A stretch of 64,000 nt of DNA from Virgibacillus sp. MSP4-1 (GTDB taxonomy: Bacteria; Bacillota; Bacilli; Bacillales; Alkalibacillaceae). Numbering within the stretch: position 1 is the stretch's first letter; every line of letters starts with the position of its first letter. Below the pieces are notes generated by a model. That model was not told the DNA's origin, did not search any database, and saw only the letters and a list, made by a program, of their open reading frames with translations. Shown here in pieces: positions 1 through 64,000 of the stretch. The stretch is from assembly GCF_010092505.1 (NCBI RefSeq), contig NZ_CP048021.1, positions 1,426,001-1,490,000 of the forward strand. Reading direction: 5' to 3'. The position numbers were made by a program, and so were the translations under genes.

Positions 1-357
1 AGCTCCCTCCCCAACATGGGACCCGGGATGTAGAACAATCTGTTTCGCACCAATAGCCTCTGTCCGATCAATTTCTGATTTTAAGAAATCAACACCGAGC
101 TGAAATGTCGCCGGCTTTGTGGTGTTGCCAATATTGATGATGTAGGGTGCATGAACAACAATTTCTTCTATGCCATTGTCTTTCATATGGGCTTTACCCG
201 CTTCAATATTAAGTTCCTCAATCGCCTTACGCCTCGTGTTTTGTGGCGCTCCCGTATAAATCATAAAGGTATTCGCATTATAGGAAACGGCTTCCTCACT
301 TGCACCTTCCAGCATCTTTTTTCCTTTCATGGATACATGAGACCCTATTTTAAGCAT
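1..357 (-). CDS. nfo: Endonuclease IV (partial, N-terminal 119 codons)
   Basis: Apurinic/apyrimidinic endonuclease of base-excision repair, a Zn-dependent TIM-barrel enzyme acting on damaged DNA. The reverse strand starts with ATG at 357 and reads [16 protein letters not shown], the usual start of the family, and continues through NAFMIYTG-like and [10 protein letters not shown] segments to HPGSHVGEG at the window edge. The VHAPY and HPGSHVG motifs carry metal-ligand histidines in this family. The gene is cut by the window, so the C-terminal half is not visible. A GGAGG ribosome-binding site lies inside the last codons of cshB, whose stop is one base upstream, so the two genes are almost certainly co-transcribed, as in B. 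subtilis (yqfS-yqfR). Confidence 0.93.
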
Positions 358-358
358 G

Positions 359-1705
359 TTATTTCCTCCCCCTGTTTCCTCTGTTTTTATTTTGCTGCTG
401 CTGTTTTTTCTTCAATTGCTTTTTCACCTGCTCAGCTTCTTTTCTCATTTTCTTTTTATAACCCGGCTTTACTTTTTTCTTTTTCCGGACTTTTTTCCAG
501 GCCTCTTCTTCTAACTGATCATTCTCAGACTTTTCTCTTTTTTTGCGCTGATCCCAATCTTTTATTTCCACCCATTCATTTTTCCTAATATCATAATGGG
601 TAAAATCAATACCTTTACTTTCGAGTTTTTCAATCAGCTTTTCGTCCTTATCCTGATAGAAGCTGACGGCTGTCCCCTCCAGGCCTGCTCTGGCTGTCCT
701 GCCCACACGATGGATATAATCTTCTGGTTCTTTGGGTAATTCAGCATTAAAGATATGACTGATTCCAGGTATGTCAATTCCGCGTGCAGCCAAATCTGTA
801 GCGACAATATACTGGTATTCGAGATTTTTAATGTTTTTTAGCGTCCGCTTTCGTTCACGGGGAGTAAGTCCTCCATGCATAATTCCAGTATCCAGTCCTT
901 TTTGGATCAGCTGATTCGCCAATTCGTCTGCATGCTCTTTTTTGTTGACAAAAATCAAGGCAAGGTATGGGTGAATAACATTAGTTATGTCCGCCATTAA
1001 ATCAGCCTTTTCCCTGTGCCTTAATGGAATTAACCGGTGTTCCATTGTTTCCGGAACAAGGCTCTGACCCGTAATGGTAATATGCTTTGGATTTTCAATA
1101 TATTTTTTCAGGAAATGTTGAAGCTGAACCGGGAATGTGGCCGAAAACACCATGATTTGCAGCTTTTCAGGCATTCGAACTAATATCTGGTCTGTCTCTT
1201 CAATTAATCCTAAATCAATGAGCAGATCTGCTTCATCAATAACCATGGATGAGGCTGTATATAAATCCAGTGCCCCCTCCATAACTAAGTCCAGAATACG
1301 ACCTGGTGTTCCCACGATAATGTGAGGCGGACGTTTGAGCTTATCCATCATTTTCTGCTTATCCGTTCCACCGATAATCAGCTTGGCACGTATACTTTCT
1401 TCCTCGTCTGCATACTCAATCATTTTCCTGATCTCATCATAAATCTGCATGGCCAGCTCACGAGTCGGAACTGTGATCACAGCTTGTACATGATTTTGCG
1501 TAACATCTATTTGATTAAACAGAGGAAAAAGGTATGCATGTGTTTTTCCTGAACCTGTATGTGACTGGCCAATCAAACTCTGCTTTTTTAAGGCGTAAGG
1601 GATAACCTCCCCCTGAATAGGCGTAGGCTCTCTGAAGTTAAGCTTATCAATAACCTCATACAAAAACGGTTGAAATGTAAAATCTTTAAAAGTACGTTGA
1701 CTCAT
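359..1705 (-). CDS. cshB: DEAD-box ATP-dependent RNA helicase CshB
   Basis: RNA helicase that unwinds RNA duplexes in ribosome assembly and cold adaptation. The 448-residue protein has the Q motif (REPTPIQ, about 25-31), Walker A (SHTGSGKT, about 48-55), PTRELA (about 80-85), DEAD (about 157-160), SAT (about 188-190) and the [10 protein letters not shown] motif of the second RecA domain. It ends in a long Lys/Arg-rich tail that probably binds RNA. A longer reading starts at 1726, but GGAGACC lies within it and is correctly spaced only for the ATG at 1705 (MSQRTFKDF), so I chose 1705. It leads into nfo. The promoter lies divergent from the ispH promoter. Confidence 0.93.
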
Positions 1706-1738
1706 ATAAGTGGTCTCCTTTTTCATTCGTGCATATAT

Positions 1739-1768
1739 ATTATATTAAAGTATAGATAAATTTGCCAA
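1739..1768 (-). promoter_or_regulatory. Sigma-A-type promoter for cshB-nfo
   Basis: On the minus strand TTGGCA (1763-1768) and TATAAT (1739-1744) are separated by 18 bases, just upstream of cshB. The -10 is perfect and the -35 is 5/6. It is back to back with the ispH promoter. Confidence 0.55.
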
Positions 1769-1784
1769 TGTCCCGTGAATTCTT

Positions 1785-1813
1785 TTGTCTTCATGACTCC
1801 TAACCTTTATAAT
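1785..1813 (+). promoter_or_regulatory. Sigma-A-type promoter for ispH
   Basis: TTGTCT (1785-1790), a 17-base spacer and a perfect TATAAT (1808-1813), 65 bases before the ispH start codon. Confidence 0.6.
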
Positions 1814-1877
1814 GAAAGAAACAGCATAAAACGATACATACATGATTTCAAATAGACTTTTGAGGGGGAATCCATCT

Positions 1878-2825
1878 ATGGAAGTTATCAAAATTGCTCC
1901 GCGCGGGTACTGCTACGGTGTTGTTGATGCTATGGTCATTGCCAAGAATGCAACCAGAGATAAAAACCTGCCACGCCCTATTTATATTCTTGGTATGATT
2001 GTCCATAATAATCACGTCACAGATGCCTTCAAAGAAGAAGGGGTCATCACTCTGGACGGAAAGAATCGTGCGGATTTGCTGGAAGACATTAACGAAGGTA
2101 CCGTTATTTTTACAGCCCATGGAGTGTCACCCGAAGTAAAAGAGCGTGCCAGGCAAAAAGGATTAACCGTTTTAGATGCGACCTGTCCGGATGTAACCAA
2201 AACTCATAACCTCATTCGGGATAAAGTAAAAGATGGGTATGAAATCGTTTATATCGGCAAAAAAGGACATCCTGAGCCTGAAGGTGCGGCTGGCGTAGCT
2301 CCTGAACACGTACATGTAATACAGACAGAGGAAGATGCAGAACTGCTGGACATTGAATCAGACAAAATTCTTGTGACTAACCAGACCACCATGAGTCAGT
2401 GGGATGTTTATGATGTCATGCAGAGGGTGAAAGAAAAATATCCGCAAACCGATATGGTCCAGGAAATTTGTATGGCAACACAGGTGAGACAGGAGGCTGT
2501 TGCTGAACAGGCTAAAGAAGCAGACCTTACGATTGTTGTCGGTGATCCAAGGTCAAATAATTCCAATAGACTTGCACAAGTTTCCGAGGAAATTGCCAGC
2601 ACAAAAGCCTACCGTATAGCCGACCTGTCCGAGTTAAATCTGGAATGGCTGGAAGGCAGATCCACAGTAGCAGTAACAGCAGGCGCCTCCACACCAACAC
2701 CGATCACAAAAGAGGTTATTAAATTTATTGAAGGATATAACCCGGCGAATCCGGACACCTGGGACACCACTTCAAATGTGGAAAAACAAAAGATCCTTCC
2801 AAAAGTAAAGCAAAAGAAAGCCTAG
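1878..2825 (+). CDS. ispH: 4-hydroxy-3-methylbut-2-enyl diphosphate reductase
   Basis: Last enzyme of the MEP isoprenoid pathway. It reduces HMBPP to IPP and DMAPP with a [4Fe-4S] cluster. The protein is 315 residues, normal for Bacillaceae. The three cluster cysteines are visible: Cys12 in GYCYGV, Cys103 in DATCPDV and Cys198 in QEICMAT. The conserved histidines in VHNNHV and TAHGVS and the [13 protein letters not shown] segment are also present. The reading frame opens upstream at 1842, but the GAGGGGG ribosome-binding site at 1862-1868 selects ATG 1878 ([10 protein letters not shown]), which matches the family start. It is the only plus-strand gene in the first 22 kb and is a single-gene unit with its own promoter and terminator. 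Confidence 0.95.
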
Positions 2826-2839
2826 GAAATGCAAACCCG

Positions 2840-2876
2840 AACAACAGCCCCTTCATAATTTAAAGGGGCTGTTGTT
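2840..2876. terminator. Bidirectional terminator between ispH and nif3
   Basis: A perfect 14-bp inverted repeat (AACAACAGCCCCTT and its complement) with a 9-base loop sits between the convergent ispH and nif3 stop codons. Confidence 0.75.
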
Positions 2877-2881
2877 ATAAT

Positions 2882-4003
2882 TTATAAAAATTGAAAGGGT
2901 TCTGTATTTGCTTCTGAAGCCATAATTTCCACATCTTTATAATCCTTCTGACATTGCTCTTCTAAATAATGTTTTACACCATTTTTCATGACCTTTTCCA
3001 CATGATGACCCGGATCAATTACATTTAATCCTATTCCCATTGCGTCATGGGCAGTATGATAATAAAGGTCTCCTGTTATAAAAACGTCAGCCCCTTTTCT
3101 TTTTACCTGGGTAAGGAATTTATTCCCGTCTCCGCCAATGATGCCCACGGTCCGTATTGTTTTACTCAAATCACCAACTACCCGTAAAGCTGGAACATCA
3201 AAGGACTTTTTTACATGTTCCGCAAATTCTTTTAAAGACATCTTCTTGTCTAAGGTTCCGATTCTTCCTAAGCCAAAGGACGTCCCTTCATTTTCCAATG
3301 GATATAGATCATAAGCCATTTCTTCATAAGGATGTGCTTCTTCAGCCGCCCGCAAGACTTGAGTGAGGAAATGCTTCGGTACAATGGTCTCCATCCGAAC
3401 TTCATCAACCTTCTCAAGCTCGCCCTGGCTGCCTATGTATGGGTTGGTTCCTTCAAGAGGCTTAAAGGTCCCCTGTCCCTGTGTCTGGAATGTACAGTGG
3501 CTGTATAGGCCAATATGCCCTGCCCCACTGTTACCCAGAGCTTCCCTGACTTCTTCCTGATGAGATTCAGGAACAAATACAACAAATTTATACAATTCCT
3601 CTTTCCCCATTTCAATCAATACGTCACGTTCCTTTATCCCAAGAGCATCCATAAGCATGTCATTCATGCCACCATTAGCGATATCAAGATTAGTATGGGC
3701 AACATAAACCGTAATATCATGCTTCATTAATTTCCCAAGTATCCGTCCCTTTTCATCATCCTGGGTTACCTTTTTCAATGGCTTAAAAATAAAAGGATGA
3801 TGAGCTAAAATAAAATCTACATTTTTTTCAATAGCTTCATCCACTACATTCTCCAGTACATCAAGCGTGACCATCACTTTATGGACCTTCCTGTTCAATG
3901 TCCCTACATGCAGTCCAATCTTATCGCCTTCCATGGCTAAAGACTTCGGTGCCCATTGTTCAAACATTTTCACCAATTCCTGACCGGTTAGCGTATTATT
4001 CAT
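2882..4003 (-). CDS. yqfO: Nif3-like dinuclear metal protein (YqfO)
   Basis: Nif3/DUF34 family protein, often annotated as GTP cyclohydrolase 1 type 2 homologue. The biological reaction is not settled. The 373-residue length equals the Bacillus YqfO form, in which a PII-like middle domain is inserted between the two Nif3 halves. Metal-ligand motifs are visible as AHHPFIF (about 68-74) near the N terminus and DPGHHVEKV near the C terminus. Ribosome-binding site AAGGAGG is well placed before ATG 4003. The start overlaps the trmK stop by 8 bases, so the pair is translationally coupled, as in B. subtilis yqfN-yqfO. Confidence 0.92.
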   Translation of the reverse strand: MNNTLTGQELVKMFEQWAPKSLAMEGDKIGLHVGTLNRKVHKVMVTLDVLENVVDEAIEKNVDFILAHHPFIFKPLKKVTQDDEKGRILGKLMKHDITVYVAHTNLDIANGGMNDMLMDALGIKERDVLIEMGKEELYKFVVFVPESHQEEVREALGNSGAGHIGLYSHCTFQTQGQGTFKPLEGTNPYIGSQGELEKVDEVRMETIVPKHFLTQVLRAAEEAHPYEEMAYDLYPLENEGTSFGLGRIGTLDKKMSLKEFAEHVKKSFDVPALRVVGDLSKTIRTVGIIGGDGNKFLTQVKRKGADVFITGDLYYHTAHDAMGIGLNVIDPGHHVEKVMKNGVKHYLEEQCQKDYKDVEIMASEANTEPFQFL

Positions 4004-4700
4004 GTTTTAAAACCTCCTTTAACCAGTTCATTTCTTGTTCAAATTCCGTTATCTTTTCTTCATCAGGGTGTGAAGCATTTTTCATTTGAGCAATAATTTG
4101 CTTTTTTCTTTTCTGTACATGCTCCCACTTTTTGATAAAGGCCTGATTATTGTCCTGCAAATTATATGGACCAAAATAATATTCCTTTTCAGTCATTTCC
4201 TTTGTAACCAGATCAGGCTGATAATCGGCAACTAATATCTCATAGAAACGCCCATCCTCTTCCATTACCTCCTCATCTGACAGAACAAATGAATGAGCAT
4301 AAAACCATTTTCTGATATACCTCGCATTAATATTGGGCTGAGCAATAATACGGTGAACACCGGCAAGTTTTTCTTTTCCATTCTCCAAAATATTCGTGAT
4401 AAGAGTCCCACCCATTCCGGCAATCACAATCTGTTCTGCTTCATTGGGCTCCAGAACCGATAAGCCATCCCCTTGACGTACGTGTATGCGGTCCGATAAA
4501 TTCCACTTTTCCACCTGTTCACAGGCCCTCTGATAAGGTCCCTGATTAATTTCCCCGGCTATAGCTCTGGCCTCTGAATCGTGTAAACAGACATAGCAGG
4601 GTAAATAGGCATGATCTGAACCAATATCAGCAAACAAGGACTTTTCCGGTAAATAGTTTGCGATTGATTTTAAACGATTTGATAATTGAAGCTCAGCCAT
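3996..4700 (-). CDS. trmK: tRNA (adenine-22-N1)-methyltransferase
   Basis: SAM-dependent methyltransferase that makes m1A22 in the D-loop of certain tRNAs. The 234-residue protein opens with LSNRLKSIANYLP and FADIGSDHAYLP, the SAM-binding motif I (about 23-34). VIAGMGGTLI follows at about 90-99, a hallmark of the TrmK/YqfN family. The C-terminal third is rich in charge and probably forms a coiled-coil helical arm. GAGG precedes ATG 4700. It overlaps nif3. Confidence 0.92.
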   Translation of the reverse strand: MAELQLSNRLKSIANYLPEKSLFADIGSDHAYLPCYVCLHDSEARAIAGEINQGPYQRACEQVEKWNLSDRIHVRQGDGLSVLEPNEAEQIVIAGMGGTLITNILENGKEKLAGVHRIIAQPNINARYIRKWFYAHSFVLSDEEVMEEDGRFYEILVADYQPDLVTKEMTEKEYYFGPYNLQDNNQAFIKKWEHVQKRKKQIIAQMKNASHPDEEKITEFEQEMNWLKEVLKHE

Positions 4701-4756
4701 TACGATTTATCCTCACTTTTCGTGTGATGTTTTGTTATTTATGTATTTTATCCAAT

Positions 4757-4791
4757 AAGAAAAGCTTTCTACAAGTTAGAAAGCTTTTCTT
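4757..4791 (-). terminator. Terminator downstream of cccA
   Basis: A perfect 14-bp stem (AAGAAAAGCTTTCT and complement) with a 7-base loop, between cccA and trmK. The U-tract after the stem is weak, so some readthrough into trmK-nif3 is likely. Confidence 0.6.
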
Positions 4792-4823
4792 CCATCATCC
4801 CGTTAAATTCACCTGAAGAACTA

Positions 4824-5210
4824 TTATTTCTTTTCAGCTAACCATTCAGCAATTTTAGTTGCCTGTTCAGGTTTAACTAATCCGCCAGGCATTCCACCAT
4901 CTGTACCATTATTAATAATTTCCTCTATCTCAGACGCTGAATATTTGCTGCCTACAGTCTGTAAAGAAGGGGCAGCACCTGTTCCGGCAAGATCAGCACC
5001 ATGACAGGAAGCGCATGTGTTTTGAAAAATATCTTCCGGTTTTGCATCTGTCGTTTCACCGCCGCCTTCAGCCTGCTGTTCGGTTGAATCTCCTTTTTCA
5101 CCTTTACCAGCTTCGTCCATCTGGTTCACACCTACACCCGATAAAATAATCATAGCCACAATTCCTAAAACTGCAATAATCCCAAAAGGTATTACTGGAT
5201 TTTTTTTCAT
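4824..5210 (-). CDS. cccA: Membrane-anchored cytochrome c550
   Basis: Small c-type cytochrome of the respiratory chain, facing outside the cytoplasmic membrane. It has 128 residues. One membrane segment (about 8-29) works as an uncleaved anchor and is followed by a Gly/Glu-rich linker (about 32-58). The single heme site is CASCH (Cys66, Cys69, His70), and Met107 in GGMPGGL is the likely axial ligand. AAGGAGG precedes the ATG. The position next to rpoD and trmK matches B. subtilis. Confidence 0.93.
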
Positions 5211-5323
5211 TATTTATTTCCTCCTTATGTAATCCCCTCTGCTCGTTAATATTGTTAAGTATATACAGACTATACATATTTTACTTGAAAAACCCTTTAT
5301 AGGAAAGGGGTAAAAATGAAAAT

Positions 5324-5860
5324 TTATTGAAATATGGAGAACCCGATAAACATGACATTCACAAGACTGCAGACGATAAGATATTTATATTTATAAATCA
5401 ATCCAGCCGTAAGCCAAATCAGGCCATTTAAAAAAATCGTTAAATATACCCAAATCTCGAAAACAGCTAATTCACTGATTATGGATACCGATGTGATCAG
5501 AAGTACAAGGAGACTGGAGACTAAGGCCACATGGGCATATTCCAAGTTCCTGGTTTTAAAAGCTGTAAAGTGAAATAGTCCAATCAGAATTAATAAAAGA
5601 GCTATACCTATTTGCAATACAAGCACAAATTCAGTAAAATGAGTGATAAGAATTGAAAACGGTATCAGAGATAATAAAAAAACAGAGTCAATCGTAAGCC
5701 ATAATTTTTTCCTGTTGCCAGCTTTAGATGACTCATTTTCAAATCCATTTCCTTCTGTATACAACGCCAGAAGAAAATCACAGTATACACTCGGTAATAG
5801 ACGTTTATCTTTCCAATATTGAATCTCTTTTACAATGACAGACTTACGTTCAGTATTCAT
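5324..5860 (-). CDS. Hypothetical multi-pass membrane protein
   Basis: I do not recognise this 178-residue protein. The N terminus (about 1-50) is hydrophilic and contains EIQYWKDKRLLPSVYCDF, a pattern seen at the start of several unrelated-looking Bacillaceae membrane proteins. It is followed by about five or six hydrophobic segments with short loops. The frame opens at 5941, but GGTGGGG at about 5864-5870 selects ATG 5860 (MNTERKSVIV). It lies between rpoD and cccA on the same strand, 99 bases after rpoD, without a clear terminator between, so some expression may come by readthrough from the rpoD operon. B. subtilis has no obvious counterpart here. Confidence 0.7.
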   Translation of the reverse strand: MNTERKSVIVKEIQYWKDKRLLPSVYCDFLLALYTEGNGFENESSKAGNRKKLWLTIDSVFLLSLIPFSILITHFTEFVLVLQIGIALLLILIGLFHFTAFKTRNLEYAHVALVSSLLVLLITSVSIISELAVFEIWVYLTIFLNGLIWLTAGLIYKYKYLIVCSLVNVMFIGFSIFQ

Positions 5861-5959
5861 AGCCCCACCTCTTAGTCGAAAAAACAAAACATGAACAGTC
5901 GCTATCACACAGAGGAAATAACGACTGAACATATACACCATGGCTCATATCAAAATTTG

Positions 5960-7078
5960 TTAATCAAGGAAATCCTTCAGACGCTTACTGCGACTTGGAT
6001 GACGAAGCTTACGTAATGCTTTGGCCTCAATTTGACGAATGCGCTCACGTGTTACACCAAACACCTTACCTACTTCTTCAAGGGTCCGTGTACGACCATC
6101 GTCAAGTCCAAAACGAAGACGCAGTACATTTTCTTCACGATCTGTCAGTGTATCCAGGACATCCTCTAATTGTTCTTTTAACAATTCATATGCTGCATGA
6201 TCAGATGGGGATTGGGCCTCCTGATCTTCAATGAAGTCTCCTAAATGTGAATCATCTTCCTCACCTATTGGAGTCTCTAATGAAACAGGTTCCTGGGCTA
6301 TCTTCAGAATTTCACGTACTTTATCCGGTGTTAAATCCATCTCTTCTGCAATTTCTTCCGGAGTTGGCTCACGACCAAGATCCTGCAGCAATTGCCTTTG
6401 GACACGAATTAATTTGTTGATCGTTTCAACCATATGCACTGGAATTCTAATGGTTCGTGCCTGATCGGCAATCGCTCTTGTAATCGCCTGACGAATCCAC
6501 CATGTAGCATACGTACTGAATTTAAAGCCTTTCCGATAATCAAATTTTTCAACGGCCTTAATAAGACCCATGTTTCCTTCCTGGATTAAGTCAAGGAATA
6601 GCATGCCACGACCTACATATCTCTTTGCAATACTTACAACCAGTCGCAGGTTCGCCTCGGCAAGACGGCGTTTCGCCTCAAATTCACCTTGTTCAATTCT
6701 CGTGGCAAGGTCAATCTCGTCCTCAGCAGAAAGCAAGTCTACACGTCCAATTTCTTTTAAGTACATCCTGACAGGATCATTAATTTTCACCCCGGGCGGT
6801 ACACTTAAATCATTTAAGTCAAATTCTTCTTCCTTTGCAATCTGCTGCATATTTGGATCTTCTTCATTATCACCAATGACCTCTACGCCCTGGTCATTTA
6901 AATGTTCATAAAATTCATCCATTTGATTGGAATCTAATTCGAAGGAAGATAGTCGATCCGCTACTTCCTCATAAGCAAGGACGCCGCGTTTTTTACCCAT
7001 GTCCACCAATTGTTCTTTCACTTGGTCAAGGGTCAGGTCCTGCTCTGTTTCTTTTGCACGAGATGGCTTCTCTGCCAT
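5960..7078 (-). CDS. rpoD: Primary RNA polymerase sigma factor SigA
   Basis: Housekeeping sigma factor that directs RNA polymerase to -35/-10 promoters. The 372-residue protein has a short region 1.1, region 1.2 ([16 protein letters not shown]), region 2 with the -10 recognition helix ([17 protein letters not shown]), region 3 ([11 protein letters not shown]) and region 4.2 ([20 protein letters not shown]). A longer frame starts at 7105, but a strong AAGGAGG (7085-7091) selects ATG 7078 (MAEKPSRAK). The dnaG stop is 23 bases upstream, so it is the second gene of the dnaG-rpoD operon. Confidence 0.96.
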
Positions 7079-7101
7079 AGTACCCCTCCTTACAAACAAC
7101 T

Positions 7102-8937
7102 TCACCTATGCTTAGCTTTTTTCCATTCCTTTTTCAAATTAAGAATGTTCATGGCAATCTTTGCTGCGGTAACCGGATCATTTCTCCGTTCCGCTTCTTT
7201 CTGCTCTAACTCAAGCGAATGGATGGTATTTTTTTTATGCCTCTCACTCTTAATTGTATAAATATAATCCTCTATTTCCATGTCAGTAACCTCATCAGGA
7301 ACTGTCTGCATGGCCAGCTGTGCTGCGAGATCCTTCAAGTTTGACTCGGGGAGATATTCCATAAATAAACTTACATCAGGTTCATGACCTTCTTCATAGA
7401 AGGCATAAAGATATGTGACCAACACCTGGTGCTCTGTGATTAAGAAGGTACCCCCAAGTTCCTGTTGAACTTTTTCGGCAATATTTCGATTGTTCAGCAT
7501 CAGCGAAATCAAATGACGTTCAGCATTTTGAAATGCAGGAAGCAGTTTATTCTCCTTATAGCTATTTTTCCTATTGTTAGTATGGCTTTTCGTTTGTTGA
7601 TTATCCTTATATTTATCGAACTTCCTTCGGCGATATGCAATTTCCTGCTGCAAAGCATCTTTGGAAATATCAAATCGGTCTCCTAATTCATTTAAGTAAT
7701 GATCGATTTCAAATGGCTTTCGCAGTTTTGCAATCTCATCTAATGCTCTTTCAATATATTGCATACTTTCGCTTTCGATCTGAAGGTTGTAATCTCTTTT
7801 CAAATAATCCAGATAAAACGTCATGTATGTTATACTTGCCCCAATTACATGGTCACGGAACGAATCACCGCCGTATTTCTTTATATAGTCATCCGGATCC
7901 ATTCCTTGTTTTAACTGTGCAATTTTAACATAACATCCTGCGTTTTGTAAGATATTTGCTGCTTTTCTGGTGGCTTCTATACCAGCAGAGTCTGCATCAT
8001 AGCAAATTACCACACGATCCGCATATCTCCGCAGAAGTCTTGCCTGGGACTCGGTTAACGAAGTCCCTAAAGAAGCGATGCCGTTATCTATCCCGGCCTG
8101 GGATGCTGAAATCACATCCATATAGCCTTCAAATAAAACAGCTTCCCCGGATTTCCGGATCGCCTGACGGGCTAAATCAAAGTTGTAAAATATATTCCCT
8201 TTATGAAAGATACCGGTCTCAGGACTATTTAAATATTTCGGTTCACCCTGGTAAATCATTCTTCCTCCAAATGCCACCGTCTTTCCCTGATGATTTCGGA
8301 TAGGAAAAATGACTCTTCCATGAAATCTGTCTATATATTTATTTTCTCGATGATCGGCCAATAACCCTGCTTTTATCATGGATTGTAACGAAAAACCTTT
8401 TTTCTCCAAAAATGAAGCTGTAAAATTTTCGATATCAGGAGCAAACCCAAGTTGAAATTGGTCGATGGTTTCATCACTAATTCCTCGATTTTTTAGATAT
8501 TCAAGCCCATCCTTTCCTTCTTTTGTATGCTTAAGCAAATGATGGTATAATTTCATTAACCATTCATGAGCCTCAAGCATATTCTGGTCTTCATGACTTA
8601 AAGATGAATTCTGATTAGCTGATATCTGATTCGGAACAGGTTTCCCTGTATTTTCAGCTAACCTTGAAATTGCATCAAAAAATGAAATACCCTCTAATTC
8701 CATTAAAAAGGTGATGACATTTCCACCTTTACCACAACCAAAGCAACGAAAAATCTGCTTATCAGGTGATACGGTAAAGGACGGTGTTTTCTCACTATGA
8801 AAAGGACATAACCCTAAATAGTTACGTCCTCTTCTTTTTAGCTGGACAAACTCGCTGATGATTTCAACTACATCGGTTTCGGACTTTATTTCTTCAATAA
8901 ATTCTTCTGGAATTTGTTCTGGCATTTCCATCACCAT
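7102..8937 (-). CDS. dnaG: DNA primase
   Basis: Makes RNA primers at the replication fork and works with the replicative helicase. The 611-residue protein has the N-terminal zinc ribbon (Cys44, His47, Cys65, Cys68), the RNA polymerase core with Toprim motifs (LFEGYMDVI near 266-274, then YDADSAG), and a C-terminal helicase-interaction domain after a basic linker. The start is uncertain: three in-frame ATGs lie within 13 bases (8937, 8931, 8925) and none has a strong ribosome-binding site. It heads the operon with rpoD. Confidence 0.94.
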
Positions 8938-9292
8938 TTTTTTAGATTCTGGATGTTTTATAAAAATCCTTCATAAATCGACAGGAATTTTATAAAAATC
9001 CGTAAAAAGTCTGTTTTGTTATCAATTGAACAAATGGGTAAAATAAGGAATATGGTTTATGTATGGGTTCGTATTGGTAAAAAATATGACGTTCATACCA
9101 AATTATACTTCGACAAAATGACGTTCATTCCTTCTTTTAAAAGAACAAAAGGTTATTTTTAATTTTGACCTGATATTCTAAACCTACTTCCATTTTTACC
9201 ACAGATAGAACATTATAATACATAAAGTGTAAAATTGCTATTATTTTATCCTATTTTCGTACAATTCAACCTATGCCAGTGATTGGAAAAAA
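8938..9292. promoter_or_regulatory. Leader and control region of the dnaG-rpoD operon
   Basis: This 355-base spacer has no convincing gene. It holds a TATAAT on the minus strand (9103-9108), the two ATGACGTTCAT copies described separately, and two copies of TTTTATAAAAATCC (8956-8969 and 8988-9001), also 32 bases apart. On the minus strand AGGAATG followed after 11 bases by GTCGAAG resembles a sigma-H promoter with mismatches. In B. subtilis the rpoD operon has a sigma-H promoter, so this is plausible but unproven. The B. subtilis genes yqxD and antE that precede dnaG are absent. Confidence 0.4.
9086..9128. repeat. Paired operator-like direct repeat upstream of dnaG
   Basis: The 11-mer ATGACGTTCAT occurs at 9086-9096 and 9118-9128, exactly 32 bases apart (three helical turns). 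Each copy is itself nearly palindromic (ATGA-CGT-TCAT). The -10-like TATAAT of the minus strand lies between them. Confidence 0.45.
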
Positions 9293-9327
9293 GAAGGCTG
9301 TAAGATTGTGAGATCTTACAAGCCTTC
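9293..9327 (-). terminator. Terminator of yqfL containing its stop codon
   Basis: On the minus strand GAAGGCTTGTAAGAT pairs with ATCTTACAGCCTTC with one bulged base, followed by CTTTTTT. The TAA stop of yqfL is inside the ascending arm. Confidence 0.8.
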
Positions 9328-10134
9328 AGTGGATTGATTCTTCATTAAATTTTGGACTAGATTAGCTGTTTCCTCTACTGCTTTACTTGAGACGTCAATC
9401 GTCCTGCAGCCAAGTTTATCAACAATATTATTAAAATAATTTAATTCCTGCTTGATTCTTTCCATATTTGCGTAATTGGCTGTAGAGTTTAAGCCTAATG
9501 CTTTTAAACGCTCCTTGCGAATATGGTTCAGTTTTTCGGAATTAATTTTTAGTGCAATACATTTAGAAGGATTAATACGAAATAGTTCTTCAGGTGGTTC
9601 TACTTCCGGGACGATAGGAACATTGGCTACTTTAAATTTTTTATGGGCCAGGAATTGAGATAATGGTGTTTTTGAAGTACGTGAAACACCAATTAATACG
9701 ATATCGGCTAAGAGGATCCCCCTTGGATCACGGCCATCATCATATTTAACTGCGAATTCAACAGCTTCAATCCGCTTAAAATAATCCTCGTCCAGTTTAT
9801 GTACAAGGCCCGGCTCCAATTTCGGTTCGCGGCTTAAATGCTTTTTCATCGCATCGATCATAGGCCCCATAATATCAACAGCGGTGATCCCTGCTTCTTC
9901 TGTTTTCTTTCGGATAAAATTGCGATATTCCGGTTTCACAAGTGTATAGGCCATCATCGACTGATTTGACTTTGCCAGTTCAATGGTCTCAAGAATGGTA
10001 CCCTCATCGTCAACGTAAGGAATGCGCTGAATTTTAAAATCCCCATTATTAAACTGACTTAAACTGGCTTTGACGACTAACTCTGCTGTTTCACCAACGG
10101 AATCAGATACTACATATACAATTGGTTTCTGCAC
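9316..10134 (-). CDS. yqfL: Kinase/pyrophosphorylase of the PPDK/PEP synthase regulatory family (YqfL)
   Basis: DUF299 family protein that, in characterised relatives, phosphorylates and dephosphorylates pyruvate phosphate dikinase or PEP synthase. In B. subtilis YqfL modulates the regulator CcpN. The 272-residue protein has the typical start [13 protein letters not shown] (about 6-18) and the P-loop-like [11 protein letters not shown] (about 149-159) that binds ADP and phosphate. The start is GTG 10134 behind GGAGG. It follows ccpN by 30 bases on the same strand, which fits co-expression of gluconeogenic control. Confidence 0.92.
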
Positions 10135-10164
10135 AATAACTCCTCCCTATCATCATAATCCCCT

Positions 10165-10791
10165 TTATAGATCATCCCGGACTAATCCGACCAGCACCTT
10201 CGTCATATTCGTCTTTGTAATCCGCCCCACAACTTCCAGTCCGTTTTCCTTTTCCAGGACAACAGGTAAACTGTCTATTTGTTTTTCAATTAACTGCTGT
10301 GCTGCTTCAAGCAACAAATCCTCTTTTGTACAGACCGTTATATTTGGCATACGCGTCATAATGATATGTACAGGAATTTCCGATAAATCCTGATTCCCCA
10401 TACTTGCCCGTATTAAATCTTTACGTGATAAAACGCCAACAAGATAAGATTGATGATTTACGACAAATAAAGTTCCTACATCCTCAAGGAACATCGTTGT
10501 AATAGCGTCATAGACAGACACATCTTCCGTTACGACAACGGGAATGGATTGAAATTCCTTCACCTTGAATTTTTTCAGCTTCTCCGTTAACAGCTCTGAT
10601 CCTGTTTTTCCTGTGTAAAAATAACCAACTCTAGGCCTTGCATCCAGAAAGCCGGCCATCGTTAATATAGCCAGGTCCGGTCTTAGTGTAGCTCTTGTTA
10701 AACTCAGCCGATCAGCAATATTCTCTCCCGTTATAGGTCCATTTTCTTTTACAATTTCGATAATTTGTTCCTGACGATCAGATAGCTCCAT
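10165..10791 (-). CDS. ccpN: Transcriptional repressor CcpN (CBS-domain regulator)
   Basis: Repressor of gluconeogenic genes (gapB, pckA in B. subtilis) under glycolytic conditions. The 208-residue protein has an N-terminal winged helix-turn-helix (about 1-60, with GENIADRLSLTRATLRPDLA) and two CBS domains (about 80-140 and 145-200) that bind adenylate ligands. It is paired with yqfL as in B. subtilis. The glyQ-glyS genes found upstream there are missing here, and ccpN has its own promoter just after recO. Confidence 0.93.
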   Translation of the reverse strand: MELSDRQEQIIEIVKENGPITGENIADRLSLTRATLRPDLAILTMAGFLDARPRVGYFYTGKTGSELLTEKLKKFKVKEFQSIPVVVTEDVSVYDAITTMFLEDVGTLFVVNHQSYLVGVLSRKDLIRASMGNQDLSEIPVHIIMTRMPNITVCTKEDLLLEAAQQLIEKQIDSLPVVLEKENGLEVVGRITKTNMTKVLVGLVRDDL

Positions 10792-10898
10792 CCTCTCACC
10801 ACCTTTGCCTAAAACAAAGAAGCTTTCTCCATTAAGGAAATTCAGCTCCTGATTATGTCCTGACCAGCAACTGATAATTAGTGTGTCACTTTGAGAAT

Positions 10899-10927
10899 AT
10901 TATATCTTATTTTACAAGTCACGACAA
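10899..10927 (-). promoter_or_regulatory. Sigma-A promoter for ccpN-yqfL
   Basis: Minus strand TTGTCG (10922-10927), 17-base spacer, perfect TATAAT (10899-10904). It implies a 5' leader of about 100 bases before ccpN. It directly follows the recO terminator hairpin. Confidence 0.65.
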
Positions 10928-10934
10928 AAATAAT

Positions 10935-10971
10935 GAAACAGTGGCCCCATTAAAATTTGTCCAGCTGTTTC
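10935..10971 (-). terminator. Probable recO terminator overlapping its stop codon
   Basis: Minus strand GAAACAGCTGG and CCACTGTTTC form a 10-bp stem with one bulge and a 16-base loop, followed by ATTATTTTTG. The recO stop codon is in the loop. Confidence 0.55.
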
Positions 10972-11687
10972 AAAAATTTTCTCGACTTTATATAGAAGCC
11001 ACCATAGTAATCATAATAATCATCTAAAATCTGTCGCAATTTTCTCCGATTCTCTTCTTTAATGGAAATTTTCCCGATTCTTTCCACCTTAACATACCGG
11101 ATGGTACGTAAAAGTTTGAACAATGCTTCGTTTAGGTGTAGCGCATGACCATCTATATGGGCACATGTATGACACAAAAACCCGCCTTCAGAAACAGAAA
11201 AATGGGTGATGCCCTCTGTTCTTCCGCAACTTACACACTGATTAAGTTCAGGGGCAAAACCGCCTTTCTCAAATACCTTTAATTCATAAATCATAGCAAT
11301 GACTTCAGGATTCTCTTCTGTTTGGAGACGTTCAAACGTATGTATGAATTGATCATAAAGAAACAGATCAGGAGAATGATTTTCTAAAACTTTATCTGTC
11401 AATTCAGCTAAATAAGCGGCATATGCAGTCTTAACAATATCCTCACGTATCTGCCGCATAAAGTGTGTGATTTCCCCCTGATAAAGCGTGCCCAGATTCC
11501 TCCCGGGCTGAATAAGAAACTCACCATAAACAAATGGCTGCGTTATAGCAGCCATTTGACTTTTTGGCTTTTTGGCCCCTTTTGCCATCAATCCAATTTT
11601 TCCCTTTTCTCTGGTAAAAAGGGTTACAATTTTATGTGATTCTCCATAATCCTGCGTACGAATGACGATACCCTCTATTTTCTCCAT
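10950..11687 (-). CDS. recO: DNA repair protein RecO
   Basis: Recombination mediator that loads RecA on SSB-coated DNA with RecR. The 245-residue protein has the N-terminal OB fold (EGIVIRTQDYGESHKIVTLF) and the zinc-finger cysteines CVSCG and CHTC (about 150-176). The open frame begins with GTG at 11696, but GGTG is spaced correctly for ATG 11687 (MEKIEGIVI), so I used that. It follows yqzL and era on the same strand. Confidence 0.94.
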   Translation of the reverse strand: MEKIEGIVIRTQDYGESHKIVTLFTREKGKIGLMAKGAKKPKSQMAAITQPFVYGEFLIQPGRNLGTLYQGEITHFMRQIREDIVKTAYAAYLAELTDKVLENHSPDLFLYDQFIHTFERLQTEENPEVIAMIYELKVFEKGGFAPELNQCVSCGRTEGITHFSVSEGGFLCHTCAHIDGHALHLNEALFKLLRTIRYVKVERIGKISIKEENRRKLRQILDDYYDYYGGFYIKSRKFLKQLDKF

Positions 11688-11725
11688 ATCTTTCACCTTA
11701 TCTTTTATAAAAAAACGAACATTAA

Positions 11726-11869
11726 CTATATATTTGAATCAAATTCCATGGCATCCTGTTCTTCTTCGGATTCCGGTATTTGCTTATAGGTATTTTCCAA
11801 CTCCTTCATAAGTAAATAGGTTTCAATATTACCTGTCTGACTGAAAAGTTTCCATGTAAGATCAATCAT
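11726..11869 (-). CDS. yqzL: YqzL-family small protein
   Basis: A 47-residue protein starting MIDLTWKLFSQTGNIETY, which matches the YqzL family encoded between era and recO in Bacillus. The function is unknown. The C-terminal half is acidic (PESEEEQDAMEFD). AAAGGTGGG precedes ATG 11869 with good spacing, and the position in the era-yqzL-recO order is conserved. Confidence 0.88.
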   Translation of the reverse strand: MIDLTWKLFSQTGNIETYLLMKELENTYKQIPESEEEQDAMEFDSNI

Positions 11870-11978
11870 TCGAAACCCACCTTTCTGTTTTCTCAATATA
11901 AAATTGAAAAAACCGCTTTACTTATAGGTTGACCACGTCCTAAAGGTTCATGAGTTTTAATATTTTCCATGCATATCA

Positions 11979-12887
11979 TTAATAGTCATCTTCATTGAAA
12001 CCATATTCACGTAATTGTTTCATACGATTTCTCCAGTCCTTTTGTACCTTCACCCACAAATCCAGATAAATTTTGGATCCAAGTAAGGACTCAATATCCT
12101 TCCTGGCTAATTGTCCGATCTCTTTGAGCATCTTGCCCTGCTTTCCAATAATAATCCCTTTTTGAGAAGGACGCTCTGTAATAATGGAAGCCTGAACATA
12201 AACCGCTTTATTTTGATCTCTCACTTCCATATTATCCAGAACCACGGCAATGGAATGAGGCACTTCCTCTCTGGTCAACTGCAGAACCTTTTCCCTGATT
12301 AATTCACTAATAATAAAACGTTCAGGGTGATCAGTGATCTGATCTTCCGGGTAATACTGTGGTCCTTCTGGAAGGTACGTCTTCATCACATTCATTAGAT
12401 GATCTACATTATTCCCTTCCAAAGCTGAAATGGGAATAACTTCAGCAAAATCGAGTTTGGTTCGATATTCTTCAATTAACGGCAGCAAATGGTCAGGGTG
12501 AATCTGATCAATTTTGTTGATGACCAGAAATACTGGCTGTTTAATTGACTGGAGTCTGTCCAGAATATATTGATCACCTGCACCATAGCCTTCTTCAGCA
12601 TTAATCATAAACATGATCATATCTACTTCATTTAACGTCTGTTGGGCTGTTCTTACCATGAAATCACCGAGCTTATGCTTCGGCCTATGAATGCCTGGCG
12701 TATCAATAAAAATCATTTGAGCATCATGATCTGTAAGTACTCCCTGAATTTTATTACGTGTTGTCTGTGGCTTATCACTCATGATCGCAATTTTTTGACC
12801 AATGACATGATTCATAAAAGTTGATTTTCCAACATTCGGTCTACCTACAATAGCAATAAAACCAGAACGAAAGGATTGATTGTCCAT
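11979..12887 (-). CDS. era: GTPase Era
   Basis: Essential GTPase that binds the 3' end of 16S rRNA and helps mature the 30S subunit. The 302-residue protein has G1 GRPNVGKST (about 15-23), G3 DTPG, G4 NKID and a C-terminal KH domain around [15 protein letters not shown]. The frame opens at 12923, but TTTGGAGGAAAC is placed for ATG 12887 ([10 protein letters not shown]). Unlike B. subtilis, no cdd gene lies between era and dgkA. Confidence 0.95.
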
Positions 12888-13081
12888 ATACTGTTTCCTC
12901 CAAAGGTGTATTTGCTTGTACAAGATTAGCTTATACGATTTCCTATATCTTTACGAATCGCCGAAATTCTTTTTTCTTAACTTCATTCTACAACAAAATG
13001 ATGTGAATTTCATACAAACGACAAAATCTCTCGAAACTAGCGGTATAATAAACCGAAATAAAAAATTTCGACAAAAAAACA

Positions 13082-13114
13082 AAAACATGCCTGGGTTACA
13101 AACAGACATGTTTT
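13082..13114 (-). terminator. Terminator of the pgpH-ybeY-dgkA run
   Basis: Minus strand AAAACATGTCTG pairs with CAGGCATGTTTT (one G-U) and is followed by a long U-rich stretch. The arm begins within the dgkA stop codon. This separates era from the upstream genes. Confidence 0.8.
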
Positions 13115-13493
13115 AAAACAGGTTTATAATTTTAGGCACAAAGATGAGCACTCCAACGAAAACAGCAAACAGAGCGGATAAAAGAACGGCAGCTGCTGAT
13201 ATGTCTTTTGCTTTGGCTGCTGCATCATGATAGTTGGGAAATAAATAATCCACAATGGCCTCTATGGCAGAATTCAGGGTCTCGAGTATTAAAACCAGAC
13301 CAATACATGCACCTGTCCATAGCCATTCAGACAAAGATAGATTAAGCAGAATGCCAAAGAAGATAACCAGCCCTGATATAACTATATGGATTCGAAAGTT
13401 TTTTTCTGATGTCCAGACCCGTCTCAGTCCTATGAAAGCATACTTGAGCCCTATTCCTTTTTTACGCTTATTCCCGTTTAAGTCCGAATTCAT
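13113..13493 (-). CDS. dgkA: Undecaprenol kinase (DgkA family)
   Basis: Small integral membrane kinase that phosphorylates undecaprenol for envelope lipid recycling; in Gram-positives this family prefers undecaprenol over diacylglycerol. The 126-residue protein has a basic amphipathic N terminus, about three membrane segments and the family signature ETLNSAIEAIVD (about 70-81), with the catalytic and metal-binding Glu residues. It starts 26 bases inside ybeY, so it is translationally coupled. Confidence 0.92.
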   Translation of the reverse strand: MNSDLNGNKRKKGIGLKYAFIGLRRVWTSEKNFRIHIVISGLVIFFGILLNLSLSEWLWTGACIGLVLILETLNSAIEAIVDYLFPNYHDAAAKAKDISAAAVLLSALFAVFVGVLIFVPKIINLF

Positions 13494-13935
13494 TCAAATA
13501 ATCCTCTTGTTTTCCGAACATTTCCTTTTCATCCTCGGGCTCCATGTGATCATAGCCGAGCAAGTGTAAAAAGCCATGAACAGCGAGAAAGCCAAGCTCC
13601 CGTTCAAAAGAATGTCCATACTCTCCTGCCTGTTCGGAAATCTTATCGACTGATATAATGATATCTCCCAGAATAAGGGGAGCGTCATCTCCTAAAATTT
13701 CGATTTCATCTTCCCCCTCGTCCTGCATAGCAAAAGAAATGACATCTGTGGCATAATCTTTTCCCCTGTAATCACGGTTCATCTCCCTGATATTATCATT
13801 ATCGACGAATGTGACAGACATCTCTGCCTGCTCGGAAATCTCCTCCTGTTCAGCTGAAAATTCCAAAAGTCGAGTCACTAAATTCCTGTGGTCCTCTTTT
13901 ATCGTATTCGTTTTATCAAATAAATCGAGTTGCAT
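13468..13935 (-). CDS. ybeY: Endoribonuclease YbeY
   Basis: Metal-dependent RNase in 16S rRNA maturation and ribosome quality control. The 155-residue protein contains the zinc motif HGFLHLLGYDH (about 120-130) and the family motif NRDYRGKDYATDVISF (about 54-69). It sits directly after pgpH with no gap and overlaps dgkA, in the conserved order phoH-pgpH-ybeY-dgkA-era. Confidence 0.95.
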   Translation of the reverse strand: MQLDLFDKTNTIKEDHRNLVTRLLEFSAEQEEISEQAEMSVTFVDNDNIREMNRDYRGKDYATDVISFAMQDEGEDEIEILGDDAPLILGDIIISVDKISEQAGEYGHSFERELGFLAVHGFLHLLGYDHMEPEDEKEMFGKQEDYLNEFGLKRE

Positions 13936-16071
13936 CTACTTGTCCTCCCTTGCTGCTACTTCCGGATATTTTATGCGCGAGTGAAAAATTCCCTTTAAAA
14001 CTTCATAAATGGCCGTTTCAATTCTATGTAAATCATTAAATGTCAGTGGACTGTCGTTTAACTGATTGTCCATGAGCTTATCCTGAATAATGGACTTTAC
14101 GATTTTTTCTATTTTATCCATTGAAGGCTCATTTATTGATCGAACAGCTGCTTCAACAGAATCACATATACAAATAATGGCCGCTTCCTTTGTTTGAGGC
14201 TTTGGCCCTGGGTAACGATAATCTGATTCTTTCGTATCCTCATTCATCTCTTTTGCTTTATAATAAAAATATTTTAACAAACTTTTTCCATGGTGCTGCT
14301 CAGCGATATGAATGATTTCCTCAGGCATTTTCTGTTTTCTTAACAGATGAGCTCCATCATAAGGATGTCGAATGATAATATGCGCACTCTCCTCTGGTGT
14401 CAGGTAATCATGCGGGTTCCTTTCTCCCATTTGATTCTCAATAAAATAGTTTGGATTTACCGTCTTACCAAGATCATGATAATAAGAAGCAACTCTCGCC
14501 AGTAAACCATTTGCCCCAACCGCTTCACAGGCCGCTTCACTTAAGTTGGCCACCATAACACTGTGGTGATAGGTTCCCGGAGCCTCAATCAATATTTTTC
14601 GTAACAATGGATGATTAGGGTTCGATAGCTGCAACAGCTTGGATTCCGTTAATATATTCAGTCCTGTTTCAAAAATCGGCATAAGTCCCAAAGTCAGGAC
14701 TGTGGATAAGAATGCTGATGAAAACCCAAAGCCAATCAATGTTAAGAAGGATCTCCACTCTATTGGATTGAAGGAAATGAACTGGAAAAATGAAATGACA
14801 AAGACATTAGCGACTAATAAACCCAGTCCTGTTTTTAATATTTCGCCCTTTTCCTTAAAGTTCTGAAATAAATAAATACCTGTTAATTGTGATATAAGCA
14901 GAAATAATCCAGCTTTTACATTCAGGTAACCCGGCATATGAAAGTTAAACAGGATCGACCCTAAAATAGCGAAGATAACAGCTAGCATAATGGCCATACG
15001 GTCACTGATTAACCATTTCACGATCATAACGCCCACAGCTGCCGGTATAGCCAAAAATAATTGTGTATCATTTGAATCAAACAGACTAAACACCTTCATA
15101 ATGGCTACGGTCCCTATGCTAATGAGAAAAATGATAAAAATGTCATTCCGGCGCCAAACGTTTTGCTTATACCATTCCATGAATAACAGGCTGCACAATA
15201 TCAAAATAAGCAATGCAAGACCTATATACGGAAGAAGATTACGATCATTTTTCAGGACGCCTACAAGCATTAAATCATCGTATATCTCATTGGTAATGAT
15301 TTCACCCTTTTCCACCAGTTTCTCTCCAGCACGAATCATCACCGGTTCCACATTACTTGCAGCCTTTTGCCTCTGTTCTGCGGTTTTTTCAGCGTCAAAA
15401 AAAGAATTTTCAACGATAGCAAATTCAGCAATTTCATTTAGAGCTGTTTTGATAGAGCTGGAAAAATCCTCATACATAATGTGCCTGTTCATTTCAATTT
15501 GCTTCTGATTCAGATTCGAGCTCCTTACACCGGACTCCAAAATGCTGCGGACCTGTTTGTTCAAAAATTCCTGTGCTTTCTTACGCTGCTCGGTCTCCAG
15601 CCCTATAATCGCAGCCAGACTGGTCGAATTAATATGTTTCAAAATCGTTTCCGAAAGCAAAGATTCATATTCCATCAAAAGGTTTTCCTTGTCTTCAGAT
15701 GTACCTTTTCCCCCATCTGTTTGCTGTTCGTCTGCATTTTGATTAACACGAGCAGCTGCATCAAAGATTTCATTAATGTATTCCAGCCGTTCTTCCGTTA
15801 CATTGTCTGAGATTGTGTATTGTTCTGCAACGGCCTGCACAGAGCGCTGAATTTTCGCTTCCGTTTCCTTTTGATCTTCCACGGTTACTGGAGAATAAAT
15901 GGTATCCTTCGCTTCTGTAAATCGCTCTATTTCATAGGATTGAGGCTGAACATTCGATGAAGCCATGACAAAGAAACACACACCTGTCAAAAGGACACAT
16001 AAGACTATCCAGACAAGCGGACTCTTCATTAAGGTTTGATCTTGGATACTTCTTAAGAACTTTCTTTTCAT
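13936..16071 (-). CDS. pgpH: Cyclic-di-AMP phosphodiesterase PgpH (7TMR-HD family)
   Basis: Membrane HD-domain enzyme that hydrolyses c-di-AMP and so tunes potassium and cell-wall homeostasis. The 711-residue protein has one N-terminal membrane anchor (about 18-38), a long extracytoplasmic domain (about 40-280), seven membrane segments (about 280-480) and a C-terminal HD domain with YYHDLGKTVNPNYF (about 530-543) and HHGKSLLKYF. The spacing to ybeY is zero. Confidence 0.94.
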   Translation of the reverse strand: MKRKFLRSIQDQTLMKSPLVWIVLCVLLTGVCFFVMASSNVQPQSYEIERFTEAKDTIYSPVTVEDQKETEAKIQRSVQAVAEQYTISDNVTEERLEYINEIFDAAARVNQNADEQQTDGGKGTSEDKENLLMEYESLLSETILKHINSTSLAAIIGLETEQRKKAQEFLNKQVRSILESGVRSSNLNQKQIEMNRHIMYEDFSSSIKTALNEIAEFAIVENSFFDAEKTAEQRQKAASNVEPVMIRAGEKLVEKGEIITNEIYDDLMLVGVLKNDRNLLPYIGLALLILILCSLLFMEWYKQNVWRRNDIFIIFLISIGTVAIMKVFSLFDSNDTQLFLAIPAAVGVMIVKWLISDRMAIMLAVIFAILGSILFNFHMPGYLNVKAGLFLLISQLTGIYLFQNFKEKGEILKTGLGLLVANVFVISFFQFISFNPIEWRSFLTLIGFGFSSAFLSTVLTLGLMPIFETGLNILTESKLLQLSNPNHPLLRKILIEAPGTYHHSVMVANLSEAACEAVGANGLLARVASYYHDLGKTVNPNYFIENQMGERNPHDYLTPEESAHIIIRHPYDGAHLLRKQKMPEEIIHIAEQHHGKSLLKYFYYKAKEMNEDTKESDYRYPGPKPQTKEAAIICICDSVEAAVRSINEPSMDKIEKIVKSIIQDKLMDNQLNDSPLTFNDLHRIETAIYEVLKGIFHSRIKYPEVAAREDK

Positions 16072-16113
16072 ATTCCCCTACTCCCGTATGTGAAAGCTTT
16101 ATTTATATAGAAA

Positions 16114-16136
16114 TAAGACCCTGAAAATGGGTCTTA
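16114..16136 (-). terminator. Short hairpin between phoH and pgpH
   Basis: Minus strand TAAGACCC-loop-GGGTCTTA, an 8-bp stem that begins with the phoH stop codon, followed by a U-rich but interrupted tract. It may only attenuate transcription into pgpH. Confidence 0.5.
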
Positions 16137-17105
16137 CCTGCCGGATTTATCCTGCTCCTCATATGCATCAATAATTTTCTGTACCAAAGGATGCCTTACT
16201 ACATCCGATTGTTTCAAGTGCGTAAAGGCAATTCCCCTCACGGCATTCAAACGATCCTCAGCCACTTTTAATCCGGAACGAACCCCTTTAGGCAGATCAA
16301 TTTGTGTAATGTCGCCATTAATAATCATCTTAGAACCAAAGCCTAACCGGGTTAAAAACATTTTCATCTGTTCCGGTGTAGTATTTTGCGCCTCATCAAG
16401 GATAACAAAGGCATCATCAAGTGTTCTTCCGCGCATATAAGCGAGCGGGGCCACTTCAATAGTTCCTCTTTCCATTAGCCGTACTGTATGCTCGGTTCCC
16501 ATCACATCATGTAATGCATCATATAAGGGTCTTAAATATGGATCCACCTTTTCCTTCAAATCACCTGGCAGAAAACCGAGGCTTTCCCCGGCTTCAACAG
16601 CGGGACGGGTTAAAATGACACGCTTCACCTCACCGTTACGTAAGGCTTGTACAGCCATTACCACAGCTAAATACGTTTTTCCCGTACCTGCAGGACCAAT
16701 ACCAAATACCATATCATTAGTTTTAATAGAAGATATATATTCTCGTTGACCCAGTGTTTTCACACGGATAGGTTTCCCTTTGGCATTTTTTGTTAATACA
16801 TCTTCAAATAATGCCTCAAAGTTTTGTATTTCTCCCGACTTTGCTAATTCAATTCCATAAATAATATCCCGCTCGGAAATGGTAATCCCTTTGCGAATAA
16901 TATGAAGAACGGCGTGAAGGACTTCTTCAACAATTTTTACATGATCTTCATTTCCCGATACCTGTACATTTTGACCACGTGTTACAATTGTCACAGGAAG
17001 GAATTCTTCAATCTGTTTTAAATTTCGATCCTCTGTCCCAAACAATGACAGAGCTTCATCAGGGGAAGCTAACTCTATATCAATGGTTTTCAAATCTTCT
17101 TGCAT
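16134..17105 (-). CDS. phoH: PhoH-family ATPase
   Basis: Cytoplasmic P-loop ATPase related to the N-terminal half of superfamily I helicases. The exact role is uncertain, but association with RNA metabolism is suggested by its neighbours ybeY and era. The 323-residue protein has Walker A GPAGTGKTYLA (about 137-147) and Walker B FVILDEAQNTTPEQ (about 234-247). A KH-like N-terminal segment covers about 1-110. AAGGAG precedes ATG 17105. The gap to yqfD is only two bases. Confidence 0.93.
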   Translation of the reverse strand: MQEDLKTIDIELASPDEALSLFGTEDRNLKQIEEFLPVTIVTRGQNVQVSGNEDHVKIVEEVLHAVLHIIRKGITISERDIIYGIELAKSGEIQNFEALFEDVLTKNAKGKPIRVKTLGQREYISSIKTNDMVFGIGPAGTGKTYLAVVMAVQALRNGEVKRVILTRPAVEAGESLGFLPGDLKEKVDPYLRPLYDALHDVMGTEHTVRLMERGTIEVAPLAYMRGRTLDDAFVILDEAQNTTPEQMKMFLTRLGFGSKMIINGDITQIDLPKGVRSGLKVAEDRLNAVRGIAFTHLKQSDVVRHPLVQKIIDAYEEQDKSGR

Positions 17106-17107
17106 AT

Positions 17108-18337
17108 TTATTCTCCTTGATCTATTGGTTGAGGTTTAGCAATATTTTCCCTTACTGTAAATAATAACTCCAGTTTAACTTTACCATTCTCTACAGATTG
17201 GTGCAAAATTTCTTCGTCAATGATTTCAGCATCATGATTGGTATGTCTTTTAATTTCTCTTTTAGCCTGCGCAATTCCTTCTGAGATTGCTTCATGCTTA
17301 CTTCTTTTTCCTCTGATTTTTTCTTTTTCATGTATCGTTTTCTGCTCAATGGAAAATGGTAATTTATAATTTAAAAAATATAGTGGTTTCTCATTTTCTT
17401 CCACATGGGTATCATCATAGTCAGGTGGGATGAATTCCCAAATAGGAAGTGCAAAATTTCCAATCTTCAAATTGTAATGCTGATCTTTTTCTCCGGTTAG
17501 CGTCTGATGCTGATAATTTAGTGGGACGGTTGTTTCCGTAGTGTACCAGGTTTCAGCAATAACAGACCCTTCCGCATGAATACCATGTTGTTTGCTCTCC
17601 TGGTCTTCACCGTCACTCTCCTTATCTTCATTTCCTATCCCTTCTCTAATTAAACCGGAAACGAGGATATCCCCTTTTTGTACTTTCTCATACACAGACA
17701 CCTGAGGATCCCCCTTTTCAATTAGCATTTCCAATATGGTCCCATCTTTACTCGCTACCAGATGCTGAGGGCCCTTTTCCTGTTCCTCATTTGCCTGTGA
17801 ATTCTCTACCCCTTGTACAATATAAGTTGTCCCTTTTTGTTCGATACCAATCCACATAACATCCTTAAGCTCATTAGTGATGGTACGCTCAATGTCATCA
17901 ACAGATTGAAAGCTGAATTTAAAAACTCCACGCTTTAAACCATAGTCATCGAGTCTCTCCTGAATCTTATATTCAACTTCCGGTGACACTCCAACAATTT
18001 TTACCTGCCACACCATATTTGAAAGAACCATGATGCAAAATAGTCCTAAAAGTATACCAATAACAAGAGGTTTACGGATTTTGAGATGAGCAAGCCAAAA
18101 AGGCAGGCCGAATTTTTCTTTGAAGGATATTTTAAACCCCATTTGCCTGCGGATCTTTCTGATTATGGACAAACTATTCAAATAAACTTTGAACTCGTAG
18201 GTATCCTCGTCCAATTTTCGAATATCCCACATGGGGATATGCTCGTGCATACATCGATTTAAAAATAGTTCAGGCTTTTTTCCCCTCACCTGCAAGGTTA
18301 TGTATCCTTTTAGAAATAGACCCTGTTTCTCCTTCAT
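17108..18337 (-). CDS. yqfD: Sporulation protein YqfD
   Basis: Sigma-E-controlled mother-cell protein of unknown biochemical activity, needed for efficient sporulation in B. subtilis. The 409-residue protein has a cytoplasmic N-terminal domain (about 1-85), one membrane segment (about 91-112) and a large outer domain, as expected for the YqfD family. It follows yqfC by 36 bases and feeds into phoH, so a sporulation promoter at yqfC could also raise phoH-pgpH-ybeY expression in the mother cell. Confidence 0.9.
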   Translation of the reverse strand: MKEKQGLFLKGYITLQVRGKKPELFLNRCMHEHIPMWDIRKLDEDTYEFKVYLNSLSIIRKIRRQMGFKISFKEKFGLPFWLAHLKIRKPLVIGILLGLFCIMVLSNMVWQVKIVGVSPEVEYKIQERLDDYGLKRGVFKFSFQSVDDIERTITNELKDVMWIGIEQKGTTYIVQGVENSQANEEQEKGPQHLVASKDGTILEMLIEKGDPQVSVYEKVQKGDILVSGLIREGIGNEDKESDGEDQESKQHGIHAEGSVIAETWYTTETTVPLNYQHQTLTGEKDQHYNLKIGNFALPIWEFIPPDYDDTHVEENEKPLYFLNYKLPFSIEQKTIHEKEKIRGKRSKHEAISEGIAQAKREIKRHTNHDAEIIDEEILHQSVENGKVKLELLFTVRENIAKPQPIDQGE

Positions 18338-18373
18338 GTTATCGCCCCTTAAATCTTTTCATAAGAAACTGAA

Positions 18374-18658
18374 TCAGCTATCCTCTAAATACTGAACTTC
18401 CCGAATTTTACCTTCAACGATAATCTCCTCCTGAAGCATTGTCTTCAGTACAAAATGATCCCCTATCACTCTTACATAGCCTTGTTTCATCCTTAAAAGG
18501 ATTTCATTTTCTGAAAACGTTACGAGGCCATGATGATTTTCAATATAAGCATGGATTTGACCTATCGTTGTGATTCTTGGTAAGTCCAGCAAAACATCCT
18601 CCGGGAGATTAAAATAGTTAACGACCCATTGTTTTAATTGACCTCGCCACTTTTTCAT
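18374..18658 (-). CDS. yqfC: Sporulation protein YqfC
   Basis: 94-residue protein of the YqfC family, expressed under sigma-E in B. subtilis. The molecular role is unknown. It reads LPEDVLLDLPRITTIG near residues 18-33 and is a compact alpha/beta protein with no membrane segment. A GGGAGGGGG ribosome-binding site precedes ATG 18658. It forms an operon with yqfD. Confidence 0.9.
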   Translation of the reverse strand: MKKWRGQLKQWVVNYFNLPEDVLLDLPRITTIGQIHAYIENHHGLVTFSENEILLRMKQGYVRVIGDHFVLKTMLQEEIIVEGKIREVQYLEDS

Positions 18659-18683
18659 CTAAACGGCCCCCTCCCTGAATATA

Positions 18684-18711
18684 TATGTATGAAAAAAGCA
18701 CGGAATGTATC
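18684..18711 (-). promoter_or_regulatory. Candidate sigma-E promoter for yqfC-yqfD
   Basis: On the minus strand CATACATA (18684-18691) resembles the sigma-E -10, CATACAnT, and GATACATT (18704-18711) lies 12 bases upstream as a possible -35. The -35 is inside the terminator stem of the preceding operon. The spacing is slightly short, so this is tentative. Confidence 0.35.
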
Positions 18712-18728
18712 ACTACATTCCGTGCTTT
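18695..18728 (-). terminator. Terminator of the yqeZ-floA operon
   Basis: Perfect 15-bp stem (AAAGCACGGAATGTA and complement) with a 4-base loop and a TTTTTT tract on the minus strand. Confidence 0.88.
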
Positions 18729-18743
18729 AAGTAAAGGAAACTG

Positions 18744-19196
18744 TTATTTTCGATATTGATTAGGCCGGTATGGCTTATGTGCCCGGGGCGAACCCAACAC
18801 CTCACTCATAATGATGCTTTCAGCCAGCCTTTTCTGACTCAATTGCTCCTTCATGGAAATCGGACTTTTTATTGGGAGAGATTTTTTCCCCTTTCCCGGC
18901 GAACGTGGCCGGGTCTGAGGTCCATTAACAGGATTTCCTTTCGTAATATCATCATCCATAAAAACAGGACGACCTTCACTGGAATCCGGATGTTGATTCT
19001 GTTCACGAATATCCTCTGCCCGTGGCGTTTGTTCTTCCCTGATTTCCTTCTCTGATGAGGGATGACTGCTAACTGTCGGCTCAGGTCCGGATGGAGTTGT
19101 GGAAGGTTTTGCCACCGGCTTTGATTGTTCTTCCCGTCCTGTAAGAAAGCTAATGACACCAAAGATGATGGCACCAATAATCGCAATTAAATCCAT
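18744..19196 (-). CDS. YqfB-like membrane-anchored protein of unknown function
   Basis: 150-residue protein with one N-terminal hydrophobic segment (MDLIAIIGAIIFGVISFL, about 1-18) followed by a Pro/Ser/Glu-rich, probably disordered region (about 22-110) and a short charged C-terminal helix with LAESIIMSEVLGSPRA (about 124-139). It lies third in the yqeZ-floA operon, the position of yqfB in B. subtilis, and I infer correspondence mainly from position. It could be an accessory partner of the flotillin FloA at the membrane. AGGGGGAT precedes ATG 19196. Confidence 0.7.
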   Translation of the reverse strand: MDLIAIIGAIIFGVISFLTGREEQSKPVAKPSTTPSGPEPTVSSHPSSEKEIREEQTPRAEDIREQNQHPDSSEGRPVFMDDDITKGNPVNGPQTRPRSPGKGKKSLPIKSPISMKEQLSQKRLAESIIMSEVLGSPRAHKPYRPNQYRK

Positions 19197-19216
19197 ACTA
19201 TCCCCCTAACCGATGA

Positions 19217-20221
19217 TTACTCCTTCTTATTGTTTCCAGAGTCCTCATCTTCCTGTTCACTTAATTTTCCGATCATATCACGCATATCTGTATCAGCCAT
19301 AATATTTTTCAGGTTCTGGTAATCCATTACTCCAATATTTCCTGAACGCAGAGCTTCTGCCATTGCCTGTGGAACTTCTGCTTCAGCTTCCACAACTTTC
19401 GCCTGCATTTCCTGTACGCGGGCAACCATTTCCTGCTCTTGTGCAACAGCCATAGCGCGGCGTTCCTCAGCTTTCGCCTGTGCAATGTTTTTATCCGCTT
19501 CTGCCTGATCCGTTTGTAAGGAAGCACCGATGTTTTTCCCGATGTCGATATCTGCAATATCAATCGACAGAATTTCAAATGCAGTACCGGCATCCAGTCC
19601 TTTGGTTAAAACAGTCTGTGAGATGGAATCCGGATTTTCCAATACTTCTGTATGTTGATCTGAACTACCAATAGTGGAAACAATACCTTCACCTACACGG
19701 GCGATTACCGTATCTTCTCCGGCGCCACCAACCAGGCGATCGATATTAGCCCTAACTGTAATTCTTGCTTTCGCTTTTACTTCAATTCCATCCATTGCTA
19801 TACCGGCAATAAATGGCGTTTCGATAACCTTAGGATTTACACTCATTTGAACCGCATCAAGTACGTCACGACCGGCTAAATCGATAGCTGCACAACGCTC
19901 AAAGCTTAATTCAATATTGGCTCTTTGGGCCGCAATGAGCGCATTAACAACACGATCCACATTACCGCCTGCTAAATAGTGACTTTCCAGCTGGTTTGTG
20001 TTCACATCTACGCCTGCTTTATGCGCCTTAATCAACGGATTAATCACCATTCTTGGTACAACACGACGTAACCTCATACCAACCAGTGAAAAGATGTTTA
20101 TCCTTACACCTGCTGCTATCGCACTAATCCAGAGCGTAACTGGAATAAATGTGAATAATACGATAATAGCAATAATTACAATACCTACACCTAGTATCGG
20201 CATTAAAGTTGCCATATCCAT
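19217..20221 (-). CDS. floA: Flotillin-like protein FloA
   Basis: Membrane scaffold of functional membrane microdomains that affects fluidity, secretion and signalling. The 334-residue protein has an N-terminal hydrophobic hairpin (about 5-40), a PHB/SPFH domain and a C-terminal Ala/Glu/Gln-rich coiled coil (about 225-300, with [17 protein letters not shown]). The frame opens at 20248, but AAGGAGG selects ATG 20221 ([11 protein letters not shown]). It is translated just after yqeZ and is presumably sigma-W-induced with it. Confidence 0.94.
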
Positions 20222-20240
20222 AAATTGTTCCTCCTTGTTT

Positions 20241-21569
20241 CTATTCATTTTCTCTTACGACTATTCGTGATCCTTCTACTTTCACAATTTTAACATTTTT
20301 ATCCTTTTCAATATACCCTCCCTCCGAAACGACATCCAGCCTTTCATCCTCAAAAACGGCTGTACCAGATGGCCGAAGCGGGGTCAAAGCCTTCCCTGTA
20401 AGACCGATGAGTTCTAGCCGGTTTTCAGTGGATACATAGCCCTGCTCTTTCGTTGTAGCATCACTTAAAATGATGTTTCTGAATATTCCTTTCTCCAGGC
20501 CTACCCGCTTAAACAAAATGACGGACACGATGATGGAGATAAGTAAAGCAATCGCGATACTCATTCCCATGTGGCCAGGATCTGCACCGGACATAAATAA
20601 TGAGGCTATGATGGCCACAGTTCCGGCAATACCTAAAACGCCTCCCGGAACAAATAGCTCCAGTACGATACAAATCAGACCTGCCACCAGTAAAATAATG
20701 GCTTCCATACCTGCTAAACCTGCAATCATATGACCATAAAAGAACAGAATAAGGGATAGAAGCCCGATGGATCCCGGGATGCCAAACCCTGGGGAATATA
20801 ATTCAACAATTAGTCCTAAGCTTGCCAGCGAAAGGAGGATGGGTACAACAACAGGATTCGTGATAAAACGGGCTACATTTTCTGCAAAGGTTGGTTCAAT
20901 CGTTTCCACTTTTGCCTTTTCCAAATCTAACTGACTCAGAAGCTCCGTACGATCCTCTGCAATTCCTTCTGCATACTCTACCTCTACGGCTTCATTGGCC
21001 CTTAACGTTAAAAACTCTCCCTCAGGCGCACGATACTCTGGTAAATCAATAGATGCATCAGCCATCGCTCTTGCATAGAGAGGATTTCGGTTATTATGTT
21101 CAGCAGCTGCAGTCATATCAGCAAGCCAGGCTGATTGCGCCTTTTTATCAGCAGCTGTTCCATCCGAATTAATCACTCCTGATGCACCCATTGTGGCTGT
21201 TGGCTTCATATAAATTTGCCCGGCATTCAGAGCAATATAAGAACCCGCTGATAAGGCTTCATTTAATACATAAGCAGTGTTTGGAATTTCGAGATTTAAT
21301 AAAAGATCGGCTATTTCACCTGCCGCATCGACAGCACCGCCCGGAGTATTAATTTCAAAAATTATATGATCGGCACCATTTTCCTTTGCCTCTGTTATAC
21401 TTCTTTCCAAAAATGCTGCCAGGCCCCGCTCAACTTCATTTTCTACCGGTACCACATATACCAGATCCCCTTGTCCGGTTTCTTCTGCAGATAATCCTTG
21501 CAAGGGAACCAGGAGAAAGATGAGTCCTATGAAAAAGAGTAAGCCCTTTCCTTTTTTAAAATTGGCCAA
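20241..21569 (-). CDS. yqeZ: NfeD-family membrane-bound ClpP-class serine protease (YqeZ)
   Basis: Long NfeD protein that works with flotillins. The 442-residue protein has a signal peptide (about 8-30), a ClpP-like protease domain with nucleophile in SAGSY (about 125-129) and the partner lysine in DKKAQS. Four or so membrane segments and a C-terminal OB-fold NfeD domain follow. The start is TTG 21569: AAAGGAGG lies 7 bases before it, and a sigma-W promoter at 21603-21628 excludes the upstream ATG at 21629. It heads the operon yqeZ-floA-yqfB, which belongs to the sigma-W envelope-stress regulon in B. subtilis. Confidence 0.93.
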
Positions 21570-21602
21570 GTCTTGCCCTCCTTTCTTTGCCTTAAAAAGA
21601 TT

Positions 21603-21628
21603 TACGATTGAATTAAAAATTGGTTTCA
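21603..21628 (-). promoter_or_regulatory. Sigma-W promoter of yqeZ-floA
   Basis: Minus strand TGAAAC (21623-21628), exactly 16 bases, CGTA (21603-21606): a perfect match to the sigma-W consensus. Transcription would begin near 21595, about 25 bases before the TTG start. Confidence 0.88.
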
Positions 21629-21759
21629 TAAAGATACAGGAAATTCTTCAGATGAACGAAAACCTGCTTTTCTCATCGAATGGTGACGAACCTGTATGTA
21701 TATAAATTGACGCAGTAACATCAATATCAGAACCAGCCTCAGCTTCATACTCAGCCTAT

Positions 21760-21790
21760 AAAAAAAGGTTGCCTATGGCAACCTTTTTTT
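21760..21790. terminator. Terminator of rpsU-yqeY
   Basis: Perfect 14-bp stem AAAAAAAGGTTGCC with a 3-base loop, symmetric A and T runs, able to work on both strands. It isolates yqeY from the sigma-W promoter. Confidence 0.9.
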
Positions 21791-21837
21791 ATCCGACCTC
21801 ATTTTTCTGAGACAGAAACTTTTATATACTTTCTGAT

Positions 21838-22284
21838 TTAAGATAAATATTCCATAACGAGTTGATTCACTTTTGAGCCGTCAGCTTTTCCTTTCACTTT
21901 CGGCATCAAAGCTCCCATTACTTTTCCCATGTCGGATTTTGACTCTGCTCCGACAGTCTTTATTGTATCTTTCACTAACTCAGTCAATTCTTCATCAGAT
22001 AACTGTTCAGGCATGTATTTTTGTAAAACACTCAGCTCATCATTTATCTTTTCAACTAAGTCTTCACGGCCGGCGTTCTTGAATTCCTGGAGGGAATCAT
22101 TTCTTTGCTTTAACTCGCGCGATAAAACAGACATTTCTTCTTCTTCTGTCAATTGGTCTTTTCCCAATTTTATCGCTTCATTCTGAATGGAAGCTTTCAC
22201 CATACGGATAACACTTAAAGCTTGTTTATCCTTGCTTTTCATTGCTTCTTTCATATCATTATTAAGACGATCAAGCAAAGTCAC
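21838..22284 (-). CDS. yqeY: YqeY/GatB-like domain protein
   Basis: 148-residue protein of the YqeY family, related to the C-terminal tRNA-binding domain of GatB. The precise role is unknown and is thought to concern translation. Family motifs are [19 protein letters not shown] (about 15-33) and [18 protein letters not shown] (about 121-138). The start is GTG 22284. Its ribosome-binding site (AGAGGGTG) overlaps the rpsU stop, so it is coupled to rpsU. Confidence 0.92.
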
Positions 22285-22299
22285 TTATTTACACCCTCT

Positions 22300-22473
22300 T
22301 TATCTTTTACGCTTCCTGGCAGCCTCTGATTTCTTTTTTCTTCTTACACTTGGCTTCTCGTAGAATTCACGCTTGCGGTACTCTGATAAAGTTCCGCTTT
22401 TAGAAACCGAGCGTTTAAAGCGACGAAGTGCATCTTCAAGAGACTCATTTTTACGTACGCGAGTATTTGACAT
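22300..22473 (-). CDS. rpsU: 30S ribosomal protein S21
   Basis: 57-residue basic protein reading [19 protein letters not shown] at the start, the canonical bS21 sequence, and ending in a Lys/Arg-rich tail. It is a peripheral 30S protein needed in translation initiation. GGAGGGAGGG precedes ATG 22473. It is first in the rpsU-yqeY operon with a strong sigma-A promoter. Confidence 0.95.
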
Positions 22474-22542
22474 GCTTTTTTCCCTCCCTCCAACTACACA
22501 AACAGATCATGATATGTACCAGGGTGATACACATCTTCTTGT

Positions 22543-22571
22543 ATTATATTAGAATATAGGATTATGGTCAA
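22543..22571 (-). promoter_or_regulatory. Sigma-A promoter of rpsU-yqeY
   Basis: Minus strand TTGACC (22566-22571), 17 bases, perfect TATAAT (22543-22548). Confidence 0.78.
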
Positions 22572-22667
22572 CTTTATCTTTCCTAAATTCGTGATTTTAC
22601 TCCGTATAAAATAAAAATCGGGCATGAAAGTTCAACTTGTCCATAAAATGTATTGAGGTGAACAGAT

Positions 22668-23594
22668 GTGGAAAGTATCGTGACCATGTTTATTGTCTAT
22701 ATATGGATCTTTTTATTTGGACTATTTATCTTAAAAACAGGTATCCAGCAAATTTCCTACCATAAAATGAAAATGTGGATTAAAAAATATACCTCAAATC
22801 CAATAAAAGGATTTTTGATAGGTGTAGGAATAACAGCTATTTTACAAAGCAGTTCCACAACCATTGTTATTATTGTCAGTCTTACATCACTAGGGCTGTT
22901 GTATTTTCCAAATGCGATCGCCATTATACTTGGGGCCAACGTTGGCACAACCCTTACAGCGGAGCTTCTGTCTTTTTCAAACTTCTGGCTCATGTGGATT
23001 CTATTAATCAGTGGTTTTATTCTTTTATGCATCCATAAACAACGAATCTTTTCCATCGGATGCATGCTATTTGGATTAGGAACCATATTTACTGCCCTAT
23101 ATGGATTTGAAAGTCTGGCAGAGCCCATCCGTCAGACTCCCTACATGGAAGAGGGCCTGTATGACATTAGCAGAGAGACAACTTATAGTATTCTGTTTGG
23201 CATGGTTGTAACCGGAATTACTCAGTCTTCAAGTGCATTTACCGGTATGATCATGAGTTTTATGAATCAGGATTTATTGTCACTGCCAAGTGCTATTGCC
23301 ATGGTGCTGGGGGCCAATATTGGGACATGCTTTACTGCCCTGCTTGCAGCAATTGGAAGCAAAATGGAAGGAAAATGGACAGCCTATGCACATTTATGGG
23401 TCAATATTCTGGGCGTTTTATTTTTCATCCCGTTTATCAATTGGTTAGGCGATTTCGTCAGTCACCTGTCTGCGATACCAGGAAGACAACTGGCACATGC
23501 CTCGGTTATTTTCAATCTTATTATAAGCAGTTTTTTCCTGCTATTCATTAAACCATTATCTGCCTTTATTAAAATGACAAGCAGAAGAGCTTGA
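22668..23594 (+). CDS. yqeW: Na/Pi cotransporter-family protein (YqeW-like)
   Basis: Membrane protein of the PF02690 Na/Pi cotransporter family; substrate not demonstrated. The 308-residue protein has about eight membrane segments and two copies of the family repeat: LQSSSTTIVIIVSL (about 59-72) with GANVGTT (about 88-94), and TQSSSAFTGMI (about 184-194) with GANIGTCFTA (about 213-222). The paired QSSS motifs are the expected substrate-site hairpins. The start is GTG 22668 behind GAGGTGA. It is divergent from rpsU, as yqeW is placed in B. subtilis. Confidence 0.88.
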   Translation: MESIVTMFIVYIWIFLFGLFILKTGIQQISYHKMKMWIKKYTSNPIKGFLIGVGITAILQSSSTTIVIIVSLTSLGLLYFPNAIAIILGANVGTTLTAELLSFSNFWLMWILLISGFILLCIHKQRIFSIGCMLFGLGTIFTALYGFESLAEPIRQTPYMEEGLYDISRETTYSILFGMVVTGITQSSSAFTGMIMSFMNQDLLSLPSAIAMVLGANIGTCFTALLAAIGSKMEGKWTAYAHLWVNILGVLFFIPFINWLGDFVSHLSAIPGRQLAHASVIFNLIISSFFLLFIKPLSAFIKMTSRRA

Positions 23595-23655
23595 TGTTGC
23601 AGCTGATTTTCAGAGTGGGAGTCTTGCTTTGTACATAACAGACGAATTTTGTGTT

Positions 23656-23981
23656 TAATCCGTGTGTTTGGCCGGATTTATCCGTCTGTTTTTGGCCGGA
23701 ATCAATCAAATAAAGGATTTTATTTTATCAACTGACGGAGTTCGGGGAAGGAGAGTATCTGTCTGCGGGAGCGATGAATTTGTCGTTTTTGATCGGGTAT
23801 CAGGCTGTTTGATCCATATATCCATCAGTAATCCTGTTCTATCAGTCAAATTGTAAATGTTATCCACCAAGTCAGGATATATCCGTCAAAAGCCTCCATT
23901 TATCCATTAAATTCCCTATTCAATCCGTCGAAATTCCTCTACCATCCATCAAATCCATCCATCGAATCTGCCAATCCATCC
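23656..23981. repeat. Degenerate tandem array of about 21-nt units
   Basis: The 465-base spacer 23595-24059 has no credible gene. It carries many variants of ATCCRTCRAA. The clearest run begins at about 23880 with TCCGTCAAAAGCCTCC, then TCCATTAAATTCCCTATT, TCCGTCGAAATTCCTC and TCCATCAAATCC, at steps of 21, 22 and 21 bases. Earlier related copies lie near 23658, 23680, 23839 and 23861, and TTTGGCCGGA occurs twice (23667 and 23692). The array looks like a decayed repeat rather than random sequence. Confidence 0.55.
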
Positions 23982-24018
23982 TACGCAAATACACTGTGTT
24001 ATAAAAAAGACCACTAAA

Positions 24019-24047
24019 AAAGCCCCTGTCTGCCAGACAAGGGCTTT
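24019..24047 (-). terminator. Terminator of deoC
   Basis: AAAGCCC-C-TGTCT and AGACA-A-GGGCTTT form a 12-bp stem with one mismatch. On the minus strand the arm ends in GGGCTTTTTT. Confidence 0.78.
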
Positions 24048-24059
24048 GCTCCAGCCATA

Positions 24060-24731
24060 TTAATAAGCTTCGGTTCCTTCTTCACCTGATACAATAGCTA
24101 CACCTGCACTTGCACCGATACGGGTGGCGCCGGCTTCAATCATATCATTTGTGGTTTTTCCATCACGGACACCACCTGAAGCTTTTACGCCCATATCCGG
24201 GCCAACGGTTTTCCGCATTAATGCTACATCTTCAACCGTTGCTCCACCGCCTGAGAAGCCGGTGGATGTTTTAACATAATCAGCACCTGCTTCTTTGGCA
24301 ATCTCACAGGCCAGTACTTTTTCATCGTTGGTTAACAGGGATGTTTCAATAATTACTTTCACAAGCGCTTTTCCTTTTGCCTCGTTTACAACCGCTCCAA
24401 TATCCTTTTTCACAGTCTCACGATCGCCATCTTTTAGGGCTCCTGCATTGATGACCATATCAATTTCTTCAGCCCCGTTTTCAATAGCATTTTTTGTTTC
24501 AAAAGTCTTTACTGCTGTGGTTGTTGCCCCTAACGGAAACCCAATAACTGTACATACTTTCACTGGTGTATCCTTTAATTTTTCATAGCAATAAGATACC
24601 CAATATGGATTCACACAGACAGAAGCAAATTCATAGGTGGCAGCTTCCTCGCAAATCTGATCAATCTTCTTCTGCTGTGTTTCCGGCTTCAATTGTGTGT
24701 GATCAATTTTTTTGGCTAATTCCTTGTTCAT
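24060..24731 (-). CDS. deoC: Deoxyribose-phosphate aldolase
   Basis: Class I aldolase that splits 2-deoxyribose-5-phosphate into glyceraldehyde-3-phosphate and acetaldehyde in nucleoside catabolism. The 223-residue TIM-barrel protein has the N-terminal [10 protein letters not shown] motif, Lys in [11 protein letters not shown] (proton relay region) and the Schiff-base lysine in [15 protein letters not shown] (about 148-162). The frame opens at a GTG (24740), but AGGTG is correctly spaced for ATG 24731. No other deo genes are nearby, so it appears to be a single-gene unit inserted relative to B. subtilis order. Confidence 0.94.
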
Positions 24732-24830
24732 ATCTTTCACCTGCTTAAATAATATTTAATCTGCCTCTTATGATAACATTCCCTCTAAATGAATGCTATT
24801 ATTGGCTAAACCTGAAAATGGATGCCTGTA

Positions 24831-25460
24831 TTAAGACATCCATCTTGGAGGGGTATTTTTATCATAATAGATTTCACCGATATTATAATGCTTTTCAAAT
24901 TGGTCCTCTTCTAAATGATAGTGAAAATTAAACCAATATCCTTCATGAGGGCGGTTTTCCCTCCTTACATCAAACCGGGCAATCTCATTGTTTGTCCGAA
25001 CATCATATAGAACAAAAATCTTTTCACCGTAGCCGCTTACTGCTTCCTCGGAAACTCCATAATAACGAATATCCTGTTTATCTATGTTTTTTAGCAGAGT
25101 GTGAATAGTCTTCTCTATGTTTGGGAGAATTTCCGTTATAAAGTCATCCTCCACCTGGTCCATAATTTTCGGCCCAAGCTTGGCTTTCGTTTGTTCCTTG
25201 GCAATCTCAGTAAGTGCTGATTGCGTTGTATGGTGATCATCTGCCTGGGGAGCATGAAAATTGGTTAAATTAAAGTAGTCATTGATTTCATGGGTGATCG
25301 TATCGTTTTCGGTCTGAGTATCATTATTTGATTTCGTCTTTGAAGAATCGACCTCTTCACTCTCCGCTGCATCGGCTTCCAGTAAGGCGGGTGGAGTGTA
25401 CATTCCTAACGTTAGTATCGTTATCGCGATTAATAAAAATTTCTTTATCTCGGGTTTCAT
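24831..25460 (-). CDS. YpjP-like secreted or membrane-anchored protein
   Basis: 209-residue protein with an N-terminal signal segment (about 7-30), a Ser/Thr/Asn/Glu-rich linker (about 33-60) and a C-terminal domain with GYWFNFHYH (about 174-182) and DKNTPPRWMS at the very end. These two motifs match the YpjP family of Bacillus, whose function is unknown. GGGGAA precedes ATG 25460. It is encoded downstream of the ABC permease genes on the same strand but 133 bases away. A regulatory link is not evident. Confidence 0.8.
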   Translation of the reverse strand: MKPEIKKFLLIAITILTLGMYTPPALLEADAAESEEVDSSKTKSNNDTQTENDTITHEINDYFNLTNFHAPQADDHHTTQSALTEIAKEQTKAKLGPKIMDQVEDDFITEILPNIEKTIHTLLKNIDKQDIRYYGVSEEAVSGYGEKIFVLYDVRTNNEIARFDVRRENRPHEGYWFNFHYHLEEDQFEKHYNIGEIYYDKNTPPRWMS

Positions 25461-25593
25461 CGTAAAATTTCCCCTTTATCAGATCCTGCTTTTATTTTAC
25501 CATGATTGAGATAAATGTCTATGAAGCAATCGTAACATGTTCATTACAATTTCTTTTCAATAGACTAATAATATTGGCAAAAGCAAAGGATTT

Positions 25594-26328
25594 TTATACT
25601 GGTTTTTTCTGAAAGTAAATCAGACCTCCAACGAAAAACAGTAAAAAGCTTCCCCCTACTGTTGTGAGAACCTGTTCCCAAGGGACAAAAAATACAGCAT
25701 CTGTTCCTCCGCCGGCATACATCATCAGAAATGGCTGCCCCCATGGATAGACAGGCCCGAATGTTTTTGAATTCACCGCTAATATCGCCGGCAAAGTAAA
25801 AATAACATTCACGGTAAAAGAAGCTGCAAAGTTTTTCCATATCATGGACATCCAGAGCTGCAAAGCAACTAATGGAAAACTTGCAACCCAACCGCCTAAT
25901 ATACTTTTCCATACAATCGTCATTGGAAATGGGTCCGTAATTCCCTTAATTGTTCCAACCAAATAAAGAGAACCAAGAAATAGCCATTGAATAAAAAATA
26001 CAAGGCACAAGATCAGTAAAAACTTAGCAATATAGACACGGCTTCTTGTTACAGGCAGCGATAACAGCTGTTTCCATCCCCCCTCCTGATGTTCGTATCT
26101 GCAGATAAACCCGGCAAGCACACCCGTAACTAATGGAAGAAACAGCAATGCATACGTCAGTGTCATCGCCATTAAACTGGCATACCATCCGTTTATTTTC
26201 TCCATTCCATCAGCCAGACCTGACGACAGCCCGGCAAACAATCCAACTAAGGGAGCTGCCAATATAATAAAACTTATTTTGGATTTTCTTAGCTTATACC
26301 ATTCAGACCGAAGAATCGAATAGAGCAT
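25594..26328 (-). CDS. ABC transporter permease, lantibiotic-immunity type (second subunit)
   Basis: 244-residue membrane protein of the ABC-2 type used in lantibiotic self-protection and bacitracin-like resistance transporters (MutG/EpiG/SpaG class). It has six predicted membrane segments and the internal motif HQEGGWKQLLSLPVTRSRVY (about 75-94), which is the coupling-helix region facing the ATPase. The first permease has a matching WKQLLALPVSKMSVY. It starts two bases after the stop of the preceding permease. It probably forms an ATPase-permease-permease exporter that removes antimicrobial peptides from the membrane. The substrate is unknown. Confidence 0.82.
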   Translation of the reverse strand: MLYSILRSEWYKLRKSKISFIILAAPLVGLFAGLSSGLADGMEKINGWYASLMAMTLTYALLFLPLVTGVLAGFICRYEHQEGGWKQLLSLPVTRSRVYIAKFLLILCLVFFIQWLFLGSLYLVGTIKGITDPFPMTIVWKSILGGWVASFPLVALQLWMSMIWKNFAASFTVNVIFTLPAILAVNSKTFGPVYPWGQPFLMMYAGGGTDAVFFVPWEQVLTTVGGSFLLFFVGGLIYFQKKPV

Positions 26329-26329
26329 A

Positions 26330-27040
26330 TTACTTCACATCCCTTCTGGCAAAATCAATCATTCCGGCTATATAAAGCAGAAATCCAACGCTTATTCCAA
26401 GCCAGACATTGATCATCGGATCATTCCAATGGTTATTTAAAGAAGGCCATTTCCAAATTACCCAGTCCGGGAGTACATAGGCGGAATAAGCTAAAATCGT
26501 TCCTAAAACACCCGCAGTAATCGGTACCCCCTGGTTGGTACTGACTGTTGCAATCCAAAGATGCAGGGCAAGAACGGGTAAAGCTGCAAGAAAAGGCAAG
26601 AAGCTGGACTTTAATATTTCCACCCATGGAACCTGAACACCCAAGTCCAGAAACAGCCCATAAGCCAATGTAAATATAGCTAGCAGAAACGTAGATAGAA
26701 ATAATAGTGTGGCCAGTACTGTAAATTTTGATAAATAAACACTCATTTTTGAAACAGGTAAAGCAAGCAGTTGTTTCCATGCATTGGTTTCATTTTCGAC
26801 ACTGGCTGTAAAAGACGTTAGAATCGCAATCCCTAACACAAGTGCCAAGGGCGTAAACACGCTAACATTACCCAGATAGTAGAGCCAATCATTGTCGCTT
26901 TGCTTTAATAAATAATCCTTGCGCAACCCATAGTTCACCATCTGTAAGGCTACAACACCAAAGGGTCCTAAAAAGGTTAAAAACCAGAATCCTTTTCTTC
27001 TAATTTTCATGAAATCAACCATTAACAGCTTACCGATCAT
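26330..27040 (-). CDS. ABC transporter permease, lantibiotic-immunity type (first subunit)
   Basis: 236-residue membrane protein of the ABC-2 family (MutE/EpiE/SpaE class) with six predicted membrane segments. ENETNAWKQLLALPVSKMSV (about 78-97) is the cytoplasmic coupling region, shared with the next gene, which suggests duplication of an ancestral permease. Its ATG overlaps the ATPase stop codon by one base (TAATG), a sign of tight translational coupling. Function as in the neighbouring entries: likely peptide efflux, inferred from family and context. Confidence 0.82.
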   Translation of the reverse strand: MIGKLLMVDFMKIRRKGFWFLTFLGPFGVVALQMVNYGLRKDYLLKQSDNDWLYYLGNVSVFTPLALVLGIAILTSFTASVENETNAWKQLLALPVSKMSVYLSKFTVLATLLFLSTFLLAIFTLAYGLFLDLGVQVPWVEILKSSFLPFLAALPVLALHLWIATVSTNQGVPITAGVLGTILAYSAYVLPDWVIWKWPSLNNHWNDPMINVWLGISVGFLLYIAGMIDFARRDVK

Positions 27041-27948
27041 TAGACATCCTCCTTTGATGTCATCTGAAGGAAGATATCCTCCAATGATCGTTTTTCCTCT
27101 TCCACCCGATAAAGCGAATAACCTTCCTGTACGAGAGATTGAACCAAACGGGCAACTTGTTCATCGGTATGATCATCCAGATAGATGTTACCATCCTGGA
27201 AATCAGCTTTTTCTCCGTTGGCTGTTAAAAATTGATAGGCATGATGACTATCATTTACTGTCAGGCGAATCCTCTGTTGAGCATGGTCCCTCAACGTTTC
27301 GATTGTATCCTGAAAGATCATTCTTCCTTTAGAGATTATTCCTGCAGAAGTTGCAATCTGATCAATTTCCGACAGCAAATGACTGGATATAAGTACGGTC
27401 ATTCCAAACTCAGCGGGTAATCGTTTAATTAAATCCCGCATTTCAATTATTCCGGATGGATCAAGCCCGTTAGTAGGTTCATCTAAAATTAACAGCTTCG
27501 GATAATTCAGAAGAGCAGCTGCAATTCCAAGCCTCTGCTTCATCCCAAGTGAATAACCTTTCACTTTTTTATGGGCAACCTCTTTTAACTTAACAATCTC
27601 CAGTACTTCATTTATTCGATACTTCGGGACGCCTGTAATTTTCCGAAGAGCCTCTAAATTTTCATAACCTGTTAAATGGGGATAATAGGAAGGACTTTCT
27701 ACCAGCGAACCGATTCCTTTTAATATATTTATTTTCTCCTTATTTAAGTCCTGGCCAAAAATCTTTACAGATCCTGTTGAAGGTTTCATCAGGCCCAACA
27801 ACATCCGTATCGTAGTTGTTTTCCCTGCTCCATTTGGTCCTAAAAAGCCGTAAATTTCCCCCTTAGGTATTTTCATTTCCAAATTCCCAACGGCGGTTTC
27901 ACTGCCAAATCGTTTCGTTAACCCTTTTGTTTCCAAAATATATTCCAT
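27040..27948 (-). CDS. ABC transporter ATP-binding protein (BcrA/lantibiotic-immunity type)
   Basis: 302-residue ATPase with Walker A GPNGAGKTT (about 36-44), signature SLGMKQRLG (about 133-141), Walker B LLILDEPTNGLD (about 152-163) and the switch histidine in SSHLLSEID. The C-terminal 80 residues are typical of the BcrA/SpaF-type drug and lantibiotic exporters. The open frame begins upstream at GTG 27957, but GAGGTGA selects ATG 27948 (MEYILETKGL). It is first in a three-gene operon behind a direct-repeat control site and just downstream of the two-component genes that probably regulate it. Confidence 0.88.
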   Translation of the reverse strand: MEYILETKGLTKRFGSETAVGNLEMKIPKGEIYGFLGPNGAGKTTTIRMLLGLMKPSTGSVKIFGQDLNKEKINILKGIGSLVESPSYYPHLTGYENLEALRKITGVPKYRINEVLEIVKLKEVAHKKVKGYSLGMKQRLGIAAALLNYPKLLILDEPTNGLDPSGIIEMRDLIKRLPAEFGMTVLISSHLLSEIDQIATSAGIISKGRMIFQDTIETLRDHAQQRIRLTVNDSHHAYQFLTANGEKADFQDGNIYLDDHTDEQVARLVQSLVQEGYSLYRVEEEKRSLEDIFLQMTSKEDV

Positions 27949-27966
27949 TATTTTCACCTCACATCT

Positions 27967-28016
27967 ATCATAATTTACTAAGGTTAAAATCCGGTATCAC
28001 CAAAGGTTAAAATTCG
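27967..28016 (-). promoter_or_regulatory. Activator-type promoter of the ABC operon with a direct repeat
   Basis: AAGGTTAAAATYCG occurs at 27980-27993 and 28003-28016, 23 bases apart in direct orientation (ATTTTAACC on the minus strand). A TATGAT -10 (27967-27972) follows and there is no good -35, since the proximal repeat covers that region. This is the layout of a promoter activated by an OmpR-type response regulator, and the likely regulator is the one encoded at 29416-30084. Confidence 0.6.
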
Positions 28017-28022
28017 TTTAAG

Positions 28023-28055
28023 AAAGCCGATTGAATTCTTTGTTCAACCGGCTTT
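28023..28055 (-). terminator. Terminator between the two-component genes and the ABC operon
   Basis: Thirteen-base arms AAAGCCGGTTGAA and TTCAATCGGCTTT on the minus strand with a single G-U pair and a 7-base loop. The U-tract is weak. Confidence 0.6.
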
Positions 28056-28069
28056 GCTATACAAGACAA

Positions 28070-29419
28070 CTATTTAAGGCGTTTTATTTTAATGATAGTA
28101 CCCCGATGACCTGATTCCACTTCCCATTCAAGGTTCATTTTCCTGACCATTAAGTCTACAATCGTTAATCCAATTCCTGCTCCTTTTTCACTTGAATCAA
28201 CCGACATTCCGTTGCCATGATCGGCTATAACGATGGCTTCATAATCTTTCCCGGATTCGGTTCTGACCGACAGAAACTTACCGCTTTGGGCGTGCCTTAA
28301 CACATTCTGGAGTAAGTTATCGATGATTCGATCCAGCCATAAGGGATCCACATTCCACTCGTTTTCCTTAAAAGGTTTCAGTTCTACATCAATTTCAAAA
28401 CCTTCTTTTTCGAAAATAGAGTACCAGGATGCCATAGAAGTTCGCATATGACGAATGATATCAATGTTTTCAGGTTTATCATTCATTTTCCTCGCTGTCA
28501 GTAGCGTGTAAGACATAAGATTTTCAATTAATCGGTCAAGCTTTTCCATGGCTTCCTCCATAACCTGTACCGCCTGTACTCCATTCGCTGATAATGTTTC
28601 CTTGGAAATTGAATATAGATGAGCCCTCATTTTCGTTAATGGGGTTCTTAAGTCATGGGATAAATTCGCAATCAGTTCCCTTCGCAGCTGCTCTTCCTCC
28701 TGTTCCCGCTGTTTACTCTCCCTTAATTCACTCACCATTTGATTGAAGGTTGATTCCAGCTGACCGATTTCATCATTCTTTTTTACATCAATCGAAACCG
28801 GCAGCTGGTCTGTGTCCCTAATCTCCATGGCTTCCTGCAAGGCAACTAACCGCTTTCTTATTCCTCTGAAGAATAGTAGAGAGATCATTATAAAGAATAG
28901 AATAATCGTTAAAGCAATGATGGAAAACGTCCGGCCCCCTATTTGGCTGAATTGGTTCGTATCCTGAGATAAAGCTGACCGGGGCAGTTCAAAAACAATA
29001 AACCCATGACTCTGGTTATTCCCTGCAAAAGCAATGACTGTAAAGGGATCCTCATCATACCGTTCTTTGATAAATTGCGCTGTAAATGCAGGTGTCCATT
29101 CATCCGGCAACTCTGCTGTTACGTCGAGTTGAGCAGACAAATGACCATCGTTATCCACCCAGAACATGGATGATTGAGGATACTGCTGTTTCCATTGTTT
29201 AAAATGGTCCAGAATTGTTCCCTTTGTCATCCGTTCTAGATCACTCGCCTCATTATGCCACTGTTTCTCGATTGACGCTGCCTGCCTTTCCGTTTCCTCT
29301 TGATTACTGGTAAAAATGAACAGGAAGGCAGGTACAAAAAAGCCAATCTGTATAATAAATAAAGCGGTTAGGATGATTAATATATACTTTGCCAGTAAGG
29401 ATTTAAAGAATTTTTTCAT
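28070..29419 (-). CDS. Sensor histidine kinase
   Basis: 449-residue membrane kinase. Two membrane segments (about 12-35 and 165-185) enclose an outer sensor domain of about 130 residues, followed by a HAMP linker (about 185-240), the H-box LSHDLRTPLTKMRAH (about 252-266), N-box IIDNLLQNVLRHA, G1 DHGNGM and G2 GAGIGLTI. It belongs to the large group of peptide- and envelope-stress kinases and, unlike BceS-type kinases, has a real extracytoplasmic sensor domain. Its ATG overlaps the response-regulator stop codon, so both are made together. Confidence 0.88.
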   Translation of the reverse strand: MKKFFKSLLAKYILIILTALFIIQIGFFVPAFLFIFTSNQEETERQAASIEKQWHNEASDLERMTKGTILDHFKQWKQQYPQSSMFWVDNDGHLSAQLDVTAELPDEWTPAFTAQFIKERYDEDPFTVIAFAGNNQSHGFIVFELPRSALSQDTNQFSQIGGRTFSIIALTIILFFIMISLLFFRGIRKRLVALQEAMEIRDTDQLPVSIDVKKNDEIGQLESTFNQMVSELRESKQREQEEEQLRRELIANLSHDLRTPLTKMRAHLYSISKETLSANGVQAVQVMEEAMEKLDRLIENLMSYTLLTARKMNDKPENIDIIRHMRTSMASWYSIFEKEGFEIDVELKPFKENEWNVDPLWLDRIIDNLLQNVLRHAQSGKFLSVRTESGKDYEAIVIADHGNGMSVDSSEKGAGIGLTIVDLMVRKMNLEWEVESGHRGTIIKIKRLK

Positions 29420-30084
29420 TGTTTTACCCTGTACCCAATGCCACGAATGGTTTCAATAATTTGAGGCTTGGCCGGGTCCTTCTCAAGCTTTTCTCGTAAA
29501 TACCGTATATGTACCATTAATGTTTTATCCCCTTCTAAGAACTCCTCGCCCCATACCGCTTCATACAACTGCTCTTTTGTTAAAATCTGATTTAAGTGAC
29601 GGAGAAAGTACTGAAAGAGCTGATATTGCTTTCCCGTTAATAAAATTTCCTCATTCGAGCTCCGATTTATTATTTGCAAATCCTTTATATGAATCGTTAA
29701 GTGGTGAAGATTGATGTGCTCATCACTTTTGTTAAAGCGTCTTAACAGCACTTCAATTCGTGCCGCCAGCTCATCCGGATGAAAGGGTTTGGTTATATAA
29801 TCATCTGCAAAGCTGAGTCCTTCCACTTTATCCTCAATGGCTGTACGTGCGGAAAGCATTAAGACGGGCAAATCCCTGTTCGTATTTTTTATCCGCTTAC
29901 CAATGGAGAAACCATCTAATCCAGGGAGCATTACATCCAGAATGACTAAATCGGCATTGATCATATAGAAATCAATTTCTTCCCCTGATTTGAGCCACTT
30001 CACTTCATACCCTTTTTCCTTTAAATTCCGAGTGACCCATCTCCCTATCTCAATTTCATCTTCTATGTACAAGATATGAATCAT
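29416..30084 (-). CDS. OmpR-family response regulator
   Basis: 222-residue DNA-binding regulator. The receiver domain has the acidic pair EDE near the N terminus, the phosphorylation aspartate in LVILDVMLPGLDGF (Asp at about 51) and the conserved lysine in DYITKPFHPDE. The C-terminal half is a winged helix ending HIRYLREKLEKDP and RGIGYRV. It pairs with the overlapping kinase gene. The downstream ABC operon carries a spaced direct repeat that fits binding by an OmpR-type dimer. Confidence 0.9.
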   Translation of the reverse strand: MIHILYIEDEIEIGRWVTRNLKEKGYEVKWLKSGEEIDFYMINADLVILDVMLPGLDGFSIGKRIKNTNRDLPVLMLSARTAIEDKVEGLSFADDYITKPFHPDELAARIEVLLRRFNKSDEHINLHHLTIHIKDLQIINRSSNEEILLTGKQYQLFQYFLRHLNQILTKEQLYEAVWGEEFLEGDKTLMVHIRYLREKLEKDPAKPQIIETIRGIGYRVKQ

Positions 30085-30191
30085 TTTATCCTACCCCTGT
30101 GTCAAAAAGATTTCTATTTTTACTGCATAAGTGTATCATATTTCTTCCAGGTATGTTGGCCTGATCACCAGGGTATGAAATCCCAAAAAAA

Positions 30192-30219
30192 GAGGGGTTA
30201 ACAATTACGTTAACCCCTC
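30192..30219 (-). terminator. Terminator of the hrcA-dnaK-mtaB operon
   Basis: GAGGGGTTAAC and its exact complement around a 6-base loop, followed on the minus strand by TTTTTTT. It lies directly after mtaB. Confidence 0.9.
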
Positions 30220-30225
30220 CGGATC

Positions 30226-31581
30226 TCAGGACAATAATGAAGCTTCTTCTGACGGTGCATCATCCATTACCCTGACAAACTGTCCTTCATTATATGGATA
30301 GCCTGATTTGGTAATCTTCACTCTGACAAGTTTTCCAATCATGTCCTCTGTAGCTTCCAGTTTTACTTTCAGATAATTATCTGTATATCCAACATAGATA
30401 TTGCTGTCGGGATCTTCTTTGGAGTGTTCTTCCGGAATAACCTCCAGTACTTCCCCTTCATATTTAGATGCGTATTCTTTAGCTAATTGATTGGAAAGTT
30501 CAATTAAGCGATGAACACGATCATGCTTTGTTTCATCATCTACCTGATCTTTCATACGTGCTGCAGGTGTCCCTGTACGCTTTGAAAACGGGAAGACATG
30601 CAGCTCTGAATAACCGATTTCTTTAACAAAGTTATAGGTTTCCATAAATTCTTCTTCTGTTTCCCCCGGGAATCCTACAATGACGTCAGAAGTAATCGCA
30701 AGACCCGGAAGAGCCTTTTTGATTTTGTCAATTCTCTGCTTATAAAAATCGGTTGTATATTTTCTGCGCATTCTCTTTAAGACTGTATCTGAACCTGCCT
30801 GTAATGGAATATGCAGGTGACGGACAATTTTCTTCGACTTATCTAAGACCTCAATCACTTCATCGGTAATCTGACTTGCTTCAATGGAAGAAATCCGGAT
30901 TCGTTTCAATCCATCCACTTTGTTTTCCAGATCACGTAAGAGCTGGGCGAAGTTATAATCCTTCATATCCTCGCCATATCCTGCCGTATGAATACCCGTT
31001 AACACAATCTCTTTATAGCCTGCATCCACCAGCTGCTGCGCCTGTGTTAAAACATCTTCCGGATTACGGGAACGGAGCAAACCACGGGCCCACGGAATTA
31101 TACAAAACGTACAGAAATTATTGCAGCCCTCCTGAATTTTAAGAGATGCTCGAGTCCGGTCCGTAAATGCGGGTACATCCATCTCTTCAAATTCTCTGGT
31201 TTTCATAATTTTTTGTACGCCATTAATCGGCTGACGGGTTTTCTTATATTCCTCTATGTATTCAATCATTTTTTTTCGATCCTGTGTACCTACAATAACG
31301 TCCACACCCGGAATCTCCATAATTTCACCGGGAGATGTTTGTGCATAGCAGCCGGTGACACATACTACAGCATCCGGATTTTTGCGAACTGCACGACGAA
31401 TCGTTTGACGACTCTTTTTATCACCTGTATTCGTCACTGTACACGTATTAATGACATATACATCTGATTTTCGATCAAAATCCACTCGTTCATAGCCGTG
31501 TTCCTTGAAAAAATTCCAAATCCCTTCTGTTTCATAATGATTTACTTTACAGCCCAGCGTATGAAAAGCTACAGTTGGCAC
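30226..31581 (-). CDS. mtaB: tRNA threonylcarbamoyladenosine methylthiotransferase
   Basis: Radical-SAM enzyme that converts t6A37 to ms2t6A in tRNAs reading ANN codons. The 451-residue protein has the UPF0004 domain with LGCKVNHYE and VTGCYAQ cysteines, the radical-SAM motif CNNFCTFC (about 150-157) and a C-terminal TRAM domain. Two upstream in-frame starts (31590, 31587) are too close to GAGGTG, so GTG 31581 (MPTVAFHTLGCK) is chosen, which agrees with YqeV. It is the last gene of the heat-shock operon. Confidence 0.93.
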   Translation of the reverse strand: MPTVAFHTLGCKVNHYETEGIWNFFKEHGYERVDFDRKSDVYVINTCTVTNTGDKKSRQTIRRAVRKNPDAVVCVTGCYAQTSPGEIMEIPGVDVIVGTQDRKKMIEYIEEYKKTRQPINGVQKIMKTREFEEMDVPAFTDRTRASLKIQEGCNNFCTFCIIPWARGLLRSRNPEDVLTQAQQLVDAGYKEIVLTGIHTAGYGEDMKDYNFAQLLRDLENKVDGLKRIRISSIEASQITDEVIEVLDKSKKIVRHLHIPLQAGSDTVLKRMRRKYTTDFYKQRIDKIKKALPGLAITSDVIVGFPGETEEEFMETYNFVKEIGYSELHVFPFSKRTGTPAARMKDQVDDETKHDRVHRLIELSNQLAKEYASKYEGEVLEVIPEEHSKEDPDSNIYVGYTDNYLKVKLEATEDMIGKLVRVKITKSGYPYNEGQFVRVMDDAPSEEASLLS

Positions 31582-31586
31582 GACCA

Positions 31587-32339
31587 TCACCTCAATTCTT
31601 CAAATTGGTACGACATTACAGAAAGAAAATACAATGGAGCTGTTTCCGTTCGTAAAATTCTCGGTCCAAAGCGTGTAAAATAAAAATTCTCTTTCATAAG
31701 CTGTTCCAATTCATGCTGTGAGAATCCTCCTTCAGGACCTACCACGATGAGAACATCCTCATCAGGTTGAATGGTACGGATAATATTCCCCAAAAGAGTC
31801 GGTGATTCCTTTTTTGCTTCTCCTTCACTGGCAACAATCAAGTGGTCAAATTGATCTGCAGCCAGTAAAAGTTCGTTAAAACTTTTCATATGGTGAATCG
31901 ATGGAATAGAAGTCCGGTGTGATTGCTCACTCGCTTCCTTTGCTATTTTTTCCAGGCGTCTGATTTTTTTGTCAGCTTTCTTCTGATCCCATTTTACAAT
32001 GGAACGCTCACCTTTAAAAGGGATAAAAGCATGTGCCCCCAACTCTGTTCCTTTTTGAACAATTAAATCAAGTTTATCTCCTTTAGGCAAAGCCTGGGCA
32101 ATCGTAACTTTAACAGGCATCTCTTTATGCTCATTCAGCCAGTACAGAATTTTTGCAGATACCTCTTCTGGTGTAACATCCACAATTTCACATAAAGCTG
32201 CTCTTCCCTCTTGATGATTACATATGATCTGGTCTTCTGCTTTCATGCGCATGACATTGGATATATGGTGTGCATCATCATCTCTTAGAACGACTGTGCT
32301 GTCTGTCCATCCAGACTCTGGAACAAAATATCGCTGCAC
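31587..32339 (-). CDS. rsmE: 16S rRNA (uracil-1498-N3)-methyltransferase
   Basis: SPOUT-family methyltransferase that makes m3U1498 in the 30S decoding region. The 250-residue protein has an N-terminal PUA-like domain (MQRYFVPESG, DDAHHISNVMRMK) and the C-terminal knot with VGPEGGFSQHELEQL and LGPRILRTETAP-like FGPRILRTETAPL. The start is GTG 32339. Its stop codon overlaps the mtaB ribosome-binding site. Confidence 0.94.
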   Translation of the reverse strand: MQRYFVPESGWTDSTVVLRDDDAHHISNVMRMKAEDQIICNHQEGRAALCEIVDVTPEEVSAKILYWLNEHKEMPVKVTIAQALPKGDKLDLIVQKGTELGAHAFIPFKGERSIVKWDQKKADKKIRRLEKIAKEASEQSHRTSIPSIHHMKSFNELLLAADQFDHLIVASEGEAKKESPTLLGNIIRTIQPDEDVLIVVGPEGGFSQHELEQLMKENFYFTRFGPRILRTETAPLYFLSVMSYQFEELR

Positions 32340-32355
32340 GGTACCCTACCTACTT

Positions 32356-33300
32356 TCATTCAGAAGGTTTTGTTGCTGCAAATGAAATCCAATCCTCCAT
32401 TTGATTGGTTTCCATAATTTCAAAACCAATCGACTCCAAATTGTTTCTAACCTCTTCTTTTTTGCCTTGTATAATTCCTGATGTGATAAATACACCACCT
32501 GGTTTCAGAAGATTAAAGGCTTCCTCGGTAAATTGAACAATGATTTCAGCTAAAATATTGGAAACAATAACATCGGCCTCGACATCTACACCTTTTAGCA
32601 AATCGTTCTGCTTTGCTTCGATTTGTTCATGCACTTTATTCAGCTTAGCATTAATCGTTGTGCTTTTTACTGCTATATCATCTAAGTCATAGGCGTACAC
32701 CTGTTGAGCACCTAAGAGTACCGATGAAATACTTAGAACGCCAGAGCCGGAACCCACGTCCAGAACCGTGTCATTCTTTTGAACGTATTGTTCAAGCGCC
32801 TGCAGACTGAGAACCGTCGTTGGATGAGTTCCGGTACCAAAAGCCATTCCCGGGTCAAGTTCAATAATAATTTCATCACTTTCTACCGGCTCATAGTCCT
32901 CCCAGGTAGGAATGATCGTTACTTTTTCTGAAATTTTTACTGGCTTGTAGTATTTTTTCCAGGCGGTTGCCCATTCCTCTTCATGAATTTCACTGATGGT
33001 TACCTTATTTGCACCGATGTCAATGTCAAACTGAATCAGATTATTTATGGCCTGTTTAATTTGGTCCACGGTCTCTCCCAGGAAACTGTTGACAGGCAAA
33101 TAGGCTTTTACATAAACGCCCTCTTCCGGATAATCTTCCGGGTCAAGCTCAAACACTTCTCCATACATCGAGTCATGATCCTTCACTAAATCATACGCAT
33201 CTTCAATGACCACACCACTGGCCCCAATCTCATGTAAAATATTAGAGATGGGCTCAATGGCCTCATTTGTCGTATGGATGCAGATTTCAGACCATTTCAC
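32356..33300 (-). CDS. prmA: Ribosomal protein L11 methyltransferase
   Basis: SAM-dependent enzyme that trimethylates ribosomal protein L11. The 314-residue protein has an N-terminal substrate-binding domain (about 1-100), a linker, and the methyltransferase domain with LDPGMAFGTGTHPTT (about 147-161), VLDVGSGSGVLSI (about 180-192) and the catalytic-pocket motif VSNILAEII. The start is GTG 33300 with a weak ribosome-binding site. It is conserved after dnaJ in Bacilli (yqeT). Confidence 0.94.
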   Translation of the reverse strand: MKWSEICIHTTNEAIEPISNILHEIGASGVVIEDAYDLVKDHDSMYGEVFELDPEDYPEEGVYVKAYLPVNSFLGETVDQIKQAINNLIQFDIDIGANKVTISEIHEEEWATAWKKYYKPVKISEKVTIIPTWEDYEPVESDEIIIELDPGMAFGTGTHPTTVLSLQALEQYVQKNDTVLDVGSGSGVLSISSVLLGAQQVYAYDLDDIAVKSTTINAKLNKVHEQIEAKQNDLLKGVDVEADVIVSNILAEIIVQFTEEAFNLLKPGGVFITSGIIQGKKEEVRNNLESIGFEIMETNQMEDWISFAATKPSE

Positions 33301-33355
33301 AGGGAATCAACTCACTTTATTTTTATTTTACTAACTATACCCTTTTCCACCGGTA

Positions 33356-34489
33356 TTATGCCTCACCTTTAAAAGCCCGTTTCATACGTTGAAAAATGTT
33401 GTCCTGCTGTTCATCAATTGCTTCATTGCCGCTGATTTCATTAAATTCACGAAGCAATTCCTTCTGACGGTCACTAAGGTTTTTCGGTGTGATTACGCGT
33501 ACTTTAATATGCTGATCACCTTGACCACGTCCATGGACATTCGGTGCTCCTTTACCTCTCAGCCTGAAAAAGGTACCTGTCTGCGTACCAGCTGGAACCT
33601 TAAGTTTCACTTTCCCATGGACAGTTGGTACCTCAAGCTCGTCGCCTAAAGCTGCTTGTGTAAATGTCAGAGGAAGCTCACAGCGGATATCGTCGCCGTC
33701 ACGTTCAAAGAACTCATGAGGCTGTACTCTGGCTACGACAAACAGATCACCCGCAGGTCCACCATTCACACCAGGTTCACCGTGACCAGCTACACGAATT
33801 TGCTGACCATTATCGATACCAGCTGGAATGGAAATGTGAATCTTTTTGTGGGTTTTCACTTTACCGGCCCCACCGCAAGTATTACATTTGTCTTTGATAA
33901 TTTTTCCAGTTCCCTGGCAATAATGACAAACACGACGGTTAACTACGCGACCAAACGGAGTATTCTGTTCCTGATTTAGTTGACCGGAACCGCCACAGTG
34001 AGAACATGTTTCCGGATGACTTCCAGCCTTTGCTCCTGTTCCGTTACACGTATCACAATTTTCCTCTTTTGGTATTTGGATATCCGTTTCTTTTCCGAAT
34101 ATAGCTTCTTCAAATGTTAGATCCATGGTGTACTGAAGATCTGCACCCTGTCTTGGTGCATTTGGATCCCGACGTCTTCCACCACCGAAGAACATATCAA
34201 AAATATCGCCAAATCCGCCAAAGTCTTCGGCACCAAAACCGCCGAATCCACCCTGTCCGGCACCACCATTGGCACCTGCATGGCCGAACTGGTCATACTG
34301 AGCCCGTTTCTGCTCATTACTTAATACCTCATATGCTTCTTTTACTTCTTTAAATTTATCCGCTGCATCTTCTTCTTTACTTACATCCGGGTGGTATTTT
34401 CTTGCAAGCTTCCGGTAAGCTTTCTTAATTTCGTCTTTTGAAGCGTCCTGAGATACTCCAAGAACTTCATAATAGTCTCGTTTACTCAC
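33356..34489 (-). CDS. dnaJ: Chaperone DnaJ (Hsp40)
   Basis: Co-chaperone that stimulates DnaK ATPase and hands over substrates. The 377-residue protein has the J domain with HPD (about 33-35), a Gly/Phe-rich linker (about 72-115), four CxxCxGxG zinc repeats ([32 protein letters not shown], about 146-210) and the C-terminal substrate domains. The start is GTG 34489. A terminator-like hairpin separates it from dnaK. Confidence 0.96.
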
Positions 34490-34596
34490 TTGCCAATCAC
34501 TCTCCCGACTCTTATCACATAAAGTTTATCATAACATTACTGGTTCATGATGTGCAATCTAACAGCAATTTACAGTTCCTGAACTTAACGTGTAAA

Positions 34597-34632
34597 AAAG
34601 CCAAAGCCAAGATATCCCCTGACTTTGACTTT
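34597..34632 (-). terminator. Attenuating hairpin between dnaK and dnaJ
   Basis: Minus strand AAAGTCAAAGTCA pairs along 13 bases with TGGCTTTGGCTTT (two G-U pairs) and is followed by TTT. It probably lowers dnaJ and distal gene expression relative to dnaK. Confidence 0.7.
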
Positions 34633-34676
34633 TTCAAAAAATGGATCAGTTAAATGGAAGCTTTGTCATTTTAAGC

Positions 34677-36554
<1,878 letters not shown>

Positions 36555-37169
36555 TTACTGGTTTACCTTCACCATTGCCGGACGAATAACACGGTCCTTT
36601 AACATATAACCTTTTTGTAAAACTTCCGTAACGGTGTTTGATTCTTTTTCGTTATTTGAGTCCTGCATAACTGCCTGGTGTATATTCGGATCAAAGACTT
36701 TTCCTTCCGCCTCTATTTCTTCAACTCCAGCCTTTTCCATAGCTGAAACAAGTTGGCGATAGATCATATTCATGCCATCAACAAAGCTTTCCGTTGACTC
36801 CCCGTCAACATCCACCTGCAGGGCACGTTCAAAGTTATCTAATATTGGCAGAAGCTCTGTGACCACATCCTGTGATTTATACTTAAGGTCATTTTCCCGA
36901 TCTTTTTTTGCACGACGCTTAAAGTTATCAAAATCAGCTTGTACTCTTAATAGTTTATTTTGCATCTCATCTTTCTCTTTCTTTACAGCTTCAAGCTCTT
37001 CCTCAAGTGCCTGAGAATGGTTATCTTCAGTATCATCCTGCTGCATTTCCACTTCTGCATCTTCAACTGTCACTTCTTCTGCAGTGTTCTCCTGAGTGTC
37101 TTCTTCAGTTCTGAGTTCTTCCTGTTCATCCATGTTTTCCACTGCTTCTTCTTTGTTTTCCTCGTTCAT
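36555..37169 (-). CDS. grpE: Nucleotide exchange factor GrpE
   Basis: Releases ADP from DnaK and works as a thermosensor. The 204-residue protein has a very acidic N-terminal tail (about 1-55), a long coiled coil (about 56-115, with LEEELEAVKKEKDEM) and a beta domain with GVEEIEAEGKVFDPNIHQAV. The frame opens at 37193, but GAGGTGAC selects ATG 37169 (MNEENKEEAV). The long acidic tail exceeds that of B. subtilis and fits a salt-tolerant host. Confidence 0.94.
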   Translation of the reverse strand: MNEENKEEAVENMDEQEELRTEEDTQENTAEEVTVEDAEVEMQQDDTEDNHSQALEEELEAVKKEKDEMQNKLLRVQADFDNFKRRAKKDRENDLKYKSQDVVTELLPILDNFERALQVDVDGESTESFVDGMNMIYRQLVSAMEKAGVEEIEAEGKVFDPNIHQAVMQDSNNEKESNTVTEVLQKGYMLKDRVIRPAMVKVNQ

Positions 37170-37319
37170 TACTGTCACCTCTCTTTCCCTCAAACAAAAT
37201 AACCGTTTTAGAATATATCATGAAACATTAAAGATTTAAAGAACAAAGCATATAGAGATGTAAGTCCTGTTCATAAAATATACTAAATCATAGACCAAAG
37301 TACTTAAACCAAAAAGATC

Positions 37320-37345
37320 GATGGGGCAAAACAGCCATCCCCATC
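37320..37345 (-). terminator. Attenuating hairpin between hrcA and grpE
   Basis: Minus strand GATGGGG-12-base loop-CCCCATC followed by GATCTTTTT. It lies in the 194-base hrcA-grpE spacer and would reduce or stabilise transcript downstream of the repressor gene. Nothing else is recognisable in that spacer. Confidence 0.6.
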
Positions 37346-37363
37346 TATTATCTATTGCCTAAT

Positions 37364-38395
37364 CTAAAAGTTTTGATACCATGCTCTGAAGGTTTTGCTC
37401 ATCTGTCCAGAAAGAACATTTAACAGAGACACCACTTTGGAATAGTCCATACGGGTCGGACCTAATAAAGCAATGGTTCCCATGTGCTCATCACCTAATG
37501 TATACGAGGCAGTAATTAAACTGCAATCTTTCATAGCCTCCAGTTCATTTTCATGACCAATGACAACATTGACTCCATGATTCTGGGACCTGAGCAAAGG
37601 GGCAATTTCTCTTTCTTCTTCAATCGCTGAAAATAAATCCCGCACCTTATCGATATCTTTAAACTCCGGCTGATTCATAATATTTGTCCGGCCACTCACA
37701 TAAAGCTTGGCGGGCTGTTCACTGAATAGTGCAGCCTGAATGTAGTCATAGGTATTCTTAAAGTTGTTCGTATGCTTCCTAAGTAATGTCACTACTTCAC
37801 TTTCAATCTTCTGGTTCAATTTATAAATAGGTACACCCTGCAGCTTCTCATTTAAAATACGAACCGTTTTTTCAATCTCAGATGGATCCAGTTCGACCGG
37901 AATTGTAAAGGAGCGATGTTCCACATGTCCAGTATTGGTAACAAGAATCGCAACAGCAGAATGTTTATTTAATGGCAGAATCTGCAGTTGTTTAAGCTCT
38001 GTCTCAAATACTTCCGGTCCTAATATAATCGACGTATAGTTGGTCAAATCAGACAGAATTTGAGCAGACTTATTGACCACTCGTTCAAATTCCATCAACT
38101 GTTCGCCAAACATTGTCTGAATTCGTCTGATATCCTTATTGGCTAACGAAAATGGTGACATTAAGTGATCAACATAGAACCGATATCCTCGTTCAGAAGG
38201 TATACGACCGGATGAAGAATGGGTTTTCTCCAAAAATCCGAGATCCTCCAAATCAGCCATTTCATTTCGAATGGTTGCGGAACTATACTTTACATCATCT
38301 CTTTTGGCGATGGCTCTTGAACCTATCGGCTGAGCACTCTGGATAAAGTCATCAATTATCACTTGTAAGATAAGCAATTGACGTTCTGTAAGCAA
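37364..38395 (-). CDS. hrcA: Heat-inducible transcription repressor HrcA
   Basis: Repressor of class I heat-shock genes that binds CIRCE and needs GroEL to be active. The 343-residue protein equals the B. subtilis length, with an N-terminal winged helix (QLLILQVIIDDFIQSAQPIG, about 5-24) and a GAF-like inhibitor domain. The open frame extends to GTG 38416, inside CIRCE, but GAGGTG is spaced for TTG 38395 (MLTERQLLIL). The operon is autoregulated through the operator just upstream. Confidence 0.95.
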   Translation of the reverse strand: MLTERQLLILQVIIDDFIQSAQPIGSRAIAKRDDVKYSSATIRNEMADLEDLGFLEKTHSSSGRIPSERGYRFYVDHLMSPFSLANKDIRRIQTMFGEQLMEFERVVNKSAQILSDLTNYTSIILGPEVFETELKQLQILPLNKHSAVAILVTNTGHVEHRSFTIPVELDPSEIEKTVRILNEKLQGVPIYKLNQKIESEVVTLLRKHTNNFKNTYDYIQAALFSEQPAKLYVSGRTNIMNQPEFKDIDKVRDLFSAIEEEREIAPLLRSQNHGVNVVIGHENELEAMKDCSLITASYTLGDEHMGTIALLGPTRMDYSKVVSLLNVLSGQMSKTFRAWYQNF

Positions 38396-38409
38396 GATGA
38401 TCACCTCTG

Positions 38410-38436
38410 TTAGCACTCTTTCTTATTGAGTGCTAA
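38410..38436. promoter_or_regulatory. CIRCE operator (HrcA binding site)
   Basis: TTAGCACTC, nine bases, GAGTGCTAA: a perfect CIRCE inverted repeat, 15 bases before the hrcA TTG start and just downstream of the predicted promoter. Confidence 0.97.
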
Positions 38437-38446
38437 TTCTAATAAT

Positions 38447-38475
38447 AACTTATCAAACGGATATAGGATTGTCAA
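38447..38475 (-). promoter_or_regulatory. Sigma-A promoter of the hrcA operon
   Basis: Minus strand perfect TTGACA (38470-38475), 17 bases, weak TAAGTT (38447-38452). Transcription would begin at the edge of CIRCE, so HrcA can block it. Confidence 0.6.
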
Positions 38476-38528
38476 TAATAAAGCTGATAGCAGGAAACAT
38501 CCTGAAATGATGTTAAGAAGTGATATAA

Positions 38529-39677
38529 TTAACTGAAGATGACGTCATCATCCAGCAGAAAGGCGGCAAAGACATCATTTCCAAAAAGCCTGCCCTGAGG
38601 TGTAAGTTTTACAGCATCCTCTTCTTCTATTAACCAGCCCTTCTCCTTTAGCTCCGTCATTTCTTTGTGATATAAATTGTTCATCCATGTTCCATATTTT
38701 TTATAAAAGTCCGCTTTGGATACACCACTGGCTTTTCGTAATCCCAGAAACATTTCCTCTTCAATCTGTTCTTTCTTCGTGATGACCTCTTCGTGTAAAA
38801 CAGGTTTCTTATTTTCCATTAAAGAATCAATGTAATGGTTAACTGGACGAAGATTAACCAGGCGCTTCCCTTCGATATAGCCATGGGCGCCGGCTCCAAA
38901 ACCAAAGTAGTATGCATTATCCCAGTATACGAGGTTGTGCTGGCTTTCAAAGCCGGGCTTTCCAAAGTTACTGATCTCATAGTGGAAAAGTCCATGACTT
39001 TCCATTTTCTTCACAAGACTTTCATACATATCTGCTTCAACCTCTTCAGGCGGCTTGCTTAATTTCCCTTTTTTGTATCGAATATAAAAAATTGTCTTCG
39101 GTTCAATTTGTAAAGCATACGCCGAGTAATGCGGCAATTGATAGTCCAATGCCGCCTGTAAAGTACGATCGAAATGCTCCCGTGTCTGATTTGGTAAAGC
39201 ATAAATAAAGTCCATACTAATATTTGTCAACCCATTTGATTGCAGCGCATGTACAGTCTGATCAACGTCCTTTACCTGATGATTCCGGTTTAACATTTTC
39301 AGAAAATCATCATCTAATACTTGAACGCCCAGGGAAATCCGATTCACACCATAATGTGAAAGCATTTTTGCTTTTTCAAGTGAGAATTCACCTGGGTTTG
39401 CTTCAACCGTAAATTCACTGCTGCTCACATCAAAGTATTTGTTAACAATTTGCAGGAGCCTTTCAAACTGAGCGTTGGACAGACTTGTCGGTGTCCCTCC
39501 CCCAATATAAATGGTTTTGACTTTTTGTTTGTTTTCCCCTATATAAAGTTCAATCTCTTTTTGCAGGGCATCCAGATATTGGCTGGCCAGAGATTCATTA
39601 TAGTAAATTTTTGTGAAATCACAATAATGACAAATCTCGTGACAAAAAGGGATGTGAATATAAACTGATTGGACCAC
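38529..39677 (-). CDS. hemW: Heme chaperone HemW (HemN-like radical SAM protein)
   Basis: Radical-SAM protein that inserts heme into respiratory proteins; often misannotated as coproporphyrinogen oxidase. The 382-residue protein has the CHEICHYC cluster (CX3CX2C, about 13-20), GGGTPTSL (about 59-66) and the HemN C-terminal domain. The extra N-terminal cysteine of true HemN is not seen. The start is GTG 39677. It lies between lepA and hrcA as in B. subtilis. Confidence 0.92.
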   Translation of the reverse strand: MVQSVYIHIPFCHEICHYCDFTKIYYNESLASQYLDALQKEIELYIGENKQKVKTIYIGGGTPTSLSNAQFERLLQIVNKYFDVSSSEFTVEANPGEFSLEKAKMLSHYGVNRISLGVQVLDDDFLKMLNRNHQVKDVDQTVHALQSNGLTNISMDFIYALPNQTREHFDRTLQAALDYQLPHYSAYALQIEPKTIFYIRYKKGKLSKPPEEVEADMYESLVKKMESHGLFHYEISNFGKPGFESQHNLVYWDNAYYFGFGAGAHGYIEGKRLVNLRPVNHYIDSLMENKKPVLHEEVITKKEQIEEEMFLGLRKASGVSKADFYKKYGTWMNNLYHKEMTELKEKGWLIEEEDAVKLTPQGRLFGNDVFAAFLLDDDVIFS

Positions 39678-39718
39678 TGGCCTCTCACCCTCCGTTATAA
39701 TTTATTCTAATAGGAAAA

Positions 39719-39739
39719 CCGCAAGAATATATCCTGCGG
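39719..39739 (-). terminator. Weak hairpin between lepA and hemW
   Basis: CCGCAAGA and TCCTGCGG form a stem with one mismatch and a 5-base loop, followed on the minus strand by TTTTCC. It may be only a partial terminator. Confidence 0.4.
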
Positions 39740-39758
39740 CAGCTCCTTTTAAATATCA

Positions 39759-41573
39759 TTAATCATCATCATCCATTTTGAGGACAGACATAAATGCTTC
39801 TTGAGGAATTTCTACTTTCCCCACCATCTTCATGCGTTTTTTTCCTTCTTTTTGTTTCTCAAGCAGCTTTCTCTTTCTGGAGATATCTCCACCATAACAT
39901 TTGGAAAGCACATTTTTTCGCATTGCTTTAATGGTCGAACGTGCGACAATGCTATTTCCAATGGCCGCCTGAACAGGAACTTCAAACTGCTGTCTCGGTA
40001 TAATGTTTTTCAGCTTTTCCACAATACTTTTTCCACGTTCATAAGCGAAATCCCGATGAACAATGAAGGATAACGCATCAATTTGTTCTCCATTTAGAAG
40101 AATATCCATTTTTACAAGATTGGATGGCTTATATCCTTTTAACTCATAATCAAAGGATGCATACCCCTTCGTCTGTGATTTAAGCTGATCAAAAAAGTCA
40201 TACACAATTTCCGACAGCGGGATATCATAAACAATATTTACACGATTTTCATCTAAGTATTGCATATCCATAAATTCGCCACGTTTACCCTGACAAATCT
40301 CCATCACCGGCCCGACAAAATCGTTCGGCACCATGATTGTAGCATTTACAAAGGGCTCACGAATTTCAGTAATGATTTGCGGATCAGGCATTAAAGAAGG
40401 ATTCTCAATGGTTTTTACTTCTTCATTCTCTACCTCTACTTCATAAATAACACTTGGGGCGGTCGTGATTAAATCAATATTAAATTCCCGTTCAATTCTT
40501 TCCTGAATGATTTCCATGTGCAAAAGCCCCAGAAATCCACAGCGGAAACCAAACCCAAGTGCCTGTGAAGTCTCTGGCTCATACTGAAGGGATGAATCGT
40601 TTAATTCCAGGCGCTCTAATGCTTCCCTCAAATCATTATAGGCATTCGAATCAACCGGGAATAGTCCGCAGTAAACCATTGGGTTCAGCCGCTTGTAGCC
40701 CGGTAAAGGCTCCTTAGCAGGGTTATTCGCCAGTGTAATGGTATCTCCTACCCGGGAATCTCCTACATTTTTGATAGATGCCGTTAAGAATCCTACATCC
40801 CCGACGGACAGCTCATCTTTAGGAACAGGATTGGGATTAAAAACACCAAGTTCATTGACTTCAAATTCTTTCCCATTGGCCATCATTTGAATTTTATCGC
40901 CAACCTTGATCCTGCCCTCTTTTACCGTAATATAACAAATTACACCTCGATAGGAATCATATAAGGAATCAAAAATAAGTCCTTTAAGCGGTTCGTCCGC
41001 ATTGCCTTGAGGCGCAGGAATATCTTCAACGATACGATCCAGGATTTCATCAATTCCTATACCAGACTTGGCAGACGCTAAAACAGCATCATCAGCATCA
41101 ATGCCGATTACATCCTCAATTTCCTGTTTAACTCTTTCTGTATCCGCACTTGGCAAGTCAATTTTATTAATAACCGGAATGATTTCCAGGTCATTATCCA
41201 TAGCCAAGTATACGTTGGCAAGCGTTTGCGCCTCAATTCCCTGCGCGGCATCCACAACCAGAATTGCCCCCTCACAGGCTGCTAAACTGCGGGATACTTC
41301 ATATGTAAAATCCACATGCCCCGGGGTATCAATTAAATGAAATACATATTCTTCACCTGATTTTGAGGTGTATTGCAATTGAACAGCATTCAGTTTGATG
41401 GTAATTCCCCGTTCACGTTCTAAATCCATTCCATCAAGAAACTGTTCCTTCATCTCTCTTTGAGACAGAGCTTTTGTTTTTTCCAAAATTCGATCAGCCA
41501 AAGTAGACTTACCATGGTCAATATGGGCTATAATCGAAAAATTTCGTATGTTCTTCTGGTTTACGTTAGTCAA
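39759..41573 (-). CDS. lepA: Elongation factor 4 (LepA GTPase)
   Basis: Ribosome-associated translational GTPase involved in 30S biogenesis and recovery from stalled states. The 604-residue protein has G1 AHIDHGKST (about 16-24), G3 DTPGH, G4 NKID, EF-G-like domains, and the LepA C-terminal domain with [20 protein letters not shown]. The open frame starts at GTG 41582, but AGGAG is spaced for TTG 41573 ([12 protein letters not shown]). Confidence 0.95.
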
Positions 41574-41684
41574 AATCCTCACTCCTGTTTATTTGCAACC
41601 GCAATGCTATGTTGATTATAGCAATAGGAGGAAAATCATTCAATCAAACATCATATACGGGAGGATTTTTTCTCCCCCCCTTCC

Positions 41685-42032
41685 TTATAATCGGTAAATC
41701 AAATCAGATATCTGATAAGCACCTGCGACAAGCAGGTTATAAAACCATTTTACTCCACCTTCAATGGCTGAAGCTATTTTTCCTGTTAATGACCCTCCTT
41801 GAATCTCCTGATAAGATTCTTTTTTTTCCTCTATTGATTTTTTATCCAGGGATTGTCCCATCACTTCAACTTCGTAAGGTTCGTCCTTATTTTTCACAAC
41901 AAGAGCATCATAGTTTTCCATTTCATTCCCACTTAATTTATTCATTCCTGTTCCAGCCTGATCAAAACCGACAATGACACCTGTTAAAAATAAAATAATC
42001 ATGAAAAAGAAGATTAACGTAAACCGAATCAT
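41685..42032 (-). CDS. yqxA: YqxA-family protein (DUF3679)
   Basis: 115-residue protein with an N-terminal membrane anchor (about 3-22, FTLIFFFMIILFLTGVIVGF), a charged middle part and a short hydrophobic C terminus. It matches the DUF3679/YqxA family, which lies between spoIIP and lepA in Bacillus and is of unknown function. GGGGAGCTG precedes ATG 42032. Here the upstream neighbour spoIIP is missing. Confidence 0.82.
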   Translation of the reverse strand: MIRFTLIFFFMIILFLTGVIVGFDQAGTGMNKLSGNEMENYDALVVKNKDEPYEVEVMGQSLDKKSIEEKKESYQEIQGGSLTGKIASAIEGGVKWFYNLLVAGAYQISDLIYRL

Positions 42033-42200
42033 TCTATCAGCTCCCCAATTCCTTCATCATCCGAAAAAGAACTATTCTATTAACTCTATTAAAATGATAT
42101 GTAAATGAAATAAATGCTAGAACCTGAAAATAAAGAAAAGGTATTTACCTGTTTTTTTAGATTATTGCAGCTATGGGATATTCTGGGTCAGGCAGGTGCT

Positions 42201-42392
42201 GGGATAAGCATCTGATGTTGATTGAAGGACAAATGACAGGCTTTAGGCCGTTTTTCCGTCCTTCATTTCCTCTCTGAAGGACAGTTTAGCCGGGAATTTT
42301 TCCATTATTGGCCTTCATGAACCTATGAAGGCCCTTTTCATTTAATTTTTCATGAGCTATGTCCTTCATACATCTTTTTACCAGCTTATCCC
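42201..42392. repeat. Three 41-nt hairpin-ended units inside a 9-bp inverted repeat
   Basis: Units at 42224-42264, 42276-42316 and 42327-42367 are each exactly 41 bases, begin GAAGGAC or GAAGGCC and end GTCCTTC or GGCCTTC, so every unit can fold on its ends. They are separated by 11 and 10 bases. GGGATAAGC (42201-42209) and GCTTATCCC (42384-42392) flank the set as an inverted repeat. The unit interiors are only weakly alike. This occupies most of the 515-base gene-free gap 42033-42547. Confidence 0.65.
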
Positions 42393-42423
42393 GCATGACC
42401 TAAACGGTCGCCTCCGCTTTTCT
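42385..42423. repeat. 39-bp GC-rich direct repeat, copy 1
   Basis: CTTATCCCGCATGACC at the left, then TAAACGGTCGCCTCCGC and TTTTCT. Identical to 42507-42545. It contains GACC-TAAAC-GGTC, a small hairpin. It resembles dispersed intergenic repeats that I recall from Bacillaceae genomes. Confidence 0.75.
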
Positions 42424-42506
42424 TTGTCCAGCTGCGGCTCCCAGGTCAAGGCGGATATAAGTCAAAGCCATTCCGTGGCCAAACCCGTGCCACTCCATGT
42501 CTTCGT

Positions 42507-42545
42507 CTTATCCCGCATGACCTAAACGGTCGCCTCCGCTTTTCT
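42507..42545. repeat. 39-bp GC-rich direct repeat, copy 2
   Basis: Identical over 39 bases to 42385-42423. It ends two bases before the gpr stop codon. The 83-base interval between copies is also more GC-rich than its surroundings. Confidence 0.75.
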
Positions 42546-42547
42546 GT

Positions 42548-43654
42548 CTACCTTGTAAAGTTTTCTTTGTTTTCTTTTTGGACAGCTTCGTGGAGGGCTC
42601 CGTTAATTCCGGATGCTAATAAATGGGCGGTGTCTTCGATAAAACCGTCAATTTCTTTTGGTGTAACCATTAGATTGTGTCCTAATGGGGAAAGGACTTC
42701 TTTAATTAATTGGCGTTTTTCTTCTTCGGACAGGCCTCCAACAACTCCCATGAAGGTTTGTCTTTTTTCTTCATCAGGTAAATCCTCATCTGTGAATTTT
42801 TTCTTTTCACCAAAGTTCAAGCCTGCGGGAGTTAATGCCTTAGAAGGTTTTCCCTGTTCATTCATTTCCCGGCCAAAATGCTTCAGAATAAAATCAATGG
42901 TGTCACTTGTAATGGTTACAGCATCAACTACGGTAGGAATGCCAATTGAAATGACAGGAATGCCCAATGTCTCTTCACTTAAATCCTTTCGCTTATTCCC
43001 TACCCCGGAACCAGGATGTATACCTGTATCCGAAATCTGAATGGTTGCATTTACTCGCTCAATAGACCTCGAAGCCAGTGCATCAATAGCAATAACAAAA
43101 TCAGGCTTAACTTTATTGATGACTCCAAAAATGATGTCGCTCGTTTCAATACCGGTTAATCCCATAACACCAGGGGACAGAGCTGAAACAGGGCGATACC
43201 CGTCTGCTACATATTCAGGCTGGAGTTTAAAAAGGTGTCTGGTTATAAGAAGATCATCTACCGTATAAGGCCCCAGTGCGTCTGGTGTGACATTTCTGTT
43301 TCCAAGACCAACAATCAAACAAGAAGCGCTATCGTCTATATTTCGTTTGGCTAAATATTTTTCAAGCTCACGTGCCACGATGTTCGATGTATCTGTCTGC
43401 ATCTGAGTATCCTGTGTGCGGATACTTTGTGTTTCCAGGGTCAAATACGAACCAGCCTTTTTACCAATGGCTTCAGACCCTTCTTCATCTATTTCCACAT
43501 AAGTAATTTTCATATCGCCTTCTTCTCTTTCCTTTACCTTTACCCCTTTGATCTCTTCCGTTTCCTGTTCTTTATCCTCCTGCTCGACGACCATTTCCCG
43601 TGCTTCAATGGCAAGGTCTGTGCGAACTTTATATAACTTTTCATTCTTTTCCAT
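42548..43654 (-). CDS. gpr: Germination protease GPR
   Basis: Spore protease that degrades small acid-soluble proteins at germination. It is made as a zymogen in the forespore. The 368-residue protein equals the B. subtilis length. It contains VRTDLAIEA near the N terminus, where the propeptide is cut, and [20 protein letters not shown], a family hallmark (about 200-219). GGAGGG is spaced for ATG 43654, not the upstream 43675. It marks the organism as an endospore former. Confidence 0.95.
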
Positions 43655-43765
43655 TCCAACGTCCCTCCATTCCATTCATTAACTCATGATTTCCAACTGA
43701 AATCTTTCTTATACGATTGACTTCATGATCTCTGATGTGACAAGCATAATTTCTTTACTGAGCTA

Positions 43766-43794
43766 TTGAAAACTTGTCTTCGCTTTGGTAAAAT
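43766..43794 (+). promoter_or_regulatory. Sigma-A promoter of rpsT
   Basis: TTGAAA (43766-43771), 17 bases, TAAAAT (43789-43794). It predicts a leader of about 90 bases before the TTG start, long enough for autoregulation by S20, which I cannot test here. Confidence 0.6.
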
Positions 43795-43892
43795 GGCTTT
43801 TGTTCAACTATCAGAATTTCCTAGGTAAAGGATGATAGGTTTACTTCACAAAGGAACTGAAATAACGTATATATCTTCAGGAGGTGAATCAA

Positions 43893-44159
43893 TTGGCAAA
43901 TATTAAATCCGCTATTAAACGTGTAAGAATTAATGAAGAATCACGTAACCATAATCAGGCATTTAAAACAGAAATGCGCTCTTCCATTAAACGTGTTGAA
44001 CAGCTTGTTAACCAGAAAAATGCAGAAGATGCAAAATCTGCATTAAAAGAAGCGACACGTAACATTGATAAAGCCGTTCAAAAAGGCATTATCCATAAAA
44101 ACAATGGAGACCGTAAGAAATCAAACCTGGCGAAAAAAATTAATGAGCTTGGCGCGTAA
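43893..44159 (+). CDS. rpsT: 30S ribosomal protein S20
   Basis: 88-residue basic helical protein that binds 16S rRNA, reading (M)ANIKSAIKRVRINEESRNH and ending HKNNGDRKKSNLAKKINELG. The open frame begins at a GTG (43884) within the ribosome-binding site. AGGAGGTG is correctly spaced for TTG 43893, and the 88-residue product equals B. subtilis S20. It is divergent from gpr, as expected. Confidence 0.96.
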   Translation: MANIKSAIKRVRINEESRNHNQAFKTEMRSSIKRVEQLVNQKNAEDAKSALKEATRNIDKAVQKGIIHKNNGDRKKSNLAKKINELGA

Positions 44160-44217
44160 TGAACCCCAAAGCACAAGCGCCCGTTTGTTCAGCAATCGGG
44201 GCCGGGCTGGACAGATC

Positions 44218-44255
44218 AAAAAGGAGCATTCCCATATGGGAAATGCTCCTTTTTT
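44218..44255. terminator. Terminator between rpsT and holA
   Basis: AAAAAGGAGCATTCCCAT pairs with ATGGGAAATGCTCCTTTTT with one bulge. Long T runs on both strands make it bidirectional for the convergent genes. Confidence 0.9.
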
Positions 44256-44264
44256 ATGATCTCG

Positions 44265-45302
44265 TTATTTGGCTGACCTTTTCTCGACAAAACGATACAA
44301 CAGCAATTCGAATGCCAGTTCTTTCTCCATTTCTCCTCTTTTCATTTGTTCATCCGTATTGGTCAGCAGTGTCATCATTTCGTATAACTGCTCCACACTA
44401 AAATACCGCTCCCGTTCAAGGGCCATCTTTATTGCGTATGGGTGTGCCTTTATCTGTTTATCCATTTGCTGCTTGGTATAACCCTTATTCTTCATCAGTT
44501 TACATTGGAGAATTAAACGTATCTGGGAAGCAAGCAAAGCCACGAGGGCTATCGGCTCTTCATTTCGTTTCGTCAAGTCTTTAAAAACCGAAATCGCCTC
44601 TGTTATATCTTTTTTCATTAAAGCATCAATCATCTTAAAAGCGGATGATTCTGTGTGCCTGGACACTAATTTTTCGACCACATCCATTGTAATGGGCTCA
44701 CCCTCATCTACATAAAGAGAAAACTTCTCCAATTCCTTTTGAACAGACATTAAGTCCGTACCGATTTCCTCTATGAGTTTTTGTGATGCCTTAGGTTCAA
44801 TATGTATCCCTAAATCTTTGGCAAGCATATCAATCCATGTTTTCAAATCATACTCTTTTGGGGACTCACATTTCACCACACGTCCGGTTTTTTTCAGCTT
44901 CTTTACGATTTTTTTTCGTTCATCAATTTTTTCATATGGGGCCATCATTATGATAACCGTGTGATCCACCGGATGGTCCAGATACTTTTCCAGGACACTC
45001 AAATCATGTTCCACTTTTGTTTTATCCGGTTTAGCCTTAAAAAATTGAGCGTTTTTCAATAGCAATACCTTTCGATCACCAAAAAAGGGAAACGTTTCAG
45101 CATCAAGAATTGCTTCCTGTATCGGGGTTTCCTCCATATCAAAGGCATTAAAATTCATGCCTTGTTCAGGCTCTTCATCTAAAACAGACTGAATAATTTT
45201 ATGTTGCAAATCCTGTATTAAATAGGATTCATTACCAAATAGTAAGTAAAGAGGAATATATTTTGACTCTTTCAGGGATTTTACAGCTTCTACATAAGAC
45301 AT
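44265..45302 (-). CDS. holA: DNA polymerase III subunit delta
   Basis: Clamp-loader subunit that opens the sliding clamp. The 345-residue protein begins YVEAVKSLKESKYIPLY and has LLFGNESYLIQD (about 20-31), then a RecA-like and helical collar fold typical of the YqeN/HolA family. The open frame starts at GTG 45311, but GAGGTG is spaced for ATG 45302 (MSYVEAVK). It is convergent with rpsT and divergent from yqzM. Confidence 0.92.
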   Translation of the reverse strand: MSYVEAVKSLKESKYIPLYLLFGNESYLIQDLQHKIIQSVLDEEPEQGMNFNAFDMEETPIQEAILDAETFPFFGDRKVLLLKNAQFFKAKPDKTKVEHDLSVLEKYLDHPVDHTVIIMMAPYEKIDERKKIVKKLKKTGRVVKCESPKEYDLKTWIDMLAKDLGIHIEPKASQKLIEEIGTDLMSVQKELEKFSLYVDEGEPITMDVVEKLVSRHTESSAFKMIDALMKKDITEAISVFKDLTKRNEEPIALVALLASQIRLILQCKLMKNKGYTKQQMDKQIKAHPYAIKMALERERYFSVEQLYEMMTLLTNTDEQMKRGEMEKELAFELLLYRFVEKRSAK

Positions 45303-45417
45303 CTCTCTCACCTCATATTATGCTTGTCCTTTAAGTATAAAGAATTTTTATTTATATGACTATCATCCGAGATGAGAAAAATTTTCAAGTGAGCTTGCTT
45401 TTGTGATATGATAAAGA

Positions 45418-45495
45418 GGGAAACGGTGGTGGCCATTTCCCCCAAAATCTATATGAACGTCTGAATCACAGTCCCGGGAAACTGACATTCAGACG
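45418..45495. other. Structured intergenic element between holA and yqzM
   Basis: The 354-base spacer 45303-45656 holds no gene but has two hairpins. GGGAAA...TGG pairs with CCA...TTTCCC (45418-45441). CGTCTGAAT pairs with ATTCAGACG (45458-45495), with a 2x2 internal loop, a further CAGT/ACTG stem and an 8-base loop CCCGGGAA whose CCCGGG is self-complementary. A -10-like TATGAT lies at 45407-45412. It could be a small RNA or a leader; direction unknown. Confidence 0.4.
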
Positions 45496-45656
45496 ATGTT
45501 TGCTTACATAATTAGAATGTGTTTTAAAGTATGGTTTTATAGGTGTTAAGTGTTGACAAAGCAGGAATTGGAAAATCATTTGTGAACTTTTTTTAAATCA
45601 TATAGATTTTTCAGAGCATTTTGCTTATACTAGGAAATGATATAGGAGGGGTAATC

Positions 45657-45791
45657 GTGAACGAGTTTGAAAAAAATGTTCAATCTAAAAACCACGATGT
45701 GATTGACTCAATCAAAGGATTCACCTTTTCATTTTTATTCTTTATGATAATTTTCTTTATTGGTGTTGTTTTTCAAGTTATAGGCGGTTAA
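45657..45791 (+). CDS. yqzM: YqzM-family small membrane protein
   Basis: 44-residue protein reading MNEFEKNVQSKNHDVIDSIK followed by one membrane segment (about 22-42). The start and position between holA and comEC match the YqzM family of Bacillus; its function is unknown. The start is GTG 45657 behind GGAGGGG. It is convergent with comEC and has its own terminator. Confidence 0.88.
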   Translation: MNEFEKNVQSKNHDVIDSIKGFTFSFLFFMIIFFIGVVFQVIGG

Positions 45792-45794
45792 GAT

Positions 45795-45825
45795 GAGAGA
45801 CTGTTTTTACAGTCTCTCTTTTTTA
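45795..45825 (+). terminator. Terminator of yqzM
   Basis: GAGAGACTGT and ACAGTCTCTC form a 10-bp stem with a short T loop, followed by TTTTTT. It lies between convergent yqzM and comEC. Confidence 0.9.
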
Positions 45826-45864
45826 TATCCTGAGATTATGCTTCCGCCTTTGTTCTATTATATT

Positions 45865-48150
45865 TTATGGAATCATGGTCCGGAATGTGCCACCCATTTT
45901 ATGAAACTGATACTGAATCGCTCCATGAATGTCTGTGCGCAGAATTTTCGTATCATTCTGCAGGAGTCGATCAAGGGTTTCAGAAGCCGGATGGCCATAT
46001 AAATTATGTTCACCTGCTGAAATCAGTGCAAAATCAGGTCTTAGTGCCTTGAGAAATGGTTGAGATGAAGAATATTTACTGCCATGATGGGGAACTTTCA
46101 GAATATCCACCTGCAACTCAGGATAGTCTGAAATGATTTCTCCCTCTGTCTCCGAACTGATATCACCGGTAAACAGCCAGGTCCGATCTCCCAATTTTGT
46201 ATAGATCACGATGGACCGGTTGTTTTGATCTAATGGTGAAGTACCCTCACCAAGGGGAGATAAAACATAAAAAGTATAATCATCAATCATTAATTTCATC
46301 CCTTTCGTGAGTATGTGTGGGTTCAACAATGGCTGAGCAGGCAAAAATTCTTCAAAATCAGGGTTGGTATACAAATGGTCAATATTAAAATGTTTTTGTA
46401 AATAAGAGTAACTGCCAAAGTGATCCTGATCAAAGTGGGTAACTATAAGATGATCGATGGTTGTAATTCCTTTTGACCATAGGTAAGGCTTTATCGCATA
46501 TTCTGCGGTTGGATTGCCAGGGTTGTTTTCATCGCTTTTATTCAAAGAAATTTCCTTTGCTGCATCAATCATGACAACTCCCTTTCGAAAAGGCAATTCA
46601 ATCACAATCGTGTCTCCCTGACCCACATCCAGCATAGTAACCGTCCCTTTCCTGTCTAAATAAGGCTGAAGCTGGACCCCAATCAATAGAACAATGAGCA
46701 ACGTAGCTGTAAGAAGTGCTTTCATTTTCTGATTACTCTCAAGCTGCCTCATAAACAGAAACAAAACGGCAAAGTATGCGATTATTACCATCAGTGATAT
46801 TTCTCCAATCACCCATAAAAGCTGAACTTCTTTAACTTCATTCAAAAGCCATATTAGCATTGGCTCATGGAATCTGGAGAAATAAAGATCAATCACATCC
46901 GTAAAAGGAGGTGGAAGCCATGAAAAGAAAACAGCGATTAAAGATACAGGGATGACCAGAGCAGAAAAGTAAGGGACAAAAAATAAATTGGCAAAAATGG
47001 ACAAGGGGCTGATGTAATAAAAGTTGAGTATTTGAAGCGGAATTAATACCATTTGGCTGATAAAGCTGATATAAATCATTGTCCAGAGGTATGAAGGAAG
47101 CCGTCGGAGTATATTTCCGGACAGGATTAGACTGAAGGTAACCAGAAAAGAAAATTGAAATCCTAACTGATAAATAAGCAGTGGATTCTGCAGTAACAAT
47201 AAAATAGCGGTCATACTCACAACATCCATGACTGGCCATCTGCGCCCCAGGATTGAGAAAACAAACAATAACTCAGCCATCATGACTGCTCTTAATACAG
47301 GCGGGTTTCCACTTGCAAAAACAGCATAGACAGGAAGAAAAATCATAATGATAAATCTGCTCGTTTCAATGGAAAGCTTACACACTCGATTTAGAATTGT
47401 ATAGATAAAAAGAATGATTAATCCTGCGTGAAGACCGGAGATGGCTAACAAGTGAGACAAATTCCAGTGCTGAAATTCCTGTATGATCTCCTCGGAAAGA
47501 AAATGCTTATCACCGAAAATCAAAGCCTGTATCCAATGATAGCTCTCATCCGTGTACTGCTCCCTTAAAAACTGTAAAAGATGATTTTTGACTTGTAATG
47601 GATAGGCCATCCAGTCCTTTCCTTCACATTGGATATCCTTTTGCTGAATATTCATTTGCAAATAAATTCCCATACTTTTTAAGTAGGAACGATAATCAAA
47701 TGCCCCTGGATTTCGTGCTTCTTCAGGCACCTTCATATTGCCTGTTACCTTACACTTGGCACCGTGCTGGTAAGAAGACTTCTGGAAGGATTCCGATTGT
47801 TCACGATAGATGGTAATCAGCAGTTTTTCAGCCGTATTCGATTCTTCCAGAGTTAAGGAGATATAGCCTTCCTTTATGCTTGGACCGGATGTGATTGTTC
47901 CCTGAATGAGGGTGGATTCCTCATGTGAATGGTCTTTCCATAAAGAGGATTCAAAGGAAGGCGAAAGGGAGAAGTAGATCAAAAGAACAGAGGAGAAAAA
48001 GAAAAACAGCCAGGATCCAGGTCTATTCTTATAAAGAATGTACAAAAATAAAAAAACCCACAATCCCAGCCATAATAAAAAGTACTCATTCCAGATTGAA
48101 AACAAGGCTATCAACAAAAGATAATGCCATTTACCTTTCAATAACTTCAC
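45865..48150 (-). CDS. comEC: DNA internalisation channel protein ComEC
   Basis: Membrane channel for single-stranded DNA uptake in natural transformation. The 761-residue protein has an OB-fold outer domain (about 60-190), the competence domain of about eight membrane segments with LLAISGLHAGLI (about 232-243), and a C-terminal metallo-beta-lactamase-like domain with MLDVGQGDTIVIELP and THFDQDHFGSY, probably a nuclease. No frameshift or premature stop is seen, so the competence channel looks intact. AGGTGAAG precedes ATG 48150, 8 bases after comEB. Confidence 0.94.
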   Translation of the reverse strand: MKLLKGKWHYLLLIALFSIWNEYFLLWLGLWVFLFLYILYKNRPGSWLFFFFSSVLLIYFSLSPSFESSLWKDHSHEESTLIQGTITSGPSIKEGYISLTLEESNTAEKLLITIYREQSESFQKSSYQHGAKCKVTGNMKVPEEARNPGAFDYRSYLKSMGIYLQMNIQQKDIQCEGKDWMAYPLQVKNHLLQFLREQYTDESYHWIQALIFGDKHFLSEEIIQEFQHWNLSHLLAISGLHAGLIILFIYTILNRVCKLSIETSRFIIMIFLPVYAVFASGNPPVLRAVMMAELLFVFSILGRRWPVMDVVSMTAILLLLQNPLLIYQLGFQFSFLVTFSLILSGNILRRLPSYLWTMIYISFISQMVLIPLQILNFYYISPLSIFANLFFVPYFSALVIPVSLIAVFFSWLPPPFTDVIDLYFSRFHEPMLIWLLNEVKEVQLLWVIGEISLMVIIAYFAVLFLFMRQLESNQKMKALLTATLLIVLLIGVQLQPYLDRKGTVTMLDVGQGDTIVIELPFRKGVVMIDAAKEISLNKSDENNPGNPTAEYAIKPYLWSKGITTIDHLIVTHFDQDHFGSYSYLQKHFNIDHLYTNPDFEEFLPAQPLLNPHILTKGMKLMIDDYTFYVLSPLGEGTSPLDQNNRSIVIYTKLGDRTWLFTGDISSETEGEIISDYPELQVDILKVPHHGSKYSSSQPFLKALRPDFALISAGEHNLYGHPASETLDRLLQNDTKILRTDIHGAIQYQFHKMGGTFRTMIP

Positions 48151-48158
48151 CTGGTTTC

Positions 48159-48728
48159 TTAATTAAGGGTGGTAAATAAGTGATGGGCCTCTTCACGCAG
48201 TTCTTTCATCTCTTCTTCATCGGCACCTGAGGTCTCCAGCTTATCCAGCATCCTGGATAAAAACTTCATCTTTTCCTGTGCTTTTGTATCAATATTTAAG
48301 TATTCAAGTTCTACTTTTTTTACTTCAACGCCAGCTTCTTTAAAAAGCTCGAGAGCATAAGCATGGTTATGATAATCTGTTGCATAAAATAGTCGTTTAA
48401 TTCCGCCCTGTATAATAGCCTTCGAGCATTGAAGGCATGGGAAATGAGTTACATAGAGCTCAGCACCTTCTGTCGGCACACCAAATTTCGCACATTGCAG
48501 CAAAGCATTTACTTCAGCATGAACCGTCCGGACACAGTGGCCATCAATAACGTAGCAGCCCTCATCTATACAATGGACACTGCCTGTTACACTCCCATTG
48601 TATCCGCCCGCAATAATTCGTTTATCTCTTACAATCGTGGCTCCGACAGCTAACCGCTCGCAGGTACTTCGCAAAGCAAGCAGATGACTTTGAGCCATGA
48701 AATATTGATCCCATGCAATTCGTTCCAA
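48159..48728 (-). CDS. comEB: ComE operon protein 2, dCMP deaminase family
   Basis: 189-residue zinc deaminase related to dCMP deaminase. It is in the com operon but is dispensable for DNA uptake in B. subtilis. It has HAEVNALLQCAKFG (zinc His and catalytic Glu, about 71-84) and FPCLQCSKAI (zinc cysteines, about 99-108). The start is TTG 48728 behind GGTGGGA. The spacing to comEA and comEC supports one operon. Confidence 0.93.
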   Translation of the reverse strand: MERIAWDQYFMAQSHLLALRSTCERLAVGATIVRDKRIIAGGYNGSVTGSVHCIDEGCYVIDGHCVRTVHAEVNALLQCAKFGVPTEGAELYVTHFPCLQCSKAIIQGGIKRLFYATDYHNHAYALELFKEAGVEVKKVELEYLNIDTKAQEKMKFLSRMLDKLETSGADEEEMKELREEAHHLFTTLN

Positions 48729-48795
48729 TCGTATCCCACCTTTTGTCGATTAATGTTCTTTTTACAAGTTTACCTATTCTGCATCATTCGTGCAA

Positions 48796-49416
48796 TTACG
48801 GAATGAGAATTTCATCTTTAAAATTGTCTACAGTTTTTTCACCAATGCCTGAAACATTCATTAATTCTTCGGCATTACGAAACCGGCCATTTTCTTCCCG
48901 ATATTGAATAATGGCTTGTGCTTTGGCCTCACCAATTCCCTTTAACTTCATCAGTTCTTCTGCAGATGCATAATTTATACGGATTTTATGACTTCCTTTG
49001 CCTGTTTCTTCAACCTCTTTGTATTGATTGGCTTCCAGAACAACAATGGCCATTTCATCATAGACCCTTTCGGCTAGATTCACCGATAACGGATCTGCTG
49101 TTTCAGATAGTCCTCCTGCCATCGTTATGGCATCATCTACTCTCGCATTAGCAGTCAGCTCATAAACCCCCGGATTCTTAACCGCTCCTTTTATATCGAC
49201 AACAATCGCAGAATTCTTCTTTTTCTCTTCTGCTTTAAGATCTTTTTCTTCCATTAGATTGCTGTCAGAATCATTCGCACCCATATCTTCCTTCACGACT
49301 TTCATATCATCCTGATTATTACTTGTAAAAATCAAAATCAACATAAAGATAATGATGATACCAGCTAACCATACTTTAAATAAAGTTTGCTTATTCACTT
49401 TCATTGTTATTTTCAT
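48796..49416 (-). CDS. comEA: Competence DNA receptor ComEA
   Basis: Membrane-anchored DNA-binding protein that receives double-stranded DNA for uptake. The 206-residue protein has one N-terminal membrane segment (about 13-30), an acidic linker, a SLBB-type domain (VVDIKGAVKNPGVYEL, about 72-87) and a C-terminal helix-hairpin-helix pair (INYASAEELMKLKGIGEAKA, about 149-168, then LMNVSGIGEKTVDNF). The start is ambiguous between 49416 and an ATG 12 bases later because AGAGG is badly spaced for both. Confidence 0.93.
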   Translation of the reverse strand: MKITMKVNKQTLFKVWLAGIIIIFMLILIFTSNNQDDMKVVKEDMGANDSDSNLMEEKDLKAEEKKKNSAIVVDIKGAVKNPGVYELTANARVDDAITMAGGLSETADPLSVNLAERVYDEMAIVVLEANQYKEVEETGKGSHKIRINYASAEELMKLKGIGEAKAQAIIQYREENGRFRNAEELMNVSGIGEKTVDNFKDEILIP

Positions 49417-49489
49417 GACCTCTTTTCATAAATAAAGAATTATAAACATACAAATAGAAAAGACAATAGGGTGTAAAGGAGGGTGCGGA

Positions 49490-50314
49490 ATGAAATGGGG
49501 AGTCATCGGAACAGGAAACATGGGAAGTGTACTCATTGACGCATGGTTAACGAGCGGGGTCATTGAACAGGATGATTTGTGGATTCATAATCGAACATTA
49601 TCAAGAGCTTTCGACATTGCTGACCAGTATCCTTCCCTTCATGTATCGACCACAGCAGAAAAAGTTGTTAAGCAGTCGGATATTATTTTTATCTGTGTAA
49701 AGCCTTTACAAGTGATTCCTTTACTGGAGCAAATCCATAAATATTTACGCCCTGAACAGTGTATTGTGTCCATTACCAGTCCCATTTCAGTTGAAGAACT
49801 GAATGATACCGTTCCATGTCAAACGGCAAGAATTATCCCAAGTATTACGAACAGAGCCTTACAAGGAGCAACTTTGCTGACCTTTCCTGAAGATATTCAG
49901 CCGACCATGAAGGCTTATCTTATTCAAAGCTGTAAATTATTTTCAGTTCCGGTTGAAATAGATGAATCCATAACGAGAGTTTCTTCTGACATTGTGTCAT
50001 GTGGCCCAGCATTCCTCAGTTATTTAATCCAGACGTTTGTTCAGGCTGCAAATGAATATGCTCATTTAGACAAAGAGCGGGGAATGATTTTTGCTGAACA
50101 AATGATTGTGGGGTTTGGAAAGTTAATTGAAGAAGGTCACTATTCACTAAAAAGTCTGCAGGAAAAAGTAACTGTAAAGGGCGGAGTTACCGGCGAAGGT
50201 CTTAAAGTGCTGGAAAAAGAAGTCGGGGACTTATTTCACCATATTTATGAGGCAACCCATACTAAGTATTCCCATGACCGAAAAGAAGTTGAACAACAGG
50301 TTACTAAATCATAA
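49490..50314 (+). CDS. comER: ComER, pyrroline-5-carboxylate reductase-like protein
   Basis: 274-residue NAD(P)-binding protein of the ProC family, encoded divergently from comEA as in Bacillus. It has the Rossmann GTGNMGSVL (about 7-15) and the ProC-like C-terminal motif VTVKGGVTGEGL (about 226-237), where true enzymes have a TSPGGTT-like sequence. That change suggests that it is not a normal proline biosynthesis enzyme. In Bacillus ComER has been linked to sporulation and biofilm onset. AAAGGAGGG precedes ATG 49490. Confidence 0.88.
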   Translation: MKWGVIGTGNMGSVLIDAWLTSGVIEQDDLWIHNRTLSRAFDIADQYPSLHVSTTAEKVVKQSDIIFICVKPLQVIPLLEQIHKYLRPEQCIVSITSPISVEELNDTVPCQTARIIPSITNRALQGATLLTFPEDIQPTMKAYLIQSCKLFSVPVEIDESITRVSSDIVSCGPAFLSYLIQTFVQAANEYAHLDKERGMIFAEQMIVGFGKLIEEGHYSLKSLQEKVTVKGGVTGEGLKVLEKEVGDLFHHIYEATHTKYSHDRKEVEQQVTKS

Positions 50315-50370
50315 TTCGACATAACCCGAGGAAATCCTTTTATTTTTTTCAAATCATCTCCCATATCCGT

Positions 50371-50406
50371 AAAAGACACTTAGCAAAGGGGCTGCTAAGT
50401 GTCTTT
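50371..50406. terminator. Bidirectional terminator between comER and the GNAT gene
   Basis: AAAAGACACTTAGC pairs with GCTAAGTGTCTTT around a 9-base loop. T-rich on plus and, through the AAAA, on minus. Confidence 0.85.
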
Positions 50407-50410
50407 GTGT

Positions 50411-50911
50411 TTATACATTTCGACCGAGAATTATTAAGTCTCTTTTTTTTCCGTCCAACTCCGCAACACCAGGCAGGTGTCCCCATTTTTCAAAATAGAA
50501 ATGAGAGAACAAACGTAAACTGTGGTGATTATGAGCAAAAATAAATGCAATCAGAACATCAATATTAAGGCCTGGGCAGGCTTGAATAACTTTATTCAGC
50601 ATATCCTTCCCAAGTCCTTTTCCCCGAAAACCCTGATGAAGATAAATACTGATCTCGGCGGTAGCATCATATGCCGGTCTTCCATAAAAGGATTGAAAGC
50701 TTATCCATCCGCATAATTGTCCTTCATATTCAGCCACCCACAAAGGTCTGCGATCAAGGGTGTGCTCCTCAAACCAGGGCAAACTGTCATGAACAGTCAC
50801 AGGCTCCGTATCCGCAGTGACCATTCTGCCAGGTATGGTTGAATTATAAATATCAATAATGGCCGGCAAATCTTCGGCCCTGGCGTTTCGATATGTAAGT
50901 GCTGCTGTCAT
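50411..50911 (-). CDS. GNAT-family N-acetyltransferase (phosphinothricin acetyltransferase-like)
   Basis: 166-residue acetyl-CoA-dependent acetyltransferase of the PAT/YwnH type. It has RNARAEDLPAIIDIYN (about 8-23), the acetyl-CoA loop QGFRGKGLGKDML (about 93-105) and ending motifs HNHHSLRLF and FEKWGHLPGV that are typical of the phosphinothricin/methionine sulfone subgroup. It is the last gene of the yqeG operon, 15 bases after yqeM, and is not found at this position in B. subtilis, so it was added in this lineage. The substrate is unknown. Confidence 0.85.
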   Translation of the reverse strand: MTAALTYRNARAEDLPAIIDIYNSTIPGRMVTADTEPVTVHDSLPWFEEHTLDRRPLWVAEYEGQLCGWISFQSFYGRPAYDATAEISIYLHQGFRGKGLGKDMLNKVIQACPGLNIDVLIAFIFAHNHHSLRLFSHFYFEKWGHLPGVAELDGKKRDLIILGRNV

Positions 50912-50926
50912 AATAGGCCTCTCTTT

Positions 50927-51655
50927 CTACTTGCTGCACACAAAAAAGATCCGGTCTCCCTGTTCATCCAATTCTTCCGTCGAAAAATCACTATAAATAC
51001 CAAGCACTCTAAATCCTGCTTCCTCTGCTTTAGATTTATAAAATTCAGGAGGAAACGTCCGCTGAATGTGATACTCATCAAATCTTCTGTAAGAATCATG
51101 GTCATCCCTGATAAAAAACGTTAAATCATGCTCTACGGACGAAGGATATTCACCCTCATCACAAAACCAGATATAAGATACCTCTTCCCGTACCTCGGCA
51201 AAGGTCTCATTAGCAAGTACTTCATTCATGTAAAATTCCGAATGTACATCAAATACAAATAACCCATCCTTCTGAAGCTGCTTATAGATCTGCAGGAAAC
51301 TCTTTTGGATCTCTTCTTCTTCTGTAATATAATTCAGAACATCGCAGAAACTTATCGCCACATCATATCGCACAGGACTTTCAAACGACCGGATATCCTG
51401 GTGGACCCAGGTCACGTTGGTACTTTTATTTTGAGCTATCGAAAGCATCTCCTCAGATAAATCCATCCCTGTTACCTCGTAATGAAGATCGGCTAGGCGA
51501 ATAGAAATCTCTCCTGTACCACACCCGATATCCACTACAGAATAAGCTTCAGGTCGATATTGTTTAAGTGTTTTCAAGATAAATTGAATCCACAAATCAT
51601 AAGGGGCCTCACTCATTAATTCATCGTAAACATACGCAAATTTTTGATAAGACAT
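50927..51655 (-). CDS. yqeM: Class I SAM-dependent methyltransferase YqeM
   Basis: 242-residue predicted methyltransferase with SAM motif VVDIGCGTGEISIRLA (about 41-56) and GMDLSEEML (about 63-71). It belongs to the YqeM family conserved next to rsfS; the substrate is not known. The start follows the rsfS stop by three bases. Ribosome and nucleotide genes in the same operon suggest an RNA or small-molecule substrate, but this is only inference. Confidence 0.88.
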   Translation of the reverse strand: MSYQKFAYVYDELMSEAPYDLWIQFILKTLKQYRPEAYSVVDIGCGTGEISIRLADLHYEVTGMDLSEEMLSIAQNKSTNVTWVHQDIRSFESPVRYDVAISFCDVLNYITEEEEIQKSFLQIYKQLQKDGLFVFDVHSEFYMNEVLANETFAEVREEVSYIWFCDEGEYPSSVEHDLTFFIRDDHDSYRRFDEYHIQRTFPPEFYKSKAEEAGFRVLGIYSDFSTEELDEQGDRIFFVCSK

Positions 51656-51658
51656 CGG

Positions 51659-52024
51659 CTACTCTTCACTCTTCGCAAATAAAGTTTCTTCAGGTACCCT
51701 CTGTGCATCGCCCCATAAACGTTCCAAATTATAGTAATTACGTTCCTCTTTATGAAAAATATGACAAACCACATCATCCAGATCGACTAAAACCCAGCGA
51801 GCCTGCTCATAGCCTTCAAGCTTTTTAACATCCAACCCACTTTCTTCTACTTTATCCTTGATTTCACGGGCGATGGACTGAACCTGACGCTCATTATTGC
51901 CATGACATATCAGAAAATAATCAGCAATGAGGGAAACATCCTTCATATCCAGAGCTACAATGTCTTTACCTTGTTTATCTTCAGATGCTGCTGCTACGAT
52001 CTGTAATAGATCTTTACTCTCCAT
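51659..52024 (-). CDS. rsfS: Ribosome silencing factor RsfS
   Basis: Binds ribosomal protein L14 and blocks subunit joining during starvation. The 121-residue protein has SLIADYFLICHGNNERQVQS (about 29-48) and the C-terminal RWVLVDLDDVVCHIFH (about 76-91), both family hallmarks. The frame opens at ATG 52033, which has GGAGGA immediately next to it. ATG 52024 (MESKDLLQIV) is better spaced and matches YqeL, so I used it. Confidence 0.93.
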   Translation of the reverse strand: MESKDLLQIVAAASEDKQGKDIVALDMKDVSLIADYFLICHGNNERQVQSIAREIKDKVEESGLDVKKLEGYEQARWVLVDLDDVVCHIFHKEERNYYNLERLWGDAQRVPEETLFAKSEE

Positions 52025-52041
52025 TCCTTCCATTCCTCCAA

Positions 52042-52611
52042 TTATGAACTCAAGATTTTTGTAAAATGATTATACGCATAGAATGTATCAGGATAAATCG
52101 TTGCCTCTTTACTCATTAAGAACTCAATTGTATTATGCAGGGACATTTGACAAGCCTTATCCAGGTCCTTCCATGCCATTTCTCTTACTTCATGAACACC
52201 GGGAAAATTCCTTCCAGGCTCAATATAATCCGCTAAAAATACGATTTTTTCTAATTTACCCATGTGAGCCCTGCCTGTTGTATGGTACCTGATGGCATCA
52301 AGGATTTCCTGGTCTTCTATACCGTACTTTTGTTTGACTAAATAAGCCCCGGCAGGACCATGCCATAATTCATGATGGTAATCCAGTAAATCTTTCGGCA
52401 GATAGCTTACTGTCTGAATGATTTGTTTCATTTCTTCTTTAGGCCAGTATTTGGCAAGATCGTGAAAGGCTGCCGCTATTTCTGTCTGATATAGATCAGC
52501 TCGATAAATCTGTGCAAGCTTAACCGCTGTATCGACTACCCTTTTCGTATGATCAAATCGTTCCTGTTTTAAATACGGCCGAACCTGTTCCAAAGCATCA
52601 TTCAAATCCAT
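52042..52611 (-). CDS. yqeK: HD-domain Ap4A hydrolase YqeK
   Basis: 189-residue HD-superfamily hydrolase. Characterised members split diadenosine tetraphosphate symmetrically into ADP. It has RFDHTKRV (about 18-25), the HD pair AAFHDLAKYWP (about 47-57), HGPAGAYLV and RYHTTGRAHM (about 108-117). It starts 14 bases before the nadD stop, so it is translationally coupled to NAD synthesis. Confidence 0.92.
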   Translation of the reverse strand: MDLNDALEQVRPYLKQERFDHTKRVVDTAVKLAQIYRADLYQTEIAAAFHDLAKYWPKEEMKQIIQTVSYLPKDLLDYHHELWHGPAGAYLVKQKYGIEDQEILDAIRYHTTGRAHMGKLEKIVFLADYIEPGRNFPGVHEVREMAWKDLDKACQMSLHNTIEFLMSKEATIYPDTFYAYNHFTKILSS

Positions 52612-53167
52612 ATAAACCCTTCTCCCTTATATAGTCTAATACATCTTTTTTCATCCAGTAATAAACCGGCCTGCCCTCTTCCAGTCGTTCTCTTAGCCGG
52701 GAGGAAGATATTTCTACAATGGGTACATTTACAAATTTTATCGGATAGGGACTCGATAAAGGGTATCCCTGACGCTCAACCCCGACAAATTGAACGAGAG
52801 AAACTAATTCGTCAATTTTATGCCAATGAGGCAAATATTCGACCATGTCTCCACCAATGATAAAATAAAAATCATCATCCGGGTAATCCTCTTTAAGAGC
52901 TTTGATGGTATCAAGAGTATAAGAAATCCCCGCTCGTTCAAGCTCAATCGTTTTCAGGCGAAAATGAGGGTTCCCGCTTATCGATCGTTCAACCATATTT
53001 TTGCGATGGATTGAATCCGTTGTTTTCGTGTCCTTATGCGGTGGGACATAGGTCGGAATAAACCAGATTTCATCCAGTTGAAGCTGCTCATAAATTTCTT
53101 CAGCGATAATTAGATGCCCAATATGCGGGGGATCAAATGTACCACCAAACAATCCGATTCTTCTCAT
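52598..53167 (-). CDS. nadD: Nicotinate-mononucleotide adenylyltransferase
   Basis: Makes nicotinic acid adenine dinucleotide in NAD biosynthesis. The 189-residue protein has GLFGGTFDPPHIGHL (about 5-19, with the HxGH nucleotidyl-transfer motif) and VEISSSRLRERL near 150-161, the ISSTxxR-type motif. The frame opens at 53173, but AAAGG is better spaced for ATG 53167 (MRRIGLFGG). Confidence 0.95.
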   Translation of the reverse strand: MRRIGLFGGTFDPPHIGHLIIAEEIYEQLQLDEIWFIPTYVPPHKDTKTTDSIHRKNMVERSISGNPHFRLKTIELERAGISYTLDTIKALKEDYPDDDFYFIIGGDMVEYLPHWHKIDELVSLVQFVGVERQGYPLSSPYPIKFVNVPIVEISSSRLRERLEEGRPVYYWMKKDVLDYIREKGLYGFE

Positions 53168-53182
53168 GTACATCTACCTTTT

Positions 53183-53473
53183 CTATGGTAATTCAATTTG
53201 TTTGTTTTCCGTTGATTCCTTGTAAAGGACAATGGTATGACCGATTAACTGGACAAGCTCGCTTTCAGATTTTTCGGCCATTTCCCTGGCAACATCATTT
53301 TTATCCTCAAAATTGTTTTGCAAAATACTGACCTTTATTAATTCCCGTTTTTCCAAAGCTTCCTTTACCTGAATAATTAAATTCTCGTTAATCCCGGCCT
53401 TTCCAATTTGAAATATTGGCTTTAAATGATGTGCCTGTGAACGTAAATATCTTTTCTGTTTTCCGGTTAACAT
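53183..53473 (-). CDS. yhbY: CRM-domain RNA-binding protein YhbY
   Basis: 96-residue ribosome-assembly protein associated with pre-50S particles (YqeI in Bacillus). It starts MLTGKQKRYLRSQAHHLKPI and has IFQIGKAGINENLI (about 20-33), with the GxxG-like loop of the CRM fold. It overlaps the aroE stop by seven bases. Confidence 0.94.
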   Translation of the reverse strand: MLTGKQKRYLRSQAHHLKPIFQIGKAGINENLIIQVKEALEKRELIKVSILQNNFEDKNDVAREMAEKSESELVQLIGHTIVLYKESTENKQIELP

Positions 53474-54315
53474 GATGAACCACCTTTCAATTTCTGCTCT
53501 AATTCCTGAAGTAGATACCCTGGATGAATGCTTCTGCCTGTCCAGAGCTCAAAAGCAAGGGCTGCCTGGTATAGAAGCATTCCATGACCATAATGAATCT
53601 TTGCACCCTTTTCCTTAGCTGTTTTTAAAAAACAGGTTTCGATTGGATTATAAATTATATCACTCACTATTGTGTTCTGTCTTAGGGTTTGTAATTGAAG
53701 CGGCATCATTCCATCATTTGGAGCCATTCCAATACTCGTAGTCTGTATGATTAAATCATATTGATGAAGATTCTGCTCCGCTTCTTTTAGTGTGTACAGG
53801 GTGGTATTTACATGAGCTTCTCTGATATCAAGCAGTCCTTCTGCACGTTCCCTGGTTCGATTTGCTATATCAATAACCGGAAACGCCTCCTGATTCATAG
53901 CATCGTATATCCCTCTGGCCGCTCCCCCGGCACCAATTAGTAATACAGACTTCACACTAGTATCCAACTCAGGGAAGCTTTGCTTTAGAGACCTTATGTA
54001 GCCCCTTCCATCGGTATTATACCCTGTCCATGTCCCATACTGATTTACAACTGTATTGACTGCACCAATGGCTCTTGCACGAGGATCCAGGTCATCAGTA
54101 TACCGGATAACCGTTTCCTTAAACGGGATCGTAACATTAAACCCATCGACATTCATCCTTCTAAAAGTATCAAAGCTTTCCTTAAGTTCTTCCTCCTTTA
54201 TTTCATAAGGGCGGTAAATTCCATTGATTCCGGTTTCTTTCATAAATTGCTGATGAATCCATGGAGACAGCGTATGTTTTATCGGATTCCCAATCACACC
54301 TAACAAATATCCCAC
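53467..54315 (-). CDS. aroE: Shikimate dehydrogenase
   Basis: NADPH-dependent reduction of 3-dehydroshikimate in aromatic amino acid synthesis. The 282-residue protein has GVIGNPIKHTLSPWIHQ (about 6-22), NVTIPFKETVI with the catalytic lysine (about 60-70), and the NADP-binding VLLIGAGGAARGI (about 125-137). The start is GTG 54315 behind GGAGAG. It lies 94 bases after yqeH, in which I see no terminator. Confidence 0.95.
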   Translation of the reverse strand: MGYLLGVIGNPIKHTLSPWIHQQFMKETGINGIYRPYEIKEEELKESFDTFRRMNVDGFNVTIPFKETVIRYTDDLDPRARAIGAVNTVVNQYGTWTGYNTDGRGYIRSLKQSFPELDTSVKSVLLIGAGGAARGIYDAMNQEAFPVIDIANRTRERAEGLLDIREAHVNTTLYTLKEAEQNLHQYDLIIQTTSIGMAPNDGMMPLQLQTLRQNTIVSDIIYNPIETCFLKTAKEKGAKIHYGHGMLLYQAALAFELWTGRSIHPGYLLQELEQKLKGGSSC

Positions 54316-54409
54316 TATAAAACTCTCCCTATGATTGAAGTTTCATTTTTCCTATGTCCGTGATTCCCCTTTTATGATCGGGCCAGCAGGCAATATTCAT
54401 CGATCCAAT

Positions 54410-55507
54410 CTAAATTAATGCCTTACGTACAGATACCCGTACTCCATCCGGAATGTAGGTCGTAACTGTCGTATTTGCTTCTGTAACAGTCACCCAGCCC
54501 AGTCCGGAGAATACAATATCGGATTTTTCTTTAATATGAAAAGTTTTCGGTTTTAATTCCGGCAGATGTTGCAACGTTTCCTTATTTGGCGGAGATAGCA
54601 TCTCTCCCGCATGATCAGCATACAGTTGATCAGCTTTTTCTGTTTTGGTCCGGTGTATCATTAATTCATTTGAAAAATAGCAGACATAGGACCCATTATT
54701 TCCCTTTTCAATATCCAGTCGTGCTAATCCTCCAAAATATAAGGTCTGCTGTTCATTTAATTGATACACACGTGCTTTTATTTCCTTTTTCGGTGTTATC
54801 GTCTTCAAATCCTGTTCCGATATATAATGAGCCATCTGATATCGATTGATAACACCGGGTGTATCATACAAGGATGCCTGGTCATCAAGAGGAATATCGA
54901 TAAATCCTAAAGTTGTACCTGGAAAATAGGACGTTGTAATGGCCTCTTTTTCTCCTGTGGTATCCTGTATCAGATAATTAATAAAAGTCGATTTGCCTGT
55001 GTTTGTAGCCCCTACCACATATACGTCCCGGCCACGTCTGAGATCTTCCATTCCTTCTTTAACTTCCTCAATCCCCATTCCTTTTTTCGCGGAGATTAAG
55101 AAAACATCCTGAACCTTAAGCCCCAAATCTTTGGCCTCTTTACGCATCCACTGCTTAATTTTATTTGTATTTGTCGATTTCGGTAACAAATCCGCTTTGT
55201 TTCCTACTAATAAAATTGGATTATTACCTGTAAAACGAGGCAGACCTGGAATAAAACTTCCATTAAAATCAAAAATGTCCACGATATTTACAATTAACGC
55301 ATTGGATTGACCGATTTCATTCAGCATTCTTAGAAAATCATCATCCGTCAATGACACATCCTGAACCTCGTTATAGTGCCTTAGCCGAAAGCAGCGTTTA
55401 CAGGTTATATGATCCCGGTTTAATGCGGATGCAGGAGCATATCCCACCTCATTGGGATCCTCTGTTTGTATCTTTGCCCCGCATCCCTGACAAATGATCT
55501 CTTCCAT
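54410..55507 (-). CDS. yqeH: Circularly permuted GTPase YqeH
   Basis: Ribosome-assembly GTPase for the 30S subunit. The 365-residue protein starts with a zinc finger (CQGCGAKIQ and CKRCFRLRHY, about 5-45). The GTPase motifs are in permuted order: G4 NKADLLP (about 102-108), G1 GATNTGKSTFIN (about 166-177), G3 DTPG. YqeH and YqeG are adjacent in most Bacilli. Confidence 0.95.
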   Translation of the reverse strand: MEEIICQGCGAKIQTEDPNEVGYAPASALNRDHITCKRCFRLRHYNEVQDVSLTDDDFLRMLNEIGQSNALIVNIVDIFDFNGSFIPGLPRFTGNNPILLVGNKADLLPKSTNTNKIKQWMRKEAKDLGLKVQDVFLISAKKGMGIEEVKEGMEDLRRGRDVYVVGATNTGKSTFINYLIQDTTGEKEAITTSYFPGTTLGFIDIPLDDQASLYDTPGVINRYQMAHYISEQDLKTITPKKEIKARVYQLNEQQTLYFGGLARLDIEKGNNGSYVCYFSNELMIHRTKTEKADQLYADHAGEMLSPPNKETLQHLPELKPKTFHIKEKSDIVFSGLGWVTVTEANTTVTTYIPDGVRVSVRKALI

Positions 55508-55510
55508 ATG

Positions 55511-56026
55511 TTATTCCTCCCAGGTGATTAGGCCTTTTTTACGGAACCAATTCAAAATCAGTCGCTCTATTTTACGATTTACCTTTGTCATCGCTCCATC
55601 TGTTTCTACAACCGGTACGACTAAAATGGTATAGAAACGCGAGGAATTACCGCCTAACACATCTGTTAATAATTGATCTCCAACAACAACAATTTCCTCT
55701 TTTTTTAAATTCATTTCTTTTTGAGCTTTTTTAAAAGCTCTGGATAATGGCTTTCTGGCTTTATATACAAAAGGGACATTTAAGGGTGTGGAAAAATGAC
55801 GAACCCTTTCCTCATTATTATTAGATATCACAGTAACCTGGATACCATGATCTTTCATTAACTTAAACCACGCGACAATTTCTTCTGTGGCATCCTTCTG
55901 ATCCCAGGCCACCAATGTATTATCCAGATCTGTAATAATACCTTTAATGTTCTTTTCCTTGAGCTTTTCCGGTGTAATTTCAAACACCGTTTTCACATGT
56001 TCATTCGGCAGGAACTTCTTTAGCAA
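55511..56026 (-). CDS. yqeG: HAD-superfamily phosphatase YqeG
   Basis: 171-residue HAD phosphatase of the IIIA subfamily; its substrate is uncertain. It has the nucleophile motif IITDLDNTLVAWD (about 30-42), VISNNNEER (about 70-78) and VVGDQLLTDVLGG (about 112-124). The open frame begins at GTG 56035, but GAGGTG is spaced for TTG 56026 (MLKKFLPNEH), which agrees with the B. subtilis start. It heads the eight-gene operon down to yqeM. Confidence 0.92.
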   Translation of the reverse strand: MLKKFLPNEHVKTVFEITPEKLKEKNIKGIITDLDNTLVAWDQKDATEEIVAWFKLMKDHGIQVTVISNNNEERVRHFSTPLNVPFVYKARKPLSRAFKKAQKEMNLKKEEIVVVGDQLLTDVLGGNSSRFYTILVVPVVETDGAMTKVNRKIERLILNWFRKKGLITWEE

Positions 56027-56062
56027 CACCTTCACCTCTGATTCTACTCTAGTAACAATAAC

Positions 56063-56091
56063 ATCATATACAATTTATACATATTGTTCAA
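56063..56091 (-). promoter_or_regulatory. Sigma-A promoter of the yqeG operon
   Basis: Minus strand TTGAAC (56086-56091), 17 bases, TATGAT (56063-56068). It is adjacent to the DnaA-box cluster, so DnaA might influence it too. Confidence 0.65.
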
Positions 56092-56162
56092 AGAAAATTC
56101 GCCTATTTAACCTAACTATTTATATGCTGATCGGTTTTAGTTTTGCCAAAAACCTTTCGACA

Positions 56163-56270
56163 TTTTCCACAAAAATTCGAGTGTGGATAACTTTATTCAC
56201 ACAATCAACAGCTATAAACCAGCACTTTTTATCATTCACACACAACTTATACACATCTTTGTGTGGATAG
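56163..56270. promoter_or_regulatory. DnaA-box cluster upstream of sda
   Basis: Six 9-mers fit or nearly fit the DnaA box TTATCCACA: TTTTCCACA (56163), TGTGGATAA (56182, perfect on minus), TTATTCACA (56193), TCATTCACA (56232), TTATACACA (56247) and TGTGGATAG (56262, minus). They lie within 108 bases between the divergent yqeG and sda promoters. In B. subtilis sda is a direct DnaA target with such a cluster. Confidence 0.85.
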
Positions 56271-56344
56271 GTGAATGATTGTGCAATCTTTTCTTTCGTG
56301 ATAAAGTAAAAATATAAAATTGACAAGCACATGAAAACCGCTCT

Positions 56345-56372
56345 GTGACAGCATTTGTCCCTGGTTTATTAT
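56345..56372 (+). promoter_or_regulatory. Candidate sigma-A promoter of sda
   Basis: GTGACA (56345-56350), 16 bases, TATTAT (56367-56372), about 60 bases before the sda ATG and directly after the DnaA boxes. Confidence 0.45.
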
Positions 56373-56435
56373 ATTAATACAAGGGATATCAGGAGTTTAA
56401 GTTAGGAGGTGACTTGCCTTTAATTGGCTTCCCAT

Positions 56436-56576
56436 ATGGAACATTTATCTGACGAGCTATTAATCGAGTCCTATTATAAGGCATGTGAATTAGACTTAAG
56501 CAAGGAGTTTATTGCACTCATTGAAAAAGAAATAAAAAGGAGATCCCTGACTCATAAAATTAGACAAACCAGTTAA
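56436..56576 (+). CDS. sda: Sporulation inhibitor Sda
   Basis: 46-residue checkpoint protein that binds sporulation histidine kinases such as KinA and stops Spo0A activation while replication is active. It reads [20 protein letters not shown] and [15 protein letters not shown], the helical hairpin typical of Sda. AGGAGGTGA (56404-56412) is 23 bases before ATG 56436 and 11 before an in-frame TTG (56424, adding MASH), so neither start has normal spacing. DnaA control is suggested by the upstream boxes. The gene has its own terminator. Confidence 0.9.
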
Positions 56577-56608
56577 TATGGATGCTCCGTTTATATATTC
56601 AGCCCCCC

Positions 56609-56638
56609 CCCCTGGGACAAATAGCTTTGTCCCAGGGG
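56609..56638 (+). terminator. Terminator of sda
   Basis: CCCCTGGGACAAA and TTTGTCCCAGGGG, a perfect 13-bp stem with a 4-base loop, followed by ATTTTATTTG. A run of ten C (56603-56612) overlaps its left arm. Confidence 0.82.
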
Positions 56639-56756
56639 ATTTTATTTGCTCCCCTGCAGGTTTTGTTTGTAGAATAAATGGTATATGAGTCATAGATTCA
56701 TGATAAAATGAGAAAGATATGTGTGTTCAATCTTTGGCAGGGAGGATTTCGATTCA

Positions 56757-59090
56757 ATGATTTATGCAGTTTTTGCCCCATTAATCATTACATTATTTAT
56801 ACCTTTATTCAGTAAATGGAAAGAAAAAATACATACAGGGTGGTTCCTTCTTCCTGTACCATTTTTCATTTTCCTCTATTTCATTCAATTCGCCGGTGAA
56901 AACTTCACACCTGCATCTGAAGTCTATCCATGGATTCCTTCTCTGGATATTTCCATTGACTTTTACCTTGATGGTTTGAGTCTATTATTTGTTTTATTGA
57001 TTAGCGGTATTGGAACTCTTGTTGTTCTTTATTCCATTTACTACTTACATAAGTCAGAACAACTGAAGCAGTTTTATATCTATTTATTTCTGTTTATGTT
57101 CTCCATGCTCGGTGTCGTTCTTTCTGATAATGTTTTTGTTCTTTATACATTCTGGGAATTTACATCCCTTTCATCTTTCCTTCTGATCGGGTTTTGGCAT
57201 CATCGTGAAGGGTCAAGGTATGGAGCACTCAAATCTATGCTGATTACGGTGTTAGGCGGATTTAGTCTATTGGCCGGAATCATTATGTTATCCGTCATAA
57301 CTGATACAACAAGCATTCAGGAAATGATTGCACAGACCGATGTGATTGTAAACCATCCGTTCTTTCCACTTTTATTTGTGTTTCTTGTTCTTGGTGCTTT
57401 TACCAAATCAGCTCAGTTCCCATTCCATATCTGGCTGCCGGATGCAATGGAAGCTCCTACTCCAGTAAGTGCTTATCTGCATTCCGCTACAATGGTTAAG
57501 GCTGGTATTTTTCTAATTGCGCGTTTCTCACCAATCCTGGGCCAGGAGCCATTATTCTTTGGTGTTATTACTACCGTCGGCCTGATTACTCTGTTCTGGG
57601 CTTCCTTCATGGCTGTACGCCAGACAGATTTGAAGGGGATTCTGGCCTTTTCCACAGTCAGTCAGCTCGGTATGATTATGGCGATGCTTGGCTTTGGAAC
57701 GGAAGCAGCGATATTTGCCGCTGTCTTTCATATTTTAAACCATGCCACCTTTAAAGGAAGCTTATTTATGATTGCGGGAATTGTAGATCATGAAACCGGA
57801 ACGAGAGATATTCGTAAGTTAGGTGGACTTATGACCTTTATGCCCATTTCAGCAACACTAGCTGTATTTGGGATCTTTTCGATGGCCGGTGTTCCCCTCC
57901 CATTCCTGAACGGTTTTTACAGTAAAGAAGAATTTTTAGGGTCAACCGTAGAATTAAATGAATATACGGGCGGATTTCTCGGATTCTTACAGGAAGCCGT
58001 ACCCTTTATTGCAGTAATAGGAAGTATTTTTACCTTTGTTTATTCTATGTATTTCTTCTTTGGAACCTTCAGAGGTAAATATCAAGAACAGGAGTTGGAA
58101 AAGAAACCGCATGAAGCACCTGTTGGTATGCTGATTGCTCCAGCTATTCTTGTATTAGGAGTTATCCTGATTGGTTTATTCCCAAATGCAGTGAACCAGC
58201 CTTTCCTGGTCCATACTGCTGAAGCTGTCTTTGGCGGAGACATTCATACGCATGAATTAAAGTTCTGGCATGGGTTCTCTCCAGCCTTTATTATGTCGTT
58301 GATTATTGTCGGGATCGGAACCATTCTTGCTGTAACACGAAAGAAATGGTCAACCGTTTATAACATTTTTCCACGTAAGGGATTTAATGAGCTCTATAAC
58401 TTTACCGTGGATTCGATTGAGAATGGATCCAGGAAAATCACTAATACTTATATGACCGGATCCTTACGTCACTATATGGCCTATATATTAAGCACAATTT
58501 TTGTAATTAGTTTCATCATAATGATTCTGTCCGATGGTTTTGCCATTGATTTCACCCAGACAGCTCCGATTACCATACCGGAAATCCTGGTTGGGTTAGT
58601 TATGGCGATTGCGGCCATTGCGACTATATTTACAACCAATCGTTTAGCGGCCATTATTATAGTTGGAGTTGTAGGTTATGGGTTATCCATTCTATTTGTA
58701 CTCTATCGGGCACCGGACTTAGCCCTTACTCAATTAATCGTAGAAACGGTATCCATGGCATTATTCCTGCTCTGTTTCAAGCATTTACCTGAATTTAAAA
58801 AACTTCCGGGCCACCCTGGTGTTAAATCTGTAAACAGTCTGATTGCCATTGGTTTTGGGGGGTTAATGACTTTAATTGGAATTAGTGCACACAGTACAAA
58901 GCTATTTAGTCCTATTTCTGATTACTTCTTAGAGCAGTCTGTTCCTCAGGGCGGAGGACACAACGTGGTCAATGTAATCCTCGTTGATATGCGTGGGCTT
59001 GATACGTTATTTGAAATTACCGTTTTAGGTATAGCAGCCCTTGCCATATATGGACTTATTAAATTACGGCATGACAAGGGGGCGAAATAA
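56757..59090 (+). CDS. mrpA: Na+/H+ antiporter subunit MrpA
   Basis: Largest subunit of the Mrp (Mnh) multi-subunit cation/proton antiporter, related to the NuoL subunit of complex I. The 777-residue membrane protein has about 20 membrane segments, the NuoL-like region with LPDAMEAPTPVSAYLHSATM (about 225-244) and the MrpA-specific C-terminal part ending in NVVNVILVDMRGLDTLFE. It has no fused MrpB domain. The frame opens at 56721, but GGGAGG favours ATG 56757 (MIYAVFAPLI). First gene of the A-C-D-E-F-G operon. Confidence 0.93.
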   Translation: MIYAVFAPLIITLFIPLFSKWKEKIHTGWFLLPVPFFIFLYFIQFAGENFTPASEVYPWIPSLDISIDFYLDGLSLLFVLLISGIGTLVVLYSIYYLHKSEQLKQFYIYLFLFMFSMLGVVLSDNVFVLYTFWEFTSLSSFLLIGFWHHREGSRYGALKSMLITVLGGFSLLAGIIMLSVITDTTSIQEMIAQTDVIVNHPFFPLLFVFLVLGAFTKSAQFPFHIWLPDAMEAPTPVSAYLHSATMVKAGIFLIARFSPILGQEPLFFGVITTVGLITLFWASFMAVRQTDLKGILAFSTVSQLGMIMAMLGFGTEAAIFAAVFHILNHATFKGSLFMIAGIVDHETGTRDIRKLGGLMTFMPISATLAVFGIFSMAGVPLPFLNGFYSKEEFLGSTVELNEYTGGFLGFLQEAVPFIAVIGSIFTFVYSMYFFFGTFRGKYQEQELEKKPHEAPVGMLIAPAILVLGVILIGLFPNAVNQPFLVHTAEAVFGGDIHTHELKFWHGFSPAFIMSLIIVGIGTILAVTRKKWSTVYNIFPRKGFNELYNFTVDSIENGSRKITNTYMTGSLRHYMAYILSTIFVISFIIMILSDGFAIDFTQTAPITIPEILVGLVMAIAAIATIFTTNRLAAIIIVGVVGYGLSILFVLYRAPDLALTQLIVETVSMALFLLCFKHLPEFKKLPGHPGVKSVNSLIAIGFGGLMTLIGISAHSTKLFSPISDYFLEQSVPQGGGHNVVNVILVDMRGLDTLFEITVLGIAALAIYGLIKLRHDKGAK

Positions 59091-59092
59091 AT

Positions 59093-59431
59093 ATGGAAAT
59101 ATTAATGTCAATTTTAGCTGGAATTCTTTTCGCAACCGCTATTTACAACCTGTTACAAAAACAAATGCTGCGAATTATCATAGGAACCCTTCTCCTGTCT
59201 CATGGTGCCCATCTATTCATTCTTACCATGGGACAACTGAAGACAGGGAAGCCGCCGATTATTGTGGAAGGGGTTGAGCAATATACCGATCCCTTGCCAC
59301 AAGCACTTATTTTAACATCCATCGTTATTAGCTTTGGTGTAACCAGCTTGTTATTAGTGCTGAGCTATCGGGCATCCAAGCTTAACGGATCAGACAATAT
59401 GGACGAATTAAGGGGAAGTGAACATGAGTAA
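59093..59431 (+). CDS. mrpC: Na+/H+ antiporter subunit MrpC
   Basis: 112-residue NuoK-like subunit with three membrane segments, reading GILFATAIYNLLQKQMLRII at about 9-28 and QALILTSIVISFG (about 70-82), with the conserved LILTAIVI-type motif. It lies two bases after mrpA, where mrpB would be expected in the usual seven-gene order, and overlaps mrpD. Confidence 0.93.
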   Translation: MEILMSILAGILFATAIYNLLQKQMLRIIIGTLLLSHGAHLFILTMGQLKTGKPPIIVEGVEQYTDPLPQALILTSIVISFGVTSLLLVLSYRASKLNGSDNMDELRGSEHE

Positions 59432-60911
59432 TCTAGCTGTTTTACCAATTATCATTCCATTAATATCCGGAATTCTGGCTATATTTTTTGCCAAAAAAAC
59501 GATAGCTGTCCGGGTCTTTTCACAGGTACTTACAATTGTTAATTTAGCCGTTTCTGTCGGAATTGCGGTTTACGTAATTCAAAACGGAACCGTGACTCTG
59601 GAAACGGGTGGTTGGTCAGCCCCTTTTGGAATTATTCTTGTCGCTGACCCACTGGCCATCTTTCTGGTCGTTACAACGAATATTATTGCGACAGCAAGTG
59701 TGTTTTTTGCGCCAAACTCCTTGTCCCAAAAGCAGGATCAGTTTTATTTTTACACCTTTTACTTTTTACTTATAACTGGTGTATCAGGAGCATTTCTGAC
59801 AGGGGATTTATTTAACCTGTTCGTATTCTATGAAGTGCTATTAATGGCTTCTTATGGCTTAATTGTCTTAGGTGGGGAAAAAATTCAGTTACGTGAATCA
59901 CTCAAATATGTACTGCTGAATTTATTTTCCTCCATGCTGTTTGTCACAACTGTAGCCTTTATTTACTCCGTAACAGGTACGGTAAATATGGCCCAACTGG
60001 GAGAACGGATCCAGGAGGTTGAACAAACCGGAATTTTAACGACTATCGGTGTTGTGCTGTTCTTTGTCTTTGCGACAAAGGGAGCCATTTTCCCACTTTA
60101 TTTCTGGATGCCTAAGTCCTATATCGTTCCAAATGCTGTGGTGTCTGCATTATTCGGTGCCTTACTGACCAAGGTCGGGATTTACTCCATTCTCCGTACC
60201 TTTACATTAATCTTTTCCCATAATCCTGAAATCACTCATGAGCTGTTCCTTTGGCTGGCTGCACTAACGATGATTTTTGGAGTGATTGGCGCCCTTTCAA
60301 CAGACAATGTAAAACTGATTATTGTATACAACATTATTCCGGCTGTCGGATGGATGTTAATGGGAATTGGGCTATTGAATCATGATGGACTTGCAGGTTC
60401 CGTCTATTATCTGTTACAGGATATTATCATTAAGGCTGGCCTCTTTTTAATGGTTGGAGCCCTTGTATATGCAGCCGGAACGTCAGATCTTAAAAAGATG
60501 AAAGGACTTATCCATCATTATCCCCTATTAGGATGGATGTTCTTTATTGGAGGACTTATCCTGGCAGGCGTTCCACCATTCAGCGGTTTTATTGGAAAAC
60601 TTCTCTTATTACAGGGTGGTATTCAGGAAGGTCGATATGGAATCGTAATCATTGGTTTACTCTCAAGTCTGCTGATTTTGTTATCGATCATGAGAATCTT
60701 TACAAGAGCTTTCTGGGGGGAAAAAACAGAAATTACGAACCCGAATATGCAACGGAATAAAGCTCGTCGACTTATGATTCCTGCCTTGGGATTATTATCC
60801 GTTAATGTCATTTTAGGAGTCGGCGCGGAGTGGTTTATACCTCATATAGAAACGATTACCAACCAATTGATGAATCCTGAAATCTATATTGATTCTGTGT
60901 TAAAGGAGTAA
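59424..60911 (+). CDS. mrpD: Na+/H+ antiporter subunit MrpD
   Basis: 495-residue NuoN/NuoM-like proton-translocating subunit with about 14 membrane segments. Family motifs include TGDLFNLFVFYEVLLMASYG (about 127-146, with the conserved Glu of the ion pathway) and KGAIFPLYFWMPKSY (about 216-230). The frame opens at GTG 59418, but AAGGGGAAG is better spaced for ATG 59424 (MSNLAVLPI). Confidence 0.93.
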   Translation: MSNLAVLPIIIPLISGILAIFFAKKTIAVRVFSQVLTIVNLAVSVGIAVYVIQNGTVTLETGGWSAPFGIILVADPLAIFLVVTTNIIATASVFFAPNSLSQKQDQFYFYTFYFLLITGVSGAFLTGDLFNLFVFYEVLLMASYGLIVLGGEKIQLRESLKYVLLNLFSSMLFVTTVAFIYSVTGTVNMAQLGERIQEVEQTGILTTIGVVLFFVFATKGAIFPLYFWMPKSYIVPNAVVSALFGALLTKVGIYSILRTFTLIFSHNPEITHELFLWLAALTMIFGVIGALSTDNVKLIIVYNIIPAVGWMLMGIGLLNHDGLAGSVYYLLQDIIIKAGLFLMVGALVYAAGTSDLKKMKGLIHHYPLLGWMFFIGGLILAGVPPFSGFIGKLLLLQGGIQEGRYGIVIIGLLSSLLILLSIMRIFTRAFWGEKTEITNPNMQRNKARRLMIPALGLLSVNVILGVGAEWFIPHIETITNQLMNPEIYIDSVLKE

Positions 60912-60917
60912 CCGACT

Positions 60918-61394
60918 ATGGCATTGCAAATTCTTTTTAACTTAATTATTGCCTTTATGTGGATGTTTTTGGAGGAACAGTATCAATTCTCAACGTTTTT
61001 CTCAGGTTATCTGGTCGGGATTTTGCTATTGTTTCTCTTAAGACGTTTTATTCCCGATGCCTTTTATCTGAAACGTGTTCTTAAAATCTTTCGTTTAATT
61101 CTCCTGTTTATTAAGGAACTGATTTTATCAAACTTTAACATTTTAAAGCATGTTTATAAGCCAAAATTCAACGTACAGCCCGGAATTTTTGCTCTTCCTA
61201 CAGAACTGAAAAGCCAATGGGAGATAACATTACTTGCAAATTTAATTTCCTTAACTCCGGGAACCTTAACAATTGCTGTGTCTCATGATTATTCACACCT
61301 CTATATACATGCTATGGACATACCAGATGTAGAAAAAGAAATTCGGTCAATTAAGGATACGTTTGAGAAGGCTATATTGGAGGTGACAAGATAA
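60918..61394 (+). CDS. mrpE: Na+/H+ antiporter subunit MrpE
   Basis: 158-residue membrane subunit of the MnhE family. Three membrane segments in the first 80 residues are followed by a cytoplasmic domain with LLANLISLTPGTLTIAV (about 107-123), the family signature. AAGGAG precedes ATG 60918 closely. It ends one base before mrpF. Confidence 0.92.
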   Translation: MALQILFNLIIAFMWMFLEEQYQFSTFFSGYLVGILLLFLLRRFIPDAFYLKRVLKIFRLILLFIKELILSNFNILKHVYKPKFNVQPGIFALPTELKSQWEITLLANLISLTPGTLTIAVSHDYSHLYIHAMDIPDVEKEIRSIKDTFEKAILEVTR

Positions 61395-61703
61395 ATGGGT
61401 GAAGAAGCATTTTTATCTCCAATGTTACGGACGGTAACTATCATATGTATTGTTGGGATTTCGGTTTCCATTTTTATATTAATATATCGGGTTCTAAAAG
61501 GACCTACCAATCCTGACCGGGCTGTTGCACTGGACGCTATTGGTGTTAACTTAATGGCTCTGGCTGGTTTACTGGCTATATTATTGGTTACGACTCAATT
61601 TAATGATGTTATTCTGCTCATTGGAATATTATTATTTATTGGTACCATTGCAATAGCGAAATTTTTAGAAAAGGGTGTTATCATTGACAGAGATCGTGAT
61701 TAG
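61395..61703 (+). CDS. mrpF: Na+/H+ antiporter subunit MrpF
   Basis: 102-residue subunit with three membrane segments and the family motif GPTNPDRAVALDAIGVNL (about 36-53), which carries an Asp important for activity in characterised MrpF. The ribosome-binding site GGAGGTGA is inside the mrpE end, and the 3' end overlaps mrpG by 20 bases. Confidence 0.93.
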   Translation: MGEEAFLSPMLRTVTIICIVGISVSIFILIYRVLKGPTNPDRAVALDAIGVNLMALAGLLAILLVTTQFNDVILLIGILLFIGTIAIAKFLEKGVIIDRDRD

Positions 61704-62031
61704 TGTCTTTCTGATTATCGGTACCTTTATAACGTTATCCGGTTCTTTAGGTATTTTGCGCTTTCCTGATGTCTATACAAGACTGCATGCAGCCACCAAG
61801 GCTTCTACTTTAGGTGTGGCTGGCGTTCTCATCGGTGCATTTTTATTTATGTACTTTGATGTCGAAATCATTAGCGGGAAATTGATCCTGGGTATTATCT
61901 TTATTTTACTTACTGCCCCTGTCTCAGGGCATATGATTTCCAGGGCAGCTCATAATACAAGTGTAGAGCTTTGGGATGGAAGTATTAAAGATGCTTACAG
62001 TGAAGAAAAACAAGCTCAGAAGAAATCATGA
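61684..62031 (+). CDS. mrpG: Na+/H+ antiporter subunit MrpG
   Basis: 115-residue subunit with three membrane segments and the motif GILRFPDVYTRLHAATKAST (about 23-42), highly conserved in MnhG. The open frame begins at GTG 61675, but AAAAGGGTG is spaced for TTG 61684 (MTEIVISVF). Last gene of the operon, followed by a long hairpin terminator. Confidence 0.92.
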   Translation: MTEIVISVFLIIGTFITLSGSLGILRFPDVYTRLHAATKASTLGVAGVLIGAFLFMYFDVEIISGKLILGIIFILLTAPVSGHMISRAAHNTSVELWDGSIKDAYSEEKQAQKKS

Positions 62032-62037
62032 GAACAT

Positions 62038-62152
62038 GAGGCTGGGAGAAACTGAATTATAATGGGTGCAGGGACCAACGCGACGGTAATATACTTCGCT
62101 GAGGTATCCCTGTATTCCTATAATTCGGTTTAATGTCCCGGCCTCTTTTTTT
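62038..62152 (+). terminator. Long branched hairpin with U-tract after mrpG
   Basis: GAGGC-GGGA-AAAC-GAATTATA on the left pairs stepwise with TATAATTC-GTTT-TCCC-GCCTC on the right, enclosing a GGTGCAGGGA/TCCCTGTATTCC stem and a GCGA/TCGC stem at the top, about 108 bases in all, ended by TTTTTTT. This is far larger than a normal terminator and is described further as a finding. Confidence 0.75.
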
Positions 62153-62289
62153 GATTAATTTAAAAAAGCTGCACTGGCAAAACATTGATTTAAAAAATAA
62201 TTAACGGTCGGACAGACACATTATTGCACACCTCCTCATAGGCTTTACAATATAGGCTTTTGCCTAAATGTCTCATGGAGGTGTCCTGC

Positions 62290-62997
62290 TTGTTAAGTAT
62301 CTTGAAAACACTCGCTGTATTTTTAAAAGAAATGTTCTTTTTTGCCTCCTACATTAAAAATAATGCTTTTCCTCAGCCACTGTCCTCGGAGGAAGAAGCA
62401 AAATACTTAAAGCTAATGCAGCAGGGTGATGAGCATGCCAGAAATATGCTGATTGAGCATAACCTGAGACTTGTTGCACACATCGTAAAAAAGTACGAAA
62501 ATACCCGTGAGGATCAGGAAGATCTTATTTCGATCGGAACCGTTGGATTAATTAAAGGTATTGAAAGTTATTCTCCTGATAAGGGAACAAAGCTGGCGAC
62601 GTATGCGGCTCGTTGTATTGAAAATGAAATTCTTATGTTTTTAAGATCTCTGAAAAAAACAAGAAAGGATGTATCCTTGCACGACCCCATAGGTCAGGAT
62701 AAAGAAGGAAACGAAATTTCATTAATGGATATTTTAAAAATGGATAATCCCGATATGGTTGAACAAATTCAGACGAATATGGAAATTCAAAAGGTCCACG
62801 AATTCTTAAACTTATTAGATGAACGGGAAAAAGAGGTTATAATGAAGCGTTACGGATTAGGCCGTTATAAGGAACTCACTCAACGGGAAATTGCAAGGAA
62901 CTTAGGGATTTCAAGAAGCTATGTTTCAAGGATAGAAAAACGTGCATTAATGAAAATCTACCATGCCTTTCACCGGGAAAGCCGGAATACAAAGTAA
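62290..62997 (+). CDS. sigK: Sporulation sigma factor SigK (pro-sigma-K), uninterrupted
   Basis: Late mother-cell sigma factor for coat and cortex genes. The 235-residue protein reads through regions 2 and 4 without interruption, so there is no skin-type element. The open frame begins at 62260, but GGAGGTG is spaced for TTG 62290. With that start the first 20 residues are hydrophobic and end SY at 20-21, exactly the pro-sigma-K cleavage point, followed by [12 protein letters not shown]. SpoIVFB processing is therefore expected. [20 protein letters not shown] (region 2.4) and [20 protein letters not shown] (region 4.2) are visible. Confidence 0.95.
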
Positions 62998-63085
62998 TTT
63001 TCCGTCAATTGGGGGAATGTCCTGTACAGTTTGTTTGTCCCGTGAATAATTTATAATAAACCCAGGGACTAGAGGTGATGGGCAA

Positions 63086-63259
63086 ATGTTCTATGATGGT
63101 TTCTATTCCTATGGATATCCGTTTGGATATGGCTCTCCGTACGGTTATGGCAGTTACGGAGGATACGGATACAGCGGTGGAGGATACTGGCTGGCTTTAG
63201 CCGTTGTCCTATTAATCCTGTTAATCATTTTCGGTGGATATTACTACTACAATTACTAA
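63086..63259 (+). CDS. YjcZ-like Gly/Tyr-rich small membrane protein
   Basis: 57-residue protein with a Tyr/Gly/Pro-rich N-terminal half (about 1-33, repeats of GYGY and YGSPYG type) and one C-terminal membrane segment (WLALAVVLLILLIIFGGYYYY, given here from 35 onward in shortened form). This pattern matches the YjcZ/SscA group of small spore-coat-associated proteins. GAGGTGATG precedes ATG 63086. The position after sigK suggests late sporulation expression, but no clear sigma-K promoter was found. Confidence 0.8.
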   Translation: MFYDGFYSYGYPFGYGSPYGYGSYGGYGYSGGGYWLALAVVLLILLIIFGGYYYYNY

Positions 63260-63292
63260 TCAGGAGGGTGCCAGCATAGCACCCTCCTGATT
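63258..63292. terminator. Terminator between the YjcZ-like gene and mtnN
   Basis: AATCAGGAGGGTGC and GCACCCTCCTGATT form a perfect 14-bp stem overlapping the stop codon of the upstream gene. T-rich on plus; close to the mtnN stop on minus. Confidence 0.88.
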
Positions 63293-63985
63293 TTATAATT
63301 TGTTCAACATACTCATAATTAACGTTGCCGCGTTTTTTGCAGCTTTATCTAAAAATTGATCAAAGGAAACTGAGGATTTCTTACCAGCGATATCAGACAA
63401 TGCACGAATGATCACAAAGGGGATTCCATACTGATAACATACCTGGGCGATTGCTGCTGCTTCCATTTCAGATGCCTGAATTTCCGGAAACTGACGACGA
63501 ACAAACTCGACTCGTTCAGGATTATCCATGAATGAATCCCCGGTTGCAATTAATCCTTCGACAGACGTTACATCCTGCAATTTCTTAACAGCATGAACAG
63601 CCAGGGAAATAAGGGTCTCATCTGCCTTAAAAGAAGCAGGCATTTGAGGAACTTGTCCATATTCATAATTAAAAGCTGTAACATCTACATCATGGTGGAC
63701 AATACGATCTGAAATGACCAGATCTCCCACGTCCAATGCTTCGGCAAACCCTCCGGCGGAACCAGTATTGATAACATAATCAGGCTGGTAGCGTTCCATC
63801 ATAATGGTTGCAGACATTGCCGCATTAACCTTGCCAATGCCTGACTTTAACAGAATGACTTCATGTCCCTCTAAAGTACCTTTATAAAATAAAGATCCAG
63901 CTATCTTTTCTTCGTGCTCAACTTCCATACGGTTTTTTAAAAGTTCAATTTCTTCATCCATTGCTCCTATAATACCGATCATCAT
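63293..63985 (-). CDS. mtnN: 5'-methylthioadenosine/S-adenosylhomocysteine nucleosidase
   Basis: Splits MTA and SAH to adenine and thioribose derivatives, in methionine salvage and AI-2 precursor formation. The 230-residue protein has [13 protein letters not shown] (about 4-16, catalytic Glu), [10 protein letters not shown] (about 75-84) and [14 protein letters not shown] (about 171-184, nucleoside-binding Glu). Several ATGs cluster at the start (63991, 63985, 63982). GTGGTGA fits 63985 best. It reads into the window from the right, convergent with the YjcZ-like gene. Confidence 0.94.
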
Positions 63986-64000
63986 GTTCATTCACCACTT

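Follow-up and report, generated by a model that had tools for sequence, protein, structure and literature searches.

A dispersed 52-bp palindromic repeat with length-fixed linkers in Virgibacillus sp. MSP4-1 and other Bacillales

REP elements and BIMEs, whose features, including their use as targets by insertion sequences, are described in PMC2817692 and PMC1525189, are the closest described counterparts of the repeat reported here. RAYT-type REPs are defined, in PMC2817692, by a RAYT gene that the palindrome encloses in inverted orientation, and IS1397, ISKpn1 and ISPsy8 are given in PMC1525189 as IS3-family elements which target REP elements. The repeats bcr1, Bant-1 and Bhal-1 of Bacillus are interspersed intergenic stem-loops of 167, 72 and 74 nt, according to PMC2267715. 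For the present repeat, which was noticed in a 64,000-nt stretch of the Virgibacillus sp. MSP4-1 genome (the window), we found no published description in open-access PMC text.

The array beside gpr and the 52-bp repeat

The array lies between two minus-strand genes, one for a DUF3679 protein (41685..42032, PF12438, E 1.7e-6), which we take to be yqxA-like, the other gpr, for the germination protease (42548..43675, TIGR01441, E 1e-127). An earlier note on this DNA had described three units of exactly 41 nt with inverted ends, separated by spacers of 11 and 10 nt and enclosed by a 9-bp inverted repeat, and these are present far above chance: the pattern GAAGGNC-N{18,40}-GNCCTTC has three matches in the window where 0.06 are expected, and none of 100 shuffles gave three or more. 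Each unit consists of a half-site F, a 25-nt linker and a half-site R (F1 to R1 at 42224..42264, F2 to R2 at 42276..42316, F3 to R3 at 42327..42367), with no strand assigned. The compensatory changes which the note saw in the unit ends are real, but the ends pair mainly across the spacer and not within a unit. Palindrome 1 (R1, 11-nt spacer, F2; 27 nt, 42257..42283) and palindrome 2 (R2, 10-nt spacer, F3; 26 nt, 42309..42334), both likewise unstranded, fold as DNA with z of -4.5 and -5.6, the three 41-nt units with z of -2.9, -1.0 and +0.3. A model of the palindrome (model R1), built from 52 of 85 sequences, five of the 52 being alternative stems found by complementarity, matches palindrome 1 at E 1e-7, a copy that belonged to its training set, and palindrome 2, a copy outside that set, at E 0.0019.

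The outer inverted repeat, which the note suggested may mark a mobile or RNA element of about 192 bases, is a local feature and not one of the family. Its left arm GGGATAAGC is at 42201..42209 and its right arm GCTTATCCC at 42384..42392 (both plus strand), the latter overlapping the start, at 42385, of a second interspersed repeat; at 41 MSP4-1 array sites the two flanks were no more complementary than those of mismatched sites (permutation p 0.81), and no MITE-type terminal inverted repeats were detected by this test. The second repeat (CTTATCCCGCATGACC...CGCCTCCGCTTTTCT, 42385..42545, plus strand), with 39-nt copies at 42385-42423 and 42507-42545, is a neighbour of the array and not a part of it. 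Its motif CGCCTCCGCTTTTC occurs within 200 nt of 12 of the 41 MSP4-1 array sites, compared with 3.5% of random intervals of the same DNA, and it may be a companion repeat family of the arrays. The gap between the two genes (42033-42547) lacks spoIIP, which in Bacillus lies between gpr and yqxA, and is occupied by the two repeat families instead; a SpoIIP match is found elsewhere in the MSP4-1 genome (C1:1183492-1184283).

The repeat is 52 bp long and consists of a conserved 27-bp palindrome, TGKCCTTCAT-N7-ATGAAGGMCA, in which 10-bp inverted arms surround a 7-bp centre, and of a 25-bp linker that is poor in conserved sequence and fixed in length. Two half-sites, F (GAAGGMCA) and R (TGKCCTTC), take turns along an array, the gap being 25 nt after F and 11 nt after R, which gives a period of 52. 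The fixed length of the 41-nt unit stands, its boundaries do not, as the palindrome spans what had been called the spacer. In MSP4-1 chains of half-sites, found with a tolerance of only ±1 nt per gap, linkers are of 25 nt in 208 of 222 cases (26 in eight, 24 in six) and spacers of 11 nt in 157 of 165 (10 in six, 12 in two); with strict half-sites and gaps left free up to 80 nt, the F-R gap was 25 nt in 98 of 109 cases and the R-F gap 11 nt in 79 of 90. Information content is high over the palindrome and low in the linker except next to the arms. Adjacent linkers share a median identity of only 40% in MSP4-1, and are 85% identical in other genera (700 pairs). A consensus and a polarity are common to the linkers of different genera, and the 124 distinct MSP4-1 linkers match the cross-genus consensus at 40% identity, shuffled ones at 31%, so the whole repeat is probably of one ancestry. 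With arms and geometry held while interiors drift, the view that this is a genuine repeated element rather than a simple recent duplication is borne out. Chains start with F and end with R in 57 of 63 cases in MSP4-1, but in only 52 of 125 elsewhere, and we do not take this as a rule.

The pairing partner of each arm was read from base 6 (A or C) in 39 non-redundant MSP4-1 elements: R agrees with the next F across the 11-nt spacer (odds ratio 7.6, p 1.7e-5, 101 pairs), whereas there is no agreement within the 41-nt unit (odds ratio 0.84, p 0.75, 140 pairs), and the first and last half-sites of an array do not pair either (odds ratio 1.6, p 0.39, 39 pairs). A hairpin formed by the 41-nt unit, as the note's paired structure would imply, was rejected on its weak folds and on this lack of covariation in MSP4-1. 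Covariation in MSP4-1 depends almost entirely on one base pair, stem pair 3: of 115 distinct palindromes, 80 have a Watson-Crick pair there (55 in shuffles), and 37 carry double changes. Little covariation is seen at pairs 6 and 10, and the remaining pairs scarcely vary. Other genera have tandem copies in abundance; there an excess of pairing is found at pair 3 across the spacer (387 vs. 368.6, 0 of 500 shuffles), and also at base 6 within the 41-nt unit (641 vs. 625.8, 0 of 500 shuffles), the latter probably because of tandem duplication; both-C cells make up 39 of 1000 standard cells within the unit and, more strongly, 53 of 928 across the spacer. Alternative stems, in which the inner five bases are changed on both sides and the register is the same, are found as TGTCCAATAG-N7-CTATTGGACA at the A. 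bogoriensis loci L055 and L057 and at others, and as a TTTTG/CAAAA type at the H. coagulans locus L073 and also at L148. A 52-row alignment shows double changes in seven of the ten pairs (30 cells against 5.2 in shuffles), five of its rows being alternative stems that were found by complementarity.

Copies, surroundings and insertions

The MSP4-1 genome (3.33 Mb, one contig) contains 143 matches to GAAGGNC-N{18,40}-GNCCTTC against 14 for the reversed, non-complemented control, nearly all of exactly 41 nt among the matches listed, and 108 matches to the strict unit GAAGGMCA-N25-TGKCCTTC against none for its control. There are at least 41 array sites and 63 loose chains in this genome. The earlier note had allowed that the lack of other copies and of a transcript would leave only chance and decay; the many copies in MSP4-1 and its relatives clearly dispose of this. 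Arrays are mainly extragenic, with 12 of 132 array clusters overlapping an ORF of at least 70 aa by more than half (ORF calls are crude, here and in the orientation counts below). Open frames run through arrays at ten loci (L109, 6784-7120, and nine others) and would encode periodic peptides; they arise because three periods are 156 nt, and are probably spurious. Clustering of the genes beside arrays gave no convincing reader protein or recurring neighbour gene, and the largest clusters comprise ABC-F-type ATPases, sensor proteins and RND pumps, all of which look like common families, together with ORFs through repeats and IS3 genes. Among the places listed in MSP4-1, no array falls in the 650 kb at C1:817773-1468223, which should include the terminus, judging from the GC skew of genome pieces; in Heyndrickxia coagulans 36D1 matches are scattered over the contig, so the MSP4-1 gap may be due to chance.

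The family is patchy across Bacillales. Among named genomes, at least 120 stretches contain an exact three-unit pattern, and the matches listed (80 of at least 120, chosen by exact pattern, so that geometry counts from these loci are biased) come from Neobacillus, Heyndrickxia, Alkalihalobacillus, Alkalihalobacterium, Anaerobacillus, Metabacillus, Pallidibacillus, Pseudoneobacillus, Salinibacillus, Peribacillus, Ammoniphilus and records named Bacillus or Bacillaceae. Model R1 has matches in 11 of 60 related genomes, MSP4-1 included, and in none of the other 49, with 97 and 98 matches in two genomes, 8 to 50 in eight and one in one (at most 98 candidates were scored per genome); the strict unit alone is found in seven of the 60. 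A 1.5-unit pattern has 3 to 194 forward matches in eleven named carriers. The palindrome-plus-unit pattern was found in none of 397 other genomes of the phylum, six of which are from the same order, and carriage by phage was rejected, the repeat being found in no stretch of the viral contigs. Additional repeats, ~150-200 bp long, lie next to the arrays at loci of Anaerobacillus and Metabacillus lacus (L062/L160; L064 with L077, L085, L096, L107, L141 and L153), on both sides of the array in L064.

An IS3-family element (NF033516) has inserted into MSP4-1 arrays, and all four of its copies in this genome lie at palindrome loop edges; three of the four had prompted the search, and the fourth, which came from the genome search, also splits a palindrome. 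Read from the flanks, their 3-bp target duplications are TTC, CTC, TCG and CAA, set against a 9-bp arm, and the target sites, read without the insertion, form palindromes 27, 27, 27 and 28 nt long. A different IS3 element is present in one full copy in genome G457 and in three in G458, and G459 has a more distant relative. These five loci are all in or beside arrays, three of the five being seeds of the search, and one lies at a palindrome of TGTCCAATAG type that is readable on one side. Seven of the nine IS3 loci have a model R1 match at E 0.01 or better, L231 and L249 being the exceptions. Related IS3 elements (65-78% identical pieces in G001, G002 and G028) gave a model match at none of 21 loci, some of which are short.

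Palindromes in DNA and the rival readings

An array of RNA hairpins in transcribed 3' regions, where strings of hairpins would stabilise, process or end mRNAs, is a possible though unlikely explanation. It would fit the folding of the window array as RNA, far better than shuffles on both strands (z -5.9 and -6.1), and the median distance of arrays from gene ends, which is 87 nt for 3' ends and 191 nt for 5' ends. The 106 array clusters with both flanking ORFs present lie between convergent neighbours in 43 cases, tandem in 53 and divergent in 10, against 161, 575 and 162 of 898 background ORF pairs. Taken by itself, MSP4-1 shows this 3' bias weakly: of its 41 sites 40 could be classified, 9 as convergent, 25 as tandem and 6 as divergent, and the window site is among the convergent ones owing to a spurious ORF called on the forward strand, its two real neighbours being minus-strand genes; array polarity relative to tandem genes (32 vs. 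17) is too weak to use. RNA hairpins, however, would not need an exact linker length, which is nevertheless kept. Wobble mismatches favour neither strand (23 vs. 14, p 0.19; 72 vs. 85, p 0.34), as expected of DNA, and the window has no Rfam match at gathering score, the only matches being weak ones to eukaryotic or archaeal snoRNA-type families (E 0.3 to 4.8). The RNA element envisaged in the earlier note is not supported, the note's interpretation as a whole is partly supported, and the pairing evidence points to a DNA palindrome rather than RNA, short of proof.

An inert tandem satellite, functionless and generated by local duplication and drift, seems to us distinctly unlikely. Local amplification is real, as the 85% identity of adjacent linkers in other genera and the changes in unit number between sister species indicate. 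Orthologous sites, found by masking the arrays and then matching flanks, hold arrays of 3 and 7 units (flanks about 94% identical), of 5 and 4 units (about 97%) and of 7 and 9 units (about 78-80%), with 30 half-sites at the last of these in a third genome; array sites persist between species with arms held and unit number varying, and no empty sites of whole arrays were found. Yet a satellite left to drift does not readily give stems that are nearly identical in orthologous arrays although the linkers differ, nor MSP4-1 arrays in which linkers have diverged and arms and linker length are fixed.

The core sites of tyrosine recombinases resemble the 10-7-10 geometry of the palindrome, and a recombinase acting on 10-bp arms around a 7-bp centre would build and shuffle the arrays; we consider this quite improbable, as recombining sites must match and the 7-bp centres vary inside single MSP4-1 arrays, and as no recombinase is prominent among array neighbours by neighbour clustering.

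That the palindrome is a RAYT-type REP, mobilised by a REP-associated tyrosine transposase, is very improbable. A RAYT match is present in all seven genomes having strict units, but also in 29 of 49 genomes without model matches, and it is missing from two of the 11 model-positive genomes, G033 (one weak model match) and G041 (nine). The palindrome bounds the RAYT gene at none of 16 inspected RAYT loci from 11 genomes, several of which are flanked by other repeats, and the link was ruled out on the family search and this inspection. These other repeats, among them GGTGCCTGTCACC and GGGGACAGTCCC types as read from the flanks, adjoin RAYT genes at L177, L178, L180-L184 and L188-L191, and may be the true RAYT-linked REPs of these Bacillales.

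A CRISPR array, intact or decayed, is scarcely credible: a partly palindromic repeat of ~27 nt does alternate regularly with intervals of ~25 nt, mutually different in MSP4-1, but the intervals are related copies and not unique spacers, with consensus and polarity across genera and 85% identity within arrays elsewhere, the mini-arrays number dozens per genome, and no gene family recurs beside them. Among the array neighbours grouped by clustering, no recurring family resembled cas.

A phased array of DNA sites and its known counterparts

We read the repeat, with a probability of about one half, as a chromosomal, mainly extragenic and BIME-like palindrome family of Bacillales, whose arrays are phased sites on DNA read by a putative protein. 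Neither RNA hairpins nor inert drift readily accounts for a linker length that stays exact after linker sequence has drifted, and we take this to favour such an array. The pairing across the spacer, the alternative stems, the lack of wobble strand bias, the orthologous arrays with arms kept, the four IS3 insertions and the share of convergent neighbours (43 of 106 clusters) also speak for it. Against it weigh the failure to find a reader protein or a recurring neighbour gene, the weak 3' bias in MSP4-1, the dependence of covariation there almost entirely on pair 3, the base-6 agreement within units of other genera, the 12 of 132 clusters that overlap ORFs, and the related IS3 elements with 0 of 21 loci at arrays. 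The family and its geometry are observed, whereas the protein and any benefit are inferred. A turn of the DNA helix is 10.4 bp, so that 52 bp make five turns; because the period is close to five turns, successive sites would face one side of the helix and linker length would be under selection. The putative reader protein would bind the palindrome arms, arrays may expand and contract by unequal recombination and may act within intergenic DNA, to some presumed benefit, as docking or topology sites; some mobile elements may exploit the palindromes as harmless landing sites.

A bolder extension, which we hold to be rather doubtful, is that these arrays, in helical phase and with palindromes that can replace one another, would constitute a new type of chromosome element; a putative dedicated DNA-binding protein of Bacillales would read them so as to organise intergenic DNA or buffer its topology. 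Stem sequence would then be free to change so long as pairing and a period of five turns persist, and certain IS3 elements would have become specialised for safe landing at these sites. Through changes in linker length, the family also offers a test of whether such palindromes work as DNA or as RNA. With its 27-nt repeat and 25-nt interval, the family could presumably be miscalled as CRISPR.

Set beside known systems, the Bacillus repeats bcr1, Bant-1 and Bhal-1 differ in size and carry no 52-nt period in the portions of their descriptions available; there may be some relation to Bhal-1. Insertions of IS1397, ISKpn1 and ISPsy8 fall in the palindrome loop, and the MSP4-1 IS3 element is similar in that all four copies lie within palindromes, at the loop edges, with short (3-bp) target duplications; it differs in host and target sequence, and related congener IS3 elements were at arrays in 0 of 21 loci. 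REPs and BIMEs, too, are short palindromes, regularly spaced in alternate orientation, which number dozens to hundreds in a genome, lie mainly between genes and are targeted by insertion sequences. The present family is likewise high-copy, regular, alternate and extragenic, but it stands apart in its exact 52-bp period, its length-fixed linkers and its host group, Bacillales. REP/BIME-type elements are best known with RAYT transposases, whereas here comparable dispersal and IS targeting occur with no RAYT link and with a rigid period of about five turns. The family separates the agent that spreads such a repeat from the purpose the repeat may serve, and we read it as a BIME-like extragenic DNA element that lacks the flanking RAYT gene by which REPs are defined.
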